Source: an uncultured Alphaproteobacteria bacterium (lineage in GTDB: Bacteria > Pseudomonadota > Alphaproteobacteria > Methylaequorales > Methylaequoraceae). Taken from it: a stretch of 57,825 nt of DNA. The stretch's first letter is position 1. Each line of letters begins with the position of its first letter. The stretch spans positions 1 through 57,825 of the forward strand of contig CACJRF010000011.1 of the NCBI GenBank assembly GCA_902595755.1, in the 5' to 3' direction. The notes below the pieces were generated by a model. It was not told where the DNA came from. It searched no databases and saw nothing but the letters and a program-made list of their open reading frames with translations. Positions 1-57,825 of the stretch are shown here, in pieces. The translations under genes and the position numbers were made by a program.

Positions 1-1293
1 TTCCTTAAAAGAGATAAATGACCATATTCTAATTTGAGATAATTTAAAGTTCAATTCTGCTACTTTATTTGATTTTTTTTCAATATCTTTCAGTGAGTTT
101 TTTATAAGTTCTTCAGGTATTTTTTTATTCCTTACTAAGTGTAAAAAAATTATTTTAAGAAACGCTGAATGATGTTCATCAAGGTTTTTGGAATAGTCTG
201 GTATTCCGCAAACATCCCAAAGTATCTTCAAATTTTTACTAAATTTAATTTCTTTTTTTACTTCAAAGTCTCCAATAAGTATTTTAAAATACCTTTCGTC
301 ATTTGCATTTCTTTTAAGTTTAAAAAAATATTCTTTAGGTCTTTTGGATAAATTTTTAATCAATTCTTTAGGGTGCTGGAATGAAATGTTACTATTTCTC
401 CAATAAAAATTTTTAATTTCTGAATGATTATAATTTTCTATAAACTTTACAATTTCATCACCTATTAATTTCTGGTTACCTGTTGTTCCAAAAAAACCAT
501 CATTTAGATATCTACCAGCTCTACCAGCTATTTGAGCTAACTCATCGAATGTAAGTTTTCTTTTATTCTGTCCATCAAACTTTATTAAGCTTGAAAAAAA
601 GACATATTTAATATCTAAATTCATCCCTAAACCAATAGCATCAGTTGCCACAATATAGTCAACCTTTCCATCCTCAAACAGTTTAACTTGTGCATTTCTC
701 ACTTCTGGAGACAGCGCTCCCATTACTATAGATACTCCACCGTAAATTTGTTTAATTCTTGTAGCAAATTGATAAATATCTAGTTGTGAGAATGCTATAA
801 CTGCAGATCTTTTTGGTAATCGAGCAATATTTTTATATCCTGAATAAGTAAGATTAGATAATCTTTTTTTTTTTAAAATCTTAATATCTGGATAAATTTT
901 TTTTAAAATTCTCTCTGCGCTTATCGAACCCATAAACACAGTTTCTTTGTTTCCTAAAATATTTAATAATTTATCAGTAAAAACATAGCCTCTTTCAAAA
1001 TCACTAGCTAGTTGTATTTCATCTATCCCAACATAATCAAATGAATAATTTTTTGGAATAGACTCAACTGTACAAAAAAAATACTTTGCTGCTTTGGGTA
1101 TTATTTTTTCTTCACCAGTTATTAACGCAACTTTTGACTCACCAACAATTCTTTTTGTATATTCATAATTTTCTCTTGCAAGTAATCTCAATGGGAATCC
1201 GATAACTCCGTTATCACATTTGAGCATCTTTTTTATTGCAAAAAAAGTTTTTCCAGTGTTTGTTGGCCCTAATATTGCTGAAATATTATTCAT
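1..1293 (-). CDS. SUV3-like DEAD/DEAH-type RNA helicase, partial (C-terminus beyond left edge)
   Basis: I translated this frame by hand: it begins at an ATG at 1293 and stays open to base 1, giving 431 residues of the N-terminal and core part. Helicase motifs are clear: Walker A GPTNTGKT near residue 9, the DEAD-box equivalent DEIQ, motif III FMGS, motif V VATDAIGMGLNL and motif VI QIAGRAGRY. This set fits the SUV3 family, which in mitochondria works with RNase/PNPase in RNA turnover. Alphaproteobacterial members are usually near 1000 residues, so over half is likely outside the window. The gene lies 30 bases downstream of acnA on the same strand and may be co-transcribed with it. Family assignment is strong; the bacterial substrate is not known to me. 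Confidence 0.85.
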   Translation of the reverse strand, partial: MNNISAILGPTNTGKTFFAIKKMLKCDNGVIGFPLRLLARENYEYTKRIVGESKVALITGEEKIIPKAAKYFFCTVESIPKNYSFDYVGIDEIQLASDFERGYVFTDKLLNILGNKETVFMGSISAERILKKIYPDIKILKKKRLSNLTYSGYKNIARLPKRSAVIAFSQLDIYQFATRIKQIYGGVSIVMGALSPEVRNAQVKLFEDGKVDYIVATDAIGLGMNLDIKYVFFSSLIKFDGQNKRKLTFDELAQIAGRAGRYLNDGFFGTTGNQKLIGDEIVKFIENYNHSEIKNFYWRNSNISFQHPKELIKNLSKRPKEYFFKLKRNANDERYFKILIGDFEVKKEIKFSKNLKILWDVCGIPDYSKNLDEHHSAFLKIIFLHLVRNKKIPEELIKNSLKDIEKKSNKVAELNFKLSQIRIWSFISFKE

Positions 1294-1323
1294 CAAATAT
1301 AAATTTGCTTAAGGTTATTTTAT

Positions 1324-3930
1324 TTAAGAAACATTACTAAGAACAAATGGCAAAATACCATCATACTTAAAATAACTTATTTCTTTATCAGTATCTATTC
1401 GTGACTTAACTTTTATCAATTTTTCCCTTTGATCAGCATATAAAACTTTTATTACGTTTTCTATATTTGGTTTTGCTAAATACTGTTTCAAATCGCCAAT
1501 AAAAAATAACTCTGAACCTTTTAAATTTAAATCTCCTTTTTTGACTTCATGAAGTTGTAAAGGTAACACACCCATACCAACTAAATTTGACCTGTGAATT
1601 CTTTCAAAACTCTCTGCTATAACACACTTAATCCCTAGAAGTTTTGTTCCTTTTGCTGCCCAATCTCTCGATGAACCGGTTCCGTATTCTTTACCTGCAA
1701 TAACAATAAGTGGGATATTTTCTTTTTCATATTTTTTTGCAACGTTAAATACTTCATCTTCACTTTGTGATGGAAAATGCTTGGTTACACCCCCACTTTT
1801 CTCAACGATCTCATTTTTTAATCTTATATTTGCAAATGTCCCTCTAACCATTACTTCATGATTGCCTCTTCTAGAACCAAAGGAATTATAATCACTCGAA
1901 CTTATCTGAAGGTTATTTAAATATTTGCCAGCAGAACTGTCTTCTTTAATAACCCCTGCTGGAGAAATATGGTCAGTTGTAATAGAATCTCCAAGAAGCA
2001 AAATAGGCCTAGCTATTATTTCTTTTTCTAAATCTGGTTTTGGAATATCTAAAAAGGGTGGTTTTTTAATATATGAAGAGGCAATAGACCACTTAAAAGT
2101 TGAGGAACTTTCAACTTTAATTTCATCCCAATTATTATCTCCTTCAAAAATTGTCTTGTAGTTTTGTTTATACATCTTTTCGTTGACATTATTTTTGATT
2201 ATTTCATCTACTTCAGATTTTGAGGGCCATAAATCTTTCATAAAAATTCTTTTTCCGTTAATTTCAGATATGGGATCTTTTTCTAAATTTATATTAATAG
2301 ATCCAATTAAAGCAAAGATGACAACTAATGGAGGAGAAGCCAAAAAGTTTGATTTAACAAGTGGGTGAATTCTTCCCTCAAAGTTCCTATTTCCAGAAAT
2401 AACACTACAAACATTTAAATCTTTAGAACTTATTTCTTCGTTTATTTCGTCTCTCAGTGGGCCAGAGTTTCCAATACAAGTAGTACAACCATAACCTACA
2501 ATGTCAAAGCCAAGTTTACTTAAAGGTTTGATTAAATCTGCGTCTTCGAGATACTTACTTACAACTTTACTACCTGGGGCAAATGAGGTTTTGACCCAAT
2601 CTGGTACTTTTAAGCCAAGCTCAACCGCTTTTTTTGCAACCAGTCCTGCCATTATCAACACAACAGGATTTGATGTGTTTGTACAGCTTGTTATTGCAGC
2701 AATACAAACAGAACCATGCCCTAAATAACTAATACTCTGTATTGCGGTCTTTTCAGAAGTTTTGAGTTCTTTTTGAAAAACTTCAGGAATTTCAGATAGA
2801 TTAAACCTATCTTGCGGTCTTTTAGGACCAGCTAGTGATGGTGTTATTTTATTTAAATTTATTTCAAGAGTTTCATTGTACTTTATATTTTCATAGTCTT
2901 GATGCCACAGCATCTGTAATTTAGCATATTCAGTTATTAAATTAACTTTTTCAGAACTTCGTCCAGTCTCTTCCAAATATTTTATTGTTTCCTCGTCAAC
3001 AGGAAATAGTCCACATGTTGCACCATACTCTGGTGCCATATTTGAGATAGTTGATCTTTCTGATAATGATAAACTCTCAATTCCATTACCAAAAAATTCA
3101 ACAAACTTTCCAACCACATTAAATTTTCTTAACTTCTCAGTAATTGTCAAAACTAAATCTGTTGCAGTTAAGCCCTCTTTAAGTTGACCAGATATCTTAA
3201 CACCTACAACATCGGGAACGGTCATAGATATTGGTTGTCCAAGCATAACGGCCTCAGCCTCAATGCCCCCTACTCCCCACCCCAGAACTGACAAAGCATT
3301 TACCATAGTCGTATGACTATCTGTACCTACAACTGAGTCTAAATAAAGAAGATTGTCATTTGATGAAACAATATCAGCTAAATACTCAATATTTATCTGA
3401 TGGCAAATTCCAGAACCCGGAGGAAATAGAGAAAAATTTTTTAATGATTTTTGAGCCCACTTCAAAAGTTTATATCGTTCATGATTGCGTTCAAATTCTT
3501 TCTCAACATTTAAATTTAATGAATTGATATTTGAAAAATTATCTACAGAGATTGAATGATCAATTACTAAACTAACTGGAACAACTGGGTTTATAATCTC
3601 AGGGTTTTTTCCATCTTTCAACATTTTATCTCTCATCGCTGCTAGATCAGCAATTGCCGGCACACCAGTATAATCCTGCATTAATACTCTTGAAGGCGAG
3701 AAAAAAATTTCATCTCCAAAAATATTATTTTTTATATTTGTTACTATTTTTTTAAGTAACTCATCATTTTCTGAACATCTAACAAGATTTTCCAAAAGAA
3801 TCCTATACGTAAAAGGCAACCTCAGCAGGTCAAAATCAAAACGTCGACTAATTTTGCTTAAACTTATATAGTCGTAAGGATTATCATTAATTTTAATCTT
3901 TTCTATGAAAGTATTAGTAGTTATATTCAT
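1324..3930 (-). CDS. acnA: aconitate hydratase (AcnA/IRP type)
   Basis: This 868-residue protein is full length for the monomeric AcnA/IRP1 class. It isomerises citrate to isocitrate in the TCA cycle using a [4Fe-4S] cluster. Cluster ligands appear as AITSCTNTSNP and GYGCTTCIGNSGPL. The active-site segments DSITTDHISPAG and EYGTGSSRDWAAKG are intact, as is the N-terminal QDYTGVPAIADLAAMR. The ATG at 3930 gives the expected N-terminus. It is divergent from ccmA with only 36 bases between the start codons, a pairing common in alphaproteobacteria, so the two promoters must overlap. The helicase gene follows closely downstream. Confidence 0.97.
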   Translation of the reverse strand: MNITTNTFIEKIKINDNPYDYISLSKISRRFDFDLLRLPFTYRILLENLVRCSENDELLKKIVTNIKNNIFGDEIFFSPSRVLMQDYTGVPAIADLAAMRDKMLKDGKNPEIINPVVPVSLVIDHSISVDNFSNINSLNLNVEKEFERNHERYKLLKWAQKSLKNFSLFPPGSGICHQINIEYLADIVSSNDNLLYLDSVVGTDSHTTMVNALSVLGWGVGGIEAEAVMLGQPISMTVPDVVGVKISGQLKEGLTATDLVLTITEKLRKFNVVGKFVEFFGNGIESLSLSERSTISNMAPEYGATCGLFPVDEETIKYLEETGRSSEKVNLITEYAKLQMLWHQDYENIKYNETLEINLNKITPSLAGPKRPQDRFNLSEIPEVFQKELKTSEKTAIQSISYLGHGSVCIAAITSCTNTSNPVVLIMAGLVAKKAVELGLKVPDWVKTSFAPGSKVVSKYLEDADLIKPLSKLGFDIVGYGCTTCIGNSGPLRDEINEEISSKDLNVCSVISGNRNFEGRIHPLVKSNFLASPPLVVIFALIGSININLEKDPISEINGKRIFMKDLWPSKSEVDEIIKNNVNEKMYKQNYKTIFEGDNNWDEIKVESSSTFKWSIASSYIKKPPFLDIPKPDLEKEIIARPILLLGDSITTDHISPAGVIKEDSSAGKYLNNLQISSSDYNSFGSRRGNHEVMVRGTFANIRLKNEIVEKSGGVTKHFPSQSEDEVFNVAKKYEKENIPLIVIAGKEYGTGSSRDWAAKGTKLLGIKCVIAESFERIHRSNLVGMGVLPLQLHEVKKGDLNLKGSELFFIGDLKQYLAKPNIENVIKVLYADQREKLIKVKSRIDTDKEISYFKYDGILPFVLSNVS

Positions 3931-3966
3931 TTTTATAATAATGGTTAAATAAAAAATACAATTTTC

Positions 3967-4635
3967 ATGATTTTAGAAATTATATCAATATATTTATCTA
4001 GAAATAAAAAAATAATATTTAAGAATTTTTGTCTAAAAATCAAAAATAGCGAAATAGTTACACTCATTGGAAGAAATGGTTCTGGTAAAACCTCTTTATT
4101 AGAAATGATCGTAGGATTACTAAAACCTGAAAGTGGGGCTATAAAAATCAATAGTATAAATATCGAGGAGATAGGTGAGCGTAAAAGAGATCAATTTATT
4201 TATATTCCCTACGAGGATGCTTTAAAAGAAGATTTAACAATTTGTGAAAATCTTCAAATCTGGGCTAACTTAGCTAGTGTAAATTTAAGTAAAGAACTCT
4301 TAGAAAAAAGTCTAGATTACTTTTCTCTTTCTGAAATTAAAAATGTATTAGTTGGAAAATTATCACAAGGTCAAAAAAAAAAAATCGCTTTGACTAAACT
4401 TTTACTTATAAATTGTGGTTTATGGATTTTAGATGAGCCTTTCAATAGCCTTGATAAAGAAAGTATTGAGATCCTAAAAAAATTGTTCTTATCACATAAA
4501 AAAAAAGGCGGTGTAGTTTTATTTGCTAGCCATATTGATATTAAAATAAGAGGTAAAATTAATGTTTTTTTGAAACCTCCAAAAACTCCTTTAGTAAAAA
4601 CAACTAAAATTGATGATTGGGAAGCTTTAAGATAA
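3967..4635 (+). CDS. ccmA: heme exporter ABC ATPase CcmA
   Basis: This 222-residue cytoplasmic ATPase belongs to the CcmABCD complex that releases holo-CcmE during cytochrome c maturation. It shows Walker A GRNGSGKT (about residue 36), the ABC signature LSQGQKKKIAL and Walker B LWILDEP. It is slightly longer than typical CcmA (about 200-210), mostly at the C-terminus. It is the first gene of the ccm operon and has an ATG 36 bases from the divergent acnA start; ccmB begins two bases after its stop. Family membership and position make the assignment secure. Confidence 0.95.
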   Translation: MILEIISIYLSRNKKIIFKNFCLKIKNSEIVTLIGRNGSGKTSLLEMIVGLLKPESGAIKINSINIEEIGERKRDQFIYIPYEDALKEDLTICENLQIWANLASVNLSKELLEKSLDYFSLSEIKNVLVGKLSQGQKKKIALTKLLLINCGLWILDEPFNSLDKESIEILKKLFLSHKKKGGVVLFASHIDIKIRGKINVFLKPPKTPLVKTTKIDDWEALR

Positions 4636-4637
4636 AA

Positions 4638-5300
4638 ATGAACACGTTAACTTTAATTAAAAGAGAAATAAAATTATCTATAAGAAATTTTGGGCTTATT
4701 TTAAGTTACTCAAGTTTTTTTCTTTTATCTTTATTAATTTTTACATTTGGAGTTGGTCCAGATCTTAAGCAATTAAATACCGTATACATCCCCATTATTT
4801 GGGTAATAATGCTTTTTGCAATTATTTTAGTCTCGGATAATTTTCTACTAAGTGACTTTCAAGATGGTAGTCTTAGGGAGCTGCAATTTTTAGGTTATTC
4901 TGAGGAATCTATAATAATCTCTAAAACAGTAGTTATGTATCTTGTTTTAATTACACCTCATTTCTTCCTAATACCAATATTTTCAATTTTCTATAACATG
5001 AATTTCAACGATCTTTTTCAACTAAGCTTAGATATTTTTATAGGCATGCCAAGCTTAATTCTTATATCCTTAATCGCTTCTCTCCTAACAATTCAAATAA
5101 AAAGAAATAAAGTGCTCCAATTTATAATTATAATGCCCTTTTATGTTCCAATAATAGTTTTCACTACAAGTAATTATGATGGTATTTTATATAGTTCTTT
5201 TGAGTTAAATAAAATTTTGATTTTAATTGGATTTTTTTTAATTACATTACCTATTACATTACTTTTAGGAAAGCTAATTTTGAATGAGATAAATAAATGA
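4638..5300 (+). CDS. ccmB: heme exporter permease CcmB
   Basis: This is a 220-residue, six-helix inner-membrane protein of the CcmB family, the permease partner of CcmA. The N-terminus MNTLTLIKREIK matches the usual cytoplasmic lead before helix 1. The segment DNFLLSDFQDGSLRELQ (about residues 75-90) resembles the conserved CcmB loop with its D-G-LE-like core. I chose the ATG at 4638, just after the ccmA stop; a TTG at 4617 is in frame but would overlap ccmA. It overlaps ccmC by four bases (ATGA). The sequence is diverged, but the position is decisive. Confidence 0.92.
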   Translation: MNTLTLIKREIKLSIRNFGLILSYSSFFLLSLLIFTFGVGPDLKQLNTVYIPIIWVIMLFAIILVSDNFLLSDFQDGSLRELQFLGYSEESIIISKTVVMYLVLITPHFFLIPIFSIFYNMNFNDLFQLSLDIFIGMPSLILISLIASLLTIQIKRNKVLQFIIIMPFYVPIIVFTTSNYDGILYSSFELNKILILIGFFLITLPITLLLGKLILNEINK

Positions 5301-6016
5301 TTTTTAAGTTTGCAAACCCCAATAAATTTCTAAGAATATCAAAATTCTTATTCCCTTATTTTAATGTTTTCTTTTTAATTTCCTTCGTTTACGGTCTATA
5401 CCTTTCTTTTTTCAATAGCCCTCCAGATTATTTGCAAGGTGAAACTGTAAGGATAATGTATATTCATGTTCCATGCGCATGGTTCTCTTTAATGCTGTAT
5501 AGCTCAATTGCAATTTGTGGCTTTTTTTCTCTAGTCTTTAGACACACACTTGCAGATATTGCAATAAGAGCAATTGCCCCTCTTGGAGCATGTTTCACAA
5601 TTGCCACACTCATTACTGGATCTATATGGGGAAAACCAACATGGGGTACATGGTGGGTTTGGGACGCAAGGTTAACCTCCGAACTTGTACTTCTTTTTCT
5701 TTATGTAGGAATTATTTCGCTTTCAAATGCATTTGAAAGTAAATCTAAAGGTGATAAATACGCAGCAATGCTTTCTCTTGTAGGGATAATAAACCTACCT
5801 ATTATAAAATGGTCCGTTGATTGGTGGAATACATTACACCAACCAGCTAGTATCTCAAAATTCTCTTCGCCTTCAATTGATACTGTTATGTTAATCCCAC
5901 TTTTTGTAATGACACTATCATTCCTTTTTTTATCATTAAATATAATTATAATCAGAATTAAATCAGAGATTCTTCAAAGAAAAATTGATATCTTAAACTC
6001 TTCAAAAATAAATTAA
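5297..6016 (+). CDS. ccmC: heme-handling protein CcmC
   Basis: This 239-residue membrane protein carries the tryptophan-rich WWD signature, seen here as TWGTWWVWDARLTSEL, which holds heme at the periplasmic face while it is passed to CcmE. Conserved histidines sit in MYIHVPCAWFSLM and WWNTLHQPAS. Six hydrophobic segments are apparent, as expected. The length matches CcmC (about 240). It overlaps ccmB by four bases at the start, and its stop codon overlaps the ccmD start (TAATG). Confidence 0.97.
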   Translation: MIFKFANPNKFLRISKFLFPYFNVFFLISFVYGLYLSFFNSPPDYLQGETVRIMYIHVPCAWFSLMLYSSIAICGFFSLVFRHTLADIAIRAIAPLGACFTIATLITGSIWGKPTWGTWWVWDARLTSELVLLFLYVGIISLSNAFESKSKGDKYAAMLSLVGIINLPIIKWSVDWWNTLHQPASISKFSSPSIDTVMLIPLFVMTLSFLFLSLNIIIIRIKSEILQRKIDILNSSKIN

Positions 6017-6186
6017 TGCACTACTTCCTTAAATTTCTCGAAACTTCTGATCATGTTCCATATGTGCTATCGTCATATTTTGTTGTATTTGTAATACTAA
6101 TCATTATCTCTGTAAATAGTCTTAAACGACTAAAAAGATTGGAAACTGAATTAGTAAATTTGACAAAAAATGAAAAAAAAAAATAA
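6016..6186 (+). CDS. ccmD: small heme exporter subunit CcmD
   Basis: This 56-codon gene begins MHYFLKFLETSDHVPYVLSS, followed by one hydrophobic helix (about residues 18-34) and a Lys-rich charged tail. That layout is typical of CcmD, which stabilises the CcmC-CcmE interaction. The ATG shares a base with the ccmC stop, and the last 17 bases overlap the start of ccmE in another frame. The size, the single helix and the position between ccmC and ccmE all agree. Sequence conservation in this family is low, so position carries most of the weight. Confidence 0.88.
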   Translation: MHYFLKFLETSDHVPYVLSSYFVVFVILIIISVNSLKRLKRLETELVNLTKNEKKK

Positions 6187-6625
6187 AAGACTCAAAACCC
6201 TCCTTCTTTTCCTAGTTCCAATTTTTACTGGTGCTACAATAATATTTTATAATCTCAAAGATAATATGGTTTTTTTTTATTCTCCAACAGAAATTTTAGA
6301 CAAAAGTGATGAGATCAAAAGCTTTGTTAGACTTGGTGGTATGGTAAAGAAAGGAAGCGTAAGTAAAGAAAATACCTTTTTTAATGGAGCAAATGTAGAG
6401 GAAGTTTCATTTATAATTACAGATTTTAAAAATGAAATTGAAGTAAAATATATAGGCATTTTACCTGATTTGTTCAAGGAAGAACAAGGAGTAGTCGTCC
6501 AAGGTAATATTGATGAGATGAAAGTAATGAGGGCAACTGAAGTTTTAGCAAAACATGATGAAAATTATATGCCACCGGAAATTGAAGCTATTGAATCTAT
6601 AAAGGAAAAAATTAATGACATCTGA
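6170..6625 (+). CDS. ccmE: heme chaperone CcmE
   Basis: This 151-residue periplasmic heme chaperone is anchored by one N-terminal helix (about residues 9-27) followed by an OB-fold domain. The heme-binding motif is intact: LAKHDENYMPPE, with His at about 129 as the covalent heme site and Tyr four residues later. FRLGGMV-like FVRLGGMVKKGSV matches the conserved domain start. It overlaps ccmD by 17 bases and ccmF by 11, indicating translational coupling in one operon. Confidence 0.96.
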   Translation: MKKKNKRLKTLLLFLVPIFTGATIIFYNLKDNMVFFYSPTEILDKSDEIKSFVRLGGMVKKGSVSKENTFFNGANVEEVSFIITDFKNEIEVKYIGILPDLFKEEQGVVVQGNIDEMKVMRATEVLAKHDENYMPPEIEAIESIKEKINDI

Positions 6626-8528
6626 ACTTGGTATAGTATTTTTATTTTTAGCTTTGATATTATCATCTTTTAGTTTTATTAAACTCAACTTTGGCTTTTT
6701 TAATATTAATTTCTCTTCATTATGTAATATAAAAATAACTAATATAGTCTTCACATTAATCTTTTCATCATTCATAATTCTAACCTACTCCTTCATAAAC
6801 TCTGACTTTTCATTAGATGTAGTTGTTAATAATTCTAATAGTCAACTTCCATTTATTTATAAAATTACAGGAGTGTGGGGTAATCATGAAGGGTCAATTT
6901 TACTGTGGTTATTGGTGATGGCTTTTTTTGGTTTTATTTTTTCAAAAATTAGAAATATAAATAATGAATTTAAGGAACTTGTCTTAACTATTCAAAATAG
7001 TTTAATTTTTTTAGTGTCACTTTTTATTGTTTTTACATCCAATCCTTTTCAAAAAAGTTTTCCACCAAAAATTGAAGGCGTAGATTTAAACCCTTTACTT
7101 CAAGATCCTGGTTTAGCGATTCATCCACCTTTTTTATATCTTGGTTATGTTGGGTTCTCAATAGTTTATTCAATAAGTCTGGCTTTAATTAGTAACAAGG
7201 GTAATTTTAAATTTATTGAAATTCTTAAACCATGGGTGTTCATTTCTTGGACCTTCCTCACAATTGGTATTGGTTTAGGAAGTTGGTGGGCATACTATGA
7301 ATTAGGATGGGGAGGGTTTTGGTTTTGGGATCCTGTAGAAAATGCTTCATTACTTCCATGGCTAACAGCTTCAACCCTCCTTCATACTATATTGTTAGCT
7401 AACAAAAATTCCCTTTTTTTCAAGTGGACAATATTTTTAGCTATATTTACATTTATTTTAAGTTTACTTGGAACTTTCTTGGTAAGGTCTGGTGTGTTAG
7501 TTTCAGTTCATGCATTTGCTAACGACCCTAGCAGAGGCTTGTTCATACTTTTTTTGCTTTTAGTTATTACATTATTTGGCTTTATAAAATTTCTCAAAAT
7601 TCTGGATAATAAAAACCATAAAGAAATTAACTTTTTATCTAGAGAAGGTGTAATTTCTTTGAATAGCATCTTTATGCTATCCTTAACTTTTACTATACTA
7701 ATTGGAACAATTTATCCTATTTTTTCAAATGTTATTTTAGATAAAAAGATTTCCGTAGGTGCACCATTTTTCAATTCGATTCTCTCTCCAATGATGATAC
7801 CATTGACTATTGGAATGATTGTGGGACCATTTATAAAATGGGGTCGAGATGATCTTAAGTTTTTAATTAATAGAATTAGATACGTTATAATTCTTATATT
7901 AATAAGCTCATTAATAATATGGTATCTAAATTTTGGAGGGCCAATTTTATCTATAATATTCTTCATACTTGGAGGAAGCCTAATAGCAAGTTCAACCTAT
8001 GAGTTATCATTATTTTTATTTTCAGTTAAAAGAAAAGTAAAATTATCAAAAAAGATTTTATCGCAAATCTTAGCTCATTTAGGTATTGGGATTCTTATTA
8101 TTGGCGTGACAGGAAGCAGTATACTAAAAGAAGAAAAAATCCAATTTCAAAGCATTGGCGAAGAGATCATGATAAAAGAATTCAATGTAAAATTTCTTGG
8201 AGTCAGAAGTGTAGAAGGTGAAAATTATATTAGCCAGATGGGACTTTTTGATATAAGTAAAGGTGGAAATATTATTAAGCGTATGACACCAGAAAAGAGA
8301 TTTTATAATTCTGGAAAACAAATGACAACTGAAGCAGCTATTAGTTCGGGAATCTTTGGAGATCTTTACATAGCGCTAGGTGAAAGAAGTGAAAATGATC
8401 CTGATGAGAAAAAATGGACAACGAGAATCTGGTATAATCCATTTACTTTATGGATTTGGATGAGTGTAATTCTTTTGGCTTTGGCAGGTCTAATATCATT
8501 TGTTAGATTTTCACAATCACGTTTATGA
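6615..8528 (+). CDS. ccmF: heme lyase subunit CcmF
   Basis: This 637-residue polytopic protein accepts heme from CcmE and attaches it to apocytochrome c with CcmH/I. The WWD motif GFWFWDPVENASLLPWL is intact, and the conserved histidine segments GNHEGSILLWLL, LAIHPPFLYLGYVG and SGVLVSVHAFANDP are present. A large periplasmic domain lies before the last helix. The length is normal. It begins inside the end of ccmE and overlaps ccmG by four bases. Confidence 0.97.
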   Translation: MTSELGIVFLFLALILSSFSFIKLNFGFFNINFSSLCNIKITNIVFTLIFSSFIILTYSFINSDFSLDVVVNNSNSQLPFIYKITGVWGNHEGSILLWLLVMAFFGFIFSKIRNINNEFKELVLTIQNSLIFLVSLFIVFTSNPFQKSFPPKIEGVDLNPLLQDPGLAIHPPFLYLGYVGFSIVYSISLALISNKGNFKFIEILKPWVFISWTFLTIGIGLGSWWAYYELGWGGFWFWDPVENASLLPWLTASTLLHTILLANKNSLFFKWTIFLAIFTFILSLLGTFLVRSGVLVSVHAFANDPSRGLFILFLLLVITLFGFIKFLKILDNKNHKEINFLSREGVISLNSIFMLSLTFTILIGTIYPIFSNVILDKKISVGAPFFNSILSPMMIPLTIGMIVGPFIKWGRDDLKFLINRIRYVIILILISSLIIWYLNFGGPILSIIFFILGGSLIASSTYELSLFLFSVKRKVKLSKKILSQILAHLGIGILIIGVTGSSILKEEKIQFQSIGEEIMIKEFNVKFLGVRSVEGENYISQMGLFDISKGGNIIKRMTPEKRFYNSGKQMTTEAAISSGIFGDLYIALGERSENDPDEKKWTTRIWYNPFTLWIWMSVILLALAGLISFVRFSQSRL

Positions 8529-9031
8529 AATATATAATTTTAATAGTTTTATTACTCTCAACTTTTCTGCTTTTCTTTGAAGGGTTAAAGAATGATCCTA
8601 AGCTCATTCCTTCAAATCTAATTTCTAAGAAAATACCAAAATTTAAATTACCTAGCTTAGATAACAGATCTTTTGAGGATAGTGACTTAAGAACAAAAGA
8701 TTTAAAACTAATCAATTTTTTTGCATCTTGGTGTCCGCCATGTAAAGTTGAACACAGTAATCTGATTAAATTGAGTCAAAGATTTAAAATTTTTGGTATT
8801 GCAAAAAAAGATACGGAAAAAAATATTGAAACTTGGTTTTCGCAGATGGGCAACCCATACTCTAAAATTGGCTTTGATCATGATGGTATGGTTAGTATTA
8901 ATTGGGGTGTTTATGGTTTGCCTGAAACATTTATAATAGATAAAGAGCAGAAGATAATTTATAGACATGTAGGAGCAATTACTGAAAAAGATATGAAAAA
9001 AATAAAATTAATTTTGGATAAAAATAAATGA
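8525..9031 (+). CDS. ccmG: thiol:disulfide reductase CcmG/DsbE
   Basis: This 168-residue membrane-anchored thioredoxin-fold protein has one N-terminal helix and the active site FFASWCPPCKVEH at about residue 70. The cis-proline loop YGLPETFIIDK and the family feature GVYGLPETF are present. In System I it reduces the CXXCH thiols of apocytochrome c or of CcmH. ATGA overlaps join it to ccmF upstream and ccmH downstream. Confidence 0.95.
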   Translation: MKYIILIVLLLSTFLLFFEGLKNDPKLIPSNLISKKIPKFKLPSLDNRSFEDSDLRTKDLKLINFFASWCPPCKVEHSNLIKLSQRFKIFGIAKKDTEKNIETWFSQMGNPYSKIGFDHDGMVSINWGVYGLPETFIIDKEQKIIYRHVGAITEKDMKKIKLILDKNK

Positions 9032-9399
9032 GGCTTTTAACTTTAATTTTAATATTCTTTTCAACAAATTTGATGTGTTTAGAACCGGACGAAATATTGG
9101 ATAATCAAAATCTAGAAAAGAGAGCAAAGCAAATTGGACAACAGCTTAGATGTCTTGTTTGTCAAAATGAAGATATTCAGAATTCCAATGCTGATATAGC
9201 AAAGGATCTAAGAATACTTGTAAGAAAATTATTACTTCAAAACAAGTCTGATAAAGAAATCATAAAATTTGTACATGAAAGGTATGGGGACTTTGTTTTA
9301 TTTTCTCCTCCCTTGAGGCTTGACACAATGGGCTTATGGTTATTACCAGCAGGGTTTTTTCTTTTAATGATATTCTTTTTTTTCAGAAGACAAAAATGA
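9028..9399 (+). CDS. ccmH: apocytochrome thiol oxidoreductase CcmH (CycL)
   Basis: This 123-residue protein has a signal peptide (residues 1-16), the redox motif LRCLVCQNEDIQNSNADIA (about residues 40-58) and one C-terminal helix ending in FFRRQK. It matches the short CcmH/CycL form rather than the fused E. coli CcmH; the TPR half is the separate ccmI gene. Four-base overlaps occur at both ends. It handles the apocytochrome thiols together with CcmG. Confidence 0.95.
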   Translation: MRLLTLILIFFSTNLMCLEPDEILDNQNLEKRAKQIGQQLRCLVCQNEDIQNSNADIAKDLRILVRKLLLQNKSDKEIIKFVHERYGDFVLFSPPLRLDTMGLWLLPAGFFLLMIFFFFRRQK

Positions 9400-10019
9400 C
9401 TATTTTCTTAATATTAATTTTATTAACAATTATTACTATTTCATATTATCTTATGCCAAGCACAAAGAGTAGGTTGATCTTATTCATTTCTCTTATTGTT
9501 GTTACTTCTATTGGCTATATGCTTAAAGGTAATTTTGAAAGTTTCACGTTTAATGAGGAAAATAATAAAATCATTGAGGATATTATTGTCTCAAAAGAAA
9601 AAATTGATGAACTTGATCCAGATAGGTTAATACTTTACTTAGAGAATAAATTGAATAAAAATCCAAAAGATCTTCAAGGATGGTTAATTCTTACAAGAAC
9701 CTGCAGCCTCTCTGGTTATCTCCAAAAAGCAGATCTTTATTTCAAAAAGGGTCTTGAATTGTTTCCATATGATGAAAGTTTACTCCTCGAATATTCTTTA
9801 CTAAAAAAAAATACAAACCAATTTAAGAGTGCTTTAGAAATTCTTTCAAAGCTTAAAGTTATCTCACCAACAAATATTTTTGCAAGAGAGTTAATCATAG
9901 ACATCTTAATTACAATCAATAACAAACAACGTGCTCAAAAAGAATGGAATGAAATGATGAAAAGTAAAAATTTTGATAATAACAAGTTGATTGAAATTAG
10001 GGATAAATTTAAACTATGA
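9396..10019 (+). CDS. ccmI: c-type cytochrome biogenesis protein CcmI, TPR-containing
   Basis: I place the start at the ATG at 9396, which overlaps the ccmH stop (ATGA); a longer in-frame extension to 9336 would run through ccmH. The 207 residues show two hydrophobic helices (about 1-21 and 27-44) followed by helical TPR-like repeats, including LQGWLILTRTCSLSGYLQKADLYFKKGLELFP. CcmI presents the C-terminus of apocytochrome c to CcmF/H. It is the last gene of the ccm operon and its final six bases overlap the convergent pabC. Confidence 0.85.
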   Translation: MTIFLILILLTIITISYYLMPSTKSRLILFISLIVVTSIGYMLKGNFESFTFNEENNKIIEDIIVSKEKIDELDPDRLILYLENKLNKNPKDLQGWLILTRTCSLSGYLQKADLYFKKGLELFPYDESLLLEYSLLKKNTNQFKSALEILSKLKVISPTNIFARELIIDILITINNKQRAQKEWNEMMKSKNFDNNKLIEIRDKFKL

Positions 10020-10901
10020 CAACTCAAGATTATCATTTTTTTTTTTGCTAGATATAGAGAAATATTCGACTAAACTTTTAAGTTCATCAGTAATTACAAA
10101 ACTTACATTTTCCAAATGTTTCACTGGTATAACTCTAATTATTGAGTTTGTAAGAAACATTGCATCAAAATTATTAATTTCAGAGAGTTTTAAATTACAT
10201 TCCATAAAATCGTTAAAGAAAAGATTTGTTTTCTCCTTTATTACCTGACTCATTATCCCTTCAATACCGCATGATTCTAGTTTAGGAAAATACAAAACCT
10301 TATTTTTTATAAAAAAAATATTAGTCATTGTTCCTTCTAATAAATTTCCTGACTTATCAACAAATAAACCTTCAAAATAATTATTATCCCATTCAGAACG
10401 GGCGATTACTGAATCAAGTCTATTTAAATGCTTTATACCAGATATTCTTTTGTTCTCTAAAATATCAGTTTTACATAATTTAACTTTAACTCCAGTATTA
10501 TAAAGTTTTTGATCAATAGTTTTTGCTGGGAAAGATAAAAAAATAATTGTTGGCTTTAAATTTGATTCATATTTATAACCTCTACCACCGACGCCACGAG
10601 TAATTATAATTTTTAAAACACCGCGTTTTATACTACTTTCTAATGATTTCTTTAAAATTTTATTTTTGTAACTGTTTAATAGATCTTTCGACGGCATCGG
10701 AAGTTTAATTTTATTACATCCAATTTTAAGCCTTTCTAAATGCCTATCCCAATATTCAACTCCATAAATTTGCACTTTATTTGATTTAGATGCCTGCCAA
10801 TTCATGGTCTCAAAAATCCCATCTCCATAAGCAAGCCCCCTATCAAGTACAGAAATATTTTTTTTAAAAATTCCATTTATTAGCGAAAAAAAGTCATTCA
10901 T
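10014..10901 (-). CDS. pabC: aminodeoxychorismate lyase, PLP class IV
   Basis: This is a 295-residue class IV PLP enzyme. Family marks are the N-terminal VLDRGLAYGDGIFETM, the Schiff-base lysine in SGIKHLNRLDSV and the glycine loop in GNLLEGTMTNIFF. The ATG at 10901 lies inside the end of pabB with an 8-base overlap, so I prefer it to the longer frame from 10934. The fold is shared with branched-chain and D-amino acid aminotransferases, but coupling to pabB points to 4-amino-4-deoxychorismate lyase, which makes p-aminobenzoate for folate. Its tail overlaps convergent ccmI by six bases. Confidence 0.88.
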   Translation of the reverse strand: MNDFFSLINGIFKKNISVLDRGLAYGDGIFETMNWQASKSNKVQIYGVEYWDRHLERLKIGCNKIKLPMPSKDLLNSYKNKILKKSLESSIKRGVLKIIITRGVGGRGYKYESNLKPTIIFLSFPAKTIDQKLYNTGVKVKLCKTDILENKRISGIKHLNRLDSVIARSEWDNNYFEGLFVDKSGNLLEGTMTNIFFIKNKVLYFPKLESCGIEGIMSQVIKEKTNLFFNDFMECNLKLSEINNFDAMFLTNSIIRVIPVKHLENVSFVITDELKSLVEYFSISSKKKNDNLELS

Positions 10902-12291
10902 CCGAAAACATCTCAACAGTCCTAAGCATTCCATTAGCTTTGGCTTCAGTTTCTAGTGTCTCATTTTGAGGGATCGAATCCGCAACTATTCCACCACCTG
11001 CTCTAAAATATAAGCTTTCTTTTTCTAGCAACATTGTTCTTATCAATATATTAAAATCAATATTTCCATTATGTGTCAAATAACCAATTGAGCCTGTATA
11101 AGGCCCACGACCCTCTTTCTCTAACTCACCTAATATTTCCATACACCTAACCTTAGGGCACCCTGTTATTGTTCCACCGGGAAAAACAGCCATAATTGCA
11201 TCTAAGGGTAAAACATTTTTTTTTAATTTTCCACTTATGTTCGAAACGATATGATGGACGTGAGCATATGACTCAATAGTCATCATTTCGTCAACTTTCA
11301 CACTACCAGGCAGACAAACTCTTGAAATATCATTTCTTTCGAGATCAACTAACATTAAGTGTTCTGCCTTTTCTTTATCAGAATTAATTAATTCATTAGA
11401 AAGTTCAATATCTAAAAGTCCAGAACGTCCCCTTGGCCTTGTTCCCGCTATTGGTCTAGTCTCGAGATGATCTTTATTAATTGATAACAATCTTTCTGGT
11501 GATGAGCTTATTATACTACTATCTTCATACCTCACTAAAGCTGCAAAAGGGGAAGGGTTCTTAAATCTTAACTGCCTATAAATATCAATATCTGAAATAG
11601 TTTCATTAATCCTAAAGTTCCAAAGTCTAGATAAATTTGCCTGAAAAATTTCACCTTGATATATATAATCAATACAAGTTCTCACCTGACTTTGATGTTC
11701 ATCTTCAGAGCCTTTGCTTACAACTTCTATTTTTCCAGTAGTTTTTGGTCTTTTATCTTCTGGATCGATATTTGAAATATCATTTAGAATATTTTGAAAA
11801 TCCTCTTCATAACCATTTATCTTATCCGATACTAAAAATAACTTTCGTGATATATTATCATAAACAATGGCTGTGCTTACCCTAGCGGCAAAGGCATCAG
11901 GTAAAATAAATGGAGAATCAGGAATATTTAGCTTTGTCTCAACCTCTCTAGCCATTTCATAACCTAAATATATAAACCATCCACCAAAAAAAGGAATTTT
12001 ATAATCATCCTCATAAATATCTTGCTGACTTAGCTTTTCTGTTTGCCAAATACTTTTAAGGTCAGAAAAAAAGAAGTTTTTTTTATCTTTTTTTAAAACA
12101 ATCCGTGGTGAAAAAAATAAAATCGAGCTCCTATTCAACTTATTTCCTCGTGAAGAACTTTCTAGTAAAAAAGGATACTTGCTTGGATTTATCTCCGCTA
12201 GTTTTAGAAGATCAAAAGATTCATTCTTATTTAAGTTGCATACTAAATAAGTGAAGTTTTGTTGTTTTTTTTTTTTAAAATTTAATTTCAT
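10894..12291 (-). CDS. pabB: aminodeoxychorismate synthase component I
   Basis: This 465-residue chorismate-utilising enzyme has TrpE/PabB hallmarks: [39 protein letters not shown] (280-290), [12 protein letters not shown] and the C-terminal [11 protein letters not shown] with [10 protein letters not shown]. It would aminate chorismate to 4-amino-4-deoxychorismate, with ammonia from a PabA/TrpG glutaminase encoded elsewhere. Residue 281-282 is Ile-Ala rather than the Ile-Lys of E. coli PabB PIKGT. Anthranilate synthase is therefore the alternative, but the 8-base overlap with pabC favours PabB. It is divergent from the FAD oxidoreductase gene. Confidence 0.87.
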
Positions 12292-12296
12292 TGAAT

Positions 12297-12324
12297 TTGA
12301 CTTATAATTTATTAGTTATATCAA
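12297..12324 (+). promoter_or_regulatory. possible sigma70-type promoter for the FAD oxidoreductase gene
   Basis: TTGACT at 12297 and TATCAA at 12319 are 16 bases apart, and the ATG at 12345 is 20 bases further on. The gap between the divergent pabB and oxidoreductase starts is only 53 bases, so both promoters must fall here or overlap the genes. The -10 match is weak and AT-rich sequence gives chance hits. Confidence 0.35.
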
Positions 12325-12344
12325 TAAAAAATAGGATTTTAAAT

Positions 12345-13625
12345 ATGTATCATACAGTTATTATTGGAGGAGGTTGCTTAGGCGCAGCCACTGCAGTTTC
12401 CTTACAGAGAAAGCTCAACTCTATTGGTAAAGGTGAAAAAGTTTGCCTCATAGAAAAAGCAGTATTATGTGCAGCAGAATCTTCGAGACATTCTGGTATA
12501 GTTAGATCTGCTAATGCAGATCCAGATGCTTCAATGATGGCTAATCTTAGCACTAAAATGTGGAAAGACTTATCTGGAATTTGGGGACTTAAGATGGAGC
12601 TTGACGAGTTTGGGGCTATATGGATTGCGAAAAAAAATGAGGATGGGGAAAATCCTGCATGGTCAGAGCTTGCAGAGAGAATGAAAAAAATAGATCTTAC
12701 TTTTGAAGAAATTTCATCCAAGTCAGCAATTTCTAAATGCGGTACGACCTTGATAACAGATGAAAATGAATCATATTTTTTCGAACCGGACGCTTTTCAA
12801 TTGGACCCAAGTATTCTTAGATCCACACTATACAATGCAATCGATGCTAATGGAGTCGATTTATATGAAAAAACAGAGGTTGATTCTATCATCTTCAAAG
12901 GTAATGAAATTATTGGATGTACAACAAATAATGGAAAATTCGATGCAAAAAATTTTGTGAATGCGACCGGGGCATGGAGTTCACAACTATTCTCAAAAAT
13001 TGGACTAAAGATTCCTGTCACAATCGAACCTGTGTCAGTCGTAAATTGGATGGAAAGTCCGCGCCAAATTAAATATGAATACCCTATAATTGCTGACTAT
13101 ACTAACCTTTGTTATTTCAGATCATGGCGAGGAAATAAGATGCACGCTCATCAACCTAGAAAAAGATCTGTTTACGAGATTGCTAAAAACTTCATTAATG
13201 ACCTAACTGCGGTCAATGGAGGAGAATATTTAAATGAGCCAATGAATCAGTCTCTTGCTTACAACCAAATTAAAAATTACGAGGACATCTCAAAAAAAAG
13301 ATTTTCTAATATTGACAAAACCGTCTATGCTTCTGGATATCGTTCATTTTTTGATATTACACCTGATTTAAGATTTATACTTGGTAAAGATTCGAAATAC
13401 ACTAATCTTTTTCATAATTTAGGGTCGGGGCAAGCAATGAAGTATTGCCCAGTCCTTGGTGAATCAGTAGCTGAAGAAATAATGAACGAATCCCTGATGA
13501 CAAAAAAGTTCGACTATAAAAAATTTAGTATTAATAGATTTGGCGATGATTACATGAAAGCCTTTTGGAACCTGGTCCAAGGTGAGGAAAATACGCTTCA
13601 TAGACAGGGTAAGAACACACTTTAG
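12345..13625 (+). CDS. FAD-dependent oxidoreductase, DadA/glycine oxidase-like
   Basis: This 426-residue flavoprotein opens with the dinucleotide-binding fold HTVIIGGGCLGAATAVSL. It carries the DAO-family features SSRHSGIVRSA, NATGAWSSQL and a C-terminal FAD-binding stretch HNLGSGQAMKYCPVLGE. The fold covers D-amino acid, sarcosine and dimethylglycine oxidases/dehydrogenases; nothing here identifies the substrate. I use the ATG at 12345, 18 codons inside a longer TTG-started frame, because it places the Rossmann strand at the N-terminus. It ends in a 4-base convergent overlap (TTAG) with the cNMP-binding gene. Confidence 0.85.
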   Translation: MYHTVIIGGGCLGAATAVSLQRKLNSIGKGEKVCLIEKAVLCAAESSRHSGIVRSANADPDASMMANLSTKMWKDLSGIWGLKMELDEFGAIWIAKKNEDGENPAWSELAERMKKIDLTFEEISSKSAISKCGTTLITDENESYFFEPDAFQLDPSILRSTLYNAIDANGVDLYEKTEVDSIIFKGNEIIGCTTNNGKFDAKNFVNATGAWSSQLFSKIGLKIPVTIEPVSVVNWMESPRQIKYEYPIIADYTNLCYFRSWRGNKMHAHQPRKRSVYEIAKNFINDLTAVNGGEYLNEPMNQSLAYNQIKNYEDISKKRFSNIDKTVYASGYRSFFDITPDLRFILGKDSKYTNLFHNLGSGQAMKYCPVLGESVAEEIMNESLMTKKFDYKKFSINRFGDDYMKAFWNLVQGEENTLHRQGKNTL

Positions 13626-14026
13626 TCTTTCTCATCCGATAAGGAGGTCATTACGTTAAGGCTTCTCCAGAAGTCCTCACTCTTCATATTTATATCATTT
13701 AGCCTTATCAACAAACTCCTCATAATTGCCCTAACAACTGGATCAGCATCCCTAATCTTTTTTTTAATTGTTTTCTCATTTATTGGATAAAGAATACAAT
13801 TAGTTGAAGCTTCTGCAGTTACCGATCTTGATTCATCTAAAGATGGTCCCCTTTCTCCAAATATTTCTCCTTCTCCAATCTGACCAAGTAAAAGTCCACC
13901 GGGACTGTAAATATTAACCTTACCTGAGTGAACATAATATGCAAAATGAGCTTTCTCACCTTTAGAATATATTTTACTCCCTTTGGAAAATTTAAGTTGA
14001 TCAATTCCTAATTTTTTAACTTCCAT
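13622..14026 (-). CDS. small cyclic-nucleotide-binding domain protein without DNA-binding domain
   Basis: The 134 residues are almost entirely one cNMP-binding beta-barrel: FSKGSKIYSKGEKAHFAYYV, then SGKVNIYSPGG, then the phosphate-binding cassette GEIFGERGPSLDESRSVTAE with the conserved Arg. There is no CRP-type helix-turn-helix after it, only a helical tail with RSLLIRLNDIN. Such proteins usually act as ligand sensors for a partner. I chose the ATG at 14026 over a TTG at 14041; this gives an 11-base overlap with the upstream gene, so the two are probably co-translated. Ligand and partner are unknown. Confidence 0.85.
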   Translation of the reverse strand: MEVKKLGIDQLKFSKGSKIYSKGEKAHFAYYVHSGKVNIYSPGGLLLGQIGEGEIFGERGPSLDESRSVTAEASTNCILYPINEKTIKKKIRDADPVVRAIMRSLLIRLNDINMKSEDFWRSLNVMTSLSDEKD

Positions 14027-15395
14027 TAATCTTTTCCTCAAAATATTTTAGGTTTTTAATATATCTTTTTGAAACAACTCTTTTATCACTAAATATCCTA
14101 CTAAATAAATTACTAGATACTAAATGATCATTGAGACAGTAATTTGATTTTACATCGAAATTCAAATTTCTCAGAGCTTTTTCTAAAATTCTAACTAAAT
14201 TTGTTTTAACATTTTTTTCATGTTTTAAACAAAAATAAATTTTGTCTTTTACAAGATAGATTGGATTATCTCGACTTAAGGAAACTTTCAGTAGTTCTAA
14301 GAATACTTTAGAGCAAAACTCAAGCCACTTATTATAAACCCCATGATCATAAAATTTAAAAACTCTTTTGTTGTTATTAATAAATGTAAAAATTATCTTT
14401 TTTAATTCTGAATTTTCATAATCTCTAAAACCAAATCTTTTTTTTTCTCTTAAAAAGATTTGTATAAATTTTTCTTTATTTTTTGATTTAATATATTTTA
14501 GTAAAATATAGCATTTCTCACTATAACTTAAATCATCAACCGAAGAACTTTGTATATCAACAATACAATCATCATGAAAAGAAAGAAAATTTGGGAAAAT
14601 GTCTAGTAGATCAAAATATATACTCTCTTGATTATTAATGATAAATTCTGTTTTGTATCTCATGACCAAATTTTCATCTAACTTATCCCACCAACATCCA
14701 CCGAGAATAGGGTCTGTTGAAAATTTTTCCAGAAAATAACAATTTAATACAGAATTTGATATGAACAAATTAATTAACTTTCCATTATAATTTTTTAGGT
14801 TTTTAGCATTGTAATAAGGAATATCAAATAAACTCTTTTGAATTATTTTATTGTAGTTTTCTAAAATTTCTCTTAATTCATGTGTTTTGAAATTATCATT
14901 ATATTCTCTTATAATGTTATTTTGGTACAAATAAATAAATTCTCTTTTTTCATGATGGATAGAACAAGACTTATTTAATTTAACTTTTTTGAATTCGTTA
15001 ATGAGTTTATCCTTTGCTTTAATACGTGATAAACGACTTTTTTTTTTCCTTAAATCGAAAAATCCAGGGAAAAACTCTAGTAATTCATTCTCTCTTAAAT
15101 AGTTAATAACCTTGATGCAATATGATGAAATTTTATTTGGGTTATACCGTGAATTTGAATTGTAACCTCTTTTTGACATCGATACCGAAAGAAATTGTTC
15201 TTCAGATTCAAGCCAACAAAAAAAAAGCTCCGTAATAATAAAATTAAAATGCTTCTGGAAAAGTTTATTTTTTTTTAAAGTAGCATTAGTTACAAGGTCA
15301 TCAAAAATATTCTTAGCAAACTCGTTATTTAGATTCTTTTGTAAATCGAATGCTCTACTAAAATCAAAATTAGTTTGATAGTTCTCTAAATTCAT
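14016..15395 (-). CDS. diverged replication/polymerase-like protein of unknown function
   Basis: This 459-residue basic, Asn/Lys-rich protein has no certain name. Residues 74-136 look like a winged helix: a SRYN / VINYLRENELLEFFPGF / SRLSRIKAKDKLI series. Residues 229-272 contain GGCWWDKL, then IINNQE, then YFDLLDIFPNFL. As I recall it, this order matches an uncharacterised alphaproteobacterial/phage-type family with GGRFYGGWW ... INGE ... ELDYSxLHPRLL and a later HDSF motif, which resembles polymerase motifs A and C. Here Asp262 and Asp384 (in LVKDKIYF) could correspond to the two acidic positions, while the flanking Y-S and His are lost. It overlaps the cNMP-binding gene. Function is unproven. 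Confidence 0.5.
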   Translation of the reverse strand: MNLENYQTNFDFSRAFDLQKNLNNEFAKNIFDDLVTNATLKKNKLFQKHFNFIITELFFCWLESEEQFLSVSMSKRGYNSNSRYNPNKISSYCIKVINYLRENELLEFFPGFFDLRKKKSRLSRIKAKDKLINEFKKVKLNKSCSIHHEKREFIYLYQNNIIREYNDNFKTHELREILENYNKIIQKSLFDIPYYNAKNLKNYNGKLINLFISNSVLNCYFLEKFSTDPILGGCWWDKLDENLVMRYKTEFIINNQESIYFDLLDIFPNFLSFHDDCIVDIQSSSVDDLSYSEKCYILLKYIKSKNKEKFIQIFLREKKRFGFRDYENSELKKIIFTFINNNKRVFKFYDHGVYNKWLEFCSKVFLELLKVSLSRDNPIYLVKDKIYFCLKHEKNVKTNLVRILEKALRNLNFDVKSNYCLNDHLVSSNLFSRIFSDKRVVSKRYIKNLKYFEEKINGS

Positions 15396-15412
15396 AATAT
15401 AAAAATTTCACT

Positions 15413-15700
15413 ATGATTTTTGTTGATTTTTTTATGTACATTATTTACCAAATTCTAAACTTATATAAATATTCCGTTATAGTTTATGTTATAATTAGTA
15501 TGCTAATCTCATTCAATGTAATTAATATAAATAATCAATTCATATCAATGATTATGAATTTTTTGTTTAAATTAGTTGAACCATCTCTAAGAATCATTAG
15601 GAGGATAATTCCAAATTTTGGATCAATTGATATAACACCAGTTATTTTAATAATATTAATTGAATCAATTCTGTATATAATAACAAAATATAGTTTTTAG
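15413..15700 (+). CDS. YggT family membrane protein
   Basis: This 95-residue protein has two hydrophobic regions (about 5-32 and 75-92) flanking the family signature [21 protein letters not shown] (about 55-75). Members sit in the inner membrane; proposed roles include osmotic tolerance and cell division/envelope maintenance. The start is the ATG at 15413, only 17 bases from the divergent start of the polymerase-like gene. folD follows 11 bases later, so the two form a pair. Confidence 0.85.
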
Positions 15701-15711
15701 TAGGAGCAATT

Positions 15712-16617
15712 ATGAGTGAAAATAAAATAATAGATGGTAAAGAAATATCAGAAAAAATTAGAAAAAGAATAAAATCATTTGGTTCTGAATTAATTGAAAA
15801 ATCTGGAAAAGTTCCTGGCCTAGCAGTTGTATTAGTTGGTGAAAACCCTGCAAGTAGAGTTTATGTAAGAAATAAAACAGAAAAGACAAAAGAAGTTGGG
15901 TTTCAGTCTATTGAACATAAACTTAACGAAGATGTCTCTGAAGAAAAACTTCTCGGTTTAGTTGAAAAACTAAATAAAGATGACAACGTTCAAGGGATTC
16001 TTGTTCAACTCCCACTTCCAAAACATATCAATTCTGATAAAGTTTTAGATTCCATTCTTCCTGTTAAGGATGTCGACGGCTTTCATGCTGTCAATGTGGG
16101 GAAACTTTGGTCAGGTCTTAACTCTTTAGTTCCTTGTACTCCTTTGGGATGTAGCATACTTCTTAAAATGATAAATGATGACCTCTCAGGTCAACACGCT
16201 GTAATTATTGGGCGATCAAATATTGTTGGCAAACCCATGGCAGCCTTGCTTCTGGGGATGAATGCTACTGTTTCGATTTGCCACTCGAGAACTAAGGACC
16301 TTCCTGCTATAGTAAGACAGGCAGATATTGTTGTTCCTGCCGTTGGTATTCCAGAAATGGTTAAAGGTGATTGGATAAGAGAAGGCGCTGTAGTAATTGA
16401 TGTTGGAATAAATAGAATTGAGAGAGATGGTAAAAATATTCTTGTTGGAGATGCTAACTATAATGAATGCTATGATAAAGCATCGAGAATAACCCCTGTA
16501 CCAGGGGGTGTTGGACCTATGACAATTGCATGTCTACTTCTCAACACTTTACTTACATCATATACTCAGTTTGACCTAGAAATGCCAGATTTAAGTTCTA
16601 TTCTTAAGGATCTTTAA
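15712..16617 (+). CDS. folD: bifunctional methylenetetrahydrofolate dehydrogenase/cyclohydrolase FolD
   Basis: This 301-residue cytosolic enzyme interconverts 5,10-methylene-, methenyl- and 10-formyl-tetrahydrofolate. Signatures seen are the [20 protein letters not shown] region, [22 protein letters not shown], the NADP-binding [15 protein letters not shown] and [15 protein letters not shown]. Catalytic Lys is in [13 protein letters not shown] lies eight bases before the ATG. The last 27 bases run into the convergent argG coding sequence. Confidence 0.97.
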
Positions 16618-17787
16618 CCTTAAAGCATTCAGTTTTATAAAACCTTCCGCATCTTCCTGATTGTAGACGGTGTCTTCTTCAAACGTTGCCATACTTTGAG
16701 AATACAAGCTATCTTCAGACTTCCTCCCAACAACAATTATATTACCTTTATAAATTTTTAGTTTTACCAAACCATTTACTTTTTTCTGACTTTGATCAAC
16801 AAGTGACTGAAGCATTATTCTCTCTGGCGAAAACCAAAAACCATTATAAATTAATTTAGCGTATTTTGGCATTATTTCATCTTTTAAGTGGCAAGATTCT
16901 CCGTCAAGAGTTAAACTTTCCATTGCTCTTCTTGCTACTAAAAGAATTTCTCCCCCAGGTGTTTCATATACTCCACGAGATTTCATCCCAACATACCTAT
17001 TTTCTACAATATCTAATCTACCAACACCATTTTCGCCTCCTATTTGATTAAGTTTAGATAAAAGTTTTGATGGTGACAGTTTTTCGTCATTGATTGATGT
17101 AGGGTCCCCATTTTGAAAACTTATTGTTATAAAGGTTGGCTTATCTGGTGCATCCTCTGGGTTTTTTGTTCTTAAAAACATGCTCTCATCAGGTTCTAAC
17201 CAAGGGTCCTCTAATATCTTCCCCTCATATGATGTATGTAAAAGATTCGCATCCATGGAATACGGTGCCTCATTGAGTTTATCTTTTGGTACATTAATCT
17301 GATTTTGCATGGCATAATCTAGAAGTTGTGCTCTTGACTTTAGATCCCACTCGCGCCACGGGGCAATCACTTTTATTTTTGGGTCATTTGCATAATAACC
17401 TAATTCAAACCTAACCTGATCATTTCCTTTTCCAGTGGCACCATGAGAAACAAATTCTGCTCCAACTTCATGAGCAATCTCTATTTGTCTTTTCGCAATT
17501 AATGGTCTCGCAATAGAAGTACCTAATAAATAACAACCTTCATATAATGTATTTGCCCTAAACATAGGAAAAACGTAATCTCTGACAAATTCATCTTGTA
17601 AATCTTCAACGAAAATTTGTTTAACACCCAACTGCTCAGCTTTTTCCTTAGCATCCTTAATTTCAACACCCTGTCCAATATCTGCTGTAAAAGTAACCAC
17701 CTCTGCATCATATTCATTTTGAAGCCATTTCAGGATTATTGATGTATCAAGTCCACCGGAGAAAGCTAAGACGATTTTCTTTTTCAT
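16591..17787 (-). CDS. argG: argininosuccinate synthase
   Basis: This 398-residue enzyme condenses citrulline and aspartate in arginine synthesis with ATP. The PP-loop [15 protein letters not shown] is at the N-terminus, and [19 protein letters not shown] and [11 protein letters not shown] are intact. The length fits the class exactly. Its 3' end overlaps folD by 27 bases on the opposite strand. The start lies 6 bases after the stop of the IalB-like gene on the same strand, so the two are probably co-transcribed. Confidence 0.97.
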
Positions 17788-17793
17788 AATAAA

Positions 17794-18327
17794 TTACTTT
17801 TTTTTACAAGCTTCATTTATCGACTGATATGCTTTACTGAAACCCATCAGAGAGAATGTATCGGTTGTGATTGTCCCTCTTGAAGAAGTTCCAACAACTT
17901 TCATTTTCATTGAAGATTTTAAATATCGTATAATTTTTTCATCCTCTGAAGGGCTAAAACTCCAGGCTCTCGAACCTGAAGTAAATAGTTGGAATTTAAG
18001 ATCCCCAATAAAAATTTCTGGGTTGCTATCTGTTTTGAAATTATATCCTGCTACTATACTAAACTCATTCCATTTATCTTGCCCAGGCAGATGAGTAATA
18101 ATAGCAAATATATCACCCCTTCTTTTATAATTTCCCTCTGACTTTTTGGGCTTAGTTACAGCCATACAAGCTAAATTTTTTCCTTCACCTTCAGCATAGG
18201 ACGCCCAGTCTTTAAATTTAGCTATTTCTTTAGGTACAAGTAGAATTGGGTAAAAGTAAATTAGGAAGAAAAAAAATAAAACTGACTTAAATTTTAAAGA
18301 AAAATTAAACATTATTTTTATTGACAT
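17794..18327 (-). CDS. IalB-family secreted protein
   Basis: This 177-residue protein has an N-terminal hydrophobic segment (about 13-30) that serves as a signal peptide, followed by the pattern FKDWASYAEGEGKNLACMAV. The rest matches invasion-associated locus B proteins, including TSGSRAWSFSPSEDEKIIRYLKSS-like charged turns and a late Cys in NEACKKK. Two cysteines (in the mature N- and C-terminal parts) may pair. The family is widespread in free-living alphaproteobacteria, so the name does not imply invasion. Met6 at 18312 is an alternative start. It lies immediately upstream of argG. Confidence 0.75.
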   Translation of the reverse strand: MSIKIMFNFSLKFKSVLFFFFLIYFYPILLVPKEIAKFKDWASYAEGEGKNLACMAVTKPKKSEGNYKRRGDIFAIITHLPGQDKWNEFSIVAGYNFKTDSNPEIFIGDLKFQLFTSGSRAWSFSPSEDEKIIRYLKSSMKMKVVGTSSRGTITTDTFSLMGFSKAYQSINEACKKK

Positions 18328-18372
18328 AATTAAGTGTAAATTGCAAGAAACTATAATTGATTTTAATAAAAA

Positions 18373-19218
18373 ATGTATTCTGTATCATTACTCATATTGT
18401 CATGTTTTTTTTTCGCAGTTCTTGCAGCTTTAATAAAATTTTTATCACAACAAATTCACCCATTTGAACAAGCTTTTTTTAGAAATTTTATAGGTGTTTT
18501 AATTATTCTTCCATTTATTCTTAAATATAAAATAAAAATCAGTAAGAAAGAGAATTTTAAATTATTAATACTTAGAGGTGTTTTCGGCGGCTTGACAATG
18601 ATTTTACTATTTTGGTCTTATTCACTCATACCATTATCTCAAGCTATGGCAATAAGCTTTACAACTCCACTTTTCATGTATCTTGGTAGTATTATATTTT
18701 TTAAAGAAAAAGCTTATAAAATTAATAATACTGCAATTATCTCAGGATTTATTTTAACAATCATACTTATCAGACCAGACCTTGAGGTTAAACTTGGGGT
18801 TTTGATAGCACTCATAGCATCTTTTACTCACGCAATAGCAGGACTTCTAGTTAAACAAATTTCAAAAACTGAATCTGTACTTTTATTAATGTTTAGTATG
18901 GTTATTATAATGGCTCCCATATCTTTTTTCCCTTCATTGTATGTTTGGACTACTCCTAACAGTTTTGAAATTATTTTGTTATTATTTGCGATTGCTTGTA
19001 TTGCTACAATTGGAAACTTTTTATGGACAAAGGCGCTAAGTCAAGAAGCTTTAACAAATTTGATGCCCTTTGAATTTTCAAAATTGCTTTTTGCTACAAT
19101 CTTTGGAATTTTTTTTTTCAACGAAAAAGTAGACTTAATTACAATATTTAGTGGTATAGGTTTATTGTATCTAAATCATTACCTAGCAAAAAATATAATA
19201 AAAAATGAAAAAACTTAA
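18373..19218 (+). CDS. EamA/DMT-family transporter, first of tandem pair
   Basis: This 281-residue protein shows ten hydrophobic segments in two EamA halves. The half-1 signature FFRNFIGVLIILPF and the segment SYSLIPLSQAMAISFTTPLF are typical of the YdcZ/RhaT-like drug/metabolite transporter superfamily. The second half ends in ATIFGIFFFNEKVD. The substrate cannot be inferred. The downstream paralogue has the same length and overlaps by 14 bases, so the pair is likely co-expressed. Confidence 0.85.
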   Translation: MYSVSLLILSCFFFAVLAALIKFLSQQIHPFEQAFFRNFIGVLIILPFILKYKIKISKKENFKLLILRGVFGGLTMILLFWSYSLIPLSQAMAISFTTPLFMYLGSIIFFKEKAYKINNTAIISGFILTIILIRPDLEVKLGVLIALIASFTHAIAGLLVKQISKTESVLLLMFSMVIIMAPISFFPSLYVWTTPNSFEIILLLFAIACIATIGNFLWTKALSQEALTNLMPFEFSKLLFATIFGIFFFNEKVDLITIFSGIGLLYLNHYLAKNIIKNEKT

Positions 19219-20050
19219 AGATTACTACCAAATATTCAGCTGTTTTTTTTTTTCATTACTTGGTTACCAGATCAAACTTGAATTACTTACAAATAGCATA
19301 GAAAACATTGTATTTTATAGATCATTTTTTGGTACATTTTTATTATTGATATTTTTCTTCTTTAATATTAAAGAATCTTTTACTAAAGATATTAATTCTA
19401 ATAAGATTTTTATTCATATTCTCAGATCTATCTTTGGAGTTTTAGCAATGTATTTTGGTTATAATTCTCTAAATTATCTTACATTATCGCAAGCCAGTAC
19501 CATTAGTTTTACTAAAGTTTTTTTTTCTTCAATTTTAGCCTTTATAGCTTTCAAAGAGAAAATTTCATATTTAGTTTTTTTTTTACTACTCATTGGGTTT
19601 ATTGGTGTAATTTTGATATCTGAACCACAAAATTTTAATAATAACCTAGGATTATATATGGCTTTATTTTCAGCGCTTTGTGTATCTGGGGGGATAATCT
19701 CAATCTCTTATCTGAGCAAACATGAAAATACAAAAAAAATTCTTCTCTATCATTCCTTTATTTCCACGGTAATATTTTTCAGTATATTTAACGAGACAAT
19801 TACTTTTAATTTTTCTAATATTCAAGATTACTTTATGATTACTATAACTGCAGTAATTGGGCAATATTTTAATACAGAATCTTATAAGGATAATCCTACC
19901 AATAAAGTTATGATTCTAAGTTACTCTAGAATAATATTCTCGACTGCATTAGGTTTTTTTCTATTGAATGAAAGTTTAAGTATTTTAAATATTTTAGGTA
20001 TTGTAATTATAATATTTACTTCATTTATGATCACAAAAAGGAAAAATTAA
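19205..20050 (+). CDS. EamA/DMT-family transporter, second of tandem pair
   Basis: This is also 281 residues and ten helices. It aligns with its upstream neighbour through VFYRSFFGTFLLLIFF, NYLTLSQASTISFTKVFF and ALGFFLLNESLSIL. The two share layout rather than close identity, indicating an old tandem duplication. It starts within the first gene's end and finishes in a 4-base convergent overlap (TTAA) with the aldo/keto reductase. Substrate unknown; homodimer and heterodimer are both possible. Confidence 0.83.
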   Translation: MKKLKDYYQIFSCFFFSLLGYQIKLELLTNSIENIVFYRSFFGTFLLLIFFFFNIKESFTKDINSNKIFIHILRSIFGVLAMYFGYNSLNYLTLSQASTISFTKVFFSSILAFIAFKEKISYLVFFLLLIGFIGVILISEPQNFNNNLGLYMALFSALCVSGGIISISYLSKHENTKKILLYHSFISTVIFFSIFNETITFNFSNIQDYFMITITAVIGQYFNTESYKDNPTNKVMILSYSRIIFSTALGFFLLNESLSILNILGIVIIIFTSFMITKRKN

Positions 20051-21087
20051 GGACATGGAAATGGACATTCATCGTGAATTTTTTCAATTTTTTCTAAAAC
20101 CTCCTCACTCAGTTGTAAATCGGACGTTTTTATATTTTCTAATAATTGATCTAAGTTCGTTGCCCCGATAATATTACTTGTCACGAAAGGCCTTGAATTA
20201 ACAAAGCCTAATGCCATTTGGGTTGGAGTGATTCCAGACTCTCTTGCTAAATTATTAAACTTCAGTGAGTATTTTAGCCCTTTATCTTTGGTATATCTTG
20301 TAAACATGTTTCCAAATAATGTAAGTCTTGCACCATCCGGTTTTACCCCATTATCATATTTCCCTGTCAACATTCCAAATGCTAATGGGGAATATGCTAG
20401 TAAACCACATTTTTCCCTTATAGATATTTCCGCCATACCAACCTCATAACTTCTGTTTAAGAGTGAATATGGATTTTGCACTGAAACAACTTTTGGTAAA
20501 TTAAATTTTTCGGATAATGAGATAAATTTCATAGTCCCCCAAGCAGTTTCGTTTGACAATCCTATAAACTTTATCTTTCCATCCTTGACGAGTTCATCTA
20601 GAGCTTCAAGCTGAGTTCGTAAATCAATGAAATCTGATTCTTCTTCGTGATTATAATTTAACTTTCCAAAAAAATTCGCCTTTCTATCGGGCCAGTGCAG
20701 TTGATATAAATCAATATAGTCGGTATTTAGTCTCTTTAAACTTCCATTTACAGCTTCATGTATCTGTTCTTTATTTAATCTTGTCTCTTTATTTCTGAAC
20801 CATTTCATCCCAGATCTTCCAACCACTTTAGTAGCAAGAATAATTTTTTCTCGACATTTTTTTTGTTTTAGCCATTTTCCAATTATTCTCTCTGTGGAAC
20901 CCCATGTCTCTTTTCTTGGCGGAACAGAATAAAGTTCCGCTGTATCAAAGAAATTCACACCCTGATTAAAAGCAAAATCCATTTGTGCAAAGCCTTCCTC
21001 CTCGGTATTTTGCTCTCCCCATGTCATTGTACCCAAACACATAATACTAACTTTGGTGTTTGTTGACCCTAATGTTCGGTATTTCAT
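20047..21087 (-). CDS. aldo/keto reductase, Tas-like
   Basis: This 346-residue TIM-barrel oxidoreductase starts MKYRTLGSTNTKVSIMCLGT. The catalytic tetrad is visible: Asp and Tyr in NFFDTAELYSVP, Lys in ILATKVVG and His in LYQLHWPD. NADPH-binding features lie near GATNLDQLLENI. The insertion RKETWGSTERIIGKWL is typical of the Tas subgroup. GAGGAAA precedes the ATG, giving a good ribosome site. Substrate unknown. Confidence 0.88.
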   Translation of the reverse strand: MKYRTLGSTNTKVSIMCLGTMTWGEQNTEEEGFAQMDFAFNQGVNFFDTAELYSVPPRKETWGSTERIIGKWLKQKKCREKIILATKVVGRSGMKWFRNKETRLNKEQIHEAVNGSLKRLNTDYIDLYQLHWPDRKANFFGKLNYNHEEESDFIDLRTQLEALDELVKDGKIKFIGLSNETAWGTMKFISLSEKFNLPKVVSVQNPYSLLNRSYEVGMAEISIREKCGLLAYSPLAFGMLTGKYDNGVKPDGARLTLFGNMFTRYTKDKGLKYSLKFNNLARESGITPTQMALGFVNSRPFVTSNIIGATNLDQLLENIKTSDLQLSEEVLEKIEKIHDECPFPCP

Positions 21088-21124
21088 AATAAATTTCCTC
21101 TTGACTTAAAAAAATTCTAACATA

Positions 21125-21153
21125 TTTAAACTATTAAATAAAAGTTGTATAAT
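21125..21153 (+). promoter_or_regulatory. likely promoter of the BI-1 gene
   Basis: A perfect TATAAT lies at 21148-21153, with TTTAAA at 21125-21130 as a weak -35 seventeen bases upstream. The site is in the 98-base gap between divergent AKR and BI-1 genes. It is followed by AAAGGAG at 21173-21179, six bases before the ATG, one of the best ribosome-binding sites in the window. Confidence 0.45.
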
Positions 21154-21185
21154 ACTTTTAATCTTATCATTTAAAGGAGTAAATT

Positions 21186-21917
21186 ATGGCATACGATTAT
21201 GAAAGAGATGTGAAGGCTAGAAGTTCTTCTGCTGAGATAGACCTGGGTCTTAAGGCCTACATGAATAAAGTTTACTCATTCATGGCTGTTGGGTTGGCTC
21301 TTACCGGAGTTATTGCTCATCTCACCTCAACTATGGCTTTCGATTTTAGAACTAATACAATGACAGCTTTTGGGAACGCTATTTATGGTTCACCACTTGC
21401 TTTTATAATAATGCTTGCGCCATTAGGGTTCATAATAGCTCTAAATATGGGTATAGCCAAGATGAAAGAAAGCACCGTCCAAGTTTTATTCTGGGCTTTT
21501 GCAGCAGTTATGGGCTTATCTTTGTCTTCAATCTTCATACAATATACTGGAGAATCCGTTGCAAGGGTTTTCTTTATTTCCGCAGGTGCCTTTGGGGCTT
21601 TAAGCTTGTATGGTTACACTACAAAGAAAGATTTAACCGGATGGGGTTCGTTTTTATTCATAGGTTTAATCGGCATATTGATAGCATCTATAGTCAACAT
21701 TTTTGTTGCAAGTTCTGCACTTCAATTTGGAATTTCTGTAATTGGTGTTTTAGTCTTTGCAGGTCTCACAGCGTATGACACTCAAAGAATAAAGGCCATG
21801 TACTTTGATAATTCTGGTCAGGAGGGTAAAAAAGCTATAATGGGTGCTTTAACTCTCTACCTAGACTTTATCAACTTATTTATTATGTTGATTCAACTTT
21901 TTGGTCAAAGAAGATAG
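21186..21917 (+). CDS. Bax inhibitor-1/YccA family membrane protein
   Basis: This 243-residue protein has seven hydrophobic helices and the conserved C-terminal motif TAYDTQRIKAMY. The N-terminus is cytoplasmic and charged (YERDVKARSSSAEIDLG). Bacterial BI-1 proteins are pH-gated calcium-leak-like channels or modulators of FtsH (YccA); which applies here is open. It has its own promoter, a strong Shine-Dalgarno and its own terminator hairpin, and its codon use is less AT-biased than neighbours, suggesting high expression. Confidence 0.92.
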   Translation: MAYDYERDVKARSSSAEIDLGLKAYMNKVYSFMAVGLALTGVIAHLTSTMAFDFRTNTMTAFGNAIYGSPLAFIIMLAPLGFIIALNMGIAKMKESTVQVLFWAFAAVMGLSLSSIFIQYTGESVARVFFISAGAFGALSLYGYTTKKDLTGWGSFLFIGLIGILIASIVNIFVASSALQFGISVIGVLVFAGLTAYDTQRIKAMYFDNSGQEGKKAIMGALTLYLDFINLFIMLIQLFGQRR

Positions 21918-21921
21918 GTAA

Positions 21922-21969
21922 TAGCTGGTCGCAACAATCTATTTTGTAGGCCAGCTAACTTTTTTTTTT
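21922..21969 (+). terminator. intrinsic terminator after the BI-1 gene
   Basis: TAGCTGG at 21922-21928 pairs with CCAGCTA at 21951-21957, and ten T residues follow at 21960-21969. Loop sequence can extend the stem with weaker pairs. The T tract ends one base before the GTG start of the next gene, so it could also act as an attenuator for that gene. Confidence 0.8.
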
Positions 21970-21970
21970 C

Positions 21971-22648
21971 GTGAGACTCAAATCTTCATCCATATTATTA
22001 GTACTTCTAACACTTTTCTGCTGGTCCGCAGAATCGAAAAATAATATTCCTGAGGATATTAAGTTTAATGTATATAGAAACTCAAATCTTATCGGTTTCC
22101 ACAACTTAAGTTTTTCACAACTTGGTGATGATATAAAAGCTGAGATAGAAATTAAATTTGAAGTTACTTTTCTCGGTTTCGTTGTTTATGACTACTATCA
22201 TAAAAATGTTGAAATATGGTCAGATTATAGATTAAAAACTCTTGAAACTTTTACCGACAAAAATGGTGAAGAACTATCGTGTAAAGTCAGCAAATCAAAA
22301 GATACGTATAAAATAAGTGGAACATCAAGAGAAACACTATCAGAAGAAACTATAGTACCAACAAGTTATTGGAGAAATGAATTAATTAAAGGGGTTAAAA
22401 AGAAAACACTTAATACGCAAGATTGCAGTATTATCAATTTTAAGATTGAATCATTAGGAAAAAAGATGATTTATAATAATAAAGTTAAAACTGATCACTA
22501 TAGACTTGAGGGCAAAGAATCAACTGGAGAGGAAGTTATTATCGACATTTGGTATGATAAGTTCGATAGATGGGTAAAAATGATTTTCATAAAGGATGGA
22601 AGTAAAATAGAGTATATATCAAAAAAATTTGATAAAAGTAATGAGTAA
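21971..22648 (+). CDS. secreted DUF6134-type protein
   Basis: This 225-residue protein has a signal peptide (about 1-22, ending CWSAES) and a beta-rich body with FNVYRNSNLIGFHNLSF, FLGFVVYDYYHKNVEIW and DIWYDKFDRWVKM. This layout fits the uncharacterised DUF6134 family; I rely on pattern memory for the name. The only usable start is a GTG at 21971, one base after a terminator-like T tract and with no ribosome site. It overlaps the SDR gene by eight bases, so it belongs to the SDR/SnoaL arm of the lipid cluster. Confidence 0.65.
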   Translation: MRLKSSSILLVLLTLFCWSAESKNNIPEDIKFNVYRNSNLIGFHNLSFSQLGDDIKAEIEIKFEVTFLGFVVYDYYHKNVEIWSDYRLKTLETFTDKNGEELSCKVSKSKDTYKISGTSRETLSEETIVPTSYWRNELIKGVKKKTLNTQDCSIINFKIESLGKKMIYNNKVKTDHYRLEGKESTGEEVIIDIWYDKFDRWVKMIFIKDGSKIEYISKKFDKSNE

Positions 22649-23387
22649 GGTTTGTTGGATTACTGGAGGAGGCTCAGGAATTGGAGCTGAACTTGCTAAA
22701 ATTTTATCAAAAGATAAGTATACTGTCTATATCAGTGGAAGAACAAAATCAAAATTAAGTAATATAGCTAGGTATAACAAATCGATTATTCCTGTGCAGG
22801 GAGATGTTTCCTGTTTGAAAGATTGCAAAAAAATTGTAAACACTATTCATAAAAAATTTAAGAAAATAAACTTAGTAGTGATGAATGCAGCTACTTATTC
22901 TCCCGGTTCAATGGAAATTTTAAACGTAGATGAAATAAGGAAGGTTGTTGATATAAACTTAATGGGTGTAATCAATTGTCTGTCTTCAGTTATAAGTAAA
23001 ATGAAAAACAATAAAGGGGGGCACTTAATGATAGTTTCATCACCAGCAGGGTATCGTGGTCTACCAGGTGCTGGTATTTACGGTGTAACAAAATCAGCTG
23101 TAACTTTCCTAGCTGAAACTATTAAATTGGAATACGAAAAGTTTAATATTAAGGTTCAAGTAGTTCATCCAGGTTTTGTAAAAACACCAATGACTGATAA
23201 AAATCAGTTCAAAATGCCATTTCTCATTACGCCTGAAAAAGCAGCTCATAAGATTGCTAACAAAATTAATACCAACGATTTTGAAATTTATTTTCCCAAA
23301 AGATTAATATTAGGTATGAAACTATTAAATTTTTTACCAAACAAATTATATTTCAAGTTAATTAGAAAACTAATTCAACTACCGTGA
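22641..23387 (+). CDS. short-chain dehydrogenase/reductase
   Basis: This 248-residue Rossmann enzyme has the cofactor motif TGGGSGIGAEL, the NAG-like motif VMNAATYSPG, catalytic Ser in MIVSSPAGYRG and YGVTKSA with Tyr and Lys. I start it at the ATG at 22641, inside the end of the DUF6134 gene, rather than the TTG at 22629. In related clusters an SDR accompanies CFA-type methyltransferase, DUF1365 and FAD oxidase genes, pointing to membrane-lipid chemistry, but the substrate is unknown. Confidence 0.9.
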   Translation: MSKVCWITGGGSGIGAELAKILSKDKYTVYISGRTKSKLSNIARYNKSIIPVQGDVSCLKDCKKIVNTIHKKFKKINLVVMNAATYSPGSMEILNVDEIRKVVDINLMGVINCLSSVISKMKNNKGGHLMIVSSPAGYRGLPGAGIYGVTKSAVTFLAETIKLEYEKFNIKVQVVHPGFVKTPMTDKNQFKMPFLITPEKAAHKIANKINTNDFEIYFPKRLILGMKLLNFLPNKLYFKLIRKLIQLP

Positions 23388-23791
23388 TAAAAAAGATTAT
23401 TAATAAATACAAAAATGCTTTTGAAAACCTAGAGGTTACGAATATTAACAATTTATTAAATTTAGTTGATGATAATGTAGTCTTCGAAGATCCATTCAAC
23501 AAAATAATTGGTAAAGATAATTTAAGGGAACTTTTTTTAGAAATGTTTCAAAAATTACAACAGCCTAAGTTCAAGGTTTTAAATATTTTTTACAAACAAA
23601 ATTTGGCAATTATTAAGTGGAATTTCTCCTGTAAAATATTTAGAAAAGATATTTGCTTTGATGGCCTCAGTGAGATAACCGTTAACAATGGGAAGATTAA
23701 AAAGCATTTAGATTTTTGGGATTCTGGAAAAAACTTTTATACTCAAGTTCCAATCTTAGGAAGAATCTTTAAAAAAATTCATAATATATAA
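23384..23791 (+). CDS. SnoaL/NTF2-like protein
   Basis: This 135-residue protein has the cone-shaped NTF2 fold pattern: helical N-terminus YKNAFENLEVTNINNLLNLV, then DDNVVFEDPFNKIIGKDNL, then strands ending IKKHLDFWDSG. Members can be small isomerases/hydrolases or binding domains. GTG start at 23384 overlaps the SDR stop (GTGA). It ends one base from the convergent DUF3833 stop. It is a regular companion of the CFA/DUF1365 cluster. Confidence 0.8.
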   Translation: MIKKIINKYKNAFENLEVTNINNLLNLVDDNVVFEDPFNKIIGKDNLRELFLEMFQKLQQPKFKVLNIFYKQNLAIIKWNFSCKIFRKDICFDGLSEITVNNGKIKKHLDFWDSGKNFYTQVPILGRIFKKIHNI

Positions 23792-23792
23792 T

Positions 23793-24311
23793 TCATTTTT
23801 TAAATGTTATTGAAACCACACCCAAAACTATTCCCCACTTTTTAACTTCAGCCCTGTTCATTAAGATATTATCGTCTTGCAAGAACATCCAATCGTCAAA
23901 ATCTACAACAACTGTAGATTCTTTTACTTTTAAATTAAGCTTGTATTTCCAATTTAAAGCATTTCCTGAGGAAACTCCTGTGGCCTCGCCTATTACATCA
24001 TCGGCTGTACCTGAATATTTATTATTACCTAAAATCTTAATACTCCAAATTCTAGATTCTTTTTCTCCGTCATTATAAACGAATTTTTCATCAAGGGTCA
24101 GAGTATCATTATCTAAAGTTCCCGTTATATCAACTTTAAACGACCTTTTTAAATTCCCAAATCTATCATGAAACATCCCCCATGCTTTTGTCTTGCCATC
24201 AAAATAATCTTCTAGCACAAACCTAGGTTTTTCATTTTGAAAATTCTTTACGTTCATATCACTTGCGCAAGATAATAGGGTTAAGGTAAATAGTAAAAAC
24301 CATAATCTCAT
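23793..24311 (-). CDS. DUF3833 lipoprotein
   Basis: This 172-residue protein has a lipoprotein signal peptide with lipobox LLSCA (Cys at about 15). The DUF3833 body is recognised from FVLEDYFDGKTKAWGMFHDR, VYNDGEKESRIWSIKI and DDWMFLQDDNILMNRAEVKKWG. It is a periplasmic lipid-anchored protein of unknown activity that recurs next to CFA and DUF1365 genes. It is the last gene of the minus-strand arm, 21 bases after the transporter gene. Confidence 0.85.
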   Translation of the reverse strand: MRLWFLLFTLTLLSCASDMNVKNFQNEKPRFVLEDYFDGKTKAWGMFHDRFGNLKRSFKVDITGTLDNDTLTLDEKFVYNDGEKESRIWSIKILGNNKYSGTADDVIGEATGVSSGNALNWKYKLNLKVKESTVVVDFDDWMFLQDDNILMNRAEVKKWGIVLGVVSITFKK

Positions 24312-24332
24312 TTATTCAATATATTATTTTTT

Positions 24333-25610
24333 TTAATCATTAACAGTAATAATTTTTTGTACTTTTTTTAATTCACTTTCTCCAAAAGTAAAATTCTTAA
24401 GCAGAAAAGCCGCAATTATTTTTAGTATAACAGGAATTATTGCATAGCTAATAATTATAAAAATTTTACTTTCCTTGGAAACTATCTCGTTGGCGTCAAA
24501 ATTCAATAATCCTAATACACCAAATATAAAAATACTTGCTAATGCAAATGAAAGTTTGCTTAAGAATGTCAATATGGAGAACATTACCCCAGACATATCT
24601 TCATTAAATTTCATTCTGTGATGGTCTATTAAGTCTGCTTGAATAGACATTGGAAGAAGAAGGTCTGCTCCAAGGCATAATCCTGTTAAACATGAAATAA
24701 TAATAAATAAATTTAAATCTCCTTTGTCTAAAAAAACCACAAAAAAGAAAATCAATGAAGAGATTATTAATGATATTCTCCATGCTAAAACTTTATTTGT
24801 TTTCTTAGAGAGGAATGTCCAAAAAGGAACGCCTAAAACAGCAAATAAGAAGTAGTAAAATAACGTTATTTGTCTATCATAATCATTACCTCCAAGGATG
24901 TAAGAGACATAAAAAACAAAAAGCACCATTGGAAAAACATTTGCTAGTGTATTTAGAAACCATACAAAAATAAGTCTGCTTATCTTATTATTTTTATAGA
25001 TACTTTTAAAATTAATTCCTGAAAAATTACTCTGTTTGTTAGATTTCTCATCTTTAATACATATCGTAAATAATAATAACCCCAAAAACCCAGATATTAT
25101 TGCTAGATCTACTAATTTACTGACAAGTTTTACATTGTCTACATTTAAGATTATTGGAAGAAGAAGCGATGAAAATAACCCTAAAAGAACAAAGAATTCT
25201 CGTGATGCACTAAGTCTGGTTCTTTTATGATAATTTCTCTCTAAATTATAGCCAATTGACAGATAAGGTATTTGAAATATTGTCCATCCTGTATACAAAA
25301 CTACAATCCATATAAGTAAATGACCGTTTCCAGGAATTTCATCTACCTTAAAAAGTTTGTAAAGAGCAATCCCGGAAAGTAGTCCTCCAATTATCAACCA
25401 TACTTTCCTTGAAAAAAAATTTTTATCATTTATCCAACCCATTAACGGGTCAGTAGTTATATCTATTAATTTTGCCGCAAAAAGTATAATTCCAATTGTA
25501 GCTATGTCCATCCCGTATACTTCTGAGTATAAAGCAGGTAGAAAAACCATAACCGGAAATGTTGGTATTGCGAATGCATACGCTGGTAAGGAATAAAACA
25601 AATATTTCAT
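24333..25610 (-). CDS. MFS/GPH-type transporter (MelB-like)
   Basis: This 425-residue protein has twelve apparent helices and the GPH-family motif DITTDPLMGWINDK in loop 2-3, with GSSLLLP-like stretches after. Genes of this type in CFA/DUF1365 clusters are annotated as sugar:cation symporters, but a lipid or precursor substrate is as likely. It lies 14 bases downstream of the methyltransferase gene on the same strand. Confidence 0.85.
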   Translation of the reverse strand: MKYLFYSLPAYAFAIPTFPVMVFLPALYSEVYGMDIATIGIILFAAKLIDITTDPLMGWINDKNFFSRKVWLIIGGLLSGIALYKLFKVDEIPGNGHLLIWIVVLYTGWTIFQIPYLSIGYNLERNYHKRTRLSASREFFVLLGLFSSLLLPIILNVDNVKLVSKLVDLAIISGFLGLLLFTICIKDEKSNKQSNFSGINFKSIYKNNKISRLIFVWFLNTLANVFPMVLFVFYVSYILGGNDYDRQITLFYYFLFAVLGVPFWTFLSKKTNKVLAWRISLIISSLIFFFVVFLDKGDLNLFIIISCLTGLCLGADLLLPMSIQADLIDHHRMKFNEDMSGVMFSILTFLSKLSFALASIFIFGVLGLLNFDANEIVSKESKIFIIISYAIIPVILKIIAAFLLKNFTFGESELKKVQKIITVND

Positions 25611-25624
25611 TTTATAAAGTATAT

Positions 25625-26815
25625 TTAATTCTTTTTTATTAGAAATTGTCCAACATCTATATTTTGTGACCTAAAACCACCCTCACAATAACTTAAATAA
25701 TAATTCCACATTCTTAAGAATGTATCATTGAAACCTTGGGACTTAATCTCATTCAATGAATCTTGAAATGAAGATCTCCACCTTTTAATCGTTTCGGCAT
25801 AATCAAGACCAAACATATTTTTTTTATCTATACAAAGTCCTTCGTTTTTCATAATTTCATTAATTGCTGGAATTGATGGTAGCATTCCACCTGGGAATAT
25901 ATAGGTCTGTATAAAGTCAGGAAACTTTTTATATGTTTGAAAAAATTTTTCATCAATTGTAATTGTTTGAAGACCAATACAACCGTTTGGTTTTAGATTC
26001 TCATAGAGTTTTTTGAAAAATATACTCCAATACTTAACTCCAACGGCCTCAAACATTTCTATGGAGACAATCTTATCAAACTTCCCATTCAAATCTCTGT
26101 AGTCAATTAGCTTTACGTCAACCTTTTCTTTTAAATGATTCCTCTCGATTTTACTTTTGACTGCAAGATACTGGTTCCTAGAAATTGTTATCGCCGTCAC
26201 ATTTGCTTTATAATTGGTCGCTAAAAACTCTGAGAATCCGCCCCAACCACAACCAACTTCAAGTACTTTATCACCAGGCTTAATATTAACAAGTTCAGCA
26301 AGACTCTTATACTTATTAATCTGTGCTGATTGAAGTGACTGCGTTTTTGTTTTAAAAATTGCCGACGAGTATGTCATAGTTTCATCTAACCAGGATTTAT
26401 AAAACTCGTTTCCTAGGTCATAATGATATTGAATATTCTTTTTAGACCCTTTTTTAGAGTTACCATTTATAAAATGTTTAAGTCTTAGATACAAAATTAT
26501 ATACCATCTCCCCCTTATAAAGCTTGAGAATTGATGGAAGTTTTTCGCACCCCATTCAAGAAAGCTAGTTAAGTTAGTTGTTTCCCAATTTTTATCAATA
26601 TAACTCTCTGCCCAACCTAAATCTCCTCTGTTAAAAAAATCGTCTAAGCATTTTTTATTTATTATATTTATTTCAGCTTTTGGACCATTTTCAGGGGCTT
26701 GATATTCAAGAATCTTTTTATTCTGATAAAGAACAGATATTTTACCGAATCTACTTTGTCTTAAAACAGATAAAAATAGGTCGATTTTTCTCTTATATTC
26801 TCTATTTTCTTTCAT
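25625..26815 (-). CDS. CFA-type SAM-dependent fatty acyl methyltransferase
   Basis: This 396-residue enzyme has the lipid-methylase layout: an N-terminal lipid-binding domain, then NIQYHYDLGNEFYKSWLDET with TYSSAIF, the SAM motif VLEVGCGWGGFSEFL (about residue 180) and ETIKRWRSSF near the end. It methylates double bonds of phospholipid acyl chains, giving either cyclopropane rings or methylated unsaturated chains on the furan fatty acid route. Sequence alone does not separate CFA synthase from UfaM-like enzymes. The flanking DUF1365 and FAD oxidase genes favour the broader lipid-modification cluster. It starts with a 14-base overlap with DUF1365. Confidence 0.9.
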   Translation of the reverse strand: MKENREYKRKIDLFLSVLRQSRFGKISVLYQNKKILEYQAPENGPKAEINIINKKCLDDFFNRGDLGWAESYIDKNWETTNLTSFLEWGAKNFHQFSSFIRGRWYIILYLRLKHFINGNSKKGSKKNIQYHYDLGNEFYKSWLDETMTYSSAIFKTKTQSLQSAQINKYKSLAELVNIKPGDKVLEVGCGWGGFSEFLATNYKANVTAITISRNQYLAVKSKIERNHLKEKVDVKLIDYRDLNGKFDKIVSIEMFEAVGVKYWSIFFKKLYENLKPNGCIGLQTITIDEKFFQTYKKFPDFIQTYIFPGGMLPSIPAINEIMKNEGLCIDKKNMFGLDYAETIKRWRSSFQDSLNEIKSQGFNDTFLRMWNYYLSYCEGGFRSQNIDVGQFLIKKN

Positions 26816-27569
26816 TAATTATAGTAAATTTCGTTTTTGATATTTTTGGTCTGTTGATATATTTAGCTCCTTTGAAAAATAGTTTCAAGGCTTGAATATA
26901 TATTCCCAAGGTAACTTTAATATTTTGAATGGAATTTGTAAAAAATGTCCTTAAAAGGTTCATTTCATTCATATCTATTGATTTTCCCTGATAAGAGGCC
27001 TCAAAAACCTTTTTTTTATCTACAATATATTTTATATACAAGTAAATATTTTTTTCGTCTATTTTAAAAGAAATATCATACAAACCTTTTACTTTAAAAA
27101 AAGGAGAAACATAAAAACCTTTATCAAAAATAAAATTAGTTTGGTCTTTTTTTATCTTTGAGAAATATAAATGTCTTTCTTTAAAAGTATTATTCACCTC
27201 AAGGATAACTCCAGATGGAATTTCTCTTTTATTATAAAGAATAAAGACTGAAATGGGGTTAAAACTATAGTTTAAAATTCTTGGAAGACAAAAAACTTTT
27301 ATTTTGAGAAAGTCTCCTTTAATTCTTCTTAATTTTTTCTGAAAAAAATCTTCTACAACACCTTTTTTCTCAATTTGCCCATGATCATTATCAAAGAAAG
27401 AAAATATACTGATTCTGTTTCTTTTAAATAGAAAATATTCCCTGAAATCATTTAATCTAAACCAGAAATAAGATATTTTGTAGCTGAAGCTATGGTGAAA
27501 TGGGGCAAATCTAGTGTGTTTAACTACGCCACTATATATTTTATTATTTACATAACTAATTTTATTCAT
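26802..27569 (-). CDS. DUF1365 protein
   Basis: This 255-residue protein starts with the family hallmark SGVVKHTRFAPFHHSFSY and continues with FNPISVFILYN and LEVNNTFKERHLYF. DUF1365 proteins nearly always lie between an FAD-dependent amine-oxidase-like gene and a CFA-type methyltransferase, as here, and are linked to lipid modification under singlet-oxygen stress. No catalytic mechanism is established to my knowledge. The ATG at 27569 abuts the stop of the FAD gene. Confidence 0.9.
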   Translation of the reverse strand: MNKISYVNNKIYSGVVKHTRFAPFHHSFSYKISYFWFRLNDFREYFLFKRNRISIFSFFDNDHGQIEKKGVVEDFFQKKLRRIKGDFLKIKVFCLPRILNYSFNPISVFILYNKREIPSGVILEVNNTFKERHLYFSKIKKDQTNFIFDKGFYVSPFFKVKGLYDISFKIDEKNIYLYIKYIVDKKKVFEASYQGKSIDMNEMNLLRTFFTNSIQNIKVTLGIYIQALKLFFKGAKYINRPKISKTKFTIINERK

Positions 27570-28817
27570 TTATTTTTTTTTAAGAATTTGATTCACAATA
27601 TCTAAACCAGATTTAATCCCATCCTCATGAAAACCATACCCAAGGTAAGCGCCGCAATACCAGATGTTATTTTTTCCTTGAATTAGTTTTATTTTTTTCT
27701 GAGTTTTAAATGTTTTAAGATTATATATGGGGTGATCGTAAATTATTCTTTTTATTATTGTCTCTTTTGACGGCTTCATAGAAGGATTTAATGTTACAAA
27801 TATATTTTTTTTTGAATCAATATTTTGAAGTTTATTCATCCAGTAAGTTACCGATAATTTATTATTATTCTCGCCTTCTAGATAATTCCAACTAGCCCAA
27901 ACTTTTTTTAATTTAGGCATCAAATTTTCGTCAGTATGCAAAAACACTTCATTTGTTGTATACTTTATATCTTCAAAAATTTTTATATTATTTAAATTTG
28001 GAATTTTATTTACATGTTTGACTTGATCTGAGTGAACGGCAACAATTACATGATCGTATTCTTTTTCTTTTCTATTAACTTTTAATATTAATTTATCGTT
28101 TTTAAATTTTTTAATTTCTATGTCAATATTCTTTGAAGCAATAATATTTTCTTTCTCTATGATTTTTCTTACATAACTTTGACTGCCATTTAAAACAGTT
28201 CTCCACTTAGGCCTATTTGTTAAATTTAAAAGACCATGATTAGAAAAAAAATTAACGAATTGTTCAAAAGGGTATTTTTTTATTTCATTTAATGATGATG
28301 ACCAAATACTCGATGCCATTGGATAAATATGTTTATATTTAAAAAAGTCTGAATAATTCTTAATGGTTAGATAATCTTCTATAGTACAATTATTATAATT
28401 CATTTTATCATACTCAACATTTTTGTAGAATTTCATTATCTCAATTAACATTCTTAAGTATTTTAGATTGAAAACATTTTTTTTCTGGGCAAACATACTT
28501 CCTAAGGATGAACCAGAATATTCTAATCCTCCATTTTCCAGAGAGGCAGAAAATGACATATCACTCTCATAAGTCTCAACATTGAGTTCATTAAATAGAT
28601 TACAAAGATTTGGATAATTCAGGTGATTAAAAACTATAAAACCAGTATCAACATAATAAGCTTTCTCTTTTAGAGGCTCAACTTTTAATGTATTTGCATG
28701 CCCACCATAATAATTATTCTTTTCAAATAAATGGATATCATGATATTTTGAAAGTTCCCATGATGCTGACAGACCTGAAATACCACTCCCAATAACTGCT
28801 ATTTTTAATTTTCTCAC
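27570..28817 (-). CDS. FAD-dependent amine oxidase-like protein of the CFA cluster
   Basis: This 415-residue flavoprotein begins KIAVIGSGISGLSASWELSK, with the acidic strand end HLFEKNNYYGGHANTL and a C-terminal FAD contact WYCGAYLGYGFHEDGIKSG. It belongs to the phytoene-desaturase/amine-oxidase fold rather than true amine oxidases. Homologues in this operon type are good candidates for acyl-chain desaturation or oxidation. It is the first gene of the FAD-DUF1365-CFA-MFS-DUF3833 operon. Its promoter region contains the inverted repeat at 28861-28903. Confidence 0.88.
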   Translation of the reverse strand: MRKLKIAVIGSGISGLSASWELSKYHDIHLFEKNNYYGGHANTLKVEPLKEKAYYVDTGFIVFNHLNYPNLCNLFNELNVETYESDMSFSASLENGGLEYSGSSLGSMFAQKKNVFNLKYLRMLIEIMKFYKNVEYDKMNYNNCTIEDYLTIKNYSDFFKYKHIYPMASSIWSSSLNEIKKYPFEQFVNFFSNHGLLNLTNRPKWRTVLNGSQSYVRKIIEKENIIASKNIDIEIKKFKNDKLILKVNRKEKEYDHVIVAVHSDQVKHVNKIPNLNNIKIFEDIKYTTNEVFLHTDENLMPKLKKVWASWNYLEGENNNKLSVTYWMNKLQNIDSKKNIFVTLNPSMKPSKETIIKRIIYDHPIYNLKTFKTQKKIKLIQGKNNIWYCGAYLGYGFHEDGIKSGLDIVNQILKKK

Positions 28818-28860
28818 AAAATAATTTTAAGAATTTTTTAAAAGTAATAAATAGAAAAAA

Positions 28861-28903
28861 TCAATATATAGTTTGACATTAATAAATAGTTACTATATAT
28901 TGA
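28861..28903. repeat. perfect 11-bp inverted repeat spanning a divergent promoter region
   Basis: TCAATATATAG (28861-28871) and CTATATATTGA (28893-28903) are exact reverse complements separated by 21 bases, with centres 32 bp apart, about three helical turns. The right arm covers the plus-strand -10 box. The left arm supplies the same TATATT on the minus strand, positioned to serve the FAD oxidase operon start at 28817. Candidate operator or paired -10 elements. Confidence 0.7.
28873..28901 (+). promoter_or_regulatory. strong sigma70-type promoter
   Basis: TTGACA (28873-28878), a 17-base spacer and TATATT (28896-28901) form the best consensus promoter I find in the window. Predicted transcription would start at about 28907-28909, at or next to the GTG of the small ORF, giving a leaderless message or a small RNA. 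Confidence 0.7.
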
Positions 28904-28908
28904 TATTT

Positions 28909-28992
28909 GTGGCTAGTATTTCAATAACAAAACTTTGTGCAATAACATTCTCATCAACATTTTTGTTATTACTAGTTTCAAGTCTATTTTAA
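28909..28992 (+). CDS. putative 27-residue hydrophobic small protein or sRNA region
   Basis: The frame GTG-TAA encodes a short basic-neutral head MASISITKLCAITF and a Leu-rich hydrophobic stretch to the C-terminus LLLLVSSLF. It would fit a single-pass membrane micropeptide or a bare signal-like leader. There is no room for a ribosome site if transcription begins at the predicted point. The transcript would end at the hairpin at 29001-29030 after about 125 bases, so a non-coding RNA is an equal alternative. CCTCC at 28996-29000 could pair with Shine-Dalgarno sequences. Confidence 0.4.
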   Translation: MASISITKLCAITFSSTFLLLLVSSLF

Positions 28993-29000
28993 TTTCCTCC

Positions 29001-29034
29001 AATAAAACCCTAGTTTACTAGGGTTTTATTGTTT
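29001..29034 (+). terminator. strong hairpin terminator
   Basis: AATAAAACCCTAG (29001-29013) pairs perfectly with CTAGGGTTTTATT (29018-29030) across a TTTA loop, and GTTT follows. This is the strongest intrinsic terminator visible in the window. The A-rich left arm makes it potentially bidirectional. Confidence 0.85.
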
Positions 29035-29233
29035 CCTAAAGATCGAGATCCAATTCACTGATAAGTATTTATTATCAATACTGGTGAAATTATTAGTGTC
29101 TAGCTCTGAAGTGTTATAGTTTTCAAGGTCAGTATTAAATGAATGTTGTCTTGATTTATCAAGCCTATCATAGCGTAAGTTATTTATTAAACCTAACATG
29201 TAAGTTTAAACGACTACTTAAGGAATTGTTTAG
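29035..29233. other. non-coding remainder of the longest intergenic region
   Basis: Together with the small transcription unit before it, this completes the 416-base gap 28818-29233. I see no convincing gene. Short inverted repeats occur (GATAA/TTATC in 29059-29075 and CTTGA/TCAAG near 29150). TTAAGGAA at 29218-29225 pairs with TTCCTTAA at 29238-29245 around the stop codon of the next gene. These could be weak RNA structures or chance in AT-rich sequence. Confidence 0.5.
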
Positions 29234-29545
29234 TCATTTCCTTAAATTATTCCTTCTAAATTCACAAACAACAGTGAAATATGGATCACCATCCCTAGGG
29301 TTTGTCGTGATAATTTGTTTTCTTAAATCACAGTATTCAGCTACAAATGAATTTAAAAGATGACCAGAATTCTGGTAATAGGAATGAATCGCCAGAAAAA
29401 AGTTATCTGAGTTTCTACATTTTTTAATCTGCTTGTTTATCTCCCCATCCGATACGTCCTTATTATAAACCGCCTTACACCAACTACCGGCTTTTAGCTC
29501 ACTAATTGAAACTAAAAGCATAAAAAAAACTGTTAAAATTCTCAT
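29234..29545 (-). CDS. small secreted four-cysteine protein
   Basis: This 103-residue protein has a signal peptide (about 1-19, cleavage after LKA) and a mature part with four cysteines (23, 43, 72, 94) that could form two disulfides. Residues are mainly charged and aromatic with no motif I recognise. It starts four bases inside the end of the PAP2 gene (ATGA), so it probably belongs to the minus-strand envelope operon ArnT-like/PAP2. Function unknown. Confidence 0.65.
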   Translation of the reverse strand: MRILTVFFMLLVSISELKAGSWCKAVYNKDVSDGEINKQIKKCRNSDNFFLAIHSYYQNSGHLLNSFVAEYCDLRKQIITTNPRDGDPYFTVVCEFRRNNLRK

Positions 29546-30321
29546 ATAAACACTCTATTATATAATAACTTTCCTAGATCTATTAATGAAATTTTATTTG
29601 ATTTCAAAATCATGTTTATTTTTTCCTTAAAAAAATATTCAAAAATGAGTAATGGAGTCAAACTGCCAATATATGCTCCAAATAGTAAGTCACTGGGGAA
29701 GTGCATGGACATAAAAATTCTTGAAATACCCATTAAAATAGCAAAGATTAGAATTAACAAAGTAAATCTATTTGTATAGATAATTAAAAGAATAGCTAAT
29801 GTAAAAGCTGCTTGAGTATGACCTGAGGGAAATGAGTTAACTTTGTGTTCAAAATTAAAAAAGTTTATTCTATCATATCCCTCAAGAAAAAAGTATTTCG
29901 GCCTCGAAACTCCACCGATATATTTAAGTAAATTACACACAATACCTGCTCCAGCTAATGAATAAATAAAATGTTTGCAAATAAGATTAATGAGAGAAAA
30001 TGAACTTTTAACCTTTTCAGAGCTAAATCCTGTCCTTAACTCTAATGTTCTCAGTTTAATATCATTCTTTATTATCTTATGCACATTTAAGTTAATAAAG
30101 ATTAGAAATAGACATAAAAGTATGATGTTAAAGGGATCAAAAAAGTCAGAAAGTGGATCTATAAAATTCTTGAAAAAATTAAATATAAATCCGTCAAACG
30201 TCCTAGAAAATTGAAAAAACGGGATATCAATAAAAATAAATGTAATGATAATTAATGAGAAGGTTAAAATACAAAATTTAAAGGATCTCAAAAAGTTTAA
30301 TCTTCTAGTACTAATCATCAT
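29542..30321 (-). CDS. PAP2-family membrane phosphatase
   Basis: This 259-residue polytopic protein has the three PAP2 phosphatase motifs: KYIGGVSRPKYF, FPSGHTQAAF and SRIFMSMHFPSDLLFGAYIG, with conserved Lys/Arg, SGH and Arg/His. It acts on a lipid phosphate at the periplasmic face, either undecaprenyl diphosphate recycling or lipid A dephosphorylation (LpxE/F-like). Its 11-base overlap with the ArnT-like gene supports an LPS-related role. The first of two adjacent ATG codons (30321) is used. Confidence 0.88.
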   Translation of the reverse strand: MMISTRRLNFLRSFKFCILTFSLIIITFIFIDIPFFQFSRTFDGFIFNFFKNFIDPLSDFFDPFNIILLCLFLIFINLNVHKIIKNDIKLRTLELRTGFSSEKVKSSFSLINLICKHFIYSLAGAGIVCNLLKYIGGVSRPKYFFLEGYDRINFFNFEHKVNSFPSGHTQAAFTLAILLIIYTNRFTLLILIFAILMGISRIFMSMHFPSDLLFGAYIGSLTPLLIFEYFFKEKINMILKSNKISLIDLGKLLYNRVFI

Positions 30322-31930
30322 CCAAATTACTAAAAACTTTTATTGTTATATTTTTACCTTTTGAGTAATTAAACCCATCAAATTTTTTTAACATTTTAAA
30401 CTCCGAATATTTCTTACTAGAAGTCAATAAATTTGAAAACTCATCGTTAATTATAAACATAATTCTTTGTTTTTCTAAACTATTAGAATTTAATAGATCT
30501 GGTGATATTTTTCTGGATTTATGTGACGTTAGAAAGACTAAACTAGGCTCCTCAAAGCCGTAATTATAAATTTGGTCATAATTTTTTTTATTTAATTCAA
30601 TTATTGAATTAATTCTTTTTGCAACCCATAAGTCTTGGATATGGTTATTGACATAAAAAACTAAGATCAAATAAAATGAAATTTGAAAAATCGAGAAATT
30701 AACTAATTTATCTTTAAATTTTTTAATATCTGCTGCACCAATTAAAAGAAAAATTTGTACTAAAAGAAGAGTCAGTAATATAACTAGGGTAATAGTTATT
30801 TCTGAATACTCAACGATAACAAAGTAAATTAAAAAAACTATGGTCACGGGAAATATTAAGGTGAAAAAATATAAACTTTTTTTTGAGATTCCTTCAAAGT
30901 TTTTGTCTAATAAAAATTTTGATAATAAAATGCTTAGTGGTAAATAAGAAGGATATATGTAATGAGGTAATTTTGTGGAAATTAATTCAAAAAGAATATA
31001 GGGAACAGAGAAACTAATTAGTAAAAAAAAAGTTAAATCATTTTTCCTAATTTTTAAGAATTTGTTCTTTAGGCTATTCTTAATAAACGGATAAATTAAG
31101 ATTGAACCTGGCCAAAATAATAGAAGAGTAGTTATTAAGTAATATCCTGGAGGAAAGCCATGTGCCTCTTGACCTGACGATACTTTTCCTAGCAAATCGT
31201 GACCAACAGATTCGTACCAAAAGGCTCCTTTTGACTCAATAGTTATCATGATAAACCAAGGTAGTACTAAAGCTAGAAATAATAAAAAGCCTAAATATGA
31301 AAATATTTCCTTTAAAAAGTTTTTTCTTTTTATTACAGAAAAAATTATTAATGGAAATATGGTAAATATCAGTATTATTGGACCCTTTATTAAAACACCA
31401 AAGGCCAAAGCACTCCAAAATATAAACTTTTCTTTGTAATTTATACTGTGGTTTTTTATTAATGAGTAAATCATCAAATTACATAAAGTAATGGTTAAAA
31501 ATAAAGCACCATCAGTTTTTGCTTGAAGCATCTCTGATAAAGTCAACAAAGAAAAGATTAAAAAAAAGATTGTTAAAAAACTAATATCATTATTTAGAAT
31601 TTTTCTTAGTCTAAAAAATATAAACATGAAGGCTGAAAATAATGAAAGTATCGAAGGCAGTCTATATAAAGAAATATTATCATATGGAGTGTTGCCAAAA
31701 ATAAAATTTGCACCAACTTGTAACCAATAAATACCTACTGGCTTTTTATACCGGGGCTCGTCGTGCATTTTTATATCAATAAATTCTTTTTCCAAAAGCA
31801 TTGTTTTTGAAGCAGTTGCGAATCTAGCTTCATCTCTATCCAAAACTGGGATTTTGAAAATACCAGTTAAAAAAATTAAAAAACAGATTGCTAAGAAAAT
31901 TAGAAATCTGTTAGGTTGAGAAAAATACAT
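30311..31930 (-). CDS. ArnT/PMT-like GT-C glycosyltransferase
   Basis: This 539-residue multi-helix protein carries the GT-C acidic motif VLDRDEARFATA in its first periplasmic loop and KKPVGIYWLQ after it, typical of ArnT and related polyprenyl-phosphate-sugar transferases. About twelve helices are followed by a soluble C-terminal part with NFDGFNYSKGK. It would transfer a sugar from an undecaprenyl-phosphate donor to lipid A or LPS core. It is divergent (37 bases) from the GT2 gene, which likely makes that donor. Confidence 0.88.
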   Translation of the reverse strand: MYFSQPNRFLIFLAICFLIFLTGIFKIPVLDRDEARFATASKTMLLEKEFIDIKMHDEPRYKKPVGIYWLQVGANFIFGNTPYDNISLYRLPSILSLFSAFMFIFFRLRKILNNDISFLTIFFLIFSLLTLSEMLQAKTDGALFLTITLCNLMIYSLIKNHSINYKEKFIFWSALAFGVLIKGPIILIFTIFPLIIFSVIKRKNFLKEIFSYLGFLLFLALVLPWFIMITIESKGAFWYESVGHDLLGKVSSGQEAHGFPPGYYLITTLLLFWPGSILIYPFIKNSLKNKFLKIRKNDLTFFLLISFSVPYILFELISTKLPHYIYPSYLPLSILLSKFLLDKNFEGISKKSLYFFTLIFPVTIVFLIYFVIVEYSEITITLVILLTLLLVQIFLLIGAADIKKFKDKLVNFSIFQISFYLILVFYVNNHIQDLWVAKRINSIIELNKKNYDQIYNYGFEEPSLVFLTSHKSRKISPDLLNSNSLEKQRIMFIINDEFSNLLTSSKKYSEFKMLKKFDGFNYSKGKNITIKVFSNLDDD

Positions 31931-31967
31931 AATTACTTAAAGACATTATCATAATAATAATAAAAAA

Positions 31968-32669
31968 ATGAAAAACTTTACAATAATAATTCCAATTTTT
32001 AATGAAATAGATTCAATTTTTAATTTACTAAATGAGATTAAAAAAGAGTTCGATGGACAACTTCCTGAAATTATAATTGTAGATGACGGAAGTACAGATA
32101 ACTTTGTGAAAAAAAAAATAGAATTTAAAAAGAATAATCTCAAAATTATCCACCATAAAAAAAATTTGGGTAAATGTAAAGCTATGTTGACTGGCGTAAA
32201 GAATGCAAAAAAAAATAATATTTGTATTATTGACGGCGATGGTCAGAACCCTCCCTATGAGGCAAAAAAATTAATGAATTTTTGGATGAATATAAATAAA
32301 ACTGAAAAGCAATTTGCTTTAGTTTGTGGAAATAGAATTAAAAGACAAGATTCAGTGAGTAAAAAAATTAGTTCAAAGGTAGCTAATAAAATTAGAAAAA
32401 TCATGTTAGATGATGATTGTAATGATACTGCGTGCGCCCTAAAAGTTTTTTCAAAAGATGATTATCTCAAGCTAAAATATTTTAGAAATATGCATAGATT
32501 TTTACCTGCTCTTTTTAAAATTAATTCTGGTAAAATATTTAATGTGCCTGTTGACGATAGAAAAAGAATTAAAGGTATTTCAAAATATTCATTTCACAAT
32601 AGATTCTGGATAGGTATTTTAGACTTAATAAGTGTTTGGTTAATGGTTTTAAAAAGGAGAAAAAAATGA
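31968..32669 (+). CDS. GT2 polyprenyl-phosphate glycosyltransferase (DPM1/ArnC-like)
   Basis: This 233-residue enzyme has the GT-A fold with TIIIPIFNEIDSI, IIIVDDGSTDN and DGDGQNPP (DxD). The later segment DDRKRIKGISKYSFHNR is typical of dolichyl-phosphate mannose synthase relatives. No C-terminal helices follow, unlike ArnC. It probably charges undecaprenyl phosphate with a sugar for the adjacent ArnT-like transferase. It overlaps the LABN gene (ATGA). Confidence 0.88.
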   Translation: MKNFTIIIPIFNEIDSIFNLLNEIKKEFDGQLPEIIIVDDGSTDNFVKKKIEFKKNNLKIIHHKKNLGKCKAMLTGVKNAKKNNICIIDGDGQNPPYEAKKLMNFWMNINKTEKQFALVCGNRIKRQDSVSKKISSKVANKIRKIMLDDDCNDTACALKVFSKDDYLKLKYFRNMHRFLPALFKINSGKIFNVPVDDRKRIKGISKYSFHNRFWIGILDLISVWLMVLKRRKK

Positions 32670-32965
32670 GTACAGATCAAATTTGGTTAATTGTTGGCTT
32701 TATAGGTCAAACAGTATTTGCTTCGAGATTTCTTATTCAATGGATTGTTAGCGAAAGAGCCTCAAAGAGTATCATTCCAAATATTTTTTGGTGGATAAGC
32801 TTGGCAGGTAGTATGATTTTACTGAGCTACGCAATACATAAGTTAGACCCCGTTTTTATAATGGGACAATCTTGTGGCTTTTTAATTTATTCTCGGAATC
32901 TTTATCTTATAAAAAAAGAAGGTAAAAATAAAAAAAATGATCCATCAAAAATAATGAAAGTATGA
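32666..32965 (+). CDS. LABN-domain (lipid A biosynthesis N-terminal-like) membrane protein
   Basis: This 99-residue protein has three helices with the family marks IGQTVFASRFLIQWIVSE and IPNIFWWISLAGSMILL, ending in a Lys-rich tail. The domain is named for the N-terminus of some LpxB proteins but is usually free-standing next to a GT2 gene, as here. A flippase or accessory role for the lipid-linked sugar is plausible. The start is the ATG at 32666, preceded by AAGGAGA, instead of a longer frame from 32636. Confidence 0.88.
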   Translation: MSTDQIWLIVGFIGQTVFASRFLIQWIVSERASKSIIPNIFWWISLAGSMILLSYAIHKLDPVFIMGQSCGFLIYSRNLYLIKKEGKNKKNDPSKIMKV

Positions 32966-33579
32966 AACCAGAAATTTGTTTCAATACAATTCATGATTAT
33001 ATTCTTTCGAAGACAAAGCCCTACGAATTTTTCTATAGAGAAATAAAAAAAAACGGCATTGTAGAAATCGAAGATACAAAATTAGATTTTTTTCTCTTTT
33101 TCTCCAAGACAATTATTTCACAACAGATATCATTTGAAGTTGCTGAGAAAATTTGGAGTAGTATACAAAATAAATTCGAGAATTCTTATTCGGAATCCAA
33201 GTCAGATAAAAAAAAAGAAATGATTAAGTTAATTAAAGAGCTTAGAATCTCAAAAAGTAAAAAGAATACAATCTTAAGGGTTCATGATTCAATTTTGCAA
33301 AAAGAATTAAATCATGACAATTTTTATTCACTCTCAGATAATATTCTTAGAAAAAAATTAACAAAAATAAAAGGAGTAGGTTTATGGACCGCAGATATGA
33401 TGTTAATATTCTATTTTAAAAGACTAAATATTTTTCCAGAAAATGACCTTATAATTAATAAAGTAAAAGTTAAGTTAGAGCATATTGAAAATTGTAAAAT
33501 TAACTTTGTTAATCTTTACAAACCTTTTTTATCAATATTATCAATTCACTTTTGGAAGTTGTCTAAACGAATTCTTTAG
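32962..33579 (+). CDS. DNA-3-methyladenine glycosylase II, AlkA-like
   Basis: This 205-residue HhH-GPD protein shows FFSKTIISQQISFEVAEKIW, the hairpin LTKIKGVGLWTADMMLIF and the catalytic aspartate in FPENDLII. It lacks the N-terminal domain of E. coli AlkA, as in the shorter bacterial form. It excises alkylated purines in base excision repair. It overlaps the LABN gene by four bases, although function is unrelated, and overlaps convergent hemY by 39 bases, the longest such overlap in the window. Confidence 0.88.
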   Translation: MKPEICFNTIHDYILSKTKPYEFFYREIKKNGIVEIEDTKLDFFLFFSKTIISQQISFEVAEKIWSSIQNKFENSYSESKSDKKKEMIKLIKELRISKSKKNTILRVHDSILQKELNHDNFYSLSDNILRKKLTKIKGVGLWTADMMLIFYFKRLNIFPENDLIINKVKVKLEHIENCKINFVNLYKPFLSILSIHFWKLSKRIL

Positions 33580-34863
33580 AAATTCATAATAAAAGTCAAT
33601 TTTATTATCAAAACTAACCCTTACCTTCGGCCATTGAATTGAATCAATTGACTGACAATTTTTACAAACATATTCCCATTTTTTAGACTCAGCCTTACAC
33701 ACACTACAAATCCATAACGGGCTAGGAATTAAATTAATATCATGATCTTTAAATTTAATTTTATTACTCTCAACTGAGAGTTTTTTATAAAGCTCTAATA
33801 CTCTTAAATCCCATTTATCAATACTGATCTTATCAAGAAAATTTTGTGCTTCTCCCCATAAGGATGATTTGTAGCAAGCAAAAGCAAGTGAAAGTTTCGT
33901 TTCATTACCACCATAATTAATGAATTTCTTAAAGTTTCGACTTATCAATTTATACCTCATTAAACAATCCTTTGAATTTTTAGATTTATAACCCATAAAA
34001 CTCTCCACAAGCTCAAAACATAAAAAGTTAGGCCAACTTTTAATTAGTAACTGTGATGCCTTCTTAATATTTGAGTTATCAATGTAATGTTTGATATTTT
34101 CTTTCATTACGATAATTGAACTATTAGACATTACTAAAGCTTCTACAACGTTTTTTTGTGTTAAAACTTTTAAGTTAGCAAGTTTTCTTTTATTTTCATT
34201 TGAAATGACTTTTTTTACTTTTTCAAGAATATCGTGAGCCTTTATCCAATTTTCTTCTAAGGAATAGACCGTTGATAACTTTTCATGAAACCAGTTATCT
34301 TTTGGATATTCCTTACAATATTGCTTCAGAACTTTTTTGGCTGTATCAATATCATTCTCTTTAATAAGTATTATAACTTCAGCTCTATTTGTAAGATAGA
34401 TGTATTGATCATTTGTTTTAAGTATCTTAAGATATTTTTTTGATTCAATAAGATTATTTTGTATCAATGAAGATTGAAATAATAAAAAGTTTGAAAAAAA
34501 ATCATTATTTAAATATTTTTTTACTTTCCTCGTATCTTTTTGTAGTTCATCAGCATTCCCCAAAAATAAATTATATGCCAAGCTATCAAGAGTTTTACTT
34601 GCATTTACAAGATTTTTTTCTTGTTTAGATATTCTAAATTCTCTTGGTATGTTTTTAATCTTCCTTGTGAAGGATAAACAAAAAATGATAGTAATCACAA
34701 GTACTAAAATTGAAAATATTAGCCCCAAAGAATTAGTTTCAATTAAGTAGTTATTCCACAAAAAAGTTAATGTTCCTGGATTATTTGTTAACCAAACAAC
34801 TGAAGACGAAACCAAAATTATAATAATAAAAAATTTAATAATTGTTATCAAAATTCTTTCCAA
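33541..34863 (-). CDS. hemY: HemY-like TPR membrane protein
   Basis: This 440-residue protein has two N-terminal helices (about 5-25 and 43-63), a long TPR-like helical region and a zinc-ribbon tail with CSVCKAESKKWEYVCKNCQ. The tail is typical of alphaproteobacterial HemY. The protein is thought to assist late heme synthesis or envelope organisation; the enzymatic role is not established. This is not the protoporphyrinogen oxidase also named hemY in Bacillus. It overlaps mitofilin by 29 bases upstream. Confidence 0.85.
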   Translation of the reverse strand: MERILITIIKFFIIIILVSSSVVWLTNNPGTLTFLWNNYLIETNSLGLIFSILVLVITIIFCLSFTRKIKNIPREFRISKQEKNLVNASKTLDSLAYNLFLGNADELQKDTRKVKKYLNNDFFSNFLLFQSSLIQNNLIESKKYLKILKTNDQYIYLTNRAEVIILIKENDIDTAKKVLKQYCKEYPKDNWFHEKLSTVYSLEENWIKAHDILEKVKKVISNENKRKLANLKVLTQKNVVEALVMSNSSIIVMKENIKHYIDNSNIKKASQLLIKSWPNFLCFELVESFMGYKSKNSKDCLMRYKLISRNFKKFINYGGNETKLSLAFACYKSSLWGEAQNFLDKISIDKWDLRVLELYKKLSVESNKIKFKDHDINLIPSPLWICSVCKAESKKWEYVCKNCQSIDSIQWPKVRVSFDNKIDFYYEFLKNSFRQLPKVN

Positions 34864-35842
34864 TCAGTTTGAAAATTTGAGTCTCAATTCTTTTTAAATT
34901 AATATTTATTTCATCTAAAATTTTAGCTGCATCTAGAATTTTAATTATTTCACTGTCATCAACCCCAAGTGATTCAAGTTCAATTATGAAATTTTTAAGA
35001 TCTCCTAACACTAAGTAATCCTTAGACTTTTTTAAAGTATTAATAATCCAACCATTATTTAAAGAAATCCTCTCTATTTTTCTTTCATCTAATTTTGTAA
35101 TTTTAAATGTTGATGAAAAAATATTTTTTATATAGTTGGAAAAATCTTCCATCGAGTTAAAAACTTTATCTACGTCGTAATTTTTTTCATATTCTAACTT
35201 TTTAGCAAAAGATTCTAAATCAGTATCATAGCTAGAAATCTTATAATTTAATTTTTTATTTATCGCTTTGACATCAATCACATCCCCGGGTTGAAATCTT
35301 TGGAAATAATTGAGCGCTAATTGCAACTCATCTAAATCCGAAAAAGTTTGAAATAATTTATTTAATTCTCTTTTAAATTCTTTATTGTTAAAAAAATTAT
35401 GCTTGAACTTTTCAAAAGTAAAATAGACCTCATAATTGTTAATATTTGTATTATTGCTGTTACTTAATGGAAAAGATTTAATTTCCTTTAATCCTTTTTT
35501 AATTTGTGTGTTCTCACTTTGAATTCTTAACAAATTGTTTTCTACTTGTTCAATTTTTTGTAAATAACTTTTTAATTCTTTTTCAAGCTCTAAGATTTTT
35601 TTATTATTGTTGTTTATTTCTTCTTCCTTTTTATTAACCTCAAACATTTCATTTTTTGATTCTATAAAATCTAAATTTTTGAACATTTTATTCTTAAGAA
35701 TAAAACCAAAAGCTACTCCAATTATAAGAAAAAATAGAAATAACAATATATTTCTAAGATAATTGGACTTTTTTTTGTAATCACTATCTTTTAAATCAAT
35801 ATACTCACCTTGCTGAGGAGATTCTTTTTTATTTTTATCCAA
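34835..35842 (-). CDS. mitofilin/Mic60-family membrane protein
   Basis: This 335-residue protein has a charged cytoplasmic head, one helix (about 30-49), a coiled coil (about 65-120, rich in E/K/N/Q) and a helical C-terminal domain with LNYFQRFQPGDVIDV and a signature-like end. This is the architecture of alphaproteobacterial Mic60, relative of the mitochondrial cristae-junction protein. Its place between hemD and hemY is the usual alphaproteobacterial one. Overlaps of 8 and 29 bases tie the operon together. Confidence 0.85.
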   Translation of the reverse strand: MDKNKKESPQQGEYIDLKDSDYKKKSNYLRNILLFLFFLIIGVAFGFILKNKMFKNLDFIESKNEMFEVNKKEEEINNNNKKILELEKELKSYLQKIEQVENNLLRIQSENTQIKKGLKEIKSFPLSNSNNTNINNYEVYFTFEKFKHNFFNNKEFKRELNKLFQTFSDLDELQLALNYFQRFQPGDVIDVKAINKKLNYKISSYDTDLESFAKKLEYEKNYDVDKVFNSMEDFSNYIKNIFSSTFKITKLDERKIERISLNNGWIINTLKKSKDYLVLGDLKNFIIELESLGVDDSEIIKILDAAKILDEININLKRIETQIFKLIGKNFDNNY

Positions 35843-36590
35843 CTTCGTACCTGTTTAGCTGAAATTTTTCAATTTCTTGTATCAATGATCTTTCATTAGG
35901 TTTTTTTGAAATGAAGATTTTACTAAATTTCAAACCACTTAGTTCTTTTTTTATTTTTTTACTAAGTATGAATACAAACTTATTTTCGCAATAAGCCTCA
36001 AAGGCAAGTTTTTTTATCTCATATTTAAATGATTGTGCAGTTCTACCTGAGAAAATTATAATCATTCCATTATTACAATTCTTCATAAATTTTTTAAAGA
36101 TAAATTTATTTTTATTACTCTTATTCGAAGCGTAGCATCCAAGTTGAAAATAACAGCATTTTTTATTTTTAAAGAAGTTTTTGAGGTTTTTATTCTCAAC
36201 AATTGAAGTAGGATGGAGAATTTTCATATTATTTTCAAGATAAGGTACAATTTTTTTCTTAAGCTTTTCGGCATCGCCATCAATATTAATAATGTTTTCT
36301 ATTCCAACCTTATTTGCAAACTTTTGCGTACCGCTCCCAATAGTAAATACTAAGTGCCTATCTTTAATGAGATCCTTTTTAAAAAATCTAAGACCGTTCT
36401 TACTCGTAAATAGTATAATATCAAAATTTTCGGAAAAACTTAAATCATACTTAACTTTTTTTACCTCTAAGAGTGGTGCGATAAAAAATTCGAATTCTGA
36501 ACTTATATTTCTCGACATCTCAATTGAGTCTTGTAAAGGTCTGGTTAGAAGAATTGATTTTTTAAACAAGTTTAAGTTGCCTTTTGACAT
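35835..36590 (-). CDS. hemD: uroporphyrinogen-III synthase
   Basis: This 251-residue protein is strongly diverged, as HemD usually is, but retains SILLTRPLQDS at the N-terminus, the ILFTSKNGLRFF segment and a second-domain IIIFSGRTAQSF. It cyclises hydroxymethylbilane to uroporphyrinogen III. It lies between hemC (29-base overlap) and mitofilin (8-base overlap), which makes the assignment firm. Confidence 0.87.
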   Translation of the reverse strand: MSKGNLNLFKKSILLTRPLQDSIEMSRNISSEFEFFIAPLLEVKKVKYDLSFSENFDIILFTSKNGLRFFKKDLIKDRHLVFTIGSGTQKFANKVGIENIINIDGDAEKLKKKIVPYLENNMKILHPTSIVENKNLKNFFKNKKCCYFQLGCYASNKSNKNKFIFKKFMKNCNNGMIIIFSGRTAQSFKYEIKKLAFEAYCENKFVFILSKKIKKELSGLKFSKIFISKKPNERSLIQEIEKFQLNRYEVG

Positions 36591-37491
36591 CTTTTCCTAA
36601 ATTATAGCTTTCATCCATGCAGTTACTAAGAAAAAATTTTTTTTTATCACTAATGAAATTTTGGCCATTCAATGTGGATGCAAAATATCTAAAGTTCATA
36701 ATTTTTTGTTCGCCTTTCTTATCAATCTTTGCGTATGCACCAACAGGTGTTTTACATGAACCATCTAGAGCTTCTAAAAAAGCTCTTTCACAACTTACCT
36801 CAGTAAAAGTATCTTCGTCATTTAGTCTTTTTAAAATTTCTTTAACCCTTAGATTTTTTACGTTTACAACCAAAGCAATTGCACCTTGACCAACTGCTGG
36901 AACCATAAGATTTAAGTCCAAAGAAGAATAGTTTTTTTTAATACCTAGCCTTTCGAGGCCTGACTTTGCCAGAACTATTGCATCGAGCTTACCTTTTTGA
37001 ACTTTACCTACTCTAGAGTCAACATTACCCCGAAGATCTTCAAAAATTAAATCAGGTCTTAATTTAAAAATTTGGTTTTTTCTCCTTATTGATGATGTTC
37101 CAATTATTGAATTTTGTTTCAATTCCATTAAATGTAGATTTTTATTTGAATATAAAACATCTTGGTGTGAACCTCTTTTGAGAATAGAAACAATCTCGAG
37201 TCCATCCGGTAACCTTGTAGGTAAATCCTTCAATGAATGTACCCCAACATCAACCTTATTATCGAGTTGAGCTAGATCTATTTCTTTAGTAAATAATCCT
37301 TTGTTCCCAATCTCATAAATATTTTGACTTAAAAACTTGTCACCAGATGTTTTTATGAACTTTGTTATAAGCTCACTATCTAAATTTTTCTCAAATTTTC
37401 TGTAAAATTTTTCTTTGAATATTTCAACATGCGCTTTAGCTAGCATACTTTCTCTAGAACCGATGATAATTTTTTTTATATTATATTTCAT
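36562..37491 (-). CDS. hemC: porphobilinogen deaminase
   Basis: This 309-residue enzyme polymerises four porphobilinogens to hydroxymethylbilane. Visible motifs include IIGSRESMLAKAHVE, VGVHSLKDLPTRLPDGL, GTSSIRRKNQIF, EDLRGNVDSRVGKV and the dipyrromethane-cofactor cysteine in LDGSCKTPVGAYA. It is the first gene of the hemC-hemD-mic60-hemY operon and divergent from tsaD. Confidence 0.97.
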   Translation of the reverse strand: MKYNIKKIIIGSRESMLAKAHVEIFKEKFYRKFEKNLDSELITKFIKTSGDKFLSQNIYEIGNKGLFTKEIDLAQLDNKVDVGVHSLKDLPTRLPDGLEIVSILKRGSHQDVLYSNKNLHLMELKQNSIIGTSSIRRKNQIFKLRPDLIFEDLRGNVDSRVGKVQKGKLDAIVLAKSGLERLGIKKNYSSLDLNLMVPAVGQGAIALVVNVKNLRVKEILKRLNDEDTFTEVSCERAFLEALDGSCKTPVGAYAKIDKKGEQKIMNFRYFASTLNGQNFISDKKKFFLSNCMDESYNLGKDVKRQLKLV

Positions 37492-37551
37492 TGTTAAGTA
37501 ATTATTTTATTATAATTAACAAATTATGGTAAGAGTTAATTATAGTATAAA
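37492..37551. promoter_or_regulatory. divergent promoter region of hemC and tsaD
   Basis: These 60 bases must hold both promoters. On the plus strand TATAGT at 37541 lies only five bases before the tsaD ATG, with TTAACA at 37516 too far upstream (19-base spacer) for a good -35; tsaD may be nearly leaderless. On the minus strand TATAAT at about 37510-37515 could serve hemC. All matches are weak. Confidence 0.35.
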
Positions 37552-38574
37552 ATGATTGTATTGGGAATTGAAACGAGTTGCGACGAAACTTCTGTATCTA
37601 TCGTCCAAGAAAATAAAGATAGAGGAAAAATTTTGTCAGAAAAAATTTTGTCACAAGTTAAAAAACATCAACCATTTGGAGGAGTTGTTCCGGAGTTAGC
37701 ATCAAGAGAACATAGTGATTCTATAAGCAATTTAACTAGACAAGTATTGAATGAAACAAACCTAAATCTTAATGATATTGATGGGTTTGCCGCAACCACT
37801 GGTCCAGGTTTACTTGGAGGACTGTTAGTTGGATGTAACTATGCAAAAGGTTTATCTATAATCACAAATAAACCATTTCTGTCTATTAACCACCTTCAAG
37901 GCCACGTACTAATTTCAAGAATGAACAAGAAAATTAATTTTCCATTTTTATGTTTATTAGTATCTGGTGGACATTCGTTAATATTGCTGGCGGAGAACTA
38001 TAACAAATTTAAAATACTTGGAGAGTCGATTGACGACGCGGTTGGAGAAGCATTTGACAAAACTTCCAAATTACTTGGTCTTAGTTACCCCGGAGGCCCT
38101 TTAATTGAAAAATTAGCAAAAAAAGCCCAAAGGAGGGAAAAGTTTAATCTTCCGAGACCTCTAATAAATGATAAGACAATGAACTTATCTTTTTCTGGGT
38201 TGAAGACGTCTGTTCGTCGAATAATAGAAAAAAATCTTAGCCAATCAGAAAAAGCCGATTTAGCCGATGAATTTCAAAAAAGTATTACAGAATGTCTTTT
38301 AAAAAAAGTAAATTTAGCTATAGATTCAAGTAAACATTATGAAATTCAAGACTTTGTTCTCTCGGGAGGTGTTGCTTCTAATTCCTTTATTAGGAATCAA
38401 TTTAAAGCATTATGTCTAAAAAAGAATATAAATTTTATTGTACCCGCAAAATCCTTGTGTACTGATAATGCAACAATGATAGCTTGGGCAGGTATTGAAA
38501 AACTTAGAAATCAAAAAAGTGGTGATAGTTTAAATATTCACCCCCAACCAAGGTGGAGCCTAGAATCAATATGA
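37552..38574 (+). CDS. tsaD: tRNA N6-adenosine threonylcarbamoyltransferase TsaD
   Basis: This 340-residue ASKHA-fold enzyme transfers threonylcarbamoyl to A37 of ANN-decoding tRNAs. It shows LGIETSCDETSVSIV, the metal-binding INHLQGHVL histidines, LLVSGGHSLI, LGESIDDAVGEAFDK and VLSGGVASNSFIR. Full length. It overlaps gpsA by four bases, an arrangement common in alphaproteobacteria. Confidence 0.97.
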   Translation: MIVLGIETSCDETSVSIVQENKDRGKILSEKILSQVKKHQPFGGVVPELASREHSDSISNLTRQVLNETNLNLNDIDGFAATTGPGLLGGLLVGCNYAKGLSIITNKPFLSINHLQGHVLISRMNKKINFPFLCLLVSGGHSLILLAENYNKFKILGESIDDAVGEAFDKTSKLLGLSYPGGPLIEKLAKKAQRREKFNLPRPLINDKTMNLSFSGLKTSVRRIIEKNLSQSEKADLADEFQKSITECLLKKVNLAIDSSKHYEIQDFVLSGGVASNSFIRNQFKALCLKKNINFIVPAKSLCTDNATMIAWAGIEKLRNQKSGDSLNIHPQPRWSLESI

Positions 38575-39509
38575 AAAGCGTAAGTATTCTTGGATCGGGA
38601 AGTTGGGCATTAGCATTAAGTAAAATACTTAAGCCAACCAAATTGATAGTTAAATGTAGGAATATCGAAAAAGTTAAAACAAAATTTAAATCACATCATA
38701 TCCTTTTAACTGACAATTTTGAGAAAATTATTCAGACTAAAACAATTTTTATTGCCATACCATCTCAATCAGTTAGACAAAATTTACTGGATTTGAGGCT
38801 ATCTGAAAAGTCAAAAAAAGAAAAAAAAATATTTATTATTTGTTCAAAAGGAGTGGAACGAAAGACCTTAAAACTTATGAGTGAAGTTGTTTCTGAAATA
38901 TTTCCAAACTCAATGATCTCTGTATTATCAGGTCCAAATTTCTCCTCTGAATTAATAAAAAAAAAACCATCCGCTTCTGTTCTTTCCTCAAAAAATAGAT
39001 CAGTACTTAAAGAAATATCAGATCTAATAATTCAAGAAAAATTTAGAACTTATTTTAATAACGATATAATTGGAACTCAAATTGGAGGGGCGATGAAAAA
39101 CATTATTGCCATAGCTTGTGGTTATATTGCTGGGTGTGGTTTAGGGGAAAATGCAAAAGCTGCTATTATTACAAGAGGTTTATCTGAAATTATTGATTTA
39201 GGAATAAAGATGGGGGCAAAAAGAAATACTTTTTATGGTTTATCTGGTATTGGCGATCTAACTCTCTCATGTTCTTCTTTAAAATCAAGGAATGCTAAGT
39301 TTGGTTATAACTTAGCTAAATCAAAAGATCATCCTCATACAAATATACTTTTAGAAGGGATAGAATCCTGTGAAAGTATTTGCGCTTTGGGAGAAAAATT
39401 AAATGTTGACTTACCAATTTCAAAGTCGGTAAAATCGATTATAAACGGAGGAAATGCTAATAAAATTATTTGTGAATTACTTTCTAGGCCGTTACAATTT
39501 GAAAAATAA
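38571..39509 (+). CDS. gpsA: NAD(P)-dependent glycerol-3-phosphate dehydrogenase
   Basis: This 312-residue enzyme makes sn-glycerol 3-phosphate for phospholipids. Motifs are the Rossmann ILGSGSWALALSK, KGVERKTLKLM, LSGPNFSSELI, the active-site lysine in GGAMKNIIAIACG and GLSGIGDLTLSC. I use the ATG at 38571 overlapping the tsaD stop. Its stop overlaps the YciI start (TAATG). Confidence 0.96.
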   Translation: MKSVSILGSGSWALALSKILKPTKLIVKCRNIEKVKTKFKSHHILLTDNFEKIIQTKTIFIAIPSQSVRQNLLDLRLSEKSKKEKKIFIICSKGVERKTLKLMSEVVSEIFPNSMISVLSGPNFSSELIKKKPSASVLSSKNRSVLKEISDLIIQEKFRTYFNNDIIGTQIGGAMKNIIAIACGYIAGCGLGENAKAAIITRGLSEIIDLGIKMGAKRNTFYGLSGIGDLTLSCSSLKSRNAKFGYNLAKSKDHPHTNILLEGIESCESICALGEKLNVDLPISKSVKSIINGGNANKIICELLSRPLQFEK

Positions 39510-39781
39510 TGTCATATTTTATTACTTGTATAGATAAACCTAATTCTCTTACTAAACGCTTATCTATTAGGGAGCGTCATATTAATTATTTGACAACATT
39601 TAAGTCTAAACTTGTAACAGCTGGGCCACTAATTGGTAAGGATGGTAAACCTTATGGAAGTCTTTTAATTTTAGATTTTAAAGTACTTTCTGAACTTCAA
39701 GATTTTCTAGAAAACGACCCCTATAGTTTAGAGGGTTTGTTTAAGGAAGTAATAATACGTGAATTTAAAAAAGTTTTTTAA
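39509..39781 (+). CDS. YciI family protein
   Basis: This 90-residue ferredoxin-like protein has the family features RERHINYLTTFK (conserved His), AGPLIGKDGKPYGSLLI and FLENDPYSLEGLF (conserved Asp). YciI-like proteins are small putative hydrolases or isomerases with an active-site His/Asp pair. It follows gpsA by direct start-stop overlap, a conserved alphaproteobacterial order, but its substrate is unknown. Confidence 0.9.
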   Translation: MSYFITCIDKPNSLTKRLSIRERHINYLTTFKSKLVTAGPLIGKDGKPYGSLLILDFKVLSELQDFLENDPYSLEGLFKEVIIREFKKVF

Positions 39782-39816
39782 CTTTTCAAATTGAAAAATT
39801 ATATTAGAATTTTGCT

Positions 39817-41733
39817 ATGATCGATATTTATGAAAATAAAATAGATGAATGTTCCTTAACATTTGACGAATATAAAAAACAATACACAGAATCTATTCAA
39901 AATCCTGAAAAGTTTTGGTCCGATAAAGCGAAATCTTTAGATTGGATCACTCCTTTTAAAAAAGTTGTTGATGACAGTTTCAAAGAGAAAGCATTTATTA
40001 GATGGTTTGATGGTGGCTCTTTAAATGTATCTTATAACTGTCTAGATAGACACCTAAAGGATAAAGGTGATAAAGTTGCAATCATTTGGGAGTCAGACGA
40101 TCCAAGTGTTAGTGAAAAAATAACATATAATGAACTCCATAAAAAAGTTTGCAAACTAGCTAATGGTTTGAAGCAACTAGGTGTAAAAAAAGGAGATAGA
40201 ATAACAATATATTTACCAATGATACCAGAAGCGGCTATCTCTATGCTCGCATGCTCACGTATCGGTGCAATTCATTCTGTTGTTTTTGGAGGATTTGCAC
40301 CAGAATCTCTCAAAAATAGGATTGAAGACTGTGAATCTAGTTTTGTTATTACAGCAAATGAGGGGTTAAGAGGGGGGAAAAAAATACCTTTACTTTCGAA
40401 TGTTAAACAAGCTATTGAGGGAAATAATAACATAAAAAAAACAATTGTAGTTAAAAGAACCGATTCTAATTCATATTTCAATAATCAAACAGATATTTGG
40501 TACGAAGACTTAGTTCTCAATCAAGATGAGAAATGTGAAGTTTCAAAGCAAAATTCTGAAGACCCTTTATTCATTTTGTACACATCAGGTTCTACTGGTA
40601 AACCAAAAGGTGTTCTTCACAGCACAGCCGGTTACCTTCTTCATACATCACTTTCTCATAAAGTAGTATTTGATATCAGAGATAATGATGTTTACTGGTG
40701 TACAGCAGATGTTGGTTGGGTCACTGGACACTCTTATATTGTCTATGGTCCTTTATGTAATGGTTCAACAACTTTAATGTTTGAGGGAGTCCCAACATAT
40801 CCTAAAGCTTCAAGATTCTGGGAGGTGATTGATAAATTTAATGTTACAATCTTTTATACAGCTCCTACAGCTATTAGAGCTTTGATGGGCTTGGGAGACG
40901 CTTTCGTAAATTCAACATCTAGAAAAACATTACGAATAATTGGAACTGTCGGAGAACCAATTAATCCTGAAGCTTGGAAGTGGTATTACGAAGTCGTGGG
41001 GAAGGGAAATTGTCCAGTTATTGATACATGGTGGCAAACTGAAACTGGTGGAATACTAATTTCTCCAATCTCAGGTGTAACACCATTAAAACCTGGTTCT
41101 GCAACACTCCCATTTTATGGTGTAAAACCATCGATACTTGATAATGAGGGCAATGAATTGAAAGGCGAATGTGAGGGAAACTTATGTATTGATAATTCTT
41201 GGCCAGGAATGATGAGAACTGTTTATAAAAATCATAAAAGATTTACCGAAACTTACTTCTCGTCATTTAATGGAAAGTATTTTACTGGGGATGGCTGTAA
41301 AAGGGATCAAGATGGCTACTATTGGATAACCGGTAGGGTTGATGATGTCATCAATGTTTCTGGGCATCGCCTAGGAACTGCTGAAGTAGAAAGTGCTTTG
41401 GTTCTTAATACAAAAGTTTCAGAGGCAGCTGTTGTAGGTTATCCTCATGATGTCAAAGGCCAGGGTATCTATGCATATGTAACTTTAATGCAAGGTGAAC
41501 AATATACTGAGGAGTTGAAAAAAGAATTAGTGTCTTGGGTGAGGTCCATTATCGGCCCAATTGCTGCTCCCGATGTTATTCAATGGGCACCTACATTACC
41601 AAAAACGCGTTCTGGAAAGATTATGAGAAGGATACTTAGAAAGGTAGCGTGTAATGAGGAAGATTCTATTGGTGATGTTTCGACTTTAAATGAACCAGAA
41701 GTTGTGGATGAACTTATAAAAAATAGGCTTTGA
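39817..41733 (+). CDS. acs: acetyl-CoA synthetase
   Basis: This 638-residue AMP-forming ligase activates acetate to acetyl-CoA. It shows the P-loop [17 protein letters not shown], the acetate-pocket [45 protein letters not shown] and the C-terminal lysine motif [16 protein letters not shown], a known acetylation site in Acs. The start is 35 bases after YciI. The stop is one base from the convergent sdhAF4 stop. Confidence 0.96.
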
Positions 41734-41734
41734 T

Positions 41735-41869
41735 TTAAAAGTCGTAACAAATACCTTTTTTTTCCCAATCGCCGTACCTTGTCGGCTCTAAACCTGAGGG
41801 ACCTCCAACTTCCTTTGGATGCTTTTTTGTTTTTGTTTTAATTTTTTTTTGATTTTGATTTTTAACCAT
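41735..41869 (-). CDS. succinate dehydrogenase assembly factor 4 family (DUF1674), short
   Basis: I translated this 44-codon gene by hand. After a Lys/Gln-rich head it carries KEVGGPSGLEPTRYGDWEKK and ends GICYDF, the DUF1674/SdhAF4 signature (GPEPTRYGDWE...G...DF). Relatives protect flavinated SdhA before complex II assembly. It is shorter than usual; the N-terminus is reduced to a polar tail. It sits back to back with rsmB (41 bases between starts), the usual alphaproteobacterial place. Confidence 0.88.
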   Translation of the reverse strand: MVKNQNQKKIKTKTKKHPKEVGGPSGLEPTRYGDWEKKGICYDF

Positions 41870-41910
41870 TATGTTAATCTAAGTACATTCCAAATTAATG
41901 CAACAGATTA

Positions 41911-43218
41911 TTGACAAATACAAGAGAAATAGCTAGCGAAATACTCCAAAGAATTTATAAAAAACAACATTTGGATAAAATCTGTGAAAATGAACCAAAC
42001 TTCAAAAAGTTAGATCAAAGAGATAAAAATTTTGTAAGATTAACTATATTAGAGACCCTTAGAAGAAATATTCAAATTGATACTATAATAAAAAGGTTTC
42101 TAACTAAACCCTTAGAATATAAAAGAATAAAAATTCAGAATCTTTTAAGAATTTCAATATGTCAGATATTATTCTTGAAAGTTTCTGAATATGCTGTTGT
42201 TAATACAACTGTTGAAATTGCAAAAAAATATAAATTTCATAAATTAGTTAATGCAATTCTAAGAAACGTTTGTAGACAAAAAAAACAACTATTTAATGAG
42301 TTTGGTAATTTATCAAATTTACCAAGTTGGATCTTAAAAGATCTAAAAAAAAATCTTTCACCAACCGAAATCAAACAAATATCAAAAGTAATAGTTGAGG
42401 AACCAGAACTAAATTTAAAAATAAAAAAATCTTATATAAAATTTAAAAATTGGGAAGTTATCATGAACGGAAAATTTATTGAATCCGATATACTGCTTAC
42501 AAAAAATAATGGAAAAATAAATAAACTTCCCTTTTTCGATGAGGGGCTTTGGTGGGTTCAAGGATTATCTTCCTCTCTGCCAGTAAAATGTTTAGATAAC
42601 CTTTTCCCTATCTCACAAAGAAAAGAAAGAAAGATTCTTGAGGTATGTGCCGCGCCAGGTGGTAAGACTGCACAATTAGTTGATTATGGTTTTCAGTCTA
42701 TTTCATTAGATATTTCTGAATATAGAATAAATCAGTTAAAGACAAATTTAGATCGCTTAGATTATAAACCAGAAATTATTTGTACTGATTTTCTAAATTA
42801 TAACCCTGACCAAAAATTTGATGCTATCTTATTAGATGCTCCTTGCTCAGCTTCGGGTTTAATTCAAAAAAAACCAGAAATTCTAGTTATAAACAAACAA
42901 ACAGATTTAAAAAAATTGATGGTTGAGCAAAATAGACTCCTAGAGTATTCAAAAGAATTCGTAAAAAAAGATGGTTATATAATCTACTGTGTCTGTTCTA
43001 TAAATAATTGTGAGGGCTATGAACAAATTAACAAATTTTTAAAAGCTAACAAGAATTTTTCTTCAGTTAATCATGTAGACAGCATTAAAAAATACGGAAG
43101 AATTTTGTCCGATAATATGCTTCAAATATATCCTAAACGATTCAAATTTTCTGATAATATTAATGGATATTTAGATGGATTTTTTATTTCGATATTGAAA
43201 AAAGAAAAAAATAGTTAG
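41911..43218 (+). CDS. rsmB: 16S rRNA m5C methyltransferase RsmB-like
   Basis: This 435-residue protein has an N-terminal NusB-like RNA-binding domain (about 1-130: ILQRIYKKQHLDK, RIKIQNLLRISICQILFL) and a SAM methyltransferase domain with EVCAAPGGKTAQL, LLDAPCSASG and CVCSINNCEGYEQ. Cysteines of the PCSASG and CVCS motifs are the catalytic pair of RsmB-type enzymes. The only in-frame start is a TTG at 41911 (stop codon at 41896); a nearby ATG at 41898 is out of frame. No clear ribosome site. Confidence 0.93.
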   Translation: MTNTREIASEILQRIYKKQHLDKICENEPNFKKLDQRDKNFVRLTILETLRRNIQIDTIIKRFLTKPLEYKRIKIQNLLRISICQILFLKVSEYAVVNTTVEIAKKYKFHKLVNAILRNVCRQKKQLFNEFGNLSNLPSWILKDLKKNLSPTEIKQISKVIVEEPELNLKIKKSYIKFKNWEVIMNGKFIESDILLTKNNGKINKLPFFDEGLWWVQGLSSSLPVKCLDNLFPISQRKERKILEVCAAPGGKTAQLVDYGFQSISLDISEYRINQLKTNLDRLDYKPEIICTDFLNYNPDQKFDAILLDAPCSASGLIQKKPEILVINKQTDLKKLMVEQNRLLEYSKEFVKKDGYIIYCVCSINNCEGYEQINKFLKANKNFSSVNHVDSIKKYGRILSDNMLQIYPKRFKFSDNINGYLDGFFISILKKEKNS

Positions 43219-43223
43219 CTCAA

Positions 43224-44816
43224 ATGATTAAAAATATTAGCAAATACTTATTCTTTAAAAACCCAATTTATCATTTTTATTTATCAAGGCATGCAGATAA
43301 AGGATTTATTCTCAATCCTAACAGTTTGTGGTCTGGGAATAAAAAAAATGGTAATAGAATAATGAATGGATTCCTCAGACATCAAGGAGAATCATTCCCT
43401 ATAAAATATTTCTGGAAGAACAGCGCAAGTGATTCATGGAAGGATTATCTTAATAGCTTTATGTGGATCAGAGACCTAAGAACTATTGGGACAAATAACT
43501 CAAGGATCTTACTAAGAAATTTTATCAAAGAGTGGATCTCCAAAAATAAATATTACTCTGAATCATCTTGGAAGGATGAAATTTTATCAAAAAGAATTTT
43601 TAGTCTGTTGACTAATTTATCTTTTTATTTTGACACAGCAGAAGAGAGTTTTCAAAGATATTTAATTAATTTTATTTATATTCAAACCACTTACTTATTT
43701 TCAAATGTTGAATCAAGGAAAAATAATATATTTTGTCTAAAGGCAAAAATACTTGCTTCTTTGTGTATTAGAGCACTAGAAAATAAAAATTTAAAATTAC
43801 TTAAAGAATTAGACATTCTATTACATGAGGACCTATTAGATGATGGTATGTATTACACTAGATCACCAAGTGAGCATTTTTTTACACTATGTTCTTTAAT
43901 TGATATCAGAAACTTCTTAGGTACTTCAAAAAAAAAAATCCCGCAGAATTTAAATGATAAAATCGAAGATATGATTTCTGTTCTTAAATATTTCAGAATA
44001 GCAGATGGTCAATTAGCAATATTTAATGATCATGTATACATACAATCACAAAAAATTGATAACGTAATCAAAAAAGGAAGAGATAAAACAAATAAAATAC
44101 CACATTTTCTTAATGAGGCCGGGTATCACAGGGTAGCAAAAAATAAACTAGTATTTTTAATGGATTGTGGGCAACCAAACAACTTTAATACTTATGCGGG
44201 TACGCTTTCGTTTGAGTTTTCACATCAAAAAAATAAAATAGTAGTAAATTGTGGCTCTCCATTCATTAATAATAAAAAATGGCATGAAGCTATGAGGTCT
44301 ACAGCTGCCCACAGTACATTAAATTTAGATGAGGTTAATTCCTCTGATATATTTTTTAATAGGCTTAATAATACAAGAAAAGCCAATGTATGGTCAGAAA
44401 AACATGAAGAAAGTGATAACATATGGATCAACTCGGCACATTCTGGATACAAGGATTTATTCGGAATAATTCATAATAGGAAAATTCACATTGACCCTGT
44501 AAAATTAATAATTAGAGGCCAAGACTATTTAGTTAGACCAAAGAAGAATTATACAAGTACAGCAAAAAAATTCTTCATCTTATTTCATATACATCCTGAA
44601 ATTGAACTTAATGTAACCTCAAGTCGAAGAAAAGTTGTGCTTAAACTAAAAAATAATGTTGGATGGGAATTTATTTGCTCAGAACCAATCTTAGAGATTG
44701 GAGATGGTATATACCTTGGGGAGGATAAAAAAGTTCAAAAAAATAACCACATATTAATCAGAGATAATTTGATTCCGAATAAGAAGATCAAATGGTTATT
44801 TAGAATAATTAAATGA
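43224..44816 (+). CDS. heparinase II/III family protein
   Basis: This 530-residue protein has an alpha/alpha-toroid N-terminal half (WKDYLNSFMWIRDLR, SWKDEILSKRIFSLL) and a beta-rich C-terminal half with KNKLVFLMDCGQPNNFNTYA and RSTAAHSTLNLDE, the family's conserved His region. It is a putative polysaccharide lyase; no signal peptide is obvious. It is fixed between rsmB and purH in alphaproteobacteria, but here a polysaccharide module separates it from purH. Its stop is directly adjacent to the convergent tviB-like stop. Confidence 0.88.
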   Translation: MIKNISKYLFFKNPIYHFYLSRHADKGFILNPNSLWSGNKKNGNRIMNGFLRHQGESFPIKYFWKNSASDSWKDYLNSFMWIRDLRTIGTNNSRILLRNFIKEWISKNKYYSESSWKDEILSKRIFSLLTNLSFYFDTAEESFQRYLINFIYIQTTYLFSNVESRKNNIFCLKAKILASLCIRALENKNLKLLKELDILLHEDLLDDGMYYTRSPSEHFFTLCSLIDIRNFLGTSKKKIPQNLNDKIEDMISVLKYFRIADGQLAIFNDHVYIQSQKIDNVIKKGRDKTNKIPHFLNEAGYHRVAKNKLVFLMDCGQPNNFNTYAGTLSFEFSHQKNKIVVNCGSPFINNKKWHEAMRSTAAHSTLNLDEVNSSDIFFNRLNNTRKANVWSEKHEESDNIWINSAHSGYKDLFGIIHNRKIHIDPVKLIIRGQDYLVRPKKNYTSTAKKFFILFHIHPEIELNVTSSRRKVVLKLKNNVGWEFICSEPILEIGDGIYLGEDKKVQKNNHILIRDNLIPNKKIKWLFRIIK

Positions 44817-46061
44817 CTACAAAGACCAATATTTCTCAATAGTTTTGTTCCTAAAAATTCCCTTGATATCAAACAAAATACCATCCTTTTTTAGTAGCTG
44901 TTTTATATGTGAAAATTTTGTCTTATAAAAAGTATGCGGGACAGTAAGAATTATAGCATCAAAAGATTTTACCATTAAATCATTATACTTAATATGACTA
45001 TTATTAGCAATAAAAGGGTCATTAATTGAAATATTAAATTTAGAGTTTTTAAAATAATTTAACAACTCTATAGCTTTTGAGTTTCGCAAATCAGGGACAT
45101 CTTCTTTAAATGTGATACCTAAAAATAAAATTTTAGCTTTATTTTTTAGCCTTTTCTGTATTTGTTTAAATATAAACTTAGGCATATTATCATTAGTTCT
45201 TCGACCAGATAAAATAACCTCTGGATTCACCTTTAACATTTTAGCCTTATGGGAAAGATAATATGGATCAACTCCAATACAGTGCCCTCCGACCAACCCA
45301 GGTAGAAATGGTAAAAAATTCCATTTTGTATTGGATGCATCAAGCACGTCATAAATACTAATATTTAAATTAGAGCAAATTTTCGCCACCTCATTTATAA
45401 ATGCAATATTTATATCTCTTTGTGCGTTTTCTATAACCTTCGAGGCTTCAGCAACTTTAATATTTTTAGCTAAAAATATTTCACCCGTAGTAAGTTTGCT
45501 GTAAATTTCATATAATACTAATTCAACTTTTTTATTTTGCCCTGATATTACTTTATTGATTTTATCTATTGTTCTTTTTTTGTCACCAGGATTTACGCGT
45601 TCCGGAGAGTAGCCTAAAAAAAAATCAACCCCCGACTTTAGTAAATTTTTATTTTTCTCTAGTTCTTTTGCACATATTTCTTCAGTAGCGCCTGGATAAA
45701 CTGTACTTTCAAAAACAACAATATCTCCTTTTTTTAAAAATTTTGATATTTTTTTACAAACATCCAGTAGTGGCTTAAAATCAGGATTATTATTTTTATC
45801 AATGGGTGTAGGAACAGTTGCTATAAAAATATTACAATCACTAATATCATTTAAGTTATTAGTAATTTGTAATTTTTTTTTTAAAGCATTTTTTAATTGT
45901 GAACTTGTTACCTCAAGTGTTTCATCGACACCTTTTTTTAAGTCAGTTATACGTTTGTTAGAAATATCAAAACCTTTAACCTCAAAATTAGATGAGAGCT
46001 TTACTGCTAACGGAAGTCCAACGTAACCTAGTCCCATTATTGCTATTTTTTTTTCATTCAT
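44817..46061 (-). CDS. nucleotide-sugar 6-dehydrogenase, TviB/WbpO-like
   Basis: This 414-residue UDP-sugar dehydrogenase has the NAD motif IMGLGYVGLPLAVKL, VATVPTPID-like IFIATVPTPIDKN, ESTVYPGATEEICA, GYSPERVNPGD and the catalytic cysteine in GLVGGHCIGVDPYYL. The whole is closest to the UDP-N-acetylglucosamine C6 dehydrogenase group (TviB/WbpO/WbpA) rather than UDP-glucose dehydrogenase, as judged from motifs. It would make UDP-GlcNAcA for O-antigen or capsule. Divergent (30 bases) from the initiating transferase gene. Confidence 0.85.
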   Translation of the reverse strand: MNEKKIAIMGLGYVGLPLAVKLSSNFEVKGFDISNKRITDLKKGVDETLEVTSSQLKNALKKKLQITNNLNDISDCNIFIATVPTPIDKNNNPDFKPLLDVCKKISKFLKKGDIVVFESTVYPGATEEICAKELEKNKNLLKSGVDFFLGYSPERVNPGDKKRTIDKINKVISGQNKKVELVLYEIYSKLTTGEIFLAKNIKVAEASKVIENAQRDINIAFINEVAKICSNLNISIYDVLDASNTKWNFLPFLPGLVGGHCIGVDPYYLSHKAKMLKVNPEVILSGRRTNDNMPKFIFKQIQKRLKNKAKILFLGITFKEDVPDLRNSKAIELLNYFKNSKFNISINDPFIANNSHIKYNDLMVKSFDAIILTVPHTFYKTKFSHIKQLLKKDGILFDIKGIFRNKTIEKYWSL

Positions 46062-46091
46062 ATTTTTTTTTTGATATAATAGTGTTTTATC

Positions 46092-47108
46092 ATGATTATT
46101 ATTTACACAATCTTTTTATATTTTTTTTCTATATATGTAATTAAAAAATCGATTTTTTTTTTTAACAAGTATTCAATCATGGATTACCCAGCTGAAAGAA
46201 GTAATCATACAACTCCTACACCAAAAGGTGCAGGTTTAATTATCATTCCGATAGTAGCCATTTCGACTCTTATTTTTTTTTTCTTTTTTCTACAACCTCT
46301 TAATGAATGGACAATCATATTCTTTCTATGTTTTTTTCTAGGAATAATATCTTTTATCGATGATATCAAAAACTTAAGTATAAAATCTAGACTTTTATTA
46401 CAGACCTTAATTGTTGGTCTATCCCTCCTTGTCTATTATGAGCCTGTAACAACGAATTTATTATCAGTACCTATTTCATACGAAAGATATTTTCCATTAA
46501 TTAATTGTTTTTTGTTCTTATTTTTTTTACTTTCATGGATGTGGATTATTAATCTTTACAATTTCATGGATGGAATTGACGGACTCACAGCACTTCAAGT
46601 ATGTACCGTTGCTATATCTGTGAATTTATTATCTATAATTGGATATTTAAATGAAGAATATCAAATTTTTAGTTTAATTTTATTTTCTGTATATTTGGCT
46701 TTTTATAAATTCAACAAATCTCCTGCTAAAATTTTTTTGGGAGATGTTGGTTCTATTCCATCAGGTTATCTCATTGGATTTATAATGTTTTCATGCTTGT
46801 TAACAAATGGGGTATTATTACCGATTATTATAGTTAATATGTATTATATACTTGATTCAACTTGTACACTATTAATTCGTATTGTGAAAAAAGAGAATAT
46901 TCTTAAGGCTCATAGTGATCATTTTTATCAAAAAATGATAAGGAAAGGATATCAACATTCATTTGTTATTAAATGGATTTTTGGGTTGAACTCTATTCTT
47001 TTAGTACTTTCACTTTTATCCATTAAGTTACCAATCATTTCTTTTATTTTTTCTATTCTGTTTACTGCAGCATTGTTATACTTATTTTACTTTAAGAAGG
47101 AAATATGA
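46092..47108 (+). CDS. polyprenyl-phosphate sugar-1-phosphate transferase, WecA/WbpL-like
   Basis: This 338-residue protein has about ten helices and the family motifs MDYPAERSNHTTPTPKGAG, FIDDIKNLSIKSRLLLQ, NLYNFMDGIDGLTA and FLGDVGSIPSGYLIG, plus KAHSDHFYQKMIRKG. It starts O-antigen or capsule synthesis by moving a sugar-1-phosphate onto undecaprenyl phosphate. It overlaps the WbpM-like gene by four bases, which suggests a QuiNAc or FucNAc-type starting sugar, as in the WbpL/WbpM pairs. Confidence 0.9.
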   Translation: MIIIYTIFLYFFSIYVIKKSIFFFNKYSIMDYPAERSNHTTPTPKGAGLIIIPIVAISTLIFFFFFLQPLNEWTIIFFLCFFLGIISFIDDIKNLSIKSRLLLQTLIVGLSLLVYYEPVTTNLLSVPISYERYFPLINCFLFLFFLLSWMWIINLYNFMDGIDGLTALQVCTVAISVNLLSIIGYLNEEYQIFSLILFSVYLAFYKFNKSPAKIFLGDVGSIPSGYLIGFIMFSCLLTNGVLLPIIIVNMYYILDSTCTLLIRIVKKENILKAHSDHFYQKMIRKGYQHSFVIKWIFGLNSILLVLSLLSIKLPIISFIFSILFTAALLYLFYFKKEI

Positions 47109-48922
47109 GCCTCAGAATTTTATTAACCATATTACATGATCTGATAATATTTATTTTTTCTTTTTTTTTAGCATTATTGCTAAGGCTTGAATTGCAACCT
47201 TCCCTAGAGTTATTTTCGTTACTTTGGATATACTCGATTGGGTTTTCTGTAATGAACATTATTATTCTAAATTTCCTTGGACTTTATCATGGCATTTGGA
47301 GGTACGCCTCTATTCATGAAATTAATTCTATATTTAAAAGTGTTGCAATTAGTACTTTTTCTATAATTTTTATAATTTTTTTGACAACTAGATTAGAGGG
47401 AATTCCAAGATCTTTTCCTATTCTTCTAATAATAGTTTCTATATTTAATTCTATAGGACCTCGATTACTTTATCGTATAATAAAAGATAATTTAAACTCT
47501 AATCCTCTCACCCAGATTCCCAGTCTTGTAGTTGGTGACTCAACTTCTTCTGAAAGTTTTATCAGACATACTAAAACTGATAAAAACTCACCTTATAAAA
47601 TTATTGCTATTGTCTCCATTAAAGAGAAATCTGTGGGAAGGAGAATACACAATGTTCCAATCGTTGGATCACTTGAGAATTTTAAAAATATTAAATTAAA
47701 CATCTTAAGTAAATTAAAAAATCAACCTGAAAGAATTATTGTTTCTGATCTAAATATCAAGAAGGATGTCCTTGAAAACCTATTTATCTTTGCAAAAAAT
47801 AATGGTTTAGCTATTGGTCAAATAAATAAGGTTTCTAATATTTCTTTTGGGAGAAAAACTTTTGACACAACTCCTATTGTAATCGAGGATGTTCTTGGTC
47901 GCAAACAAAATGTAAATGATACTAGTAAGTTAATTGAATTTAAAAATAAATCTATATTAATAACTGGAGCAGGTGGAAGTATAGGAAGTGAACTAGGTCG
48001 CCAAATTTTAAATCTACAACCTAAAAATTTAATTTTATTAGATAATAATGAATTTAGTCTTTTTAAAATCTCAAGTGAGCTTGGAAATAAATGTGTTTAT
48101 AGCTTAAGTGATATTAGAGATAAAATTAAACTTGATAAAATTCTAAATAAATTTAAACCCGATTTTATTTTTCATGCAGCAGCATTGAAGCATATATCAT
48201 TTGTTGAGGAAGACCCCTATGAGGCCATAAAAACTAACTTTTTAGCTACGGTCAACTTATGTCAGTTATGTATTAAACACCAAATAAAAAAATTAGTTTT
48301 TATTTCTACTGATAAAGCTGTTTATCCTTCAAATGTCATGGGAGCGACAAAGAGGCTTTGTGAAAAATATATTCAACAGATTGCTAAAGTGGAATTGAAG
48401 ACTAATTTTTCTATTGTAAGGTTTGGAAATGTTTTAGGGTCAACGGGTTCAGTTGTTCCAATTTTTGAGAATCAGATAAATAATAATAATGAAGTTACAA
48501 TTACTCATCCGAAAGTAAAAAGATACTTTATGACAATTCGTGAGGCCGTTGAACTTGTTTTAATTTCATCTCAAATTAAACATAGTAAAAATGGAAATAT
48601 ATTTATTTTAGAAATGGGTAAACCAGTTTTCATTAAGGATCTTGCAGAAAAAATGATAATTCTCTCTGGAAAAGATACTAAGAATGTAAAAATAAAATAC
48701 ACAGGGTTAAGAAAAGGAGAGAAGTTAAATGAACAACTCTTTTTTAGTGAAGAAAAGATAGAAAAAACAGGGGTTTCTGGTATTTTGTGTGTCTCGAAAA
48801 TACCTTTTCAGACTAATATGAAGAAATTTGACGATTTTATAACAAAGTTAAATACTATTAAGAAGAAGACCTTAGTTGAAGAGATCATTAAGATGTTACC
48901 TGAATATAAAAGGTTAAGTTAG
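47105..48922 (+). CDS. membrane-bound nucleotide-sugar 4,6-dehydratase, WbpM/PglF/CapD-like
   Basis: This 605-residue protein has four N-terminal helices, a first Rossmann-like domain (PSLVVGDSTSSESFI) and a catalytic SDR domain with ILITGAGGSIGSELGRQIL, HAAALKHISFVEEDP and STDKAVYPSNVMGATKR, in which Met replaces the Tyr of ordinary SDRs, as in WbpM. It converts UDP-GlcNAc to the 4-keto-6-deoxy sugar. Its stop shares one base with the GTG start of purH, which suggests the polysaccharide genes and purH are one transcript. Confidence 0.9.
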   Translation: MSLRILLTILHDLIIFIFSFFLALLLRLELQPSLELFSLLWIYSIGFSVMNIIILNFLGLYHGIWRYASIHEINSIFKSVAISTFSIIFIIFLTTRLEGIPRSFPILLIIVSIFNSIGPRLLYRIIKDNLNSNPLTQIPSLVVGDSTSSESFIRHTKTDKNSPYKIIAIVSIKEKSVGRRIHNVPIVGSLENFKNIKLNILSKLKNQPERIIVSDLNIKKDVLENLFIFAKNNGLAIGQINKVSNISFGRKTFDTTPIVIEDVLGRKQNVNDTSKLIEFKNKSILITGAGGSIGSELGRQILNLQPKNLILLDNNEFSLFKISSELGNKCVYSLSDIRDKIKLDKILNKFKPDFIFHAAALKHISFVEEDPYEAIKTNFLATVNLCQLCIKHQIKKLVFISTDKAVYPSNVMGATKRLCEKYIQQIAKVELKTNFSIVRFGNVLGSTGSVVPIFENQINNNNEVTITHPKVKRYFMTIREAVELVLISSQIKHSKNGNIFILEMGKPVFIKDLAEKMIILSGKDTKNVKIKYTGLRKGEKLNEQLFFSEEKIEKTGVSGILCVSKIPFQTNMKKFDDFITKLNTIKKKTLVEEIIKMLPEYKRLS

Positions 48923-50460
48923 TGATTAATAAAATTATAAAGAAAGCACTAGTTTCCGTATCGGACAAATCAAACCTAAAAATACTTGCAGATTTTTTAT
49001 ATAGAAATCAAATAGAGGTTTTGAGTACAGGTGGGACTTCTAAAGAACTAAAGAAGCTTAACCCCGAAATCAAAATTACTCAAATATCAAAGTATACTGG
49101 ATCTAAAGAAATACTTGATGGCAGGGTCAAAACATTGCATCCAAAAATTCATGCAGGAATCCTTGCCGATAGACAAAATAAACAGCATATGTTGGAGCTA
49201 AAAAAAAACACTGCCATGCCAATAGATTTAGTTGTTGTTAATCTTTATCCTTTTGAGAAGACTTCATCAAATAAAAAGAATAGTGAGAAGATTTGTATTG
49301 AAAACATTGATATCGGTGGTCCCACTATGATAAGAGCGGCAGCAAAGAACTTTAAAAATGTTATAATTTTGAGTGATCCAGACAGTTATTTACCATTTAT
49401 TCAAGAATTTGAAAAAAAAATGTCAGTTTCTGATGCTACAAGAAAAAATTTAGCAATAAAAGCTTTTGAGATAACTTCTTATTACGAAAGCTTAATTTCT
49501 AATTGGTTTAACCGCGATAATGTAGATCTGTGCCAAAAAAAATCTTCTATCCCATTAAAAAAAATTTCCAAATTGCGATATGGAGAGAATCCACACCAAT
49601 CTGGTTCTTTGTATAGTTATGGTGACCACAAATTAAAGCAAATTAACGGAAAAGATTTATCTTTTAATAATATTTATGATTTAGAATCAGCTGTATCACT
49701 CGCAAATGAATTTACTGATAATAGTTGTGTAATAGTAAAACATGGAAATCCTTGTGGTGTAGCATTGAATAAGGTCCAACATATTGCATATGAAAAAGCG
49801 TTAGAATGTGATGAAGTTAGCGCTTTTGGAGGGGTTGTAGCATTTAACTCGAAAGTTACAGAAAAAACAGCAAAAATGATTAGTAAGATTTTTACTGAAG
49901 TTGTTATTGCGCCTAATTTTGAAGTAAAGGCCAAAGATTTACTTTCACAAAGAAAGAACCTTATCATAATTGGATATAAAAAATCAAAAAATTCCACTAA
50001 ATTTAATATTAAGTCCACTGAGAATTTTATCCTCATTCAGGAAAGAAATGTAAAAGTAGTAAAGCAAAAGGACTTAGAGTTTAAAACTAAGGAAATACCA
50101 AATAAAAAATCTATAAAAGATATGTTATTTGCTTATACGGTCTCTAAATATGTTAATTCTAATGCTATAGTTCTTGCGTCAGGCCTTAAAACGGTTGGAA
50201 TAGGGATAGGACAAACAAATAGGGTTGATTCAACAAAACTTGCAATAAACAAGGCTAATAAAAAATATAAAGAAAGTGATACAGTATTAGCTTCAGATGG
50301 TTTTTTTCCATTCCCAGATATTGTTAAGCTTTGCTCAAAAAATAATATCAAATATATCATTCAACCTGGTGGATCTATCAATGATAAAAGTGTGATTAAA
50401 GCCGCTGATAAATTAAATATATCTATCGTATTTACTAAAATACGACATTTTAAGCACTAA
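48922..50460 (+). CDS. purH: bifunctional AICAR formyltransferase/IMP cyclohydrolase
   Basis: This 512-residue enzyme finishes purine synthesis. The cyclohydrolase half has ALVSVSDKSNLKILA, EILDGRVKTLHPKIHAGIL and VVVNLYPFEKT; the transformylase half has LRYGENPHQSGSLY, CVIVKHGNPCGVAL and a C-terminal ASDGFFPFPDIV with IIQPGGSINDKSVIKAAD. GTG start at 48922 directly on the stop of the WbpM-like gene. It ends in a 4-base convergent overlap (CTAA) with the transporter gene. Confidence 0.97.
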   Translation: MINKIIKKALVSVSDKSNLKILADFLYRNQIEVLSTGGTSKELKKLNPEIKITQISKYTGSKEILDGRVKTLHPKIHAGILADRQNKQHMLELKKNTAMPIDLVVVNLYPFEKTSSNKKNSEKICIENIDIGGPTMIRAAAKNFKNVIILSDPDSYLPFIQEFEKKMSVSDATRKNLAIKAFEITSYYESLISNWFNRDNVDLCQKKSSIPLKKISKLRYGENPHQSGSLYSYGDHKLKQINGKDLSFNNIYDLESAVSLANEFTDNSCVIVKHGNPCGVALNKVQHIAYEKALECDEVSAFGGVVAFNSKVTEKTAKMISKIFTEVVIAPNFEVKAKDLLSQRKNLIIIGYKKSKNSTKFNIKSTENFILIQERNVKVVKQKDLEFKTKEIPNKKSIKDMLFAYTVSKYVNSNAIVLASGLKTVGIGIGQTNRVDSTKLAINKANKKYKESDTVLASDGFFPFPDIVKLCSKNNIKYIIQPGGSINDKSVIKAADKLNISIVFTKIRHFKH

Positions 50461-51662
50461 ATTGCTTTCTTATTTATAGTATATGGTATTAAAGATACAA
50501 TAAAGAAAAGAGGTATAATCAACATTCCAAGCCTAATTGAATCTGTTATACTGATTAATAATCCAACTGCTAGTGGCCCTATCACAGAACATATATTACC
50601 CAAAAATGAATAAATCGAGAAAACTGATAATTGATTGTTACCCTTTATTTTTTTTGAAATAAAGCTTCTGCTAGAGGCCTGAATTGGACCAATAAAAAAA
50701 CCGATTAAAATTGCTAAAAACCAAAATAATTGGGTGTTTGTTACGAAAAACAAGCATCCAGTAAGTAAAGCAAGCGTTATAATACATAATAATACGCATT
50801 TCTCGGATCCTAAACCATCATCAAACCTTCCTAAAGTCAAGCACCCAAGAATACCACTTAAATTTATAAAAACCCCCATTAAAAGAATCTCTGACTCAGA
50901 AAGCCCAAATAAAAAAGAAGCAAACATACTTGCGAAAGCAAAGATACAGATAACTCCATTATTAAAAAAAAAATAACTGATTATAAACCATCCTAATGTT
51001 GACGGCTTAAACTCCCTCAATGTTTCTTTAATCAGTGGCAAATTAAAATAACAATTTCTTAGAGAAGTTAAATGAGGGTATGCAAATATAAAAGTCCAAA
51101 AGCCCACAAAAGGTCCTATTAGTGACAGTATAAGAGTAGTTGACTCGTTATCTCCCTCAACTATTTTTAATGCCAACAAAACTATCAGTAATGCAAGAAA
51201 ACCTCCCAAATATCCAAAAGCCCAACCCAAATTTGAAATCAAACCTTTGCTTCTTTTTGTAGTAACTTTATCAAGTGAAATGTTATAAAATAAGTTGACA
51301 ACCTCAAAAGCAATAAAAGAAATGATAACCATAACCAAAGGATGGTATTTATTACTTTCGGAATTAAAAAAAAATAGTGAACTAGAACTTATTATTAAAA
51401 TAAAAAAAAAAACTGTAAAAAATTTTACATCAATTCTTTTTATGATCGATGAGCCGATAATCAAAATTGAAAGAAAAATAAGGGCAGCTAATAAACTTGC
51501 TAATGATACTGAGAATCCCCAAAGAGTTGTTCCTTCATTAACGTCTCCATTTATATAGCGAGCATAAAAGGCACCATAAAAAAAGGTTAGGACTAGGGTA
51601 GGGAAGCATGAAATCCCAAAGTCAAATAGACACCAATCTTTTACTTTTTTATTTTTTAACAT
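50457..51662 (-). CDS. MFS transporter, UMF1/Atg22-like
   Basis: This 401-residue, twelve-helix protein starts KNKKVKDWCLFDFGISCFPT, a clear UMF1/Atg22-family opening, and has GWAFGYLGGFLALL and IGFFIGPIQASSRSFIS, also typical. Yeast Atg22 exports amino acids from the vacuole; the bacterial substrate is not known. I use the ATG at 51662 in preference to a TTG three codons upstream. It begins 36 bases after the giant repeat gene on the same strand. Confidence 0.87.
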   Translation of the reverse strand: MLKNKKVKDWCLFDFGISCFPTLVLTFFYGAFYARYINGDVNEGTTLWGFSVSLASLLAALIFLSILIIGSSIIKRIDVKFFTVFFFILIISSSSLFFFNSESNKYHPLVMVIISFIAFEVVNLFYNISLDKVTTKRSKGLISNLGWAFGYLGGFLALLIVLLALKIVEGDNESTTLILSLIGPFVGFWTFIFAYPHLTSLRNCYFNLPLIKETLREFKPSTLGWFIISYFFFNNGVICIFAFASMFASFLFGLSESEILLMGVFINLSGILGCLTLGRFDDGLGSEKCVLLCIITLALLTGCLFFVTNTQLFWFLAILIGFFIGPIQASSRSFISKKIKGNNQLSVFSIYSFLGNICSVIGPLAVGLLISITDSIRLGMLIIPLFFIVSLIPYTINKKAI

Positions 51663-51698
51663 AAGGAGCAATTTATTTATTTTCTAATTCTAAAACTT

Positions 51699-54600
51699 TT
51701 AGTTACAGTACCCACTTTTTAAAATACAAGGGTTGACTGATACGGATTGATCAGGTGTCGAAATTGAGATTCTTTCTGCTATGGCTGGCACTCTTCTATG
51801 AGTTGTTCGAGAGGGAGTTCTGACAACACTTTTACCTGAAAAACCTGATGTCATAATGTTTCTTATCCTTTGAACCGATGTTAATCTATGACGAAGTGTC
51901 ATTAAATGTCTACCACCTACTAATGTATAATTTGTTACCGAGCCTGCAGAAGCTCCGGACCCATTTGAAATTGATAATGATAATAAATTAATATTCTCAG
52001 ACGTTCCTGCTCTAGAAGCATTTATTGATCCTGAACCTGATAGGGTTAGATTTTCACTATTAGCAAGATTCCCAATACTTAATTCACTTGCATCGACTAC
52101 TAAATTCCCATCAGCAATTCTAGAGCCTCTTAAACTTACGGGTCGTTGAGTTACAGTCATTGAAGCAGAACCTAATGTATAATTTGGATGTGCAGACGCT
52201 AATGTGCCTAAGGAAACTCCTTTTGAACCAACTGATGGGTTAGTTGTAATAGTCCCAGTACCTGAAAGTGTAACTGTGTCTGAACCAACGACATTTGTAA
52301 AATTAGTAAATACTGATCCCCTTACAGATAAGCTACCATCGTAATGTCTTGATCCACTTGCATTAGTAGTTCTTGGAGTTACATCAATTGTATGATTTCC
52401 TCCAGTTAAAGTATAATTAGACGCTTGAGCTCCCGATAAACTTAATGTTCCTATTGTTACTGATTTATCGACTCCCACACCTGTAGAAGTCATAGTCCCA
52501 GTTCCATTGAGAGTAAGAGAATGTCCCAATACAGTATTTGTAATTCCGTTAGTTTTTAAATCACTCCCTGCGGCAGTACTAGTTGCATCATATATTTTTT
52601 CAAGATCTATATTAACTGGCCTTTCAGTAACTGATAGTGTGATAGTTCCAAGTTGATAATTTGAAGCATTTCCACTTCCACTAGACAATGCTAAAGTTCC
52701 AGTGGTTACTGCCTTATTATTTCCAACATTAGCAGAAGATATACTTCCTGCACCATTTACTGTAAGTATTTCACTACCTACTCCAGTTGTAACAACAAGG
52801 TCCGGTCCATTTGCCGAAGTCGTCCCATCGTAAATTCTTGATCCAGCTATATTAACTTGTCTGGAATTAATATCAAATGTGCCACCACTTAAGGAATAAT
52901 TTGAAGCCAAACCAGTGCCATCAGTGAGTGTTAATGTTCCTAACAAAATTGTTTTACCAGATCCAGCTACTGCAGTTGATACTGAACCGGAGCCTGTTAT
53001 TGCTAAAGTTTGACCACCAACTGTATCATTAAATGTGTTGATATCCGAGCTACTTACATTTGTAGTTGAATCATAAAATTTTGAGCCACTAATTGTCACC
53101 GGTTTTTGTGTTACACTCATTTGATGGGTTCCTCCAACTAATGAATAGTTGGAAGCAGTTCCTGGCGTGCCACTCACTCCATCACCCAAACTCAATCCAG
53201 TAGTGTTGATTGTTTTATTTGTCCCGGCATCTGCACCAGTCGCTAAGGTACCGTTTCCGGATAATGTGAGGTCTTGCCCACCAACTGTTCCAGAAATAGT
53301 CAAAGCACTAGATGCAGCAGTTGTAAGTGCATCATAAACCTTGGTCCCACTTAAAGAGATAGGCTTTTCATTTATATCTAAAGTTGCTGAAGACAATGAA
53401 TAATTAGAGGCAACACCAGTGTTGTCTGTAAGTGTCAGGGTTCCTAGTGTTACAGATTGCTGTCCAGTTGCAACGTTCTCAGAGGAGACCGATCCAAGAC
53501 CACTTAGTGATAATGTTTCCGAACCAACTAGATTGTTGAATATAACCGATAAATTCGTTGCATCGACATCCTTAGAATTATCAAAATTCCTACTAGTTGT
53601 TAATGTAACAGATCGTGGTGTTACAGCAAATGAACCTCCGCTTAGGCTATAATTACTTGCGGTACCTGTTCCATTTCCTAAAGTTAAGCCCGTAACATTT
53701 ATAGTTTTTCCACTTCCAACTCCTTCTGACTCAAGAAATGTTCCACTACCAGAAAGTGTGAGTGTTTCCCCGCCTGCTATATTGTTAAAAGTAGTTATAT
53801 CTGACGAACTCACTGTTTTTGAACCATCGTACACTCTTGTTCCTGAAATAGTCACTGCTCTCTGGGTAATTGTAAATGTTCCCTCATTTATTGAATAGTT
53901 ATTTCCCAATCCTCCATTCGTCCCATCAGCAAGGGCAATAGTTGTTGAACCAACATTTAGTTGACCCGCACTTGCTAGATATGTACCCACATTAGCAGAA
54001 TTTGTTACTACATCTCCTGTAAGACCCAATGTCTCTGACCCAACAAGACCAGATGCTACACTTACAATTGAGTTGTTGAGTGTTGAATTACTATCATAAA
54101 CCTTTGTACCTGACAGATTTACTTGCTTTTGATTAATGTCCATTGTTCCTGAAGTTAAAGAATAGTTTGAACCTACCCCTGTATTATCTACCAAAGCAAT
54201 TGTTCCTAAAGTAATATTTTGTGTTCCTGCTGAAACATCTTTAGATGCAACCGTTCCTGATCCAGATAATAATAAAGCTTCACCTGAGACAAGATTGCTC
54301 AGACTGAAAGTTAAACCAGAGGTGTTTGCTATTGCTGTTCCATCATAATCTCTTGATGATGTAAATGTTAATGCTCTTTTTGTAATATCAAAAGTATGGG
54401 TACCACCTGATAAAGTGTAGTTACTATCTGAACCTGAGCCAATCGAGTCAAGTTGTAATGTTCCTAATGAAATTGACTTTCCTGTTCCTACAGCGGCAGA
54501 GATAACACTACCTGAGCCTTTAAGACCCAAACTCTCTCCACTTATGCCAGTCGTAACGGTTAAATTTGCATTTGGAACTGTTGTTTGGCCGTCATATACT

Positions 54601-57600
54601 TTAGTTCCTGTAAGATCTATAACTTTTGGCAAAATCTCAAAGTTTGTTGTATAGCTCCCTAGGGTATAATTGCTAGCATTAGGGCCTGTTAAGGCTAAAT
54701 TAACTGAGGTCACAGTTTTATTAGCACCAACATCAGCAGAGGCAACTGTTCCTTGTCCAGACAAGCTTACAGTTTCTCCTGTTAATAAATTACTAAGAAG
54801 TAAATCAGAGCTATCAATAACGTTTGTGCCATCATATTGTCTGTTACCGGTTATGTTCACAGATAAAGGTGAAATATTAAATGTGTGTGTTCCTCCAATT
54901 AATGTGTAATTACTAGCTGAACCTGACCCATCACCTAATGTTAAAGAGCCCAATGTAATAACTTTATTCATTTCTACAGAATTATCTGGAACTGACCCTG
55001 TTCCGCTAATAGTTAGAGTTTCACCTGAAATTATATTTCCAAAAGAATTAATATCTGAACTTAAAACATCAGTTGAAGCATCATAAGCTCTAATTCCATC
55101 GAGATTAATTACTTTTTGAGTGACATCCATAGTAGCTGAATTAAGCCTATAGTTACTTGGATTACCCGATCCTGAAGCTAAAGCCATTGTTCCCAGAGTA
55201 ACAGATTTAGAACTTCCAACATTTGCATTAGATATTGACCCCGTCCCTGTCAGGGCAAGTGTTTCACCACCTTGTAAACTGTCAAAAGTTGGCGTTAATG
55301 AACTACCTGAAACACTGGTTGTGCCATCATACTCTCTTGATAATGTTACATTAAGTGTTCTTGGAACTACGGTTACATTTATAGTAGCTCCAGTTAAAGT
55401 ATAATTACTAGCGAGTCCTGTTCCATCTGCTATTGCTAATGTATTATTATTAGTTATTGTTTGAGATCCTGCACTTGCAGCACCTAAAACTCCAGAACCT
55501 GTTAATGTCAAATTCTCACCACTTACACCTGATGTAATTGTAAGAATAGAACTATCAGCCGTTACAGTGCTATCATACAAACGTGAACCAGATATACTCA
55601 CTGGCCTACCTGTTATGTCAGCAGTAAGAGAGTTAATTGAATAATTACTTGCTGTTCCTGTCCCGTCAGCTAATGCAAGGTTAACTGATGTTACTGTTTT
55701 ACCGGTTCCAACATTTTTAGATGTAATTGTTCCAGAACCGGAAACAGCTAAAGTTTCACCTCCAACGATATTAGTAAAAGTTGAAAAATCTGACCCGTTA
55801 ATTGTTGTTGATCCATCGTAAATTCTTGAAGCTCCTAAATCTAATGGGCGTTGAGTTATATCAACTGTGGCTGATGACAAAGCATAATTTGAAGCATTCC
55901 CACTTCCACTAGCCAATGCTAATGTTCCAAGGGTAACTGACTTACTATTGCCTACATTAGCAGTTGTTGTTCCAGATCCAGTTAAGCTTAGTGTGTCAGT
56001 TCCGGCTAAATTATTGATTGTCGTCAGGTCAGTTCCGTTAACAGTTGTTGTTCCATCATAGATTCTTGAACCACTTGCTGTAACTGATCTAGTTGTTACA
56101 TCCATAGTAGCAGTGCCCGATAAGTCATAATTCGAAGCAACTCCAGTGTTATCAGCTATTGCTAATGTATTAAGTGTAATGGTTTTGCCTGTACCAACTG
56201 CTGATGTAGTAAGTGTTCCGGTTCCACTTAAAGTAAGTGTTTCTGATCCAACTAGTCCTGTTAAACTTAGATTTGATGGACTGGCTGTACTTGTCGCGTC
56301 ATAAACTTTACTACCTGTTAGTCCAATTGTTTTTTTAGTTATAGTTGCTGAGTATGTACCGCCATTTAGCGTGTAGTTTGATGCTGTTCCTGTTCCATCG
56401 GTAAGTGATAACGAGCTTACGGTAATATCCGATGTTCCAAATGTTCCTACATTGTTGGAATTTATTGTTATGCTTCCGGATGTATTTAGTGTTTCAACTC
56501 CAACTAGATTGGACAGTGTTACAGACCCTGAATTTATGGTGGTATTAGCATCATATGCTTTAGTTGCAGAAAAGTTTAGTGGTCTTTGGTTCACATCAAA
56601 GGTGGCTGAGCTAAGACTATAATTTGAAGCACTTCCTGTATTATCAGCTAAGGCGAGTGTTCCTAATGAAACAGATTTACTTGTTCCAACATTTTGATCA
56701 ACGATTGTACCTGAACCTGTAACCGCAAGTGCTTCACCAGAAATTATGTTTGTAAATGTTGTTATATCTGTGTTAGCTACTGTTGTTGTTCCGTCATAAA
56801 CACGACTTCCAGAAAGAGTTATAGGACGAGTTGTTACATCAAAGGTACCACTTGTAAGATTGTAGTTTGAAGACTCCCCCCCGTTACTTCCATCTGCTAT
56901 CGTTAATGTTCCAAGTGTTAATACTTTATTCGTTCCTACTGAAGGTGCCGCAATTGTTCCTGAACCATTTAGTGTTAATGTTTCTGTAAGAGCTAGTCCA
57001 TTAAATATTGATATATCTGATGCAGCAACGGTAGTATTACCATCATAAATTTTTGACCCATCAATTGTTATTGTTTGTTTAGTTATATTAAATGTCTTTG
57101 TGCCAATCATATAGTTTGAGGCAAGTCCTGTATTATCTGATAGACTGAAGGAAACGTCAGTTACTGATTTATTTGATCCAACATCTTTTGAAACAACTGT
57201 ACCTGTGCCGGTTAATGTTAGAGTTTCACTTCCAATAAGATTACCAATTGTTAAATCACTATTACTTACTGTGGTTGTTCCGTCATAAGACCTTGTACCT
57301 GACAATATCACGCTTCTTGGTGTAATATTGAAAGAGTCACTAGTAATAGTATAGTTTGAAACTAGTCCAGTTCCGTCGGTTAATCTTAAACCTGTAGTGA
57401 AGTCACTAGCAGTTTTACCAGTTGCTGTTTCCATTGCTGATTGGTGGGTCGATAGTGTAAATATATCTTTGGTTGTACTAGTGCCGCCAACATTGCTAGC
57501 ATTTGATGCAAGATTTGCAAAACTTATAGAGGACTTTGTTGCATCTGTGTAATTAACAACAAAATATTGGCCTACACCGCCTGAAGTTTCAAGTAATCCC

Positions 57601-57825
57601 AAGGCTCGCTGAAGAAAATCTGAATCGCTTTCACCTGAATTTTTAGAAAGTGAAGAACTACCAGTTCCTGGCCAATTAACAGCGCCGTCACCTGCCTGAC
57701 TTGAAATCTTTTTATAAGAAGCAGAATTTAGATCTCCATCCAAAATTGTACTTGTTCCTGTGCTATATGTACCAACATTTGAACTAGTTGTTAAAATTGA
57801 ATCATTAATTGTTAACGTTTCCCCA
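51699..57825 (-). CDS. giant YDG/MBG-repeat surface protein, partial (N-terminus beyond right edge)
   Basis: The frame is open from 51699 to the right edge, over 2,040 residues with no start inside; the listed TTG at 57743 is only an internal codon. The sequence consists of at least 22 tandem units of about 80 residues, each GSRVYDGTTTV ... GETLTLSGSGTV ... SVTLGTLALADGTG.ASNYSL, the YDG/MBG_2 module of large adhesins. After the last repeat come a basic linker (about 40 residues, Arg/Thr/Ser-rich) and the end PCILKSGYCN with a Cys pair. Such proteins are usually secreted by two-partner systems; no partner is in view. Base composition is visibly less AT-rich than neighbours. The N-terminal secretion domain should lie beyond the window. 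Confidence 0.88.
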   Translation of the reverse strand, partial: GETLTINDSILTTSSNVGTYSTGTSTILDGDLNSASYKKISSQAGDGAVNWPGTGSSSLSKNSGESDSDFLQRALGLLETSGGVGQYFVVNYTDATKSSISFANLASNASNVGGTSTTKDIFTLSTHQSAMETATGKTASDFTTGLRLTDGTGLVSNYTITSDSFNITPRSVILSGTRSYDGTTTVSNSDLTIGNLIGSETLTLTGTGTVVSKDVGSNKSVTDVSFSLSDNTGLASNYMIGTKTFNITKQTITIDGSKIYDGNTTVAASDISIFNGLALTETLTLNGSGTIAAPSVGTNKVLTLGTLTIADGSNGGESSNYNLTSGTFDVTTRPITLSGSRVYDGTTTVANTDITTFTNIISGEALAVTGSGTIVDQNVGTSKSVSLGTLALADNTGSASNYSLSSATFDVNQRPLNFSATKAYDANTTINSGSVTLSNLVGVETLNTSGSITINSNNVGTFGTSDITVSSLSLTDGTGTASNYTLNGGTYSATITKKTIGLTGSKVYDATSTASPSNLSLTGLVGSETLTLSGTGTLTTSAVGTGKTITLNTLAIADNTGVASNYDLSGTATMDVTTRSVTASGSRIYDGTTTVNGTDLTTINNLAGTDTLSLTGSGTTTANVGNSKSVTLGTLALASGSGNASNYALSSATVDITQRPLDLGASRIYDGSTTINGSDFSTFTNIVGGETLAVSGSGTITSKNVGTGKTVTSVNLALADGTGTASNYSINSLTADITGRPVSISGSRLYDSTVTADSSILTITSGVSGENLTLTGSGVLGAASAGSQTITNNNTLAIADGTGLASNYTLTGATINVTVVPRTLNVTLSREYDGTTSVSGSSLTPTFDSLQGGETLALTGTGSISNANVGSSKSVTLGTMALASGSGNPSNYRLNSATMDVTQKVINLDGIRAYDASTDVLSSDINSFGNIISGETLTISGTGSVPDNSVEMNKVITLGSLTLGDGSGSASNYTLIGGTHTFNISPLSVNITGNRQYDGTNVIDSSDLLLSNLLTGETVSLSGQGTVASADVGANKTVTSVNLALTGPNASNYTLGSYTTNFEILPKVIDLTGTKVYDGQTTVPNANLTVTTGISGESLGLKGSGSVISAAVGTGKSISLGTLQLDSIGSGSDSNYTLSGGTHTFDITKRALTFTSSRDYDGTAIANTSGLTFSLSNLVSGEALLLSGSGTVASKDVSAGTQNITLGTIALVDNTGVGSNYSLTSGTMDINQKQVNLSGTKVYDSNSTLNNSIVSVASGLVGSETLGLTGDVVTNSANVGTYLASAGQLNVGSTTIALADGTNGGLGNNYSINEGTFTITQRAVTISGTRVYDGSKTVSSSDITTFNNIAGGETLTLSGSGTFLESEGVGSGKTINVTGLTLGNGTGTASNYSLSGGSFAVTPRSVTLTTSRNFDNSKDVDATNLSVIFNNLVGSETLSLSGLGSVSSENVATGQQSVTLGTLTLTDNTGVASNYSLSSATLDINEKPISLSGTKVYDALTTAASSALTISGTVGGQDLTLSGNGTLATGADAGTNKTINTTGLSLGDGVSGTPGTASNYSLVGGTHQMSVTQKPVTISGSKFYDSTTNVSSSDINTFNDTVGGQTLAITGSGSVSTAVAGSGKTILLGTLTLTDGTGLASNYSLSGGTFDINSRQVNIAGSRIYDGTTSANGPDLVVTTGVGSEILTVNGAGSISSANVGNNKAVTTGTLALSSGSGNASNYQLGTITLSVTERPVNIDLEKIYDATSTAAGSDLKTNGITNTVLGHSLTLNGTGTMTSTGVGVDKSVTIGTLSLSGAQASNYTLTGGNHTIDVTPRTTNASGSRHYDGSLSVRGSVFTNFTNVVGSDTVTLSGTGTITTNPSVGSKGVSLGTLASAHPNYTLGSASMTVTQRPVSLRGSRIADGNLVVDASELSIGNLANSENLTLSGSGSINASRAGTSENINLLSLSISNGSGASAGSVTNYTLVGGRHLMTLRHRLTSVQRIRNIMTSGFSGKSVVRTPSRTTHRRVPAIAERISISTPDQSVSVNPCILKSGYCN
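51890..57325 (-). repeat. 22 tandem YDG/MBG protein repeats (about 245 bp each)
   Basis: Counting the YDG-like core from the right, I find 22 units between about 57325 and 51890. All are related but none are near-identical; they share the YD core, a G-E-(T)-L block and an SNY near the end. Deviations include FDN in unit 16 (near 53570) and ADG in unit 22 (near 52110). One further half-repeat lies to the right of a non-repeat insertion (about 57390-57745). Confidence 0.85.

Follow-up and report, generated by a model that had tools for sequence, protein, structure and literature searches.

An NrdR-type operator over a conserved, predicted micropeptide gene with a probable second role as a regulatory RNA in the HIMB59 family

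Main

A compact unit of bacteria in the HIMB59 family is best explained as a gene repressed by NrdR, whose micropeptide mRNA probably doubles as a regulatory RNA. On the basis of comparative sequence analysis, we give this reading a probability of roughly 0.6. The unit lies in a stretch of 57,825 nucleotides (hereafter the window), which is contig C11 of an AT-rich genome of 1.3 Mb (the host genome, G000). A first-pass annotation of the window had proposed a micropeptide, an sRNA or both; this guess was right in outline, and 'both' is now favoured, as selection at the codon level and constraint at the RNA level are both present. The features of the unit are collected in Table 1.

Table 1. Coordinates of the predicted features of the unit and of the convergent ORF (positions in the window)
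Feature	Position	Strand	Remarks
NrdR box 1, core CAATATATAG (28862-28871)	28859-28874	.	10/10 to CWATATATWG; kept in all relatives with the promoter
-35 element TTGACA	28873-28878	+	TTGAC kept in 27/27 with the 17-bp spacer
NrdR box 2, core CTATATATTG (28893-28902)	28890-28905	.	10/10; overlaps the -10 element
-10 element TATATT	28896-28901	+	TATGTT in three relatives
Predicted transcription start	28907-28909	+	Inferred from the distance to the -10 element
Micropeptide ORF, 27 codons, GTG 28909 to TAA 28992: MASISITKLCAITFSSTFLLLLVSSLF	28909-28992	+	Homologous to the 23-24-codon ATG ORF of relatives (MIITKFCAITFSSIFLLLLVSSLF)
Leader stem, 5' arm	28910-28918	+	Covariation
Leader stem, 3' arm, within the ORF	28970-28978	+	Stem encloses the start region
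Near-invariant element AGTCTATTTTAATTTCCTCCAATAAA	28981-29006	+	Last three codons, stop, anti-SD-like UUUCCUCC and start of the terminator arm
Terminator hairpin, 14 bp with 4-nt loop	29000-29031	.	Perfect, covarying, A/T-flanked on both sides, probably bidirectional
Convergent 57-aa ORF	29026-29199	-	Kept in 28/28 loci; stop codon inside the hairpin; no Pfam or NCBIfam match

Conservation across the HIMB59 family

The family also goes by the names AEGEAN-169 and SAR11 subclade V (PMC10308909), and the named contigs that bear the unit come from 'uncultured Alphaproteobacteria' single-cell genomes and MAGs, for example MED-G10 'HIMB59' and TMED13. By DNA search, the unit is present in 27 of the 31 other family genomes, which as a group are incomplete. 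The four genomes without it are also missing the flanking amine-oxidase gene, so that its absence there is probably an assembly gap. We aligned 28 loci or contigs carrying the unit, 27 of the sequences being full-length. The promoter, ORF and hairpin, for which conservation in related genomes had been named as a check, are kept in these 28 family contigs. The order amine oxidase, unit, 57-aa ORF, 103-aa ORF and PAP2 is identical at the 28 loci, with the exception of one that is cut by a contig end, and the unit sits at a single conserved place wherever the flanking gene occurs rather than being sporadic.

Outside the family, a covariance model recovered no convincing copy from a 289-genome sample of the class, the best weak match scoring 36.5 bits. 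The unit has no Rfam match above the gathering score, and neither Pfam nor NCBIfam matched the unit, its peptide (23-27 aa) or its neighbours. An origin from phage was considered and rejected: a 20-base core occurs in eight viral contigs, but the RNA model reaches at most 18.6 bits there.

The unit had been described as filling the only long gap of the window. The interval 28818-29233 is indeed the longest internal gap (416 bases; the others are 153 and 177), but it is not empty, as nearly half of it is taken up by the conserved opposite-strand 57-aa ORF.

A promoter embedded in two NrdR boxes

The near-consensus promoter claimed in the first-pass annotation (TTGACA, 17 bases, TATATT) was confirmed, with 11 of 12 consensus matches; across 6 kb, only one other promoter-like site ranks with it at the top. 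Agreement with the consensus is by itself not significant, given 38 promoter-like sites found against 36.3 expected. What is significant is its conservation, the rightward -35 and -10 elements standing at the same position and exactly 17 bp apart in 27/27 sequences.

NrdR is a repressor of DNA-building-block synthesis that is nearly universal in bacteria. Its known targets are almost all reductase operons: the regulon comprises nrdAB, nrdHIEF, nrdDG and nrdJ, with topA in some bacteria. The earlier annotation missed that the promoter of the unit is embedded in two predicted NrdR boxes, with centres 31 bp apart and a 15-bp spacer between the 16-bp boxes, such that the -35 element touches the edge of box 1 and the -10 element falls within box 2. 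Known NrdR operators likewise consist of two 16-bp palindromes separated by a 15-16-bp spacer, corresponding to three helix turns, and lie over the RNA polymerase site (PMC12051234, PMC12176259). Box pairs scoring at least 18/20 are expected 0.017 times by chance in the window, and the pair at the unit scores 20/20. In a scan of 1.16 Mb (89% of the host genome) this pair was the best at 20/20, the next pairs scoring 18 and the nrdA pair 17.

The family genomes encode NrdR, which in the host lies between glyA and ribD (TIGR00244 at 176 bits). Upstream of nrdA, the class I reductase gene that is followed downstream by nrdB, a double box with the same 31-bp spacing, again accompanied by TTGACA, occurs 5-45 bp away in 16/16 examined family loci (L190 by eye), as in ACAACTTATTGACA...ACTATATGTTGTG. 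The sequence features of an NrdR regulon member (boxes, spacer, promoter overlap, an NrdR gene and the motif at RNR genes) were all found, and NrdR very likely controls the unit. In its two palindromic boxes, 15-bp spacer and promoter overlap, the unit shares the layout seen at nrdA of the family genomes. What sets it apart from the rest of the regulon is the kind of gene behind the operator, a short micropeptide/RNA gene in place of a reductase operon. A literature search turned up no short micropeptide/RNA gene as an NrdR target. A reading of the palindrome as an IHF site was discarded: the match to the IHF consensus WATCAANNNNTTR fails by inspection in many copies, and it is instead the 31-bp double box that recurs at nrdA.

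NrdR operators are symmetric, and the boxes lie 42 bp from the start of the amine-oxidase gene. The double box might regulate the divergent amine-oxidase/DUF1365/CFA operon, with the rightward unit being incidental. We judge this extremely improbable: a scan of the aligned relatives revealed no comparably conserved leftward -35/-10 toward this lipid operon, against 27/27 rightward, and on the rightward side the ORF, the stem and the terminator show conservation of their own. A leftward promoter for the operon was rejected for its lack of conservation. A link of the unit to the neighbouring lipid operon is not supported by these results, and the operator is of the NrdR type, as it is at nrdA.

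A hydrophobic ORF under codon-level selection

The hydrophobic 27-codon ORF reported earlier is present, and its proposed leaderless start at +1 proves not to be a family feature. Most relatives start at an internal ATG, 9-12 bases further in, giving 23-24 codons. That ATG is missing from the window and from its genus sibling L002, and only these two have GTG 28909 as a possible 27-codon start. A start codon is found near the same place in 26/27 full-length sequences, and so not in all homologues; L011 has no usable or obvious start codon, yet keeps the RNA element described below.

The frame is open in 27/27 full-length sequences, with no frame break. On the tree of the unit, we counted 49 synonymous against 39 non-synonymous substitutions, with 29.4 synonymous expected (z = 4.6), and changes at codon positions 1/2/3 number 28/11/49. 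Other reading frames of the unit display no comparable synonymous excess. A minus-strand ORF over the unit was rejected, as it has stops in a distant clade and the reverse frames carry no coding signal. The encoded peptide is hydrophobic, with a 19-aa hydropathy mean of 2.1-2.6 and a single basic residue. Collectively, the ORF has the appearance of a genuine peptide gene under purifying selection, and the peptide is likely to be translated.

The coding signal weighs on the proposal that the unit is a non-coding regulatory RNA only, with the ORF as a by-product. Such an RNA would fit a nearly invariant single-stranded anti-SD element beside a structured 5' domain, the lack of a start in L011 and the lack of an ATG in the window. 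The unbroken frame, the synonymous excess and the recurrence of a start codon near the same place in all but one of the full-length sequences nevertheless make it very improbable.

RNA structure and a near-invariant element

The transcript is predicted to be about 125 nt long. RNA 28907-29036 folds well beyond shuffled sequences (z = -6.3), and six sequences gave fold z-scores between -3.2 and -8.7. The leader stem is paired in 97.9% of alignment cells, with 15 cells changed on both sides, whereas slid controls are 22-66% paired; mapped on a tree built from flanking genes, most changes in the stem preserve pairing. An inner helix of the predicted fold, for which the alignment contains no covariation, was rejected as unsupported. 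The 13-bp perfect hairpin of the first-pass annotation was confirmed and is slightly longer than described (Table 1). It is the sole perfect hairpin of at least 13 bp in the window, where 0.07 would be expected.

The CCTCC motif noticed just before the terminator is present and belongs to a nearly invariant 26-nt element. This stretch, AGUCUAUUUUAAUUUCCUCCAAUAAA, with its anti-Shine-Dalgarno motif (alignment columns 79-104), has one inferred change in 26 columns, compared with 53 changes in 15 leader columns. Within it, UUUCCUCC falls in an unpaired stretch 5' of the terminator. A comparison of codon-level with RNA-level changes, suggested earlier as a way to tell the possibilities apart, returned both a synonymous excess and covarying stems. 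We are confident that an RNA element of some kind is functional here.

The same observations can be read as those of a plain NrdR-regulated micropeptide mRNA, with the hydrophobic peptide as sole product and the invariant 3' stretch serving its own translation, stability or termination. Codon-level selection is seen, the invariant element spans the last codons, the stop and a terminator arm, and neither Hfq nor a conserved target was detected (see below). There is also precedent in Escherichia coli MntS, a functional protein whose RNA had originally been classified as the sRNA RybA (PMC4361602). Against this, a single change in 26 columns that include synonymous and untranslated sites is tighter than a terminator or a peptide needs, and L011 keeps the RNA element though its start codon is lost. 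We regard a purely coding role as unlikely, and a dual function remains our preferred reading.

RNA targets and known systems

No 20-nt complementary target, allowing up to three mismatches, recurs. When start regions were ranked by duplex energy, mainly strong ribosome-binding sites came out. The leader of a formaldehyde-activating enzyme gave the best conserved pairing, which is explained by its strong SD, and it was set aside as a target. The nrdA leader ranked 30 of 1,157 in the host (top 3%) and 139 of 397 in G010; it was rejected as a target, since the high rank in the host is not repeated in the genus of G010. Hfq was not detected in 32/32 family genomes, while control genomes were positive. 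With no recurrent target and no detected Hfq, it is therefore sequence conservation, and not any target, that speaks for an RNA role. Pairing of the element with mRNA leaders is possible, although we would put it at somewhat below even odds.

In its proposed working, the unit would have its closest analogues in MntR-controlled mntS/RybA and LexA-controlled TisB. The E. coli mntS/RybA gene gives a short structured transcript, formerly regarded as an sRNA, that encodes a small protein; it is repressed by MntR and induced when a metabolite is scarce (PMC4361602). The unit resembles it in combining a short structured RNA and a small protein with a metabolite-sensing repressor and, as predicted, induction at scarcity. 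The two differ in sequence and repressor, MntS has 42 aa, and the invariant anti-SD element is particular to the unit. Anti-SD sRNAs of Alphaproteobacteria, namely NfeR1/alpha-r14 and AbcR, have a similarly conserved unpaired CCUCC-type motif, which in NfeR1 is ultraconserved and able to block ribosome-binding sites (PMC10746234). NfeR1 differs in that its hairpins and its motifs each number three, and the description of it does not mention coding (PMC10746234), whereas the unit has no Rfam match and its targets are putative.

TisB, a type I toxin of 29 aa that is induced in the SOS response, shares with the unit a tiny hydrophobic peptide, a repressor of DNA metabolism and a structured mRNA (PMC8145889, PMC11449926). 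By this analogy, the unit might encode a type I toxin-like small membrane peptide, with an mRNA that its own 5' structure keeps silent and that is produced in response to DNA-precursor stress, much as TisB is made under DNA damage. Size and hydrophobicity (24 aa), a leader stem that covers the start codon and the predicted control by a DNA-metabolism repressor would agree with this. The repressor, however, is LexA in the one case and NrdR in the other, inspection of the alignment disclosed no antisense antitoxin gene, a leftward scan disclosed no conserved antisense promoter, and the unit occupies a single conserved position wherever the flanking gene is present. A toxin is accordingly an improbable identity for the peptide.

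Proposed mechanism

The dual-function gene that we favour would be monocistronic, with a sigma-70-type promoter overlapped by a double NrdR operator. From known NrdR biology, high dATP would place NrdR tetramers on both boxes and block RNA polymerase; as dATP falls, the RNA would be made along with nrdAB, and the transcript would end at the probably bidirectional terminator. Less certain are the steps that follow. The peptide may insert in the inner membrane, the leader stem enclosing the start codon may limit its translation, and UUUCCUCC may base-pair with ribosome-binding sites of other mRNAs during dNTP shortage.

More speculatively, low dNTP might yield a membrane peptide together with an Hfq-free, invariant anti-SD element that lowers the translation of many mRNAs, so that in these streamlined ocean bacteria translation or growth would follow the availability of dNTPs; we consider this wider role doubtful. 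If the proposed dual function is correct, the NrdR regulon would extend to a tiny dual-function gene, and an operator better than that of nrdA itself would mean that the dNTP sensor also drives something besides the reductase. The unit would offer a direct handle on the response of slow-growing, streamlined marine bacteria to dNTP shortage. It is also a clear case in which codon-level and RNA-level selection overlap within some 85 bases, and its lineage has no detectable Hfq.

Neighbouring genes and other NrdR-type sites

To the left of the unit, the operon at 23793-28817 (-) encodes an amine oxidase, DUF1365, a cyclopropane synthase-like protein, MFS_2 and DUF3833. Operons of this kind occur in photo-oxidative stress regulons, and nothing was found that connects this one to the unit. 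To the right, the 103-aa ORF at 29234-29545 (-) is without a family match, is kept in 28 loci and has a signal-peptide-like start.

Two genomes contain a second, larger ribonucleotide reductase, of 854 aa with an ATP-cone in G004:C5 and of 786 aa in G006:C8. The common NrdA is about 620 aa, and the copy in the host genome has no ATP-cone match. Another NrdR-like pair, at G000:C7:69712-69752 (L199) and G020:C24:7335-7375 (L200), is flanked on one side by a DNA polymerase III epsilon-like gene and on the other by a secretion gene of the ShlB/POTRA type.

A third NrdR-like double box, conserved in several genera, stands between two divergent unknown genes adjoining umuDC (L089:9328-9726(-) and 9779-10156(+); G000:C5, site 78229-78274). 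This site, a candidate for a second non-reductase member of the NrdR regulon, is also present in G001:C33, G002:C4 (L205), G004:C17 (L206) and G017:C7 (L090).
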